DNA from: Desulfuromonadales bacterium
Lineage (GTDB): Bacteria > Desulfobacterota > Desulfuromonadia > Desulfuromonadales > JACZKF01
Assembly (NCBI GenBank): GCA_029289095.1
Contig: JARFUG010000002.1
Coordinates: 12,286 to 50,299 of the forward strand
Direction: 5' to 3'
Length of the DNA stretch: 38,014 nucleotides
The notes below the pieces were generated by a model that saw only the letters and a list, made by a program, of their open reading frames with translations, was not told the DNA's origin and did not search any database. Shown here one piece after another: positions 1 to 38,014 of this stretch (within the stretch, counting starts at the first letter, position 1; each line of letters begins with the position of its first letter). The translations under genes were made by a program, and so were the position numbers.

Positions 1-49
1 CTGTCCTCTGTCCTCTGTCCTCTGTCCTCTGGCTCCTGGCTCCTGCCCT
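1..49. repeat. Heptanucleotide tandem array (CTGTCCT/CTGGCTC)
   Basis: Seven consecutive 7-base units are seen: CTGTCCT four times, CTGGCTC twice, then a variant CTGCCCT. The array runs off the left edge, so its full length is unknown. It ends one base from the stop codon of the csbD-like gene on the minus strand, so it forms the immediate 3' flank of that gene. The same two units in the same order occur again at 23735-23804. The function is unknown. Confidence 0.9.
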
Positions 50-50
50 A

Positions 51-248
51 TCAGATCACCCGATCGAGGAACTCATCGACCTCCTTCTCGGCCTCTTCAC
101 GGCTCATGCCGTATTTCTCCTCGAGCTTGCCGATGAGTTGATCGCGGCGACCGGCGATCCAGTCGACGTCGTCGCCGGTGAGCTCTCCCCAGAACTCCCT
201 GACCTTCCCCTTGATCTGAAGCCATGTCGCTTCCATGTCTCTTTGCAT
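51..248 (-). CDS. CsbD-family stress-response protein
   Basis: A 65-residue, highly charged, probably cytoplasmic protein with the CsbD pattern: an N-terminal stretch rich in W, K and G (WLQIKGKVREFWGELT), then D-D, a G-R-x-D-Q-L-x-G-K core and a C-terminal K-Y-G followed by an acidic helix. CsbD proteins are small general-stress proteins of unknown biochemical activity. The ATG has a strong ribosome binding site (GGGGAGG, about 6 bases upstream). A good sigma-70-type promoter lies at 403-431, giving a leader of roughly 150 bases with a hairpin. The gene therefore appears to be transcribed on its own, downstream of and in the same direction as EF-G. A heptamer array abuts its stop codon. Family assignment is fairly secure; the stress role is from family knowledge. 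Confidence 0.85.
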   Translation of the reverse strand: MQRDMEATWLQIKGKVREFWGELTGDDVDWIAGRRDQLIGKLEEKYGMSREEAEKEVDEFLDRVI

Positions 249-309
249 GGGAGGCCTCCCCTTTCAAGCTCTTCTTGTAACGTTTCAGCGTTAATCCAAC
301 TCCCCCTGA

Positions 310-332
310 CCCCCTCTTGGCTCAAGTGGGGG
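310..332 (-). promoter_or_regulatory. Hairpin in the csbD leader
   Basis: Five C residues (310-314) pair with five G residues (328-332), and CTTG (316-319) pairs with CAAG (323-326). One T-T mismatch separates the two stems and the loop is three bases. It sits about 60 bases upstream of the csbD start, inside the predicted leader. No T-run follows in the csbD direction, so it is not a standard terminator. A regulatory or RNA-stability role is a guess. Confidence 0.35.
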
Positions 333-402
333 CATGAATTCCTTCTGGGAGGGGTTGTAAACCTACGTGAAACTTCCCAAAAAGTCGCTGAGTAGTTTTC
401 AT

Positions 403-431
403 AGTATATCGCCCGCCCCGTGGAGTGCCAA
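403..431 (-). promoter_or_regulatory. Sigma-70-type promoter for csbD
   Basis: Read on the minus strand, TTGGCA (431-426) and TATACT (408-403) are separated by exactly 17 bases; each hexamer matches the consensus at 5 of 6 positions. It lies between the EF-G stop and the csbD start, so it would give csbD its own transcript starting near base 397. Confidence 0.6.
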
Positions 432-450
432 CCGGCGCCTCGGCCCGGCG

Positions 451-2517
451 TCAGAGAACCCCGAAGCGCTGCAGCGTCTCCTGCGGCGCCAGATCGAAAT
501 GGGAAAATTCCATGGTGTACGTCCCCCGGCCGCGGGTGGCGCTTCGCAGTTCGGTCATGTAGCCGAACATCTCGGAGAGGGGAACCTTGGCGACGATCGC
601 CTCGATGTCTTCGCGGCTGTGCATCCCCTCGATACGCCCACGCTTCTGCTGCAACGTTCCAAGGACCTTGCCGGCATATTCTGTGGGAACAAGGAGTTCA
701 AGGGCCATGATCGGCTCGAGAAGACAAGGAGAAGCGTCACGGGCGGCCAGCGAAAGGCCGCGCCCTGCCGCCGCGCGCAGCCCCTGCTCGGTCGTAACGC
801 CCGGGACAAAGGGGGCCTCCAGAAGCTCGACCCGCAGATCGGTCAGCGCATAGCCCAGGAGCGGACCGGCCGCGCAGCCCTGCTGCAGCGTTGTGCCGAC
901 GGCCTGAAGAAGCTCGGGAGGAAGCTCCGGATCTGCAGGTGAAGTGCGGAGCTCCAGCCCTTCACCGCGGGGCAGAGGGGTCAGGCGCAGGAGAACTTCG
1001 CCCCCGTGGACCTTCCCTTCCACCTCCCGGTGGAACGTTTCACGACGGGTCACCTCACGCTGGAGCGTCTCGCGATAAACGACCTGGGGGCGACCGGTCT
1101 GCACCCGAACGCCGAACTCTCGCTCCAGTCGGTTGGTGAGAATCTCAAGGTGCAGTTCCCCCATCCCTGTAAGGACTGTCTGTCCCGTTTCGCCGTCCTC
1201 ACGCACATGGAAGGTCGGGTCCTCCCATTCGAGCTTCTGCAGCGCGGGAAGGAGCTTCTCCCGGTCCTCCACCCCTCGCGGTTCGACCGCCAGAGAGACG
1301 ACCGGCTCGGGGAGCGAGAGCCCCTGCAGGACGAAGCGCTCCTGGTGCCCGCAAAGGGTGTCGCCTGTCAGGACATCCTTCATTCCCGCAGCGGCAACAA
1401 TATCCCCCGCCCCGGCTTCCTCCAGGCGCTCGCGGCGGTGAGCGTGCATCCGAAAGAGGCGGGCGGCGCGTTCCTGCACCCCCCGCGCCGAATTCCACAG
1501 AGCCTCGCCCGCTTTGAGCCTGCCCGAGTAGATGCGCATGTAGGTGAGCTTGCGCCCCTCGTCGGAGACGACCTTGAACGCCAGGGCGCACAGAGGACCG
1601 TTCGGATCGCAGGGAAGATCGACAACCGTATCGTCCTCGCCCAGGCGATGGGCGGGGACGGACGGCGCATCGAGGGGGGAGGGGAGAAAGCGGCCCACCG
1701 CGTCGAGCAGTGGCTGGATCCCTTTGTTGCGCAGGGCGGTGCCGAGCAGCACTGGAAAGATGCGGCAGGCAATCACCCCTTTTCTCAGGGCGGCGATGAG
1801 CCGAGGCGCCTCGATCGCTTTTCCCTCCAGATAGTCGGCGAGAATCGCGTCATCGAAATCGGCCGCCGCCTCGACGATCCGCTCCCGGGCTGCCGCCGCC
1901 TCCTCGAGACGATCTTCCGGGATCGCGCAGAGGCTGACCGTCCTCCCCTGGTCTTCCTCTGAAAAGGAAACCATCTGCTGTGATATCAGGTCGATCACCG
2001 CGGCGAACGCGTGCTCCCGACCGACCGGAAGCTGCAACAGGACGGGGCGGGATGCGAGGCGCTCCTCCATCTGCGCGAGAACGGCGTCGTGGTCGGCCCC
2101 GATGCGGTCCATCTTGTTGATGAAGCAGATGCGCGGAACACGGTAGCGGTCCGCCTGGCGCCAGACCGATTCGCTCTGGGGCTGCACCCCTTCGACGGCG
2201 CTGAAAATGGCGACGGCGCCATCCAGAACGCGCAGGGAGCGTTCGACCTCGATGGTGAAATCGATGTGACCGGGGGTATCGATGAGATTGATCCACAGAT
2301 CCCCCCATTGGCAGGTATTTGCCGTGGCGGTGATGGTGATCCCCCGCTCCTGCTCCTGCTCCATCCAGTCCATGGTGGCAGCGCCGTCGTGGACCTCCCC
2401 CATCTTGTGGATCTCGCCGGTATAGAAAAGAATCCGCTCCGAGACGGTGGTCTTTCCGGCATCGATATGGGAAATGATGCCGATGTTGCGCACGGTCTCC
2501 AGGGGGGGCGACTTCAT
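451..2517 (-). CDS. fusA: Translation elongation factor G (stand-alone copy)
   Basis: A 688-residue GTPase that would drive tRNA-mRNA translocation or ribosome recycling. All GTP-binding motifs are visible: HIDAGKTT (17-24), RGITI (58-62), DTPGH (80-84) and NKMD (134-137), together with the EF-G switch region containing [11 protein letters not shown]. The C-terminal LLEPIM and GRGTYTMEF segments are typical of domains IV-V. Length is normal for EF-G. It is not in a ribosomal str operon (no rpsL, rpsG or tuf nearby), and domain IV looks divergent and Gly/Pro-rich, so it may be a second EF-G paralogue; the sequence alone does not settle which. The ATG has GGAG about 6 bases upstream. It lies downstream of the PhnP-like gene, separated by 214 bases that contain a 9-base repeat. 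Confidence 0.93.
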
Positions 2518-2568
2518 GACGGTCTCCAGAACGTCTGAAAAGAAAAAGACCCGGGGCGGGGCGCGGCT

Positions 2569-2613
2569 GATCGGACATATCCGTCAGATCCGACATGGCG
2601 GACTGATCGGAGG
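2569..2613. repeat. Degenerate 9-base tandem repeat
   Basis: Five units with a strict 9-base period are seen: GATCGGACA, TATCCGTCA, GATCCGACA, TGGCGGACT, GATCGGAGG. It lies about 50 bases upstream of the EF-G start codon, in the gap after the PhnP-like gene. The unit differs from the heptamer arrays elsewhere in the window. The flanking gap (2518-2731) shows no supported gene. Confidence 0.6.
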
Positions 2614-2731
2614 CGGCCCTGCCCTATCGAGGCAAAGTGGGGTAAATAGGCGATTTCAGACAGTATACCCGATTCATGAGTCCGGGCAAGATGCGAATGG
2701 GGCAACTGGAAGATGCTTTGGGAACAGCTCC

Positions 2732-3514
2732 TCAGGGGAACTGAACCCGAAGGCGCAGGCCGTCGTAGGCGAATTCGACCCCCGGGGGGAGTTGCGAGGA
2801 GTGCGGGCCGTAATCGACGTCATGACTGAGGTGGGTGAGCCAGGTGCGACGGGCGCCAAGAGCCCTGGAGGCCGCAATGGCCCCCTCGATGTTGAAGTGG
2901 GTCGAATGCGGCGCAAAGCGCAGAGCATCGATGACGAGAACCTCGAGACCGCGAAGGCGCACCGACGATTCGCGGGGTATTTCGTTGCAGTCGGTGAGGT
3001 AGGCGAAGGGACCGATACGGTAGCCGAGGGAACGCCCCCGACCGTGGACGAGGGGTACCGGCAGGATGGGGAGGCCGAAGAGTTCGAACAGATCGGGGGA
3101 AGAAATCAGACGCCTCTCGAGCTTCGGACGATACCCCTGGTCGGGATCTTCGCTGAAGATATAATCGAAACTGGCGCCGATCCGCTCCAGCGTGGCGCCG
3201 TCGCCGTAGATGGGGATCGGATCCGGCGCATGATTGCTGAACGTTCTGAGATCGTCAATGCCGTGCAGGTGATCGGCATGGGTGTGAGTGTACAGAACGG
3301 CGTCGATCTGCCCGATCCTTTCGCGAAGCGCCTGCTGGCGCAGGTCGGTGGCCGTATCGATGAGGATGTTGCGGCCGCCGTGCGTGAGAAGGGCGCTGCA
3401 GCGCGTACGGTGGTTGCGCGGGTCCTGCGAGGCGCAGACGCGGCACCGGCAACCCAGCACGGGAACCCCCGTGCTCGTTCCCGATCCGAGGATGACGACG
3501 TCCAGGGCCCTCAT
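2732..3514 (-). CDS. MBL-fold metallo-hydrolase, PhnP-like
   Basis: A 260-residue metallo-beta-lactamase-fold protein. The metal-binding motif HTHADH is at 77-82. An early cysteine cluster, G-C-R-C-R-V-C (C22, C24, C27), resembles the extra zinc site of PhnP, a cyclic phosphate phosphodiesterase. A GTSTGVP motif opens the fold. Further histidines lie in the HFNIEG and HLSHD regions. The ATG overlaps the TGA of the upstream chemotaxis receptor gene (ATGA), so the two are translationally coupled. There are no phn genes nearby, so a role in phosphonate use is unlikely; a general cyclic phosphodiesterase role is plausible. The exact substrate cannot be told from sequence. Confidence 0.85.
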   Translation of the reverse strand: MRALDVVILGSGTSTGVPVLGCRCRVCASQDPRNHRTRCSALLTHGGRNILIDTATDLRQQALRERIGQIDAVLYTHTHADHLHGIDDLRTFSNHAPDPIPIYGDGATLERIGASFDYIFSEDPDQGYRPKLERRLISSPDLFELFGLPILPVPLVHGRGRSLGYRIGPFAYLTDCNEIPRESSVRLRGLEVLVIDALRFAPHSTHFNIEGAIAASRALGARRTWLTHLSHDVDYGPHSSQLPPGVEFAYDGLRLRVQFP

Positions 3515-5901
3515 GTCTTGAAGGCGCCCACCTCGTTTTCCAGGGTCCGCGTCTGCTGCGAGACGCTCTCCACCACCTTGTCGAGTTCGCCGGTTCGACG
3601 AGCGCTGTTCTCCGCAATGCTCCGGAGGCTTTTCAGGATCTCGACCATCTGGGCACTGCGGCGGTTCTGCTCGCGGGTCGCCTCGTCGATGCGCTCGATC
3701 ATGTCCCTGATCCGGTCCATCCCCTGGTGGATCTGCCGGCTCCCCTTGGCCTGCTCCTTGGTGCTCGTCTTTCCCTGCTGGGCGATCTCCTTCATCTCTT
3801 CTGCGGCCCGGGCGAGCTGGCGATTCCCCTGGGTCTGCTGATTGACCGCCGAAGAGATCTGCTCGAGCATCTGGGCCACCTGATTGATGGACGAGGTGAT
3901 CTGGCGGCTCCCCCTGGACTGCTCCTGGGTCGCACGGACAATCCCCTTCACCTGCTCCATGGCCTTCAAAGTGCTCTGCCGTATCTTTTCCAGCGCCTCA
4001 CCGGCCGTCCGGGAGCGCGCCACTTCGAGATGCACCCGTTGGCTCCCGGCGTTCATGACATCGACCGCTTCGCGGGTTCCATTCTGCAGATTTGCGATGA
4101 TGGCGGCAATCTCGCGGGTGGAGACCGCCGTTCGCTCGGCGAGCCCCCGAATCTCGTCGGCCACGACCGCAAAACCCTTGCCGTGTTCGCCGGCCTGGGC
4201 CGCGATGATGGCGGCGTTGAGCGCAAGAAGGCTCGTCTGGTCGGCAACCTCGTCGATGACAGTGAGGATCTTGCCGATCGATTTCGACTGGCTGCCCAGA
4301 TCCTGAATGACTTCCGTGGCGCGATCGACCGTCTCACGCAACGCGACGATTCCCGCCACGGTCTCGTCCACCGATTCCTTTCCCTTGCGCGCGTCGGCGG
4401 CGGCTTCTTCAGAGAGGTGGCTGGTGCGCTCGGCATTCTCCTCGATCTCCTTGATCGAGGCGTCGAGTTGCAGGATGGAAGAGGCGGTCGTTTCGGTCGA
4501 ATGGGAGAGGATCTCGACATTTTCCGCGATCTGCTGACTCGTAACCGACATCTCGGCAATGGAACTGGTCACTTCCTCAACAACGGCGAAGAGCTTTTCG
4601 ATCTGGCCGGCGATCTCCTCTGTCGTCGCTCCAAGCTCGAAAGTCGCCGAGGAGCTCAACTCAGCCGACTCGACCAGGGCGCCAGTGCTGGCGGCGATCC
4701 CCGAGATCGATTCCTGGATTCCGAGCATCCCGGAGTGACACTCCTGCAGCGCCTGCGACTGTTTTGTCCCTTCCTCCCTGAGCTCGCGTGAGGTGATCCG
4801 GATGCGCTCCGTCGTCCCGGCGAGATCCCGCGAGGCTTCGCGGGTGCGACCGACCATCCCTCTCATGCGCTCCAGGAAGCGGTTGAAGCTCGAGGCGAGG
4901 TCGCCAACCTCGTCGCGGGAGAGAACCGGAAGGTTGCGGGTGAGATCAGCGTCCCCTTCGGCAATCTCCTTGAGGTTGTCCACGACCTGCCCGAGAGGCT
5001 GAATGATTCTGCGCGAAAGGACGATACCGAACACGAGGGCGAGAACGCCGACGAAGGCGAGAATGAAGAACAGGATCTGGTGCAGCGTCCGTTGGTCGGC
5101 GATCAGGTCCGAGCCGTCTACCGCCAGGAGCATTCCGCTTTGAGCGTCGATCCCGAGCGATTCCAGCGACAGGGAAAAGGGGCGATCGCCCACCACGACC
5201 CTGTCCTGTTCCCCCGACTGCACGCGCGCCGTATCGAGGCCGCGCAGAAACGGTGCGGAAGCGGCGATGATCCTCTCTCCGTCGAAAAAGGCGACCTGGA
5301 GTGTGGCCATGAACTGCAGATGCTGGCCGAGGATCTCGTGGAGAAAATGATCGTTCAGAAGGGTGACGCCGACCAGGTGGCCGATGATTTCGGCGCCGTC
5401 GCGTACGGGAGCCGACGCGACGATGGCGGGGTGCCCGTCGAAACGCCCGATGATCCGGAAGTGCTCGCCCGCCAGGCTCGCCTGGACGGCCGGGTGGCTT
5501 CGTCCGTCGACCCTGTCGAGCCTCGTCCCGTGGCGCAACAGAAGTCCCCCATGGGCGTCGAGCACCTCAAAGATATCGAGATTGAACAGATCGTGCAGAT
5601 CGAAGACGAGGGGCTGAATCGCCTGTGAGCTCCCGGTCCGGATAGCCTCTCGGATCCCCTCCACGAAGGCCTGGTCCCTGGCGAGAAGCTGCACGTAGTT
5701 GGCCTTCTCCTTTTCGGCGTAGATGGTGCTGTGACCGACCAGGGTCTTCACCGACTCGATGCGAAACTCGAGGTCCCTTGCGAGTTGACGTTCGGCAAGG
5801 CCGGAGATGACGAGCATGGCGATCACAAGAGGAATAGCCGAGAGGCCGATCAGAGGAATGAGAATCTTCAAGCGAAGCTTCAGAGAAAAAAAAGAAATCA
5901 T
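3511..5901 (-). CDS. Methyl-accepting chemotaxis protein
   Basis: A 796-residue membrane chemoreceptor. A first transmembrane helix lies within the first 30 residues and is followed by a periplasmic sensing region of about 260 residues (Cache-like by size; ligand unknown). A second transmembrane helix is followed by a HAMP domain (RRIIQPL) and a long coiled-coil cytoplasmic domain. The signalling tip is recognisable around ALNAAIIAAQAGEHGKGFAV and VADEIRGLAERT, the site for CheA/CheW contact. The C-terminus lacks a CheR-binding pentapeptide. I chose the ATG at 5901 because the hydrophobic N-terminus starts directly after it. The frame stays open to 6009, but that extension looks non-coding. 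No che genes are nearby, so it would feed a chemosensory pathway encoded elsewhere. Its stop overlaps the start of the PhnP-like gene. Confidence 0.92.
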   Translation of the reverse strand: MISFFSLKLRLKILIPLIGLSAIPLVIAMLVISGLAERQLARDLEFRIESVKTLVGHSTIYAEKEKANYVQLLARDQAFVEGIREAIRTGSSQAIQPLVFDLHDLFNLDIFEVLDAHGGLLLRHGTRLDRVDGRSHPAVQASLAGEHFRIIGRFDGHPAIVASAPVRDGAEIIGHLVGVTLLNDHFLHEILGQHLQFMATLQVAFFDGERIIAASAPFLRGLDTARVQSGEQDRVVVGDRPFSLSLESLGIDAQSGMLLAVDGSDLIADQRTLHQILFFILAFVGVLALVFGIVLSRRIIQPLGQVVDNLKEIAEGDADLTRNLPVLSRDEVGDLASSFNRFLERMRGMVGRTREASRDLAGTTERIRITSRELREEGTKQSQALQECHSGMLGIQESISGIAASTGALVESAELSSSATFELGATTEEIAGQIEKLFAVVEEVTSSIAEMSVTSQQIAENVEILSHSTETTASSILQLDASIKEIEENAERTSHLSEEAAADARKGKESVDETVAGIVALRETVDRATEVIQDLGSQSKSIGKILTVIDEVADQTSLLALNAAIIAAQAGEHGKGFAVVADEIRGLAERTAVSTREIAAIIANLQNGTREAVDVMNAGSQRVHLEVARSRTAGEALEKIRQSTLKAMEQVKGIVRATQEQSRGSRQITSSINQVAQMLEQISSAVNQQTQGNRQLARAAEEMKEIAQQGKTSTKEQAKGSRQIHQGMDRIRDMIERIDEATREQNRRSAQMVEILKSLRSIAENSARRTGELDKVVESVSQQTRTLENEVGAFKT

Positions 5902-5965
5902 GACGGCGCGGCCTTGGCTACCGGATCGAACCGCCCCCTCTGCTGTTGATGAAGCGGCCAACGAC

Positions 5966-5979
5966 CCACACATGTGTGG
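5966..5979. promoter_or_regulatory. 14-base perfect palindrome upstream of the chemoreceptor
   Basis: CCACACATGTGTGG is a perfect palindrome, 65-78 bases upstream of the receptor start, in the divergent region shared with the gene at 6139. It could be an operator for a dimeric regulator, but no known motif is recognised. The same gap (5902-6138) also holds an AACCTCA/TGAGGTT inverted pair at 6063-6090. Confidence 0.35.
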
Positions 5980-6138
5980 ACGGCGATAGATATGAATAAC
6001 TTCGAACAATGTAAGTAAATACCATCTTCTCTCAATGGTGGCAACAGGATTAAAGCACTAAAAACCTCACATCGGCGTCTTCATGAGGTTGCCCAGACGG
6101 GTGCGCCAGGAGTATGATGAGGATATTGTGGAGTTGCC

Positions 6139-7443
6139 ATGAAAATGAAACGTCCGTCCATCCCCCCCCTGTTCTGCCACACCTTCACCGTGGATGCGTC
6201 AGCCCCCTTCCGGAGACATCTCAATCGGCTGGAGGTCGAGATCGGCCGTGAAGACTACCGCCATCTCAAGCGCGTGGAACTCCTTTCCCAAATCCCGTCA
6301 GATGGGGTTTTCGCTTCGATGGACGAGATCACCCGGCGCGTTCTCGACTCCACTCAGAACCTTTATAACCGCGACCTGTTGCTGCGGCTCGGAATTCGGG
6401 TCTACCTCGACGCCGCCAGCTACAGCGTCTACTACCGCCTGGACGACAGAGCGTTACGCTTCACCGCAGCCTGGAGACGCCGCGTGCTGAAGCGCTTCTT
6501 TGCCGAGTCACCGATCGTCGAAACGGGGTGGCGCCCCTGCGACGCCCGTCTCCCCCACTTCGAGTGCCGTTTTCTCCCCGACGGCGCGGGGGGAGTCCTG
6601 CTTCTTCGACTGAAGGGGAAGAGGGAAGACCTGCCGCTCATCACCGCCACGCACGGCCCCTACGACCCACACACCCTCGAGGCCGCCCTCTATTTTCTCA
6701 CCACCGAGCGCGGTGGGGCCGCCATCATCAATCTCGGCTTTTCCGGGCGCGAACCGCTCTCCGACGAAAATCTCGCAAAGCTCAGAGACTGGGGGATCCC
6801 CCTGAATCCAAGCAACATCGACGTCATCTACCCCTATGCCGACGCATCCGGACACCCCTACTGCTACAAGCTTGAAGAGGGACTGCAGGACTATATGGAG
6901 ATCCTCGGCGAAGGGCTGCCGCAGATCGTCATTGACCTGCACGGCTGCGTCGGCGTCGCACCGGACGACCGCCGCCTCGTCGTCGGCCTGGGGGGGCTCC
7001 CCCCGTACAGGCGACCTCAGGATTTCGGCGCCCTGGAAGCGCGCGATGAAATGCTGCTCCTGCGCCCCGATTCCCGACTTCGCCGCGGCCTCGATCTGCT
7101 GAAGGGGATATCGGATGAAATCTGCATCCAGTTTTGTTCCGCCCCCGATCTCGGCTATTCTTTCTTGATGGACGAAGAGGGAACGCTGGTCGGACGCCTC
7201 CTTGATCCGCATACCGAGGCCAAAAGCCTTATCCCCGGAGAAGAGCGCACCTGGCTCCCCGAAGAATCTGTCAGATGGATCCCCGGAGCCGGAGGAAATG
7301 CCCTGCAGCGCATGGCCGCGCACCGGATGCGAAAAGATGCGCTGTGCCTGCATGTGGAGATTCCGACGGCCCTGCGCCGACGCATCGCACTGAGATTGAA
7401 GGAGGAGGCGATCGCCGCCTCCCTGGACGCAAGCGGGCTATAG
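6139..7443 (+). CDS. Conserved protein, possible N-formylglutamate amidohydrolase-like hydrolase
   Basis: A 434-residue soluble protein that I do not firmly recognise. The middle contains ATHGPYDPHT (around 170-180), then NPSNIDVIYPYAD, then VIDLHGCVG (around 264-272). A histidine following a hydrophobic strand and Asp, as in DLHG, recalls the metal-binding DxHS motif of N-formylglutamate amidohydrolases, and the earlier HGP could be a second metal ligand. The N-terminal 130 residues and C-terminal 120 residues have no recognised motif. The start ATG has GGAG about 6 bases upstream (GTGGAGTTGCC). It is divergent from the chemoreceptor. The hydrolase idea rests on short motifs only and could be wrong. 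Confidence 0.6.
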   Translation: MKMKRPSIPPLFCHTFTVDASAPFRRHLNRLEVEIGREDYRHLKRVELLSQIPSDGVFASMDEITRRVLDSTQNLYNRDLLLRLGIRVYLDAASYSVYYRLDDRALRFTAAWRRRVLKRFFAESPIVETGWRPCDARLPHFECRFLPDGAGGVLLLRLKGKREDLPLITATHGPYDPHTLEAALYFLTTERGGAAIINLGFSGREPLSDENLAKLRDWGIPLNPSNIDVIYPYADASGHPYCYKLEEGLQDYMEILGEGLPQIVIDLHGCVGVAPDDRRLVVGLGGLPPYRRPQDFGALEARDEMLLLRPDSRLRRGLDLLKGISDEICIQFCSAPDLGYSFLMDEEGTLVGRLLDPHTEAKSLIPGEERTWLPEESVRWIPGAGGNALQRMAAHRMRKDALCLHVEIPTALRRRIALRLKEEAIAASLDASGL

Positions 7444-7462
7444 CAAGTAAGCCAGAAGCAAA

Positions 7463-7556
7463 AGGCCCGAGGCCAAAGAGAACGGCTCCCGGCTCCCTGA
7501 ACTTTACCTTTGGCCCTTCAACCTTTGGCCTTTGGCCTCGGGCCTCGAACCTCAAT
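7463..7556. repeat. Period-7 array with a 16-base inverted repeat
   Basis: Seven units each beginning CCT (CCTTTGG, CCTCGGG, CCTCGAA types) start at 7507, 7515, 7522, 7529, 7536, 7543 and 7550, almost all 7 bases apart. GGCTCCC occurs twice in tandem at 7484-7497. In addition, AGGCCCGAGGCCAAAG at 7463-7478 is the perfect reverse complement of 7530-7545, so the RNA could form a 16-bp stem. The array begins about 20 bases after a stop codon and ends 4 bases before the next start codon. Confidence 0.8.
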
Positions 7557-7559
7557 TCC

Positions 7560-7820
7560 ATGAACCCCTATATCCGACGCGTCTTCACGGCCTACCTCGC
7601 AGCACTGGTGCTGCTGTCTTTTTTCATCCCCTGGTACGGCGCGCCTGTCGAGCCCTGGGCCGATCTCCCCGTCTTTCTCCATGCGCCCCTGTGGCATCCC
7701 CCCCGCACTGTCGGTTACGTCTTTGCGATCGATTTCGGCCGGCTCTTTCTCGTCGTCCTCTCCCTGAGCGCCGTCATGGCCGCCGCCGTGGTGTCACTTT
7801 GGGGGAAAACGAAGAGCTAG
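7560..7820 (+). CDS. Small membrane protein, unknown function
   Basis: An 86-residue protein with two hydrophobic segments. The first (about residues 8-25, AYLAALVLLSFFIPWYG) and the second (about 60-80, rich in L, V and A) would span the membrane; a proline- and tryptophan-rich loop lies between them. I do not recognise a family. The chosen ATG at 7560 gives an N-terminus typical of a membrane protein (MNPYIRR). The upstream frame is open through the repeat array but looks non-coding. There is no Shine-Dalgarno sequence; the period-7 repeat runs up to the start codon, which is odd. Expression is therefore uncertain. Confidence 0.6.
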   Translation: MNPYIRRVFTAYLAALVLLSFFIPWYGAPVEPWADLPVFLHAPLWHPPRTVGYVFAIDFGRLFLVVLSLSAVMAAAVVSLWGKTKS

Positions 7821-7979
7821 CGGAACGGAGGTTGCATTCAGGGTAAAGAGGCATTCGCCGCATTTTCTGCCACCTCGGCTTTTATCGAAAACAGGGTTGA
7901 ATTTCCGACCGTTGCCCGCGGTGAAATCCCTGACGCCTCCGCCTAAAATCGTCATCAGACCCCCAGCATGGAGCTGCCC

Positions 7980-8423
7980 ATGAGCGAGACCGATTCGAGC
8001 TATCACCTGAAAAAGGCACAGGAGGCATTCGAACGACAGAACACTCTTCTGGCACTCTTCCATTTCGAGCAGATCCCCCCCCAGGACCAGACTCCCGTCG
8101 TTCTGTCGAGCCTTGCCGTCTGCGTCGCCAGGGAAAAAAACAACCTTCGCCGCGCCCTCGACCTGTGCAGGCGGGCCATGGAACGCGAACCGGCCAACCC
8201 CCTGCACTATCTGCACCTCGGCCGCATTTACATCCTCGCCAAAAAAAAGCACATGGCCATCATGACGTTTCGCAGGGGACTCAAATGCGGCCGCCTCCAG
8301 GGGATCATCGACGAACTGCAGCTTCTCGGAAGGCGCCGCGCGCCGATTTTCCCCTCCCTGGGACGCAAACATCCGCTCAACAAATATCTCGGCATTGTGA
8401 GCGAGCGCCTCGGCATTCACTGA
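7980..8423 (+). CDS. TPR-repeat protein
   Basis: A 147-residue, probably cytoplasmic protein made largely of helices with tetratricopeptide spacing: a first repeat near residues 8-40 (KAQEAFERQNTLLALFHFEQ), a second around 47-75 (SSLAVCVAREKNNLRRALDL) and a third around 84-108 (HYLHLGRIYILAKKKHMAIM). TPRs mediate protein-protein contacts; no partner is evident. An ATG at 7968 is in frame, but the ATG at 7980 has GGAG 6 bases upstream, formed by the earlier ATGGAG, so I prefer it. The C-terminal 35 residues are basic and unrecognised. The preceding gap 7821-7979 shows no gene. Confidence 0.75.
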   Translation: MSETDSSYHLKKAQEAFERQNTLLALFHFEQIPPQDQTPVVLSSLAVCVAREKNNLRRALDLCRRAMEREPANPLHYLHLGRIYILAKKKHMAIMTFRRGLKCGRLQGIIDELQLLGRRRAPIFPSLGRKHPLNKYLGIVSERLGIH

Positions 8424-8457
8424 ATTCAGCTTCCGCCGCCGGGGATGCTGGCGCGCC

Positions 8458-8598
8458 TCAGGCGTAAAGCAGCCCGAGCAACCCTACGACGATGAGGTAG
8501 ATTGCGACGATGTAGTTCAGCAGCCTCGGAATGAACAGGATGAGGACGCCGGCGATCAGAGAGACAAGAGCATTGACGGTCGCAGGATTGTCGATCAT
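8458..8598 (-). CDS. DUF3096 micro membrane protein
   Basis: A 46-residue protein consisting of two hydrophobic segments joined by a short loop containing P-R-L-L-N-Y. It starts MIDNPATVNALVSLIAG and ends VVGLLGLLYA, which fits the small DUF3096 family. Its function is unknown. Support comes from the ATG with GGGAG 6 bases upstream and a consensus-like promoter (8631-8658) placed to give a leader of about 26 bases. It is encoded opposite to the flanking TPR and kinase genes. Confidence 0.82.
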   Translation of the reverse strand: MIDNPATVNALVSLIAGVLILFIPRLLNYIVAIYLIVVGLLGLLYA

Positions 8599-8630
8599 GG
8601 CATTCTCCCGGGGTTTGCAGGCTCTGAATC

Positions 8631-8658
8631 ACTATGGACCAAGGGCGCCGTTTGTCAA
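8631..8658 (-). promoter_or_regulatory. Sigma-70-type promoter for the DUF3096 gene
   Basis: On the minus strand a perfect TTGACA (8658-8653) is followed after 16 bases by CATAGT (8636-8631). The predicted start of transcription is near 8624, about 26 bases before the ATG, leaving just enough room for the ribosome binding site. Confidence 0.62.
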
Positions 8659-8777
8659 TTATTCCTCCCGGTGCAAAACGCCGGCGCAGAATCGCACGAC
8701 GCGAGATGAAATGACGCCCGGGATATCGTAAAATAGGATTCAGTGTATCCATTATTGCGCAGCCTCTGGAAAAGAAG

Positions 8778-11579
8778 GTGAATGAAAAGCGGCCGAAAGG
8801 CTCTCAGGATCTCGTTGTTTCAAAGGACACCACAGAGAAGGGCGATGAGCGCGTTCTGCTTCTGAAAGGCTCCCGGCGGGCCGACTCCCTTCGTTCGGTC
8901 CTGACCGAAGCCGGCCTTTCCGTTCTCCTTTGCTCCGATGAGGACGCCCTGTACAGGGCCGCCCAAAGAGGGATTTCAGTCCCTCTTCTCGCACCGGAGG
9001 ACTCCGATGCGCCGGCCACAATTTCTGTTCTGATCTCCCGCCTTCAGCAGCAACCGCAGTGCTCCGACATCCCGATACTGGCCCTTGTCTCTGAAAAGAT
9101 CGCCTCCGGCGACGCCGCCGTCCCCGGCAACGTTTTGTTTCTGACCGAGCCGCTCTCGGCCGCGACGCTGGCAAGCGCGACACGGTTCGCCCTGCGCACC
9201 CGCAGAGGACAGGTGGAATCGGCCCAAGGACTCGCACACGCGGGCCGGGACGCCGTCTTTCGCGAGGGGGCGTGTCGGTTTGAGATGATTTTCGAGCGCG
9301 CGGCCATGGGGATCGCCCTCAGCGACATCAACGGTACGCTGCTGCTGGTCAACCGTACGTTCGGCGAAATGCTCGGTTATCTCCCGAACGAGTTGAAGGG
9401 GCGCAGCCTCAGGGAGATGATCCACCCTGAAGACCTGACCAACTGCGAAGCGCACTCCCGCAGGCTCCTCAACGGATCGCTCGACAGCTACAGTCTGGAG
9501 AAGCGTCTGGTGCGCCGCGACGGGGAGGCTCTCTGGGTCGAACTTACCTGCTCAACGGTTCCCGCAGGAGCGGGTGAGCCCGGGGCTATCGTGACCGTCG
9601 CCGAGGACATCACCGATCACCGCCGCGCCCAGGAGGCGCTGCGGATCAGCGAAGAAAGACTGCGCCTTGCAGCCGACGCCGCGCACATTGGCATCTGGCA
9701 GTGGGAAATGGCCGACGGTCGCCAGCAGTGGGACACTCGCTGCAAAGCCCTGTTCGGGCTCTCCCCTGAAACACCCGTATCGTTTCAGACGTGGAGGAAC
9801 GCTCTTCATCCCGACGACCGCCAGCGCATGGCCCATGAAACGACTCTTTTTCTCTCCGGCTATGTCGAAACCAAGGAATACCGGGTCGTCTGGCCGGACG
9901 GCAGCGTCCACTGGCTCCTCGCCCGGGGGACGGCCCACTTCGACCGCTCCGGACAGCCGCAGCGCATGATCGGAATCGTCATGGACATCACTGATCGTAA
10001 GAAGGCCGAAGAGGCGCTTCGCCTCGGGGAGGAGCGCCTGCGCCTTGCCGCCGAGGCGGCCGGTATCGGCATCTGGCAGTGGAACGTCAACGAGGACAGG
10101 CTCCTTTGGGACGAGCGCTGCGCAACCCTGTTCGGACACCCCCATCTCAACAAGGACGCCACCCTGAGCGATCTTCTCGCGCTTCTTCACCCCGAAGACC
10201 GCGCACGCATCCTCAGGAACCTCTCCAGCGCGCTGCAGCGCCCCGAGATCAACACCGAGATTCGCACGAGCCCGCCCAACGGCGCCATGCACTGGCTCCT
10301 GGTGAGGGGCAAGACGCAGTTCGACGAGCAGGGGCAGCCGCTGCGCATGAACGGCATTATCATGGATGTGACCTCTGCCAAAATGACTGAAGAGCTCCTG
10401 CAGAAAGCCATGGAGGCGGCCGAGACGGCGAGTCGCACCAAGAGCGAGTTTCTCGCCAACATCAGTCACGAGATCCGCACCCCCATGACGGTCGCCATGG
10501 GAGCCCACGAACTGCTCCAGGAATCGGCGCTCGAAGACGATCAGCGCCAGTACCTGGAGATGGCCCAGGTCGCCCTGAGCACCCTTTTGCGGCTCATTGA
10601 CGAGATCCTGGACTTCTCCCGGCTCGAATCGGGAAAGATGCTCTTCGAAGTCGAGTCGTTCGACCTGCACACCTCCCTCAGGGAGGCGGTCGACGCCTTT
10701 CAACTGGAAGCCGGCCGCAAGGGGCTCGAACTGCACCTCGAGATCGGCAACGAGGTTCCCCGCATCGTGCGCGGCGATGCGGCCCGACTGCGCCAGGTGC
10801 TCACCAACCTGATCGGCAACGCCGTCAAGTTCACCCAGGAGGGGAGCGTGCGCGTCACCGCCGCGGTCACCACCCGTGAGGGGAAAAAAGAAAGGCTCCT
10901 CTTTTCGGTGTACGACACCGGCATCGGCATCTCTGCTGACAAACAACACCTTCTCTTCCAGAGCTTCAGCCAGCTCGATTCTTCCCACACCCGCCGCTAC
11001 GGTGGGACGGGGATCGGCCTCGCCCTGAGCCGCCGCATCGTAGAGCGTCTCGGGGGTGAAATCTGCATGGAAAGCGAGCCCGGAAAAGGGAGCGCCTTTC
11101 ATTTCACCATCCCCCTGGAGCGTCCCGCCTGGGCCTGGGCACAGGCCAGCGCAGAGAGCGAGCAAAGAGCGCCTGAGGCCTTCCATGCCGCACAGGGCGA
11201 GTCGCCGCGCATCCTCATGGCCGAGGACGATCCGATGCTGCGTGAACTCCTCGGGATCATCCTCGGCAACCGCCACTGGAACGTTGAGGAGGCCAGAAAC
11301 GGACGCGAAGCGCTCGCCATCTCGGAGCATGAAAAGTTCGACCTGATCCTGATGGATGTCCAGATGCCCGAAATGGACGGACTGGAGGCGACCCGAGCCA
11401 TACGGAAGCGAGAAAAGGAGACCGCTTCCCACATTCCGATCATCGCCATGACGGCCCATGTCCGCGAAGAAGACCGCCGCCGCTGTCTTGAAGCAGGAAT
11501 GGACGACTATCTCTCCAAACCGGTCCAGATGTCCGAACTCTACGCCAAGCTGGAGAAGTATCTCGGAACGAAGCACTGA
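8778..11579 (+). CDS. Hybrid sensor histidine kinase with three PAS domains
   Basis: A 933-residue signalling protein without an obvious membrane segment, probably cytoplasmic. An N-terminal region (about 20-140) resembles a degenerate receiver domain. Three PAS/PAC units follow: about 160-285, 290-415 and 420-540. The second and third each begin with an RLRLAA-A helix and GIWQW, suggesting duplication. The HisKA box SHEIRTP has the phosphoacceptor His at residue 564. The ATPase domain has an N-box (NLIGNAVKF), DTGIGI and GGTGIGLALS. A C-terminal receiver domain (about 810-930) has EDD, phosphoacceptor Asp860 in LMDVQMPEMDG and the LSKP lysine. The start is GTG; a nearby ATG is out of frame. 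No cognate output protein is adjacent, although the sigma-54 activator gene follows. The signal is unknown. Confidence 0.93.
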   Translation: MNEKRPKGSQDLVVSKDTTEKGDERVLLLKGSRRADSLRSVLTEAGLSVLLCSDEDALYRAAQRGISVPLLAPEDSDAPATISVLISRLQQQPQCSDIPILALVSEKIASGDAAVPGNVLFLTEPLSAATLASATRFALRTRRGQVESAQGLAHAGRDAVFREGACRFEMIFERAAMGIALSDINGTLLLVNRTFGEMLGYLPNELKGRSLREMIHPEDLTNCEAHSRRLLNGSLDSYSLEKRLVRRDGEALWVELTCSTVPAGAGEPGAIVTVAEDITDHRRAQEALRISEERLRLAADAAHIGIWQWEMADGRQQWDTRCKALFGLSPETPVSFQTWRNALHPDDRQRMAHETTLFLSGYVETKEYRVVWPDGSVHWLLARGTAHFDRSGQPQRMIGIVMDITDRKKAEEALRLGEERLRLAAEAAGIGIWQWNVNEDRLLWDERCATLFGHPHLNKDATLSDLLALLHPEDRARILRNLSSALQRPEINTEIRTSPPNGAMHWLLVRGKTQFDEQGQPLRMNGIIMDVTSAKMTEELLQKAMEAAETASRTKSEFLANISHEIRTPMTVAMGAHELLQESALEDDQRQYLEMAQVALSTLLRLIDEILDFSRLESGKMLFEVESFDLHTSLREAVDAFQLEAGRKGLELHLEIGNEVPRIVRGDAARLRQVLTNLIGNAVKFTQEGSVRVTAAVTTREGKKERLLFSVYDTGIGISADKQHLLFQSFSQLDSSHTRRYGGTGIGLALSRRIVERLGGEICMESEPGKGSAFHFTIPLERPAWAWAQASAESEQRAPEAFHAAQGESPRILMAEDDPMLRELLGIILGNRHWNVEEARNGREALAISEHEKFDLILMDVQMPEMDGLEATRAIRKREKETASHIPIIAMTAHVREEDRRRCLEAGMDDYLSKPVQMSELYAKLEKYLGTKH

Positions 11580-11584
11580 AACCG

Positions 11585-11678
11585 GGTCAAAGGTTAAAGG
11601 TTCAAGGTTAAAGGTTCAAGGGTTCGAGATTCAGATTCAAAAATCACTGCCTGGCTCCTGGCTTCTGGCTTCTGCTTT
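11585..11678. repeat. Two heptamer arrays (GGTTMAA and CTGGCTY)
   Basis: Five perfect-period units GGTCAAA, GGTTAAA, GGTTCAA, GGTTAAA, GGTTCAA occupy 11585-11619, and four units CTGGCTC, CTGGCTT, CTGGCTT, CTGCTTT occupy 11651-11678. The first starts 5 bases after the kinase stop codon. GGTTCAA is the reverse complement of the TTGAACC unit at 25104-25110, and CTGGCTC matches the units at 29-42 and 23756-23804. Confidence 0.82.
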
Positions 11679-11686
11679 CCAACTCC

Positions 11687-11716
11687 TTGCCCCCGGCTCC
11701 CCCCTCCTGCTATACT
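11687..11716 (+). promoter_or_regulatory. Possible promoter for the sigma-54 activator gene
   Basis: TTGCCC (11687-11692) and TATACT (11711-11716) are 18 bases apart, immediately after the heptamer array and about 38 bases before the ATG at 11755. The -10 hexamer is good and the -35 weak. Confidence 0.42.
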
Positions 11717-11754
11717 CCCCTGAGTAACTTTCCTACACACTCGAAGGGGAGACG

Positions 11755-14577
11755 ATGGAAGCGGTCTTTCAGCAGCGCCTCGAAGAACTGACGCAGAAAA
11801 TCGCCAGCTACAGCAAGGAGAACCTGGAGGACATCCTCCATGTCGTTGTGCAGGCGGTGAACCTTATCACGCGCCAGAACCGATGTCGGATTTACCTGGA
11901 AGATCTCACCAGCGGCGCGCTTGTCTGCTCGGCGGCCAGCGGACTCCTCGCCAAGGCGATCCGCGAGCAGGGATTTCCCATCAACTCCACGGATTTTCTC
12001 GTCTCGCGGGTCTATGTTACACAGGAGGAGGCGCAGGTCGAAGACATCGCCACCTTCCAGAGCGCCTACGCCCGGGAGCTCGCCGAACGTTTCGCCATTG
12101 CATCGAGCTATCATCTACCGCTGCTGCACAACGGCTATTCCATCGGCGTGCTGTGCATCGACAGCGGGCGCAAGGGTCTCCTCCCTTCCGAGGACCAGCG
12201 TCGTCGCCTCAAAGTTTTCATGGACGAGGTCCTTCCGGTCATCAATCAGGCCCGCAAGCATCACCAGCAAATGGTCCTCGCCCGTCGCGTCGACGAGGCC
12301 AAGAAGAAGGAGGCCGCTCTTTACATGGTCAAGTCGGCGGTGCGCCTCATCGACAAGCTCTCCCTCGCCTCGGTTCTCATCCCCTATCCCCTGGCGCCCG
12401 AAGCCGGAGAGGAGGGGCTGCAGATCCTCGCCTCCTATTCCAAGGAGAAGGAGGCGCGCCTCCTTTACGAGGACGACATTCTCATCAATCTCGGACCGGG
12501 CAAATCCCTCCTGTCGCGCTACATCAACAGCGCCGGAGTCATCATCGACGAGCGGCTCCTCTCCCCCGTCTACATCCACGACCTGCCGACCGAAATCCTG
12601 CAGAAGCGCTACCTGACCGAGGAACTCGGGCTGAAATCCCTTTACGTGGTGCCGCGTTTCGAGCCGCGCACCCGCCGCATCATTTGCCTCGTCAACTACT
12701 ACACCACCGAGGCGTACACCTTCAGCGATTTTGAAAAGGGGCTCCTCGAAGCCCATGCCGAGATGGCCCAGCGCGTCATCCAGGAGATCGGCGAGGAGCA
12801 CATGGAGATCAAGGTCCTCTCCGAGATCAACGATCTGCTGCAGGAAAAATTCACCGGCCTTCAGCCCTTCCTGAACCGCATTCTCTCCAAGGCCACCGAA
12901 CTCATCGGCGCCGATACCGGAAGCATCGCCTTGGTGCGCGAGGAAGAGGGGCAGCGCTGGCTCGTCGTCGAGGAGCCCGATGGGCGCCTCATCGGCGCCA
13001 AGAGCAAGGAATGGCTCAAGAAGAACATCCCGCCCATTCGCGTCGGCGGCAGCAATTTGCCTCCCGAAGAGCGCAGCCTCACCGGCTACGTCGCCCACAC
13101 GGGGCGCCCCCACATCATCGCCGACACGGCTGAGGAGAAGCGATCGGGGGGCTTTTACCGGGAGATCACCGAGGTGATCAAGAGCGAGATCGTCGTTCCG
13201 GTTCTGAGCGAAAACGAGGTCGTCGCCGTCATCTGCCTCGACAGCCTGCGCCCCTACTACTTCACCGACGAGCACAAGCGCATCCTGCAGATCATCGGGC
13301 GCATGATCCACCGCACTCTCATCGACCTGCAACGCATCGAGAAGCTCACCACCGAGGTGAACCGCCTGCGTTCGGACGTCGACTACAAGGACCCGAAGGT
13401 CTTCTCCTACAAGCTCGGCAACATCATCGGCAATTCAGTCTCGGCCGGGCGGATCGTGGAGTTCATCCACAAGGTCACCCCGCCGATCTTCAACCGCATT
13501 GCCTACTGGAGCCGCACCGACGTGCAGGAGGCCACTCTCGGGCTCCCCTCGATCCTGATCACCGGCGACACCGGCAGCGGCAAGGAATTTCTCTTCAACA
13601 ATCTCTTTTCGCGCCTCAACGAGATGTACAAGGAAAAGATCGATCCCCGGGGGGAGCTCTCAGTGAAAAAGACCAACATCGCCGCCTACAGCGGGGAGCT
13701 CACCTACTCCGAGCTCTTCGGTCACAAGCGCGGCGCATTTACCGGAGCCCATTCGGACCGCAAGGGGATTCTGGAAGAGGCGCACGGCGGCGTCGTCTTC
13801 CTCGATGAAATCGGCGACGCCGACCCCAAGACGCAGGTGCAACTCCTGCGTTTTCTCGACAACGGAGGCGTCGTGCGTCTTGGTGAGAACACGACCCGCT
13901 ACGCCCGGGTACTCCTGGTGGCTGCGACAAACAAGGACCTGCGCGAGCTCATCAGGCAGGGCACATTCCGGGAGGACCTTTTTCATCGGCTCTCGGAGCT
14001 TACGGTGCAAATCCCCTCCCTTAACGAACGCCGCGAAGACATCCCCGATCTTGCGACCCACTTTCTCGGCAAGCTCTGGCGCGTCTACAAAACGCCCGAA
14101 GAGAAAGAAACCGACGTCCCGGTCCTTACCCGCGAGGCCCAGGCCATCCTTTCGAAACATCATTACACCGGCAACGTACGAGAATTGCGAAGCATCCTCG
14201 TGCGCGCCCTCCTTTTTCGCAAGCGAAGAGTCATCTCCGAGGAGGACATTCGGCAGATCGTCGGAGCACTCGAATTCCGCGACACCGAAACCCCCGTGGA
14301 AAAACTCACCGAAGAGGCCGCGCGGGAGATCTTCAACGCCATCGGCCGCGGTGAAACCGATTTCTGGGCAGGAGTGCACGCTCCCTTTTCGGAAAATCGC
14401 ATCTCACGGGACGTGGTCGCCTCCATCGTCGAGATGGCGCGCCGCCAGGGGGGGAATTCGATGCCGAGAGTCGCCGAGGTGCTGCGAGCCTGCGATCCCA
14501 GGAACGACGATTCCGAGGAGAGAAAGACATTCTACCGCTTCAAGAATTTTCTCTACAAGACAATCAAGATCGGGTGA
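11755..14577 (+). CDS. Sigma-54-dependent transcriptional activator with three GAF domains
   Basis: A 940-residue regulator that would activate RNA polymerase carrying sigma-54. Three GAF-like sensor regions occupy about 20-165, 175-350 and 350-545. The AAA+ domain (about 590-840) has Walker A GDTGSGKE (about 602-609), the sigma-54-contacting GAFTGA loop (about 660-665), Walker B VVFLDEIGD and a conserved RGTFREDLFHRL segment. The C-terminus carries a helix-turn-helix candidate: GGNSMPRVAEVLRA then TFYRFKNFLYK. It looks like a Fis-type helix pair with an inserted acidic stretch (DPRNDDSEERK), which is unusual. The start ATG has GGGGAG about 4-5 bases upstream. It follows the hybrid kinase but has no receiver domain, so it is likely ligand- or redox-controlled rather than phosphorylated. 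Target genes are unknown. Confidence 0.92.
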   Translation: MEAVFQQRLEELTQKIASYSKENLEDILHVVVQAVNLITRQNRCRIYLEDLTSGALVCSAASGLLAKAIREQGFPINSTDFLVSRVYVTQEEAQVEDIATFQSAYARELAERFAIASSYHLPLLHNGYSIGVLCIDSGRKGLLPSEDQRRRLKVFMDEVLPVINQARKHHQQMVLARRVDEAKKKEAALYMVKSAVRLIDKLSLASVLIPYPLAPEAGEEGLQILASYSKEKEARLLYEDDILINLGPGKSLLSRYINSAGVIIDERLLSPVYIHDLPTEILQKRYLTEELGLKSLYVVPRFEPRTRRIICLVNYYTTEAYTFSDFEKGLLEAHAEMAQRVIQEIGEEHMEIKVLSEINDLLQEKFTGLQPFLNRILSKATELIGADTGSIALVREEEGQRWLVVEEPDGRLIGAKSKEWLKKNIPPIRVGGSNLPPEERSLTGYVAHTGRPHIIADTAEEKRSGGFYREITEVIKSEIVVPVLSENEVVAVICLDSLRPYYFTDEHKRILQIIGRMIHRTLIDLQRIEKLTTEVNRLRSDVDYKDPKVFSYKLGNIIGNSVSAGRIVEFIHKVTPPIFNRIAYWSRTDVQEATLGLPSILITGDTGSGKEFLFNNLFSRLNEMYKEKIDPRGELSVKKTNIAAYSGELTYSELFGHKRGAFTGAHSDRKGILEEAHGGVVFLDEIGDADPKTQVQLLRFLDNGGVVRLGENTTRYARVLLVAATNKDLRELIRQGTFREDLFHRLSELTVQIPSLNERREDIPDLATHFLGKLWRVYKTPEEKETDVPVLTREAQAILSKHHYTGNVRELRSILVRALLFRKRRVISEEDIRQIVGALEFRDTETPVEKLTEEAAREIFNAIGRGETDFWAGVHAPFSENRISRDVVASIVEMARRQGGNSMPRVAEVLRACDPRNDDSEERKTFYRFKNFLYKTIKIG

Positions 14578-14596
14578 GGGGATGCCGGGAAGGAAA

Positions 14597-14626
14597 AACG
14601 GCGCTCCGGAAAACCGGAGCGCCGTT
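14597..14626. terminator. Hairpin terminator between convergent genes
   Basis: A perfect 13-bp stem (AACGGCGCTCCGG with its reverse complement) closes a 4-base loop. On the minus strand it runs into a T-rich tract, so it should stop transcription of the sfr-like operon coming from the right. On the plus strand the T-tract is poor, but the stem lies just after the activator stop codon and may act in both directions. Confidence 0.8.
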
Positions 14627-14652
14627 GTAATCGCCTTTAAAGAACGTGTTCG

Positions 14653-17220
14653 TCAGGCTTTTGCGACCTGTACCGCCACGCGGTTCCCGTCCTTCAACAC
14701 CTGCTGGATCCTCAAGTCCGGGAAATGGTGCGGAACAAAGAGCATCCCCTTCTGGACGTTGGTGCTCAGGACGACGGGCCCCTGAGCGCTGCCGGCCGGC
14801 GAGGTGACTTTCACCTTTGCGCCCTCGGTCACGCCGCAGGCTGCTGCGTCCTCAGGGTGCATTTCAATATAGCCCCCCGGTGCGACTTCCAGACAGGCCT
14901 CCGATGCGGTGGTGGTGGTGCCGAAGTGAAAGAGGATCTTGCCGGTGAAAAGCTGCATCCCCTCGGCCGCAGCCACTCCGTCGACGGGGGAGTAGCGAAG
15001 CCCCTTCTCGACGAGGCGATAGGGCTCTTTCAAACAAGGGCGGCAGCGCCCCTGGCCGACAAAACAGACATCCCCGTACAGAGGCGTCAGGGTCTTGACC
15101 TCGGCGAGGATCGCTTCGGCATTGAAGTAGGCGATCGGCTTGAGGCGTCGGTAGAGATCGGCGAAGATCTCCCAGTCCTCCCTGGCGTTGCCGCGGGGAG
15201 AGACCGCCTGGCCCAGGCAACTGATGCGGTGATCGAGGGAGGTGACGCTGCCGCTTTTTTCCGCCGGAGAAGCGCCCGGAAGGAGCACATGGGCGAGTTC
15301 GGTAAGTTCGGAGGCGAGGATATCCTGCACCACAAGGAACTCGACCTTCTCGAGGGCTTTGCGCCAGCGCCCGGCGTCGGGGAAGGTCAAAGGATTGGCA
15401 GCGGCGAGATAGAGGAAGCGGATCTCCCCCTTTTCGATCCCCTCAAGAATCTCGAGGGCGTTACGGCCGCCGGTGGGGAGCTTAGCCCCCCAGGCCTGTT
15501 CGAAACGGGCGCGCCCGCTCGCGTAGTCCTGGTGTCCCGGGAGACTCTCGGGGCAGACGCCCATGTCGAGCAACCCCTGCATGTTTCCCTTCTCGTCGAC
15601 GGGGAACAGACCGCCGACATCGCCGTGCAGAGCGCCAGAGACGAGGGACAGGTTTGCCAGGGCAAGAGTGATCTCTTCGGCCTGCGCCCCCCGGATGATG
15701 TCGCCGCCGAAGACGATGGCCACGCTTTCGGCCTTGCCGAGATACCCGGCCGCCTCTTCGAGGTCCCCCAGCGAAATCCCGGTCTCGCGCACCGCACGCT
15801 CCAGGTCGAAGGCGGCGAGGTGCGTCTTGAGCTCGTCGGCATTTTCCAGGTAGCGTCTCAGGAAATCCTCGTCGGCCGCTCCGGTCTCGACGATGATCTT
15901 GGTCAGGGCATTGGCGAGCCAGATCTCGCTGCCGGGGCGGTACTGGAGGAAACTTTCGGCATAGGGGGTCAGCTTGACCCGACGCATGTTGGCCAATACG
16001 AGACGTCCGTTGCGCTTGCGGCAGGCCTCTTCGATGGCCCAGTCGATCATGGGAGCTTCGGCCGTGATATCCGAGCCGAAGACCAGGACCGCGTCGGACT
16101 GCGCGATCCGGTCGATGCGGTTGCTCGCCCCCTTCAGCCCGAGCGCCTTGTCGAGGGCGCGATGGGCGCGAAGGGCGCCGAAGCGGGCTTCGGAGTCGAT
16201 GTTGTTGCTGCCGATGCCGGCGCGGAAGAGTTTCTGGAAGAGGTAATTTTCCTCGTTGGTCAGCCTCGGAGAGGCGAGCCCGGCGATGGCAGCGGCGCCC
16301 TGCGACTCGCTGATTGCACGGATCTTGCCGGCGACCGCGCCGAGCGCCTCGTCCCATCCTGCCTGGAGCATCCCTTTTTCGGTGCGCATCGCAGGAGCGA
16401 GAAGTCGTTTCGGAGAATCGATGTAACCGTACCCGAAGAATCCGCCGATACAGAGATTGCCGTCGTTGGCGGTCGTGCCGTCTTCGGAGGTGACTCGCAG
16501 GACGGTGTCGTTTTTCACGTTGTAGTCGATCTGACAATTGCTGCCGCAGAAGGTGCAGATCGAGGCGACGCGGGTCATCTCCCAGGGGCGGGCCTTGAAC
16601 AGGAACGGTTTGGACAGAAGGGTTCCGGTCGGACATTCGGCGACGCAGTTTCCGCAGAACTCGCAGTCAAGCGGCTTGCCGTCCACGGTGTCGATGAAAG
16701 CGCGTTCCCCCTGCTCACGCACCACCAGGGCGCTGGCGCCGACAACCTCGTGGCAGACCTTGACGCACTTCTCGCACAGGATGCAGCGGGAGGGGACCTG
16801 CTGGATCAGGGGCCAGGTGTCGATGACCTCGTGTGCGAGATCCGCCGCGGCATAGGGCTGGGTGTCGACATCGAGATCGTAACAGACGTCCTGCAGGCTG
16901 CATTCGCCCCCGGCGTCGCAGACGGGGCAGTCGAGAGGGTGATTGACCAGGAGCATCTGTACGACCTGCTGGCGGATGCGCGTCAGGCGCTCCGACTGCG
17001 TGGCGACGACGATCCCATCCTTCACCGGGGTGTTGCAGGCGGTCTGCGGACGATCGAGGCCCTCGACCTCCACCACGCAGATCCGACAGGCGCCCGTCGG
17101 AGAGATCTTCTCCAGCCAGCAGAGCGTCGGAATGGCAATATCGAGTTTCTGTGCCGCCTCCAGGATCGTGGCCCCCTTCGGGACACTCACCTGCTTGCCG
17201 TCAATCGTCAAACTGACCAT
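14653..17220 (-). CDS. sfrA: NuoG-like molybdopterin/iron-sulfur oxidoreductase subunit (SfrA-like)
   Basis: An 855-residue soluble subunit. A [2Fe-2S] ferredoxin domain has C34, C45, C48 and C62. An H94-C98-C101-C107 cluster, two ferredoxin-type [4Fe-4S] motifs (C146/149/152/156 and C186/189/192/196) and a molybdopterin-family [4Fe-4S] motif (C222/225/229 and C257) follow. The rest matches the molybdopterin oxidoreductase body of NuoG or formate dehydrogenase alpha. No selenocysteine codon is seen. With the adjacent NADPH-type flavoprotein this fits the SfrAB NADPH oxidoreductase of Geobacter, described as a soluble Fe(III) reductase and later linked to NADPH/acetate metabolism. No membrane complex I genes are adjacent, which argues against NuoG proper. 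The ATG has AGGAG 6 bases upstream. Whether it binds molybdenum cannot be told. Confidence 0.85.
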   Translation of the reverse strand: MVSLTIDGKQVSVPKGATILEAAQKLDIAIPTLCWLEKISPTGACRICVVEVEGLDRPQTACNTPVKDGIVVATQSERLTRIRQQVVQMLLVNHPLDCPVCDAGGECSLQDVCYDLDVDTQPYAAADLAHEVIDTWPLIQQVPSRCILCEKCVKVCHEVVGASALVVREQGERAFIDTVDGKPLDCEFCGNCVAECPTGTLLSKPFLFKARPWEMTRVASICTFCGSNCQIDYNVKNDTVLRVTSEDGTTANDGNLCIGGFFGYGYIDSPKRLLAPAMRTEKGMLQAGWDEALGAVAGKIRAISESQGAAAIAGLASPRLTNEENYLFQKLFRAGIGSNNIDSEARFGALRAHRALDKALGLKGASNRIDRIAQSDAVLVFGSDITAEAPMIDWAIEEACRKRNGRLVLANMRRVKLTPYAESFLQYRPGSEIWLANALTKIIVETGAADEDFLRRYLENADELKTHLAAFDLERAVRETGISLGDLEEAAGYLGKAESVAIVFGGDIIRGAQAEEITLALANLSLVSGALHGDVGGLFPVDEKGNMQGLLDMGVCPESLPGHQDYASGRARFEQAWGAKLPTGGRNALEILEGIEKGEIRFLYLAAANPLTFPDAGRWRKALEKVEFLVVQDILASELTELAHVLLPGASPAEKSGSVTSLDHRISCLGQAVSPRGNAREDWEIFADLYRRLKPIAYFNAEAILAEVKTLTPLYGDVCFVGQGRCRPCLKEPYRLVEKGLRYSPVDGVAAAEGMQLFTGKILFHFGTTTTASEACLEVAPGGYIEMHPEDAAACGVTEGAKVKVTSPAGSAQGPVVLSTNVQKGMLFVPHHFPDLRIQQVLKDGNRVAVQVAKA

Positions 17221-17307
17221 ATATGCTCCTCAAATCGGGCGAAAGCGTAGCAAGAATTTTTCGGCTACTGGCGCGTTCCGTCGAAGCGCAACAGGATATT
17301 TTCGGGC

Positions 17308-17416
17308 TGATCAAAATGCCTGGATGCAAGGCGCCTGAAACCCTGAGACAAAAGGCGTACCGAAGGGTACGTTGTTGTCGAAGGGTGAGGGCAACGCCGC
17401 AGACGGGCGTTTTTCA
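17308..17416. repeat. Hairpin-rich intergenic element between sfrB and sfrA
   Basis: The 205-base gap between the two subunit genes contains two stems: CGTACC/GGTACG at about 17356-17373 and AACGCC/GGCGTT at about 17392-17415, the latter followed by a short T-run on the plus strand, opposite to the genes. No ORF is supported. It looks like a dispersed intergenic repeat of the sort common in this lineage; only one full copy is in the window, so this is an inference. It may set the ratio of the two subunits. Confidence 0.4.
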
Positions 17417-17425
17417 TCATCCCTG

Positions 17426-19444
17426 TCAGACCGCCATCATGGCCATGCGGTAACACCTCAGACACCGCTCGGCCTCTTGTACAGCCTGGCTCTCGGTGAA
17501 TCCGAGTTCCACCTCGGTGTAGTTCCCGCAACTGGCGCGCTCGGGACCGTGAATTTCGGCCTGGTGCTCCCGGGAGGCGGAGTCGAGGCACTGAACCTTC
17601 TCGTTCTTGTCGTAGACGCCGAGGTAGGTGAGGATATCCTCCATGAAATCGTCGTCGCTGAGATAGACCTTCCCTTCCTCGAGATAACGCTGGATCACCC
17701 TGGCTGCGCGGTGTCCGCTGCCTACGCAGGCGACCACCGTCAACGGGCCGATCTCGGCGTCCCCCCCGGCGAAGACTCCGTCCATGTCGGTGATGAGGCT
17801 GCGCACCAGGGGGTTGCCCATGCTGTCCTTCATCTCCTTGCCGGCCAGGTCCTTCATCGGCACATGTCTGGTGACGACGGTGTTCCACTTGGTGATGTCG
17901 ATTCCCAGATCGGGGGGGATGAAGGAAAGATCGGGATCCTGGCCGATGGCCGGAATGACGGTGTCGCATTCGATGACGAACTCGCTCCCGGGGACGACCT
18001 CGGGACGCCGGCGCCCGGACGCGTCAGGCTCGCCCAGGGCCATGCGCACGCACTCGACACCGGTGACCTGTCCGCTCTCGTCGGCGAGGACCTTGTTGGG
18101 CAGGACGAGAAACTCGAACTTTACCCCTTCCTCATCGGCGCCGTCGACTTCCCAGACATCGGCGGGCATCTCCTTGCGGGTTCGCCGGTAGACGAGAATC
18201 GACTCCTCGGCCCCTTCGCGAAGGGCGACGCGCACGCAGTCGATGGCAGTGTTGCCGCCGCCGACGACGACGACCTTCTTCCCCATCCCTGTCGGCTGGC
18301 CCATGTAGGCTTCGCGCAGGAAGTCGATCCCCCCCTTGAGAAATCCCTTGTATCCCTTGTCCTCTCCCTCGACGCCCATCGGCTTGGAGCGATGGGCTCC
18401 GGGGGCGAGAAAGACGGCGTCGTACTTCTGCCTGAGTTCGGCCACCGAAATGTCCTTGCCGACCCGGGTGTTGTAGATGATCTCGACCCCCATGGCGCTG
18501 ATAATGTCGATGTCGCGCTGCAGGAGGGGGCGCGGCATCCTGTAGGGAGGGATGCCGACGGCGATCATCCCGCCCCCGTACCCGTCGGGAAGCGCTTCGT
18601 AGATCGTCACGGGATAACCCTCAAGCGCCAGGTAGTAGGCGGCCGTCAGACCGGCGGGCCCGGCGCCGACCACCGCCACCGACTTGTCCTTGCGGGGTTT
18701 GGGGCGCATGGGGGGCTGGTGTTTGTGCTGCCACTCGTGATCGGAGGCCGAGCGCTTCAGAACCATGATGCTGATCGGCTCGTCGACGTTCTTGCGACGA
18801 CAGGCTGTCTCACAGGGGTGGGGACAGACCCGGCCGCAGACCGAGGGCAGAGGCATGTTCTCGCGCACCGTCGCAAGGGACTCGTCGAAACGGTAGTCCT
18901 TGATCGCTTCGATATACCCAGGAATATCGATATGCGCCGGGCACTTGTCCTGACACGGTGCAGTGTACTTGTGAACGTAGCGGAAACTGCTTTCAGGCTT
19001 TTTCCCGGAGGTGAGGCGGGCGACAAAATCGGCACGGAAGTGCTTCACCGCGTCGAGGACAGGCACTGTGGCGCTCTGACAGAGGGTGCACTTGCAGTTG
19101 ACCATGAAGTCGGCCAGATCGGGAACGATCTCCAGGTCCGTCTCCGAGGCTGTTCCCTCGAGCACCGAGGCGAGCAGATCGGTGAGGATCCTTGTCCCCT
19201 TCTTTCCCGGCGTGCACTTGGCGCAGCAGTACAGGTCCTGAATGCGCCGCATGTACTCGGCGGCCATGGCCGGGATGTCGACATTGGGATCGAAAACGAT
19301 GAGACCGTCCCACCCCATGAAAGCCGCCAGCGGTTGCGTGCCGTCATACGCAACAGGAAGGCGGAAGGCGACGTCCTTGGGCTCTCCCCCCTGACGGTTA
19401 TCGACGATGTTTCTGCCCCAACTGGAAAAAACAACCTGAGTCAA
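17426..19444 (-). CDS. sfrB: NADPH-dependent flavin/iron-sulfur oxidoreductase (SfrB-like, GltD family)
   Basis: A 672-residue protein. Residues 40-140 resemble the C-terminal iron-sulfur region of NuoF, with YCCAKCTPGKKG (C73, C74, C77) and C117/C119/C122; the third Cys of the usual CxxCxxC is replaced by Gly. Then comes a glutamate-synthase-small-subunit-like part: C164, C168, C203, C207, C211, C215 for iron-sulfur clusters, an FAD motif GAGPAG (260-265) and an NAD(P)H motif VVGGGNTAID (394-402). The C-terminal GVFAGGDAEIGP is the usual FAD-closing motif. It should oxidise NADPH and pass electrons to the SfrA-like subunit. I chose a TTG start at 19444 because GGGGAGG lies about 5 bases upstream and the N-terminus then reads MTQVVFSSWG. 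The frame stays open upstream, but that extension crosses the promoter. Confidence 0.86.
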   Translation of the reverse strand: MTQVVFSSWGRNIVDNRQGGEPKDVAFRLPVAYDGTQPLAAFMGWDGLIVFDPNVDIPAMAAEYMRRIQDLYCCAKCTPGKKGTRILTDLLASVLEGTASETDLEIVPDLADFMVNCKCTLCQSATVPVLDAVKHFRADFVARLTSGKKPESSFRYVHKYTAPCQDKCPAHIDIPGYIEAIKDYRFDESLATVRENMPLPSVCGRVCPHPCETACRRKNVDEPISIMVLKRSASDHEWQHKHQPPMRPKPRKDKSVAVVGAGPAGLTAAYYLALEGYPVTIYEALPDGYGGGMIAVGIPPYRMPRPLLQRDIDIISAMGVEIIYNTRVGKDISVAELRQKYDAVFLAPGAHRSKPMGVEGEDKGYKGFLKGGIDFLREAYMGQPTGMGKKVVVVGGGNTAIDCVRVALREGAEESILVYRRTRKEMPADVWEVDGADEEGVKFEFLVLPNKVLADESGQVTGVECVRMALGEPDASGRRRPEVVPGSEFVIECDTVIPAIGQDPDLSFIPPDLGIDITKWNTVVTRHVPMKDLAGKEMKDSMGNPLVRSLITDMDGVFAGGDAEIGPLTVVACVGSGHRAARVIQRYLEEGKVYLSDDDFMEDILTYLGVYDKNEKVQCLDSASREHQAEIHGPERASCGNYTEVELGFTESQAVQEAERCLRCYRMAMMAV

Positions 19445-19544
19445 GAGGACCTCCCCACGGGCCCCGTTCGCCTGGAAAAAGGAGGCAGGACCCCTGAAAA
19501 AAGGGAAAGCAAGCACCTTCGCAGGCACTTGGCTCTCCCTATTT

Positions 19545-19590
19545 TGTATACAGTATGCAGTTAAATACCACAAAGAAACATGCTGTTCAA
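19545..19590 (-). promoter_or_regulatory. Promoter and possible operator of the sfr-like operon
   Basis: On the minus strand TTGAAC (19590-19585) and TATTTA (19567-19562) are 17 bases apart. The palindrome TGTATACA (19545-19552) sits at the predicted transcription start, where a bound repressor would block the polymerase. The transcript would have a leader of about 110 bases. The GTATAC core resembles some GntR-type operators, but no regulator is identified here. Confidence 0.45.
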
Positions 19591-19626
19591 GGGAAATGTG
19601 ACCCCTCATTCCCGGCGTCTGCGGCC

Positions 19627-20046
19627 TCAGCCCCCTTCCTGCAGCGACGGAAGAGGGGTGAAGCTCCGCCATCCAAACGAGGGGAGGTGGATCCACTCCT
19701 GTCGCAACGCGACCCTCTTCACCGTCGCAGAGGGGAGGAGATAGTATTCGAGCACGATGTGCGTGACCATCCTGTCCTTTTCGGCCTGCGGCTCCACGGA
19801 GTCGAGCCGCACGTCGGTGATGCGCAGATCGGAAAGAGGCAGAAACCGCTCGAGAAAGGCCTCCCGGTGCTCCTCGGCCAGGTAACGGGCCACGCCGTGG
19901 TAGTCCTGCCAGCGCAGCCGCTGCACGTAGTCCGAAACGGCCGGCCGAAAAGGCTCCTGCGGGCGCGGGGCGCCAAGGCAACCCGTTAGAGCGAGAAGGA
20001 GCACGGCGATACCTGCAACCACCACCGTCACCCGTTGTTTCGTCAT
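19627..20046 (-). CDS. Predicted lipoprotein, unknown function
   Basis: A 139-residue exported protein. The N-terminus (MTKQRVTVVVAGIAVLLLAL) is a signal peptide ending in a lipobox LTGC, so Cys23 should be lipidated after cleavage. The mature part of about 117 residues is polar, with a D-Y-V-Q-R-L-R-W-Q-D-Y segment; no family is recognised. I chose the ATG at 20046 over an ATG at 20076 because AGGAG lies 6 bases before it and the signal peptide starts cleanly. It is divergent from glutaredoxin with a gap of about 56 bases, and points toward the sfr-like operon. Confidence 0.72.
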   Translation of the reverse strand: MTKQRVTVVVAGIAVLLLALTGCLGAPRPQEPFRPAVSDYVQRLRWQDYHGVARYLAEEHREAFLERFLPLSDLRITDVRLDSVEPQAEKDRMVTHIVLEYYLLPSATVKRVALRQEWIHLPSFGWRSFTPLPSLQEGG

Positions 20047-20102
20047 CCCTTCTCCTTGCATGCCCGCCCCCCTCAAGTAAACTGAAGGGAAGGAGAGCGT
20101 CC

Positions 20103-20357
20103 ATGAAAAATGTGGAAATCTACACCAAAGGATACTGTCCCTACTGCCGCCGGGCCAAAGAGCTTCTCGAACTCAAAGGAGTCCCGTTCACCGAGTACGA
20201 CGTCGGAAACGACCCCGTGAAGGAAGCCGAGATGAGGCGGCGCTCCGGGCGCATCACTGTTCCGGAAATCTTCGCCGACGACGAACTGCTCGGCGGCTGC
20301 GACGACATCTTTGCCATGGAAGAGCGCGGAGAGCTCGACGAGCGCCTCGGCCTCTGA
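20103..20357 (+). CDS. grxC: Glutaredoxin
   Basis: An 84-residue thioredoxin-fold protein with the dithiol active site CPYC (residues 12-15), the cis-proline motif TVPEIF and the glutathione-binding GGCDD segment. It would reduce disulfides or protein-glutathione mixed disulfides in the cytoplasm, or act through another low-molecular thiol. Length and motif order match the GrxC class. The ATG has GGAG about 7 bases upstream. It is a lone gene between a divergent lipoprotein and a convergent methyltransferase. Confidence 0.92.
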   Translation: MKNVEIYTKGYCPYCRRAKELLELKGVPFTEYDVGNDPVKEAEMRRRSGRITVPEIFADDELLGGCDDIFAMEERGELDERLGL

Positions 20358-20366
20358 GGGGCGCTT

Positions 20367-20387
20367 AAGCTGTAAACTGCAAGCTGA
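20367..20387. repeat. Short heptamer array after glutaredoxin
   Basis: Three 7-base units AAGCTGT, AAACTGC, AAGCTGA begin 9 bases after the glutaredoxin stop codon, in the 42-base gap to the convergent methyltransferase gene. It is the smallest and most degenerate of the period-7 arrays. Confidence 0.5.
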
Positions 20388-20399
20388 CGATCTTGGAGC

Positions 20400-22259
20400 T
20401 TACCGCTCACAGCGTGCAGATGCTTTATCCCGTATGACGCGCATCAGATCGAGGGCGATGGCGACCCTGCCGAAAGGGGGCATGATGTACCACCCCGCCA
20501 CTCGCCCGCGCCCTGCCTCGATCAGTTCGCGGGCGATGGCCGTCCCCTCGGCGGCCCCTTCCTCTGCACGTTTGCCGCGCATGCGCCTGCGAACCTCATC
20601 GGGGAGGGTGATGCCGGGCACTTCGTTGTGCAGGAATTCGGCGTTGCGCTCGCTCACCAGGGGAAGGACGCCGACGAGGACGGGAATCCCCATCGGTCCC
20701 GTACGCTCCAGGAGCGCATCGAGGATCTTCGGCGAATAGACAGGCTGCGTCTGCACGAAACGCGCTCCTGCGGCGATCTTCTTCTCAAGTCGCCGCAACT
20801 GCCCCTCCATGCTCGCCATGTTCGGGTTGAAAGCCGCACCGAGAAGAAACGAAGTCGATCCTTCCAGTTCGGCTCCCAGCAGGCTGCGCCCCCCGTTCAG
20901 GGCCGAGAGGAGTTCGAGAAGCCCCACCGAGTTGAGGTCGAAGACGCTTGTCGCTCCGGCCTCCCCTCCCACCGAAACAGGATCTCCGGTCACCGCCAGC
21001 ACCGTCCGGATGCCGAGCAGATGGGCGCCCATCATCTCGGAGTGCAGGCCGATGAGGTTGCGGTCGCGGCAGGTGACGTGGACGATCACCTCCACCCCTG
21101 CTTCCTGCTGAATGCGGCTGGCGAGGGCGATGTTCCCCATGCGGATGCGGGCCAGGGGATTTTCAGCCAGACTGATGGCGTCGACTCCCGCCTCGGCAAG
21201 GGAGCGGGCGGCGCCAAGGAGCTTGCCGCAGTCGAGCCCCTTGGGAGGATCGAGCTCCACCGTGACGATCGGCCGCTTTCCCCACTCGTCGAGGAAGGTG
21301 TGCCGCGGCGCAGCACGCTCCTGCGCCGCAGGCGAAGGGGTCTCCACCCTGACAGGAGTGCGGCGGGGGGCGGGCCGGGCGCCGGCAAGAGCCTGGGCAA
21401 GAAGACGGATGTGCTCGGGGGTCGTGCCGCAGCACCCCCCCAACAGGGAAGCGCCGGCCGCCACCATCTCGCGTCCCCTCTCGGCGAAATACTCCGGAGT
21501 GGCCAGGTAGATGTAGCGCCCTTCCACATACTGGGGGAGACCGGAGTTGGGGAAAGCAGAAAGAGGGAGCGGCGAAGATGCGGCCAGGCGCTCCAGGATC
21601 TGCAGCATCTCGCGGGGACCGGCTCCGCAGTTAGCCCCCAGAACCGCGGCCCCCGCTTTTGCCAGACGCGTGGCGGCCTCCTCGGCGGAAACCCCCTCGC
21701 GAGTGCGCCCCTCCTGCAGAAAGGCCATCTGCGCCACTGCTGGCACCCCCAGGTCTTTTGCCAGAGTCAGGGCGATCTCCATGTCTTCGATCCGGGCGAA
21801 GGTCTCCAGGATAAAGAGGTCGACCCCCCCTTCGGCCAGGGCTTCCATCTGCTCCCGGAAGATCCCCTCCCTCTCGGCGCGGGGAATCTCGCCCCGCTCT
21901 CCCTTGGGGAGCAGAAGAGGGCCTACGGCCCCGGCGACGAAACGCTCGGCGCCGGCTGCCTTTCGCGCCAGGCGCGCTCCCGCCTCGTTGATGGCCCGAA
22001 CCTTGTGCTCAAGCCCGATGGCGCCCAGCCGCAGAGCGTTGGCGCCGAACGTGTTCGTCTCGAGCACCTGCGCTCCGGCAAGAGCATACTCGACGTGCAC
22101 ATCGGCCACCAACGAAGGCTGCACGAGGTTGAGGTGCTCGAAATTGACGTCGAGGGGGATCCCCCGGCTGTAGAGAAGCGTCCCCATGGCGCCATCGCCG
22201 ACGAGGACCTCCTCGCAGAGGCGCTGAAGAAAAAGACTGCTGGAAAAAGAAGGATTCAT
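20400..22259 (-). CDS. Bifunctional homocysteine S-methyltransferase / methylenetetrahydrofolate reductase
   Basis: A 619-residue fusion. The N-terminal half (about 10-290) is a homocysteine methyltransferase with zinc ligands C211 (GANCGAGP) and C276-C277 (GGCCGTTP), plus GDGAMGT near the start. A proline/alanine linker (about 295-325) leads to a methylenetetrahydrofolate reductase domain (about 335-600), with VTVELDPPKG at its start and FVQTQPVYS near the flavin site. Such YitJ-like fusions couple one-carbon supply to methionine synthesis. The cobalamin domains of MetH are absent. I chose the ATG at 22259, where the family N-terminus begins; upstream codons are not convincing and no strong Shine-Dalgarno is seen. 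No SAM riboswitch was recognised in the 77-base leader. Confidence 0.9.
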   Translation of the reverse strand: MNPSFSSSLFLQRLCEEVLVGDGAMGTLLYSRGIPLDVNFEHLNLVQPSLVADVHVEYALAGAQVLETNTFGANALRLGAIGLEHKVRAINEAGARLARKAAGAERFVAGAVGPLLLPKGERGEIPRAEREGIFREQMEALAEGGVDLFILETFARIEDMEIALTLAKDLGVPAVAQMAFLQEGRTREGVSAEEAATRLAKAGAAVLGANCGAGPREMLQILERLAASSPLPLSAFPNSGLPQYVEGRYIYLATPEYFAERGREMVAAGASLLGGCCGTTPEHIRLLAQALAGARPAPRRTPVRVETPSPAAQERAAPRHTFLDEWGKRPIVTVELDPPKGLDCGKLLGAARSLAEAGVDAISLAENPLARIRMGNIALASRIQQEAGVEVIVHVTCRDRNLIGLHSEMMGAHLLGIRTVLAVTGDPVSVGGEAGATSVFDLNSVGLLELLSALNGGRSLLGAELEGSTSFLLGAAFNPNMASMEGQLRRLEKKIAAGARFVQTQPVYSPKILDALLERTGPMGIPVLVGVLPLVSERNAEFLHNEVPGITLPDEVRRRMRGKRAEEGAAEGTAIARELIEAGRGRVAGWYIMPPFGRVAIALDLMRVIRDKASARCER

Positions 22260-22336
22260 CAATCGCTGCAGGATGGAGGTGAAAGTTAAGAGAGATGAAA
22301 CACAGAGGTTATGCCACAAAAATAAAAGGAAAGAAA

Positions 22337-22447
22337 GTAGGGGCGCGATTCATCGCGCCCTGATTTCATAGCGCCCCCGGAGGGCGGTGAGGTAACGAAG
22401 CGCCATGAATGGCCGACATCCCTGGGCGCCATGAATCGCGCCCCTAC
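22337..22447. repeat. REPIN-like element (two inverted REP hairpins)
   Basis: Two REP-like sequences face each other. The left (22337-22360) starts GTAG and folds into GGGCGCGA-TTCA-TCGCGCCC. The right (22424-22447) is its near-perfect reverse complement and ends CTAC. The outer 17 bases are identical inverted repeats. A 5' GTAG next to a hairpin is the hallmark of REPs moved by RAYT transposases, and the 111-base doublet matches the usual REPIN size. No RAYT gene is in the window. The right-hand GTAG, read on the minus strand, contains the stop codon of the haem sensor gene. Confidence 0.75.
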
Positions 22448-23682
22448 GCCGGGGGTTCCCGCAAAAAAGCGGTGTAGAATCGGTGCCCCTCGGAATCGGT
22501 CACCGAAAGGGAGAGTTCCAGGGGGACGGCAGAGCCGTCGCGCCGACGGCAGACGATGGAATGGGAGCGGTAGAGGAGTTTTTCTCCCTCCCTGCGCAGG
22601 TACGCCTCTGCCCCCGATTCCCGCAGGGAGACGCATTCGGGATGAATGAGATGATCGATGCTCATCCCCAGCACCTCTTTCTTGCCGTAGCCGAAGAGGC
22701 GCTCGGCCCTGCGATTGAAGAGGATGATCTGCCCATTGGCAAGGAAAGAAACGATGGCGTCGTGGGCGTTCTCGGTCAGGAGGCGGAAGCGCCTCTCGGA
22801 CTCTTCGAGGTGTTCGGTCTTCTCCCGCAGGTTGTCGATCATGTCGTTGAATCCGACGATCAGGGCGCCGATCTCGTCTCCTGTCCGGGACGGTATCTTC
22901 TCTTCGAGGCGCCCGGTGCGCACGATATCGCTCACGACGGAACCGAGCTGTGCGAGTGGGCGCGTGACGCTGAGCCGAATCAGCAGACCGAGACAGGTGA
23001 TCAGCGCCAGGAAAATCCCGCCCGTCATCAGCACCTCGGTACGCAAGTTAGCATAGATCTGGTGCGCAAGGCGCTCCATCGGAATCGTCACTGAAGCGGC
23101 GCCGATCACTTCACCGATCTGGTAATGGTAGGCGGGGTCCTCTTCTTCCGGGAAGAGAGCCTTGATGTAGTCGGGGGCATCTTCCGGATTGCCGTGACAC
23201 TCCAGGCAGCTCTCATCGGCCGTGAAGGCCTGCATGTAGCGAAAGACCCGCTCGCCGTCGATAACCGAGATCGAGTAGTATTCCTGCCTTTCGCGATCTT
23301 CGTAGAACGTCTGGAGGACGGCGGACTCGAAGGCGTCCGGGGCGTTTCGCGGGTTCCGGTAGCGGTCCGAGACCTGGCGGATGGCGTAGCCGATGTCCTG
23401 GCCGACCAAGGCGCCGATGCGGTTGGAGGCGACGACAGGGATGAGACCGTAGCGCTCCTCCGAGAGTTCCACCCGGCCGATCTGGTACTGGTTGGAGAGG
23501 TATTCGCGGGTATTGATCGCCTCGAAGGCGATGATGCGTGATTTCTCGACCGCCTCGCCGATGATGAATCGGGTCTGCTGGCGGTGGCTGAAGTAGGTCG
23601 AGAGCGCGAAGAACAGAAGGAGAATCAGGGCGATGACGAGATTGACCTTCGCCGTCAGACTCAAGTTGCGCATCGACGCCAT
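22444..23682 (-). CDS. Membrane haem-c sensor with HAMP and PAS domains, no output domain
   Basis: A 412-residue protein. Transmembrane helix one (about 12-30) is followed by a periplasmic domain of the DUF3365/Tll0287 type carrying a c-type haem motif CLECH (C159, C162, H163). A second helix (about 217-237), a HAMP linker (about 238-290) and one PAS domain (about 300-408) follow. In Geobacter relatives such haem-PAS sensors feed chemotaxis, kinase or diguanylate cyclase outputs. Here the protein ends in FLREPPA, just where a PAS domain would lead into an output module. The stop codon lies inside a REPIN-like element, so the gene may be truncated. The ATG has GAGGA upstream. It probably senses periplasmic redox state; a partner protein would be needed to signal. 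Confidence 0.85.
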   Translation of the reverse strand: MASMRNLSLTAKVNLVIALILLLFFALSTYFSHRQQTRFIIGEAVEKSRIIAFEAINTREYLSNQYQIGRVELSEERYGLIPVVASNRIGALVGQDIGYAIRQVSDRYRNPRNAPDAFESAVLQTFYEDRERQEYYSISVIDGERVFRYMQAFTADESCLECHGNPEDAPDYIKALFPEEEDPAYHYQIGEVIGAASVTIPMERLAHQIYANLRTEVLMTGGIFLALITCLGLLIRLSVTRPLAQLGSVVSDIVRTGRLEEKIPSRTGDEIGALIVGFNDMIDNLREKTEHLEESERRFRLLTENAHDAIVSFLANGQIILFNRRAERLFGYGKKEVLGMSIDHLIHPECVSLRESGAEAYLRREGEKLLYRSHSIVCRRRDGSAVPLELSLSVTDSEGHRFYTAFLREPPA

Positions 23683-23734
23683 AGTTCCTCTCCGGAAAAT
23701 CAGGCCCTAGGCCAAGGGCCCAGCAAGAATAGAC

Positions 23735-23804
23735 CTGTCCTCTGTCCTCTGTCCTCTGGCTCCTGGCTCCTGGCTCCTGGCTCCTGGCTCCTGGCTCCTG
23801 AACC
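23735..23804. repeat. Heptamer array (CTGTCCT)3(CTGGCTC)7
   Basis: Ten perfect 7-base units in 70 bases: three CTGTCCT (23735-23755) then seven CTGGCTC (23756-23804), trailing into CTGAACC. It ends 8 bases from the stop codon of the Nudix gene on the minus strand. Unit types and order are the same as at 1-49, with different copy numbers. Confidence 0.92.
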
Positions 23805-23812
23805 AAACAATT

Positions 23813-24406
23813 CTACCCGTTAATCCCCCCGCCGCAAGGCTCCAGGTCATAGGCGCGATGCAGGAATTGCCGCAGTACGGCGGCGGTGAGCCCCCAGATC
23901 TCGTTCTCACCGACGGTGTAGAACCACACCGGAACGTCCCTGCCCCGGTGACGCCAGTCCTCCTGCCGACACACGGCGGGATCGGCCAATACCGAGAGGG
24001 GGATCTCCAGGATCTGCGCGATCTCCCGCCTGTTGATACGAAATTCGCAGGGGTAGGGAAAGATCCCGACGAACGGGGTGACGTGGTAGCCGTGGACTGA
24101 AACGATGTCGTCGAGGCTTCCCAGGACCGTCACGTCTTCAGGGGCGATGCCGACCTCCTCGTGCGTTTCGCGCAGAGCCGTGGCGAGCAGATCGACGTCC
24201 TCTCTGTGGCGGACGCCCCCTGGAAAGGCGATCTCTCCCCGGTGGTGGTTCATCGTCTCGGTCCGCCGGGTGAGCAGGACATACCCCTCGCCGTCCCTGA
24301 CGAAGAGCGGGACGAGCACGGCCGCCGGACGAAGCTCCCCCTGTCCGATGACGATTCGGCGATGCCGCGAGAGAGCGGTCCGTATATGCTCCGAATCAAG
24401 CTTCAA
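23813..24406 (-). CDS. Nudix hydrolase, CoA pyrophosphatase-like
   Basis: A 197-residue cytoplasmic Nudix enzyme. The box spans GGVRHRED (about 62-69) to RETHEEVGI (about 78-86), with the metal-binding glutamates in place. The preceding stretch LLTRRTETMNHHRGEIAFPGG-like order (about 44-63) matches the UPF0035 signature of CoA pyrophosphatases (LLTxR...G...FPGG), although one Arg of that signature is Asn. It probably cleaves CoA or its derivatives. The start is TTG, overlapping the TGA of rpe (TTGA), so it is likely coupled to rpe; there is no strong Shine-Dalgarno. A later start is possible but would shorten the fold. Confidence 0.83.
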   Translation of the reverse strand: MKLDSEHIRTALSRHRRIVIGQGELRPAAVLVPLFVRDGEGYVLLTRRTETMNHHRGEIAFPGGVRHREDVDLLATALRETHEEVGIAPEDVTVLGSLDDIVSVHGYHVTPFVGIFPYPCEFRINRREIAQILEIPLSVLADPAVCRQEDWRHRGRDVPVWFYTVGENEIWGLTAAVLRQFLHRAYDLEPCGGGING

Positions 24407-25068
24407 ACGGTGACCGTCACGGCATTACGCTTGAGCGCGGCGATCGTCGCGCCGTAATCGGGGGTGGCGAAGACTGCGCTTCCTGCAACAAAGACGTCCG
24501 CGCCGGCGGCGGCGATGCGCCCGATGTTGTCGGTCTTCACCCCACCGTCGACCTGCAGCTCGACGCCGAGCCGGCGGCGCTCGATCTCTCGACGCAGCGC
24601 CTCGATCTTGGGGAGGCACGACGAGATGAAACCCTGTCCCCCGAAGCCGGGGTTGACCGTCATCACCAGCGCCAGGTCGAGATCCTCGAGGATGACGTCG
24701 AGGGCCGAGACAGGGGTAGCCGGATTGAGGGAGACTCCCGGCTTTTTTCCCAGCGAGCGGATGAGCTGCACGGTGCGGTGCAGATGGACAGACGCCTCGG
24801 CATGAACGGTGATGATGTCGGCGCCGGCCGCAGCGAAATCGGGGATGTAGCGGTCGGGGTCCTCGATCATCAGGTGGACGTCGAGGGGGAGCGCCGTCAC
24901 CTTGCGCAGCGCCGCCACTACCGGGGGACCGATGGTGATGTTGGGGACGAAACGGCCGTCCATGACGTCGACATGGACGTAATCGGCGCCGCCGGCCTCG
25001 ATGGCCCGCACCTCTTCGCCCAGACGGGCGAAATCGGCCGAGAGGATGGAAGGAGCAATTTTGATCAT
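24403..25068 (-). CDS. rpe: Ribulose-phosphate 3-epimerase
   Basis: A 221-residue TIM-barrel enzyme that interconverts ribulose-5-phosphate and xylulose-5-phosphate in the pentose phosphate pathway. Diagnostic motifs are SILSADF (7-13), the metal- and substrate-binding HVDVMDGRFVPN (about 32-43), MTVNPGFGGQ and QVDGGV. Length is typical. The ATG has AGGAG 8 bases upstream, directly after the heptamer array. Its stop overlaps the Nudix gene start, and it follows rsmB in the same direction. Confidence 0.96.
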   Translation of the reverse strand: MIKIAPSILSADFARLGEEVRAIEAGGADYVHVDVMDGRFVPNITIGPPVVAALRKVTALPLDVHLMIEDPDRYIPDFAAAGADIITVHAEASVHLHRTVQLIRSLGKKPGVSLNPATPVSALDVILEDLDLALVMTVNPGFGGQGFISSCLPKIEALRREIERRRLGVELQVDGGVKTDNIGRIAAAGADVFVAGSAVFATPDYGATIAALKRNAVTVTV

Positions 25069-25089
25069 GGGGAAACTCCTACAAATTCA

Positions 25090-25181
25090 GGATCAAGGAT
25101 CAAGGTTCAAGGCCAAAGGCCAAAGGCCCAAAGGACAACGGACAACGGACAACGGACAACGGACAACGGACAACGGACGGC
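25090..25181. repeat. Compound heptamer array between rsmB and rpe
   Basis: Thirteen units with a 7-base period: GGATCAA twice, GGTTCAA, GGCCAAA twice, an 8-base GGCCCAAA, GGACAAC six times (25133-25174) and GGACGGC. Read on the gene strand these are GTTGTCC, TTTGGCC, TTGAACC and TTGATCC. A GGCCGC/GCGGCC hairpin (about 25178-25193) lies between the array and the rsmB stop. The array ends 8 bases before the rpe ribosome binding site, so it forms nearly all of the spacer between two genes that may share a transcript. Confidence 0.92.
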
Positions 25182-25202
25182 CGCGCAGCGGCCTGACGCC
25201 CT

Positions 25203-26555
25203 TTATTTCTTCCGAAACCGCACCGCAAAAAACGCATCCATTCCGCCGTGGCGGTGAGGGAAAGTGCGCAGGGCGCCGGTTTCGTCGAAAAGTTCGCGCC
25301 AGTGCGCCGGAGCGAAGTCGCGCAGGTCCTCTCTGACGAACCCGGGGTGTTCCTTTAGGAAATCGGCAACGACGTCGGCCGTCTCCTCGGGGGTGAGGGT
25401 GCACACCGAGTAGAGGAGCCTCCCCCCCGGACGCACCAGCGGCGCCGTGTTGCGAAGGATAATGCGCTGCAGATCGGCCAGATGAGCGATATCCTTCCCG
25501 GTGCGCCTCCAGCGGATCTCCGGGTTGCGGCGCAGAACGCCGAGCCCGCTGCAGGGCGCGTCGACGAGGACCGCGTCGAAACTCCCCGGGGTGAGAAAGT
25601 CGGGCGCCTTCGTCAGATCCCACGGACGCGCCTCGATCCCCGAGCACCCCAGGCGCTGCGCCCCCGACGCGACGAGGGCGACGCGCTGAGAATGCAGATC
25701 GAGAGCCCTGATCCGGGCGCCGTTTCCGGCCAGAGCCGCCAAGTGGGTCGTCTTTCCCCCCGGGGCCGCGCAGGCGTCGAGGATCGACTCCCCCCCTTCG
25801 GGGGCGACGAGGTGGGCAATGAGCATGCTTGCCTCGTCCTGCACCTGCCACCACCCCTCCCGATCCCCCGGCAGGCGTCCCTCGCCGCGGGAGACGAGTA
25901 CGACCCCTTCGGGGGCGTACTCGGTGGGAATCCCCTCGAACCCCGCCTCACGCAACGCCTGAAGAAAGTCCTCCCGCCCTGTGCGAAGGGTGTTCACCCG
26001 CACAGTGAAGGGAGCCGGCTGCGCCATGGCATCGCCGAGGGCGAGCGCCTCCTGCGCTCCCAACTCCCGGACCCAGCGCCGGGCGAGCCATCTGGGCACG
26101 GAGGAGCCGACCTCGAGAGCGGCGACCGCGTCCTTTTGGGCGTCGGGCCAGGGGATCGTCTCTTTCTGCCGCGCCAGGGAACGCAGGACGCCGTTGAGAA
26201 AACCGGTGGCCCGCTCGAGCCTTTCCGCACGGGCGAGCTCGACGGTGCTATGGACTGCCGCCCGCTCCGGAACGCGCGTAAGCTCCAGGATCTGGTAAGC
26301 CCCCAGGCGCAGCAGGTTCAGAACCTTCGGCTCGATCTTTCCGAGGGGTTTGCTGCACAGGCGCTGCAGGGCGAAATCGAGGCGGGCGCGCCGCCGCAGA
26401 ATGCCGTAGACGAGCTCTGTCACAAGCCCCCGGTCTCGAGGGTCGAGGTCGCGCGCCGCATCGAGAGCGGCGTCCAGGGCCAGGTCGGCATAGGCCCCCT
26501 CCTCCACCCGCATGAGGATGTCGAGAGCCATTTTACGGGGATCGGATGATTTCAA
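25203..26555 (-). CDS. rsmB: 16S rRNA (cytosine-967 C5)-methyltransferase
   Basis: A 450-residue RNA methyltransferase. An N-terminal NusB-like RNA-binding region (about 1-140, with RGLVTELVYGILRRR) precedes the Rossmann methyltransferase domain. SAM motif I is ILDACAAPGGKT (about 254-265), the conserved PC motif is VDAPCSGLGVL, and the catalytic cysteine motif is SVCTLTPEE. It would methylate C967 of 16S rRNA using SAM. The open frame starts at a TTG with a weak GGAA upstream; an ATG eight residues later (26531) has no ribosome binding site. I kept the longer form, with low certainty about the start. It sits in the def-fmt-DUF116-rsmB-rpe order. Confidence 0.93.
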   Translation of the reverse strand: MKSSDPRKMALDILMRVEEGAYADLALDAALDAARDLDPRDRGLVTELVYGILRRRARLDFALQRLCSKPLGKIEPKVLNLLRLGAYQILELTRVPERAAVHSTVELARAERLERATGFLNGVLRSLARQKETIPWPDAQKDAVAALEVGSSVPRWLARRWVRELGAQEALALGDAMAQPAPFTVRVNTLRTGREDFLQALREAGFEGIPTEYAPEGVVLVSRGEGRLPGDREGWWQVQDEASMLIAHLVAPEGGESILDACAAPGGKTTHLAALAGNGARIRALDLHSQRVALVASGAQRLGCSGIEARPWDLTKAPDFLTPGSFDAVLVDAPCSGLGVLRRNPEIRWRRTGKDIAHLADLQRIILRNTAPLVRPGGRLLYSVCTLTPEETADVVADFLKEHPGFVREDLRDFAPAHWRELFDETGALRTFPHRHGGMDAFFAVRFRKK

Positions 26556-26723
26556 GAGCGTTCCATGGAGGGTTTTCGGCCGTTGTCAGTAAGACGAAAA
26601 GAGCAAGGCAAAACCGGCCTCACGCGAAGCTAAAACCAAATCGAAAAAATAAGAACCTTCTGGGATGCACATTTCCAACGTCGGCGCCGGCATGTCAAAA
26701 AAAACCGCTTTCCGTCTGCCTTT

Positions 26724-26747
26724 CGTCGCGTCGTCGCGTCGTCGCGT
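26724..26747. repeat. Three copies of an 8-base unit (CGTCGCGT)
   Basis: Three perfect tandem CGTCGCGT units lie about 20 bases after the DUF116 stop codon, in the 210-base gap before rsmB. The gap also has a run of eight A residues (26698-26705; T on the gene strand). No gene is supported there. The placement matches the heptamer arrays, but the period is eight. Confidence 0.65.
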
Positions 26748-26765
26748 GAGACGTATAGCCGTTGT

Positions 26766-27551
26766 TCAGGTCCGATCGGAGACGACATGCTCGTCGAGGG
26801 CGCGCGTCACCTCCTCCAGGATGATGTGAGTGTTGAAGCAAGGGCCGTGGGGTCGGCGGTTGAGGACCCCAATGACCGGAAGAGGATACGCGTCGCGGAT
26901 TCCCGACGTCAGGTCGCGCTCGCAGGCGACGGCGAGGATGAAGCGCGGCCGCTTCTCGACGATGAGCTTTCGGGCAAGCGTCCCCCCCGTCGCCACCGCG
27001 ATGTCGACCTTGCGGCTGCGCGCCAGCTCGGCCAGGCCGCTGATGTCGCACTGGCCGCAGCGCACGCACTTGTCGACATCCCCGGTGATCTTGATGGCGC
27101 AGTCGAAGAGCTGTATGCAGTGAGGCAGAAGGATGAGCGCCTTCTCGGCGGGTACGCGCAGCTCTTTGGCCCGCACCAGTTGGTTGTTAAGAGCGATGAA
27201 GGACTGCTGCAGGGTGTCCCGGTCGACGCCGAACAGCCGTCCGATAGCGATGATCCCGGGAAAGAGGTACTTGATGACGACGCCGCGAAGTCGCTGCGAG
27301 AAAAAAAGATCCCTTCCGCTGACGAGGGTGAGGACGAGGAGCGATAGCCCCCCCACGATGACGAAGGAGACGACGGCGAGAAGGGTCCCGAAAATGATCG
27401 GAAGGACGGGGTGGATGTTGGTCAGCCCGATGCTTGGAACCCACCACAGCAGAAAGGCGAAAAGGAGGATAAGCGAACAGGCCAGGCAGAGCAGGCCGAT
27501 GAAGAGGCGTTTTTTTGGCTGATACGGCTCGGTCGTCTCGACGCTCCCCAC
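26766..27551 (-). CDS. DUF116 membrane protein
   Basis: A 261-residue protein. Two transmembrane helices near the N-terminus (about 15-40 and 50-80) are followed by a cytoplasmic DUF116 domain with a cysteine cluster CVRCGQCDI and later C residues (AVACERD, GPCFNTH) that could bind metal or an iron-sulfur cluster. Its biochemical function is unknown. The family often sits next to fmt and rsmB, as here. I chose a GTG start at 27551: it lies one base after the fmt stop and has GGAG about 7 bases upstream. The open frame extends upstream inside fmt, but that part is not expected to be coding. Confidence 0.82.
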   Translation of the reverse strand: MGSVETTEPYQPKKRLFIGLLCLACSLILLFAFLLWWVPSIGLTNIHPVLPIIFGTLLAVVSFVIVGGLSLLVLTLVSGRDLFFSQRLRGVVIKYLFPGIIAIGRLFGVDRDTLQQSFIALNNQLVRAKELRVPAEKALILLPHCIQLFDCAIKITGDVDKCVRCGQCDISGLAELARSRKVDIAVATGGTLARKLIVEKRPRFILAVACERDLTSGIRDAYPLPVIGVLNRRPHGPCFNTHIILEEVTRALDEHVVSDRT

Positions 27552-27552
27552 A

Positions 27553-28497
27553 TCAGGACTCCATCCGGGCGCCGGGGGCAAGGGCTCGCCCCTTGAGAAA
27601 TTCGCCGGCCGCAAGGCGCTTTTTCCCGGGCAGTTGCAACTCCCCGACGCGAAGAACCCCCTGTCCGCAGGCGATGCGCACACCGTCGGCCCCGACAGCG
27701 ACGACCGTTCCCGGCGCCCCTTCCCCATTTTCGACGGCAGTGCGGGCGATCTTGAGCGTTTCGCCCCTCAGAAAAGTGTAGGCGCCGGGCCAGGGGTCGA
27801 GCCCCCGCACCTGGTTGTGGATCTCGCGGGCGGGGCGGCTCCAGTCGATGCGCCCGTCCTCCTTCTTGAGCATCGGGGCATAGGTCGAAAGGGCGTCGTC
27901 CTGGGGCTGCGGAGCGAGCGTTCCGGCAAAGAGGCGATCGAGCGTCTCGGCCATCGTCTCGGCCCCAAGCAGCGCGAGGCGATCGTGCAGTTCCCCGGCC
28001 GTCTCCTCCTCGCCGATGGGAATCGACTTCTTCACCAGCATCGGGCCGGTGTCGAGCCCCACATCCATGAGCATCGTGGTGATGCCGGTGACGCTCTCGC
28101 CGTCCATGATCGCCTTGTTGATGGGCGAAGCCCCCCGGTATTTCGGAAGGAGGGACGCGTGAACGTTGATGCATCCGTGGCGCGGAATCTCGAGGACGCT
28201 CTTGGGGAGGATCTGGCCAAAGGCGACGACGACGACGAGATCGGGGGCGAGGCGGCGAAGCTCCTCCACCGCAGCGGGCTCGCGCAGCTTAAAAGGCTGG
28301 AATACCGGGATGCCGTGTTCCTGCGCCAGGACCTTTACAGGGGGCGGCGTCAGAACGTTGCCGCGTCCCTTGGGGCGGTCGGGTTGGGTATAGACCCCCA
28401 CCAGGTTCACGCCGGAGGTCAGAACGGTGCGCAGGGTGGAGACAGCGAACGCGGGGGTGCCCATGAAGACGGTGCGCAGGTTTTGCCGGTCGATCAC
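27553..28497 (-). CDS. fmt: Methionyl-tRNA formyltransferase
   Basis: A 314-residue enzyme that formylates initiator Met-tRNA using 10-formyl-THF. The N-terminal formyltransferase fold starts at VFMGTPAFAV. The catalytic region has N-V-H-A-S-L-L-P-K-Y-R-G-A-S-P-I (about 108-123) and a TGITTMLMDVGLDTGP stretch with the conserved Asp. The C-terminal domain is the tRNA-binding OB-like fold (VENGEGAPGTVVAVG). Length is typical. The start is GTG and overlaps the def stop (GTGA), showing tight coupling of formylation and deformylation genes. Confidence 0.95.
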   Translation of the reverse strand: MIDRQNLRTVFMGTPAFAVSTLRTVLTSGVNLVGVYTQPDRPKGRGNVLTPPPVKVLAQEHGIPVFQPFKLREPAAVEELRRLAPDLVVVVAFGQILPKSVLEIPRHGCINVHASLLPKYRGASPINKAIMDGESVTGITTMLMDVGLDTGPMLVKKSIPIGEEETAGELHDRLALLGAETMAETLDRLFAGTLAPQPQDDALSTYAPMLKKEDGRIDWSRPAREIHNQVRGLDPWPGAYTFLRGETLKIARTAVENGEGAPGTVVAVGADGVRIACGQGVLRVGELQLPGKKRLAAGEFLKGRALAPGARMES

Positions 28498-29012
28498 AGC
28501 CGCTCCTTCTCCTGCTCGAGGATTTTCTGGTATTTCTTGCGAAAAAGTCCCCTCTTCAAGGGAGAGAGATGGTCGATGAAAAGAATGCCGTCGAGATGAT
28601 CGATCTCATGCTGGAAGGCGATGGCCAGCAAGCCGTCCGCCTCGCGCTCCACCCGGTTTCCCTCCAGATCGAGATAGCGCACCTTGACGCGGGCGCTTCT
28701 GGAGACCCGGGCGTAGTACTCAGGCACCGAAAGGCACCCCTCCTCTTCGTATGCCTCGCCTTCTCGCTCGACGATTTCGGGGTTGACGCAGGAGAGAAGT
28801 TCGGGCGCCTCGTCCCTGCTGGAGCAGTCAAGGACGATCAGACGCCTGGAGATGCCGATCTGCGGAGCGGCGAGTCCAACCCCCGGCGCGGCGTACATCG
28901 TCTCGGCCATGTCGCGGGCCAGGGTCCGGAGGCCGTCGTCGATCTGGTCGATCGGTGCGCAAACCTGTTTCAGAATCGGATCGGGGTAATGGAGTATGCG
29001 TAAAAGGGCCAT
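28494..29012 (-). CDS. def: Peptide deformylase
   Basis: A 172-residue metallo-enzyme that removes the formyl group from new proteins. All three signature motifs are present: GVGLAAPQ (44-51), EGCLSVPE (91-98, metal-binding Cys93) and HEIDH (135-139, metal ligands and catalytic Glu). The ATG at 29012 is preferred because AGGAA is 7 bases upstream and the family N-terminus is MALLRILHYPDP; the frame extends to 29036 without need. It is the first gene of the def-fmt-DUF116 group. The upstream region 29013-29235 has no supported gene. Confidence 0.96.
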   Translation of the reverse strand: MALLRILHYPDPILKQVCAPIDQIDDGLRTLARDMAETMYAAPGVGLAAPQIGISRRLIVLDCSSRDEAPELLSCVNPEIVEREGEAYEEEGCLSVPEYYARVSRSARVKVRYLDLEGNRVEREADGLLAIAFQHEIDHLDGILFIDHLSPLKRGLFRKKYQKILEQEKERL

Positions 29013-29235
29013 TTCTATTCCTGTTCCCGGGGGCAAAAGCCAAACCAGACTCCCCCTTAGTTTATCCGTCTTATTCTAGAGGGACGGCGGAAGCAAGTCA
29101 ACCTTGGATCGCCTTGCATCCGGGTAGCGATCTGCTACAAGTGATGATTACGGAAGCAGCTCGCACGCGCAGGATCTACGCCCTGAAAATCGCCATGTAT
29201 TTACAAAGCCCAACCAACTAAGCTGGAGGCCGCCC

Positions 29236-30009
29236 GTGGGTGAACGGTCCGGTTCCCTGGAGCAGATCGCAGCATCCCTGGAGACGACGACCGATCTCCT
29301 CCCCCATCTCCCCCATCTCCTTGTTGATCTGCATGAACTCGGCAGCCACCCGCGCGTCATCACCGGGCTTCTTCACCCCCTTCGCCACGGCGCCGTTGTC
29401 CTCGATCTGGGCTGCGGCAAAGGAGCCGTCGCCCTGTGCCTGGCGCGGGAAAGAGGCTTTCAGGTCCTCGGGGTCGATCTGTTCGCCCCTTTTGTCGAAG
29501 AGGCGCAAAGGCGCGCCGAGGCGGAAGGCCTCGCCCATCTGTGCCGATTCGAGGTGGCTGATCTGCGCGAGGCTCTTCGCCGCTTCAGCGGCGTCGACGT
29601 TGCGGTCTACGCCGCTGTCGGCAACGTCCTGGGAAACCTGGAGACCTGCGTCGCTCTGCTCCGGGGGGCCGTCCATCCCGGTGGGCTCATCGTGGTCGAC
29701 CACGGATTTCTCTGCGGCACGCCGATCGAGCGGCCGGGATACGAAGACTACGTCTCTCACGGCGAAGCCCTTCGACAGCTTACCGCCTTCGGCGACTCCC
29801 TGGAGGCCGAGGTCCTCATCTCCCCCGAAGAGCTGCGCCGCACCAACCGGCGCAACACTAGCCTCATCTCCCGCCGGGTGGAAGAACTCTCCGAAAAACG
29901 CCCCGAACTCACCCCCGCCCTCGAAGCCTACCTCGAAAACCAGCGAGTCGAATGCGAAACCCTCGAAACCCGCACCACCGAAGCGGTCTGGCTGCTGAAA
30001 AGGCGGTGA
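29236..30009 (+). CDS. SAM-dependent class I methyltransferase, unknown substrate
   Basis: A 257-residue protein with a Rossmann methyltransferase core: motif I VVLDLGCGKGAVAL (about 54-67), an acidic LGVDLF at the end of strand 2, and VADLR further on. The substrate is unknown; the C-terminal 100 residues (helical, rich in E and R) may determine it. The start is GTG with GGAGG about 6 bases upstream. The TGA stop codon is the first three bases of a TGACTGG tandem array, so the last codons and the array are physically joined. It is followed by minCDE, but a promoter in between makes a shared transcript unnecessary. Confidence 0.83.
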   Translation: MGERSGSLEQIAASLETTTDLLPHLPHLLVDLHELGSHPRVITGLLHPLRHGAVVLDLGCGKGAVALCLARERGFQVLGVDLFAPFVEEAQRRAEAEGLAHLCRFEVADLREALRRFSGVDVAVYAAVGNVLGNLETCVALLRGAVHPGGLIVVDHGFLCGTPIERPGYEDYVSHGEALRQLTAFGDSLEAEVLISPEELRRTNRRNTSLISRRVEELSEKRPELTPALEAYLENQRVECETLETRTTEAVWLLKRR

Positions 30010-30126
30010 CTGGTGACTGGTGACTGGTGACTGGTGACTGGTGACTGGTGACTGGTGACTGGTAGATGTTTGCAGGATTATTGTCTTTTTTCCAGTCACG
30101 AATCAAGAATCACCAGTCACCGACCT
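30007..30126. repeat. TGACTGG x8 array plus inverted heptamers
   Basis: Eight perfect TGACTGG units fill 30007-30062; the first TGA is the methyltransferase stop codon. After a 29-base spacer, five further period-7 units occur at 30092-30126: CCAGTCA, CGAATCA, AGAATCA, CCAGTCA, CCGACCT. CCAGTCA is the reverse complement of TGACTGG, so the RNA could pair GGTGACTGG with CCAGTCACC. The array ends 6 bases before the -35 box of the min promoter. Confidence 0.92.
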
Positions 30127-30132
30127 TAGCAC

Positions 30133-30161
30133 TTGAGCTTGGAGATGGAAAAATGTATAAG
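30133..30161 (+). promoter_or_regulatory. Sigma-70-type promoter for minCDE
   Basis: TTGAGC (30133-30138) and TATAAG (30156-30161) are exactly 17 bases apart; the -10 matches at 5 of 6 positions. Transcription would begin near 30168, about 35 bases before minC. It follows the inverted heptamers directly. Confidence 0.62.
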
Positions 30162-30202
30162 GGACGCATTGTTTTCTCTTTTTTCCCGGTTGTTTGAATG
30201 CG

Positions 30203-30931
30203 ATGAGTCATCCTGCCCAAGCTCCCGAACACTTCGTTCCCTTCGAACTCAAGGGGAGCGCCCTGACGCTGATGGTCCTCTCCCTTCGCGAGAGGAATTC
30301 GGACGTTCTCGCCTCTCACCTTGCCCGTAAATTCGCCCGGAGCCCCGGCTTCTTCCGCAACGCCCCCCTTGTTCTGGACCTCGGCACGCTGAGCGAACCG
30401 GACGCTCCGATCGATTTCCCGGCCCTGATCTCGACCCTGCGGGGACTGAACTTCGTCCCGGTGGCTGTGCGGGGGGGAAGCGCGACGCAGCAGGAGGCGG
30501 CCGTCGCCGCCGGGCTCGGAATCCTTGCGGAGGGGCGCGCACCCGGCGCAGAAAGCCCGGCGCCACCAGCGCCATCCTGCATCCCTGCCGCGGACGCTCC
30601 CGCGCCGTCGCCTCTCAAGGTCGTCACTCAGCCCGTGCGCTCGGGACAGCGCATCGTCGCGGAGGGGGATCTGGTCGTGCTCGCCCCCATAAGCGCCGGC
30701 TCCGAACTTGTCGCCGAAGGGAGCATCCACGTCTACGGCCCCCTGCGTGGCCGCGCCCTCGCCGGCGCCCGCGGCGACGCCGCCGCTCGGATTTTCGCCC
30801 TCCAGTTCGCTCCGGAACTGGTGGCTGTCGCCGGGGAATACCTTGTTAACGAAGAACTCGAACCGACCCTCATGGGGAAATCGGTTCAGATATTCCTGGA
30901 GGGCGACCGGCTGAAGGCCGAACCCTTCTGA
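30203..30931 (+). CDS. minC: Septum site-determining protein MinC
   Basis: A 242-residue inhibitor of FtsZ ring formation. The N-terminal domain (about 5-105, FELKGSALTLMVLSL and PLVLDLGTL) is followed by a Pro/Ala-rich linker (about 110-140) and the C-terminal beta-helix domain with the MinC signature: RSGQRIVAEGDLVVLAPISA then GSIHVYGPLRGRALAGARGD. It is activated by MinD at the membrane. I chose the ATG at 30203; a TTG three codons earlier is also open. No clear Shine-Dalgarno is visible for either. It is first in the minC-minD-minE operon. Confidence 0.95.
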   Translation: MSHPAQAPEHFVPFELKGSALTLMVLSLRERNSDVLASHLARKFARSPGFFRNAPLVLDLGTLSEPDAPIDFPALISTLRGLNFVPVAVRGGSATQQEAAVAAGLGILAEGRAPGAESPAPPAPSCIPAADAPAPSPLKVVTQPVRSGQRIVAEGDLVVLAPISAGSELVAEGSIHVYGPLRGRALAGARGDAAARIFALQFAPELVAVAGEYLVNEELEPTLMGKSVQIFLEGDRLKAEPF

Positions 30932-31012
30932 CAGGACTGTGCGCTCCTTCCGAGAGCAGGAAGGGGACTTTCGTACGAACGCCCCACGGGGCAATGCATG
31001 GAGGATTTCGAA

Positions 31013-31822
31013 TTGGCCAGAATTGTGGTGGTGACTTCTGGAAAGGGTGGCGTGGGAAAGACTACGACGAGTGCCGCTTTTTCCGCCGGCCTGGCGCTGC
31101 GGGGCTACAAGACGGTCGTCATCGATTTCGATGTGGGGTTGCGCAATCTCGATCTGATCATGGGGTGCGAGCGCCGCGTCGTCTACGACCTGCTCAACGT
31201 CATTCACGGCGAAGGCTCCTTGAACCAGGCCCTGATCAAAGACAAGAGAGTCGATAATCTCTTCATACTTCCGGCGTCGCAGACCCGCGACAAGAATGCC
31301 CTCACCATCGATGGGGTCGAGCGCGTCCTGAATGAACTCAGAGAAAAATTCGACTACATCGTCTGCGACTCCCCCGCAGGAATTGAGCACGGAGCGATCG
31401 CGGCCATGTACTTCGCCGACGAGGCTCTCGTCGTCACCAACCCCGAAGTCTCCTCGGTGCGCGACTCCGACCGCATCATCGGCATGCTGGCGAGCAAGAC
31501 CCGCCGTGCCGAAGAGGGGAAGACGCCGGTCAAGGAACATCTGGTCGTCACCCGCTACGATCCGAACCGGGTCGACCGGGGAGATATGTTGAGCGCGGCC
31601 GACGTGCAGGAGATCCTGGCCATCCCCTTCCTGGGGGTGATCCCCGAATCTCCTTCGGTCCTGCTTGCCTCCAATTCCGGGGTGCCGGTCACTCTCGCCC
31701 AGACGAGCGACGCCGGAGAGGCCTATCTCGATGTCGTCGACCGTTTCCTCGGCAAGGAGCGTCCGCACCGCTTCATGGATGTCTCCAGGAAAGGTTTCCT
31801 CTCCCGCCTCTTCGGAACGTGA
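31013..31822 (+). CDS. minD: Septum site-determining ATPase MinD
   Basis: A 269-residue membrane-bound ATPase that recruits MinC and oscillates or gathers under MinE control. The deviant Walker A GKGGVGKT is at residues 10-17, the switch motifs IDFDVGLRNLD and CDSPAGIEHGA follow, and the C-terminal amphipathic membrane helix GFLSRLFG ends the protein. I place the start at TTG 31013: GGAGG lies 8 bases upstream and the protein then begins MARIVVVTSGKGG, exactly the family form. The ATG at 30998 is in frame but would add five unusual residues and place the ribosome binding site inside the coding region. Confidence 0.95.
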   Translation: MARIVVVTSGKGGVGKTTTSAAFSAGLALRGYKTVVIDFDVGLRNLDLIMGCERRVVYDLLNVIHGEGSLNQALIKDKRVDNLFILPASQTRDKNALTIDGVERVLNELREKFDYIVCDSPAGIEHGAIAAMYFADEALVVTNPEVSSVRDSDRIIGMLASKTRRAEEGKTPVKEHLVVTRYDPNRVDRGDMLSAADVQEILAIPFLGVIPESPSVLLASNSGVPVTLAQTSDAGEAYLDVVDRFLGKERPHRFMDVSRKGFLSRLFGT

Positions 31823-31825
31823 CCT

Positions 31826-32092
31826 ATGGGATTTCTCGACTATTTCCGTTCATCGCCCCGCAACACGGCATCGGTCGCCAAGGAGCGCCTGCAGATCATC
31901 GTCGCCCATGAACGAAGACGATCGCCCGCAGGCCCCGATTTCTTGCCGATGTTGCAGAAGGATCTGCTCGACGTCGTGCGCAAATACATTCCGATCGATG
32001 AAGACCAGATCAAGCTGTCGATCGAAAGGAATGGAGACTGTGAAGTGCTCGAGCTCAACATCGCCCTCTCCGAAGGACAGGGACAGCGCTGA
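31826..32092 (+). CDS. minE: Cell division topological specificity factor MinE
   Basis: An 88-residue protein that stimulates MinD ATPase activity and restricts MinC to the poles. The N-terminal membrane-binding segment (MGFLDYFR) is followed by the MinD-contact region ERLQIIVAHERR (about 20-31) and the dimerisation domain (LQKDLLDVVRKYI). Length matches the family. It starts 3 bases after the minD stop. Confidence 0.95.
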   Translation: MGFLDYFRSSPRNTASVAKERLQIIVAHERRRSPAGPDFLPMLQKDLLDVVRKYIPIDEDQIKLSIERNGDCEVLELNIALSEGQGQR

Positions 32093-32133
32093 ACCCACAG
32101 GGCCAGCCCACTGGCCGCTACCCCTTTTTGCCG

Positions 32134-32139
32134 TATAAT
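32134..32139 (+). promoter_or_regulatory. Possible -10 element upstream of the 82-residue gene
   Basis: A perfect TATAAT lies in the 122-base gap between minE and the small downstream gene, about 76 bases before its ATG. The -35 region (TGGCCG at a 16-base spacing) is poor, so this is uncertain. Confidence 0.38.
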
Positions 32140-32214
32140 AGAGCGAAAAGGCGGCTGTTTCGCCCCGACCGTCCTACCTGCCGGGACCGCCGCTGCAGCA
32201 AAAAGGAGAACAGC

Positions 32215-32463
32215 ATGAAGCAGATCGAATTCGAAGGCATGTGCGAACTGTCCTACGAAGGGCGATTGACGTGGGTTGAAAACACGAGCAGCCACGAAAA
32301 GGGACGGGTGATTTCCTGCGGCAACGACGCCATTGAAGTCGAGGTTTCAGGCCGGCGCGAGCGCTGGGACTGGCGCGACTGTGAGGAAATCACCCACGGC
32401 TACAAGGTGAAGTACGACGAGGTCAAAAAGCATCCGCACGAGTTCGACACCCATACGGATTGA
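32215..32463 (+). CDS. Small conserved protein, unknown function
   Basis: An 82-residue, acidic, soluble protein (MKQIEFEGMCELSYEGRL at the start), with WDWRDCEEITHGYKVKYDEV in the middle and a His/Asp-rich C-terminus (HPHEFDTHTD). No family or motif is recognised; the end could bind a metal, but this is speculative. It has an AAGGAG ribosome binding site 6 bases before the ATG. It lies after minE with a terminator behind it, so it may be read through from the min operon or from its own promoter. Confidence 0.72.
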   Translation: MKQIEFEGMCELSYEGRLTWVENTSSHEKGRVISCGNDAIEVEVSGRRERWDWRDCEEITHGYKVKYDEVKKHPHEFDTHTD

Positions 32464-32497
32464 CGGATCGCCTGATCCCCGCCGCAGCAATTTTAAC

Positions 32498-32531
32498 AGG
32501 GAGCTTTCCCCAGAGGGAGGCTCCCTTTTTT
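32498..32531 (+). terminator. Rho-independent terminator after the min region
   Basis: GGGAGC (32499-32504) pairs with GCTCCC (32520-32525), and TCCC (32507-32510) with GGGA (32515-32518), with a 4-base loop, followed by six T residues (32526-32531). It is a typical terminator for the plus strand. The last T is part of the stop codon of the convergent HTH gene. Confidence 0.85.
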
Positions 32532-33088
32532 CACCCTTCTGCGGCGCTGCCGGGCGCGGCCGCCTGCTCGAAATCGCGACAGCGCGTCATGAACCTCCGA
32601 GCGACCTCTTCGGGATCGGGCACCCCGAGAGTACGGGCGAAGGCCAGGACAAAACCTCTCAGGTAAACCGGGGCCGGCAGCGCACCGAAGCGCTCCTCTT
32701 CGATATGGGCCAGATAGCTGGAGCTGATCTTGGTGCGTTCGGCGATTTCTTTAAGCGTCAGGCCCGACTGGTTCCGATAGGCGCGAAGAAAGGGGCCTGG
32801 CGAAGCTGCGGGATCGGGCGGCTCCATGTTTCCCATCTTCGTCTTCACCTCCTTTTCGGCAGCCGGCCTGCGGACGACGTCCAGGTGGGAGGTTCGGATG
32901 CGTCTATACGCCTCGTCAAGGCGCGTCAGCCGACTCTGCCTCTCCCCCTCGTCGAAAAGAGCGTAGGTCGCCAGGGAATCCTCGGCATACAGGGCGCTCT
33001 TGCGTATGTAGGCCTCCTCGACCTGCTGCCTCGACGCGGCGGGCTCCAGGCCGAGAAACCGGAACTCTGCAGCCAATTCCTCTTTCAT
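32531..33088 (-). CDS. DnaJ-like plus RodZ-type helix-turn-helix protein
   Basis: A 185-residue protein with two parts. Residues about 8-65 look like a short J-domain-like helical region (FRFLGLEP then VEEAYIRK and LTRLDEAYRRI), without the HPD motif. Residues about 100-165 form a RodZ-type HTH: LRAYRNQSGLTLKEIAERT, SSSYLAHIEEE, then VYLRGFVLAFAR. RodZ links cell shape to MreB; here no transmembrane helix is seen, so it is more likely a soluble DNA- or protein-binding adaptor. Its ATG overlaps the TGA of the upstream MinD-like ATPase gene (ATGA), suggesting they work together. The function is inferred. Confidence 0.75.
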   Translation of the reverse strand: MKEELAAEFRFLGLEPAASRQQVEEAYIRKSALYAEDSLATYALFDEGERQSRLTRLDEAYRRIRTSHLDVVRRPAAEKEVKTKMGNMEPPDPAASPGPFLRAYRNQSGLTLKEIAERTKISSSYLAHIEEERFGALPAPVYLRGFVLAFARTLGVPDPEEVARRFMTRCRDFEQAAAPGSAAEG

Positions 33089-34059
33089 GACGACCTCCCG
33101 TGAGATTCGATCACGCTCTCGACCATCCCGTCAATGGTGCGGGCGAAGGCGCTTTGTGGAAAAGCGAGCATGACGGGGCTGCGCTTGCGCTCCGAGATCC
33201 GAACCTTGTCGTCGTGCCGTATCTCACCCAGAGAATTGACTTCGAGACTGAAGAAGTCACGGCAGGCCTCGGCGATCTGGGGCCCCAAGGGGAGCTCTTC
33301 GCGGTGCATCTGGTTGACGACGACGCGAAGGCTGAGGGATGCGATCTTTGCCGCCGCCGCTTCTCCAATCGCCGGATCGATGCGCCTGATCTCGACCAGC
33401 AGGTCGCGGGGGGTGCGAACCCCCCGCGCCAGTTTCTCCTCCAAGGCTCTGTCGGCAACCTCCGCCGCCCCGGCAGCCCCCAAGGACTGCCTCAGACACC
33501 GGAAGAAGACGGCCTTCAGAAAGAAATAGGCGTTCTCCACCGAGGTCGGGGTCGGCGTCACCACCATGATTGCCTCCCGGGCAAGCAGAAAAAAATCAAG
33601 GACGGTAAAAGAGGTTCCGGCCCCGAGATCGATGAAAATTTCGTCGGCATCGAGTGTGAAGAGTTGCCGGATCACCTTCGCCTTGTGGGCATGTTTCGGG
33701 TTGGCCATGTCGAGCATGGCGCCGGCGCCGCTGATCAGATGGAGGTCGGGAACGGCGGTGGGAAGGAGGATCTCCTGAAGGCCGGCGGCCTGGCGCCGGA
33801 AAATGTCGGAGAGGGTCGCTCTCGGCGCGGAGAGCCCCAGCAGAGTATGCAGATTGGCGCCCCCCAGGTCGGCATCGAGCAGAATGCAGCGCCGCCCCCG
33901 CCGAGCTGCGGCGATGGCCATGCTCGAGGTGATGACCGACTTGCCGACACCCCCCTTGCCGCCCCCCACGGCCCAGACACGGGGCCGTTTTTTCGCTGCA
34001 TCCGGTGACTCCACAGCGTCGCTCCTCTGCCCTGAAATCGCATGCCCCAAAAGGCGCAT
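33085..34059 (-). CDS. MinD/ParA-family ATPase
   Basis: A 324-residue P-loop ATPase of the MinD/FlhG/Mrp group: deviant Walker A GGGKGGVGKS, LLDADLGGANLHTLLG, and FIDLGAGTSFTVLDFFL as the Walker B region. A C-terminal MinD-like membrane helix is not obvious. It is clearly distinct from MinD in this window: longer and with a different C-terminal half (EKLARGVRTPRDLLVEIRR). Such ATPases position flagella, plasmids or other machinery. It is coupled by a 4-base overlap to the HTH protein, which may be its partner or regulator. The start is uncertain: I used ATG 34059, where MRLLGHAIS begins; the frame is open to 34170 from a TTG. Confidence 0.82.
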   Translation of the reverse strand: MRLLGHAISGQRSDAVESPDAAKKRPRVWAVGGGKGGVGKSVITSSMAIAAARRGRRCILLDADLGGANLHTLLGLSAPRATLSDIFRRQAAGLQEILLPTAVPDLHLISGAGAMLDMANPKHAHKAKVIRQLFTLDADEIFIDLGAGTSFTVLDFFLLAREAIMVVTPTPTSVENAYFFLKAVFFRCLRQSLGAAGAAEVADRALEEKLARGVRTPRDLLVEIRRIDPAIGEAAAAKIASLSLRVVVNQMHREELPLGPQIAEACRDFFSLEVNSLGEIRHDDKVRISERKRSPVMLAFPQSAFARTIDGMVESVIESHGRSS

Positions 34060-34173
34060 CCGGCGCGGCCCGCCCTTCAAACAGAGGCGAATCGCGCTCC
34101 TTCCATCGACATTTCTCTCACGAAAAAAGATCAATGAGGTGTTCCAAGCAAAGAGCGTGCCGCTCTCCAATCC

Positions 34174-34485
34174 CTATTCGGCCAGAGTGAATAGCCACCA
34201 CCGGGGTTCCTTTCGCCCGCGTCGGGGCTGCCTCTCGAAATAGATTGTCATCATCTCACCGTCAGTGGTCACGATCTCGAACCAGTGCTTGCGGGCATAC
34301 TTCTCACCGCTGCCGTGACGGCACGCCCCCGTCTCGCGCCAGGAGCGCAGTACGGCCGCGATCTCGACGCTCCGGCCCCTCCAACCAAAGGAGCGCGGAA
34401 GCCCCGGAGCGCCGGAGGCCATGAGGGCGGTGTCCGCGGTGGAGACGACGGGAACGAGGGGTTCATCAATAAATCGCTTGGCCAT
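34174..34485 (-). CDS. DUF6504-like small protein
   Basis: A 103-residue, soluble basic protein. It has the pattern F-I-D-E-P near the start, then F-G-W-R-G-R-S-V-E-I (about 33-42), V-L-R-S-W-R, H-W-F-E-I-V and a closing W-W-L-F-T-L, which resembles the small DUF6504 family of unknown function. The match is from memory of the pattern and not certain. No clear ribosome binding site precedes the ATG. It sits between the response regulator gene and the MinD-like ATPase gene, all on the minus strand. Confidence 0.6.
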   Translation of the reverse strand: MAKRFIDEPLVPVVSTADTALMASGAPGLPRSFGWRGRSVEIAAVLRSWRETGACRHGSGEKYARKHWFEIVTTDGEMMTIYFERQPRRGRKEPRWWLFTLAE

Positions 34486-34575
34486 GGCTGTTCATTTCGG
34501 GGTGCTTTCCTACGAAGCCAAGACTCTGTACAGAAGAGAGGAGGTCCGTCGGACGCTCGAAAGAGACGGGGGGGA

Positions 34576-35052
34576 CTAATCGCGGGGCATGTACCGGTCG
34601 ATCGTCGCAAAGAGCAGGCGCCGGTCGATGGGCTTGGTCAGGTAGTCGTCCATTCCCGCGGCAAGCGAACTCTCCCAATCCTCCCGCCGGGCGTAGGCGG
34701 TCAGGGCGATGATCGGCGTGTGCCGGCCGGTCCCCTCCTCCAGTTGCCGAATCCGCCGGGTCGCCTCCAGGCCGTCCATCACCGGCATGTGCACGTCCAT
34801 GAGCACCAGCCCCACACCGCCGGCACTCCAGGCGGCCAGCGCCTGCGCACCGTCGCCCACCGCCGTGACCTCCCATCCGCGCTGCCGCAGCATGGCATCG
34901 ACCAAGAGCCTGATGGCGTCGTGATCCTCGGCTATCAGAATCGTCGTGGTCTTGTCAAGCTGCAGCTCACTGCCGGGTTCGGGGACAGGCAGGCGCCTCT
35001 GCTGATCCTCTTCCAGCGGATGTTCATCAATTTCTTCATTGAGCCTGCGCAA
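34576..35052 (-). CDS. Single-domain response regulator
   Basis: A 158-residue protein whose C-terminal 120 residues are a receiver domain: acidic pair ED (42-43), phosphoacceptor Asp86 in VLMDVHMPVMDG, T in ALTAYARR and the KP lysine in LTKPIDRR. There is no output domain, so it would act by protein contact or in a phosphorelay, perhaps with the hybrid kinase in this window or one elsewhere. I chose the TTG at 35052: GGGAGG lies 5 bases upstream. The frame is open to a GTG at 35223, but the extra 57 residues have an unusual composition. Confidence 0.85.
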   Translation of the reverse strand: MRRLNEEIDEHPLEEDQQRRLPVPEPGSELQLDKTTTILIAEDHDAIRLLVDAMLRQRGWEVTAVGDGAQALAAWSAGGVGLVLMDVHMPVMDGLEATRRIRQLEEGTGRHTPIIALTAYARREDWESSLAAGMDDYLTKPIDRRLLFATIDRYMPRD

Positions 35053-35377
35053 AAGAACCTCCCGAAGACCTTTTGATTTTGATCCAGCGCGCCCGTCGGC
35101 AATGCAGGAAGAACATCTGAAGACGTACGGAGGAGGGCGGGAGCAAAGCGAATCGGCGGGGGAAATAACAGTGACGGAATCTGCCAAGGCGCTTACCTGA
35201 TCAATCGAGAAGACTTGATCCACTGGTGATCTTTTCTTTCGCTTGGAGCAAGGTCTTTAATCTCACCCCGACACCGAAAGCGTCACTCACGCCTGTGGCT
35301 GATTCCGCCGCTGTTTATTTTCAGGTTATCGCGACCGATCCGATTGTCAAGGCCGGCCGACAGCAAAGACACCCTTC
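35053..35377. other. Intergenic region upstream of the response regulator
   Basis: No gene is supported in these 325 bases. On the minus strand a TTGACA (35350-35345) is followed after 16 bases by TAACCT (35328-35323), a possible promoter about 270 bases before the chosen start of the response regulator. If it is real, either the leader is long or translation starts at the GTG at 35223. No repeats of the heptamer type are present. Confidence 0.4.
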
Positions 35378-36460
35378 CTACATGGAGACGATCTTGTTCT
35401 TCAGCACGAGAATGTCAAAAGCCATGGAGGTCTTGGCCACCAGCTTCTGCAGCTCGAAGAGACGCTCCCCCGGATTTTTGATGCCGTCGACGTAGAGGAT
35501 GCCGACCACCCGTCCCATCATCACTAGCGGCACCAGCATCGCCGCCCCCGGAACCTGGCCGCCGAGCTGCTGCACGAGCATGGAATTGAAGGGGGTGCGA
35601 GCGAGAGGACCGAGGTAGTAACTTTTGCTCTCCGCCACCGTTTTCAGCACCGAAGGCTCATCGAGGGGAATTTCCATCTGCTCGAAATCGTCCAGCAGCG
35701 TGCGATCGGCAACCCCTTTCCAACCGATGGCGGCCTCCCCCCTTACCAGGAAGAGGGCGCCGCGCGGATATTCCTGGCCCAGCCAGGCAATCACCACCTC
35801 GGCGATATCTTCGCGGTCTCCGGCTTCGGCCAGTCGGCGCGAAACCGTTTCGGCGGTAAGCTTCTCGGCCTGCCTGGCGCTCTGCACCTCGGATAGAATC
35901 TCCTCCAGCGACACCGCCGGCGCCGGCGCCTCAGGAGCCGCCTCGGCAACGGGCACGGCAGCGGGCAGGACGGAGCTTGGCGCCGCAGAACGGCGGGGCT
36001 CGGGAGCGAGGGCGATGTAGCGCACCTTGCGCGCAATTTTGTAGTACGACTCCATGGCCTGCGTCAGACGCAGGTCCGAGGCGACCGCCGGCTTGACGAT
36101 GAAACCGGTGCGAAAGGCGATCTCATCGATCGCCCTGAGATCGGCGGGGTCGGCCATGGCCAGCGTCAGGCGCCGCCCCTCCAGGCTCAGGGGGACGACG
36201 CGGTATTTTCCTACCATCTCCTTCGCGACGCATTCGATGACCTGCGGCGAAATCCCGTTCAACTGCTCGGCCTTGACGGCAGGAACGCCGAACTTGCGCC
36301 CCAACGCCCTGGCCAGTTCCTCTTCATCGATGATGCCGAGTTCGACCAGGTTGGTGCCGAGCCTCCCTCCGAAAATCACCTGATTCTTCAGAGCTTCATC
36401 CAACTGGGCAGAGGTGATCCTCCCCTCCTGCACCAGCATTTCACCTAGTTTTGGCGCCAT
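35378..36460 (-). CDS. MshEN-domain protein with C-terminal GAF-like domain
   Basis: A 360-residue cytoplasmic protein. The N-terminal half (about 1-150) is a MshEN/GspE N-terminal domain, as in pilus and secretion ATPases: two repeats of the type K/R-L-G-x-x-L (KLGEMLVQEGRITSAQLDEAL, then RLGTNLVELGIIDEEELARAL), FGVPAV, and PLSLEGRRLTLAMADP. In some MshEN proteins these repeats bind cyclic di-GMP. No ATPase domain follows. Instead, an Ala/Pro-rich linker (about 155-185) leads to a GAF-like domain (about 200-355) with GAAMLVPLVMMGRVVGILYVD. It is therefore a possible stand-alone c-di-GMP receptor. The ATG has AAAGGA about 9 bases upstream. Confidence 0.82.
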   Translation of the reverse strand: MAPKLGEMLVQEGRITSAQLDEALKNQVIFGGRLGTNLVELGIIDEEELARALGRKFGVPAVKAEQLNGISPQVIECVAKEMVGKYRVVPLSLEGRRLTLAMADPADLRAIDEIAFRTGFIVKPAVASDLRLTQAMESYYKIARKVRYIALAPEPRRSAAPSSVLPAAVPVAEAAPEAPAPAVSLEEILSEVQSARQAEKLTAETVSRRLAEAGDREDIAEVVIAWLGQEYPRGALFLVRGEAAIGWKGVADRTLLDDFEQMEIPLDEPSVLKTVAESKSYYLGPLARTPFNSMLVQQLGGQVPGAAMLVPLVMMGRVVGILYVDGIKNPGERLFELQKLVAKTSMAFDILVLKNKIVSM

Positions 36461-36518
36461 TTATTGCATCCTTTAATTTTTTGCAGCCTGCCATAAGGCC
36501 TCTTGCCTGTAGCGGTGC

Positions 36519-36546
36519 ACTATAGCGACTCGTCCTGGAAGGCAAA
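36519..36546 (-). promoter_or_regulatory. Possible promoter for the MshEN gene
   Basis: On the minus strand TTTGCC (36546-36541) and TATAGT (36524-36519) are 16 bases apart, about 59 bases before the ATG. The -10 is good, the -35 weak. A GCAGC/GCTGC hairpin (about 36568-36582) just upstream lies 3' of the AMP nucleosidase gene but lacks a T-run. Confidence 0.4.
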
Positions 36547-36583
36547 AGTAAATTTTTTGCGGCAGCAAAGTGCTGCGGTCCCG

Positions 36584-37357
36584 TCAATACCGAAAATGCT
36601 TGATCTGCTCCCCCTTCTCGCCGACATCCGTCATTGCCTCGATGCCAATCTGCAGGTGGGTCTCGGTCCACAGACCGGTCACCTGTCGGTCGGTATCGCT
36701 CGTTTTGACCCCTTCGGGGAGCAGCGGAAGATCCGACACGAGCAGCAGCGCGCCGCGGGAGATCTGGTTGTAGTGGCCGACGATGAAGACGGTGGCGGTC
36801 TCCATGTCGATGGCGATGCAGGTCATGCGCTCGAGACGCCTGTGGAATTGGTGGTCATGCTCCCATAGCCTGCGGTTGGTGCTGTAGACCACGCCGGTGC
36901 GGTATTCGTGACCGTGGGCGACGATCTTCTCCGAAACGAATTTGTGCAGCTTGAAGGACGGCAGGGCGGGGACTTCGGGAGGGAAGTAGTCGTTGCTCGT
37001 CCCCTCCCCGCGAATGGCGGCGATGGGGAGGATGAAATGGCCGATCTCGGTCGAATGCTTGAGACCGCCGCATTTGCCGAGGAAGAGAACCCCCTTGGGG
37101 TGGCGGGCGCCGAGCAGATCCATGATGGTGGCGGCGTTGGGCGATCCCATGCCGAAATGGACCAGGGACAACCCCTGTCCGTTCGTGGCCGCCTGCATGG
37201 GGCGTCCCTCCCCCCATACTTCGCAGCCGAACATCTCGGCAAAACGGTCCAGGTAGTTGCGGAAATTGGTCAGCAGAATATAGTCGCCGAATTGGTCCAG
37301 CGGCATCCCGGTGTACCGGGGGAGCCAGTCGCGGGCGATCTGCAAACGTTCGGGCAT
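36584..37357 (-). CDS. amn: AMP nucleosidase
   Basis: A 257-residue enzyme of the purine nucleoside phosphorylase fold that would hydrolyse AMP to adenine and ribose-5-phosphate. It lacks the extra N-terminal domain of the longer enterobacterial Amn. Conserved features are SLVHFGMGSPNAATIMDLL (about 62-80), LGKCGGLKH, GEGTSNDYF and CIAIDMETATVF (the glutamate/methionine substrate motif). I chose the ATG at 37357: AAGGA lies 8 bases upstream and the family N-terminus MPERLQIARDW begins there; the frame stays open to 37492. It lies 135 bases after the DUF4112 gene. Confidence 0.87.
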   Translation of the reverse strand: MPERLQIARDWLPRYTGMPLDQFGDYILLTNFRNYLDRFAEMFGCEVWGEGRPMQAATNGQGLSLVHFGMGSPNAATIMDLLGARHPKGVLFLGKCGGLKHSTEIGHFILPIAAIRGEGTSNDYFPPEVPALPSFKLHKFVSEKIVAHGHEYRTGVVYSTNRRLWEHDHQFHRRLERMTCIAIDMETATVFIVGHYNQISRGALLLVSDLPLLPEGVKTSDTDRQVTGLWTETHLQIGIEAMTDVGEKGEQIKHFRY

Positions 37358-37492
37358 GGCGACATTCCTTCTGCCGGAGCCGCGGATTCCGGCGGCCGAG
37401 ATCGGCCGTCCGGCCACAGCCAAGGTTGCACTGCCATTTTCCACAGTGTAACAGAAGTCGATCTCCGGTGGCTGAAGGAGTGCTCCCGACAC

Positions 37493-37960
37493 TCAGCCCG
37501 TTGCAGCCAGCCAGAGCCAGCGCAGAAGGAGCACGCCAAAAAGAATGACAAAAGCGACAAAAAGAACGACCACAGCGATGAGGGCTGCAACGAACAGGCG
37601 GCTGACCACCACCGTTTTACGCGGTTTATCCAGGTACTCGTGCAACAGTTTGACGTTTCGCAGGTTGGCTTTCCAGGTAAAGTCGAAAAAATCGCCGACC
37701 AGGGGGATCGCCCCAAGCACGGCGTCGACAGCGACGTTGAAGGCCATCTTGATCAGGATCGACTTGGGCGCGCCCAGGCGGGCCGATTCGGATAAAATGT
37801 AGCTCGAGATCACGGCTCCCAGTGCATCGCCGACGCCGGGAATGAGTCCGACGATGCCGTCCAGGCCGATACGGTAGCGAAGCCCCGGAATAGGGATGCA
37901 GTTGTCCATCAGCCACGCCAGACGATCCAGGTGCTTGCGATCCTCAGGTGAAACCGCCAT
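37493..37960 (-). CDS. DUF4112 membrane protein
   Basis: A 155-residue protein. An N-terminal soluble region (RLAWLMDNCIPIPGLRYRIG) is followed by Gly-rich hydrophobic stretches (DGIVGLIPGVGDALGAVISS and a second VLGAIPLVGDFFDF), the repeated IPGVGD/IPLVGD motif typical of DUF4112, and a C-terminal transmembrane helix (about 122-148). The function is unknown. The ATG has AAGGAG 6 bases upstream. Confidence 0.88.
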   Translation of the reverse strand: MAVSPEDRKHLDRLAWLMDNCIPIPGLRYRIGLDGIVGLIPGVGDALGAVISSYILSESARLGAPKSILIKMAFNVAVDAVLGAIPLVGDFFDFTWKANLRNVKLLHEYLDKPRKTVVVSRLFVAALIAVVVLFVAFVILFGVLLLRWLWLAATG

Positions 37961-38014
37961 GGCGACTCCTTGGGCAGAGCATCTTTTGCCACATGCATTG
38001 AGGCGTGGTTCAAG

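Follow-up and report, generated by a model that had tools for sequence, protein, structure and literature searches.

A head-to-head REPIN at the 3' end of a haem sensor gene supplies the stop codon of an apparently full-length protein

The interval 22337-22447 of the window, a stretch of 38,014 nucleotides from a Desulfuromonadales genome, is a REPIN, a head-to-head dimer of GTAG REPs, and one of its tags contains the stop codon of a haem sensor gene. We propose, with high confidence, that the sensor gene has a non-autonomous REPIN at its natural 3' end, that the terminal GTAG of this element provides the stop where the ancestral gene ended or no more than a few residues away, and that the protein has kept its full length. 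This proposal is built on the anatomy of the element, on the further copies found, on a protein length that does not change among relatives and on REP TAGs that recur as stops. A PAS-terminated haem sensor that looked like a casualty of the REPIN would then be intact, a conserved protein encoded in a gene pair that is itself conserved, which removes a false lead.

Anatomy of the element

The left REP, GTAGGGGCGCGATTCATCGCGCCC, matches the repeat exactly, and the right REP, GTAGGGGCGCGATTCATGGCGCCC, is the same 24-mer on the opposite strand with one change (Table 1). The expected number of REP 24-mers in dinucleotide shuffles of the window is 0. The sequence-only reading had placed a REPIN-like element with exactly these borders, and the element is real: two inverted GTAG hairpins where none is expected by chance. 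It had also described an 8-bp hairpin at each end in inverted order. The order is right and the left hairpin is perfect, with 8 bp and a 4-nt loop or 9 bp and a 2-nt loop, but in the right one a G.G mismatch makes the 8-bp stem imperfect. As RNA, both ends of the REPIN are predicted to pair into a single long hairpin of -69 kcal/mol, and the inner arms of the spacer, ATTCATGGCGC and GCGCTATGAAAT, pair in the same predicted fold; by eye, these arms may be degenerate remnants of further REPs.

REPINs have been described before (Bertels and Rainey 2011, PMC3116915), and what defines them is found here: a short palindrome with GTAG at one end, with one stem mismatch in the right copy, and two inverted copies with the tags outside. 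In the GTAG REP superfamily and its HH dimers (PMC3733652), a short-looped stem of 6-13 bp carries GTAG at one end, two copies occur 20-100 bp apart with GTAG outside, and the elements lie downstream of coding regions, where the TAG of the tag serves as the stop of flanking ORFs. The window element shares all of these features. It differs from the superfamily in the low copy number in its genome (18, at no more than 3 mismatches) and in that no cognate RAYT was found there; such an enzyme often accompanies a REP but is not a requirement for one.

Table 1. Coordinates of the REPIN, its parts and the adjoining genes within the window
Feature	Position	Strand	Basis
Left REP: GTAG tag and perfect 8-9 bp hairpin	22337..22360	+	sequence, pattern scan
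Inter-REP spacer	22361..22423	.	sequence, RNA fold
Right REP, inverted: GTAG tag and hairpin with one stem mismatch	22424..22447	-	sequence, pattern scan, fold
TAG stop codon of the sensor gene, within the GTAG of the right REP	22444..22446	-	sequence, ORF
Tll0287-like (CXXCH) - HAMP - PAS sensor gene, 412 aa, full length against orthologues	22444..23682	-	ORF, Pfam, orthologues
Homocysteine S-methyltransferase / MTHFR gene, 184 nt downstream of the sensor stop	20400..22259	-	Pfam, neighbour comparison

The sensor gene and its orthologues

On the minus strand, the sensor gene ends in ...CGG GAA CCC CCG GCG TAG, and its TAG (22446-22444) is formed by bases 2-4 of the GTAG of the right REP, so that the minus-strand reading confirms what had been said of the right-hand tag. 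The sequence-only reading had put the end of the sensor at residue 407. The stop does fall in the REP, but residue 407 is where the Pfam match to the PAS domain ends, and the protein has 412 residues. Pfam recognizes a Tll0287-like domain, a HAMP domain and a PAS domain, the last matched to position 110 of 113, and the haem-c motif CLECH is located in the Tll0287-like part. A scan of the genome contigs for the sensor gave one distant match only.

An output domain often comes after a PAS domain. Considering this, and that the stop codon falls inside the REP, the REPIN or a deletion between REPs may have cut the gene short, at the cost of a kinase, cyclase or chemotaxis output domain. We compared the sensor with 24 orthologues (L025-L048) of 42-69% identity from 20 other genera; one further locus, L049, was left out of the count because the gene is split in two pieces in its genome. 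All 24 proteins are 409-421 aa long and end right after the same PAS domain. None of them has the window's REP at its stop, the stops being their own TGA, TAG or TAA, and none has an output domain after PAS; thus, nothing was deleted in the window gene. The nearest orthologue (L025), of 411 aa, ends in ...FYTAILRETA before a TGA, compared with ...FYTAFLREPPA in the window sensor. Every listed orthologue has the CXXCH motif.

The neighbourhood agrees with the lengths. The homocysteine methyltransferase/MTHFR gene is the next gene after the sensor, on the same strand, in 19 of the 24 orthologue loci; the other five gave no methyltransferase match in the 0.8-1.5 kb of sequence examined. Orthologues free of the element that end at the same place had been named beforehand as the outcome that would refute truncation, and this is the outcome obtained. 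In the alignment with relatives, no full-length form continues into a kinase, cyclase or chemotaxis domain. On orthologue lengths and synteny, we rejected both the truncation of the sensor by the element and the deletion of an output domain between the repeats, which the sequence-only reading had offered as explanations and which now have next to no probability. Judged by its relatives, the sensor gene is intact and full length, with no output domain lost.

As an observation apart from the REPIN, the gene for a membrane haem-c (Tll0287-like) HAMP-PAS protein that lacks an output domain forms a conserved pair with the homocysteine methyltransferase/MTHFR gene that comes after it.

Copies in the genome and in the order

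As the sequence-only reading had proposed, we searched for other copies of the element. At no more than 3 mismatches, 18 REP copies were found in the assembly (3.5 Mb, 154 contigs), compared with 0 for a reversed-pattern control. Several copies form head-to-head pairs, 0 to about 70 bp apart. A looser pattern finds 34 GTAG hairpins compared with 4 in its control. Dispersed genomic copies, the remaining feature of a REPIN, are therefore present, with 18 being low against the hundreds found in gammaproteobacteria. The same REP is present in 16 of 58 genomes of the order; it was not found in the single other genome of the same family examined. A literature text search for GTAGGGGCG returned no REP paper among the matches listed.

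The strong RNA structure predicted directly after the stop, at -69 kcal/mol, would also be in line with a local terminator or mRNA hairpin of the operon in place of a mobile repeat. This is very improbable, since the same 24-mer, in head-to-head pairs, also accompanies unrelated genes and is found in other genomes, and orthologous operons lack the window's REP at that place.

The GTAG hairpins found with the looser pattern include a second sub-type, GTAGGGGCGATCCTTGTGATCGCCC. At three loci of the genome (L055, L063 and L066), it is paired with GTAGGGGCGAACCTTGTGTTCGCCC or GTAGGGGCGAATCTTGTATTCGCCC as a second sub-type of REPIN. None of the listed copies of this sub-type provides a stop codon; the closest gene ends lie 12-17 nt ahead of it.

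REP tags as stop codons

The sensor is one of several genes that end on a REP tag. A script picked the most gene-like frame beside each REP, the frames not being curated, and the REP TAG was the stop of the chosen frame in 9 of 19 copies in the genome of the window; by its translation, the plus-strand frame at one of these (L016) is spurious, which gives a conservative figure of 8 of 19. Seven such genes remain besides the sensor. Five have complete or near-complete C-terminal Pfam domains, namely a response regulator with a Fis-type HTH, threonine synthase, ThyX, PEBP and NuoF, while the Pfam matches of the other two (DUF748 and luciferase-like) do not bear on the C-terminus.

When the related genomes are included, the TAG is exactly the stop in 31 of 135 REPs, of which 103 have a nearby gene end; these counts include REPs common to the sister genomes G019 and G033 and are not independent. 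Any other single offset is found in at most 4 REPs, compared with 31 at the exact position, and 13 frames read on into the REP in other frames, compared with the 31 that stop at the TAG. Of 208 GTAGs that lie near gene ends but outside REPs in the same sequences, 38 are stops, compared with 31 of 103 (30%) for REPs; the rate for REP TAGs is only moderately above that of ordinary GTAGs. Di Nocera et al. (2013, PMC3733652) state that the termini of GTAG REPs are often the source of the TAG stop for the ORFs beside them. A REP that supplies the stop behind the sensor is an ordinary arrangement that has already been described, and the count of 31 among the 103 REPs that have a gene nearby indicates how often tags double as stops in the order.

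These counts raise the question of which came first, the tag or the stop codon. It is possible that the REPIN inserted 3' of a GTAG already serving as the stop, as IS200/IS605 elements insert beside a target tetranucleotide, and that the gene supplied the tag. The excess at the exact TAG position and the preponderance of frames that stop there point in this direction, as do three REP-free orthologues (L030, L034 and L035) that stop with G-TAG, and ordinary GTAGs near gene ends, whose frequency as stops is of a similar order. Nevertheless, we regard such an origin as unlikely. The nearest orthologue ends in TGA, the counts include insertions common to sister genomes, and in published work GTAG is part of the REP and the guide for cleavage at CT or CA (PMC8266576). 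The sole usable empty site (G042 against G019) has TTAG one codon further, and at about 77-82% identity the two genomes are too diverged for an exact alignment that would fix the junction. Between G019 and G033, which are about 92% identical, the REPs compared outside a rearranged cluster are present in both genomes and gave no clean empty site. It is doubtful that REPINs of this GTAG family prefer sites 3' of existing G-TAG stops. If they did, stop codons would be tolerated landing sites that leave the gene end unchanged. The target-site question is testable in collections of close strains.

In the comparison of G042 (L150) with G019 (L121, sites 2193-2241 and 3744-3808), the hairpin of G042 is of a different REP type from that of G019 and G033. 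The differing REP types at these two orthologous sites suggest that REP sites are reused or converted.

Transposases and the proposed origin of the element

The genome of the window has four PF01797 (Y1_Tnp) genes. We rejected them as the cognate RAYT; they are of another type, and no such REP occurs in the surrounding DNA examined. Three related genomes (G013, G019 and G033) have a RAYT of the HHRRSIRL...YDYS type that is surrounded by the same REPs as those of the window and whose gene itself ends on a REP TAG. Relatives of this RAYT were found in 27 of 58 genomes; it had no match in the window's genome, a 154-contig assembly in which a gap could hide it. The search for a RAYT that the sequence-only reading had suggested was fruitless in the genome itself and gave a REP-flanked enzyme in three relatives. 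Because the matching transposase is absent from the assembly, the REPINs of this genome are probably orphans, unless a gap between contigs conceals the RAYT.

At most RAYT loci examined, a REP is found within the RAYT gene, in frame and mid-gene wherever the segment is readable. An in-frame REP insertion in the middle of the gene has been reported as unique to TnpA_REP subclass 2.4 (PMC6006769). The RAYTs of the relatives resemble this subclass: they are flanked by the REP in G013, G019 and G033, and the in-frame REP is present inside the RAYT genes that go with the window's REP and inside several others. The likeness to subclass 2.4 REPtrons is drawn from the insertion feature, and the enzyme differs from these REPtrons' in not being found in the window's genome.

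We propose the following origin. The REPIN most likely inserted where the sensor gene naturally ends, between that gene and the methyltransferase gene downstream. Two possibilities follow for the stop codon: either the tag of the REPIN replaced an earlier stop, or a G-TAG that belonged to the gene was retained as the junction. The REPIN would once have been mobilised by a TnpA_REP (RAYT) like the REP-embedded enzyme of the relatives, and this enzyme would since have gone missing from the window's genome. The hairpin that starts at the stop may slow translation or shape the mRNA between both genes. In E. coli, translation is reported to be reduced by REPs that lie no more than 15 nt from a stop codon (Liang et al. 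2015, as cited in PMC12306157), and a modest effect of the REPIN on sensor translation or mRNA is plausible for this reason. The window hairpin follows the stop directly, within the reported distance; it differs in that its REP belongs to another family in another organism.

Two further observations concern the RAYT genes of the order. These genes hold REPs of their own local type in frame, as at L125:3990-4613 (minus strand), L118:2772-3338 and L123:13469-14035, with more cases at loci L130-L149. Between G033 (L118, C1:744000-762000) and G019 (L123, C1:1564000-1582000), at about 92% identity, a REP-flanked RAYT segment of about 627 bp is differently placed within this shared region, which looks like the outcome of recombination through REPs or of movement of the segment.
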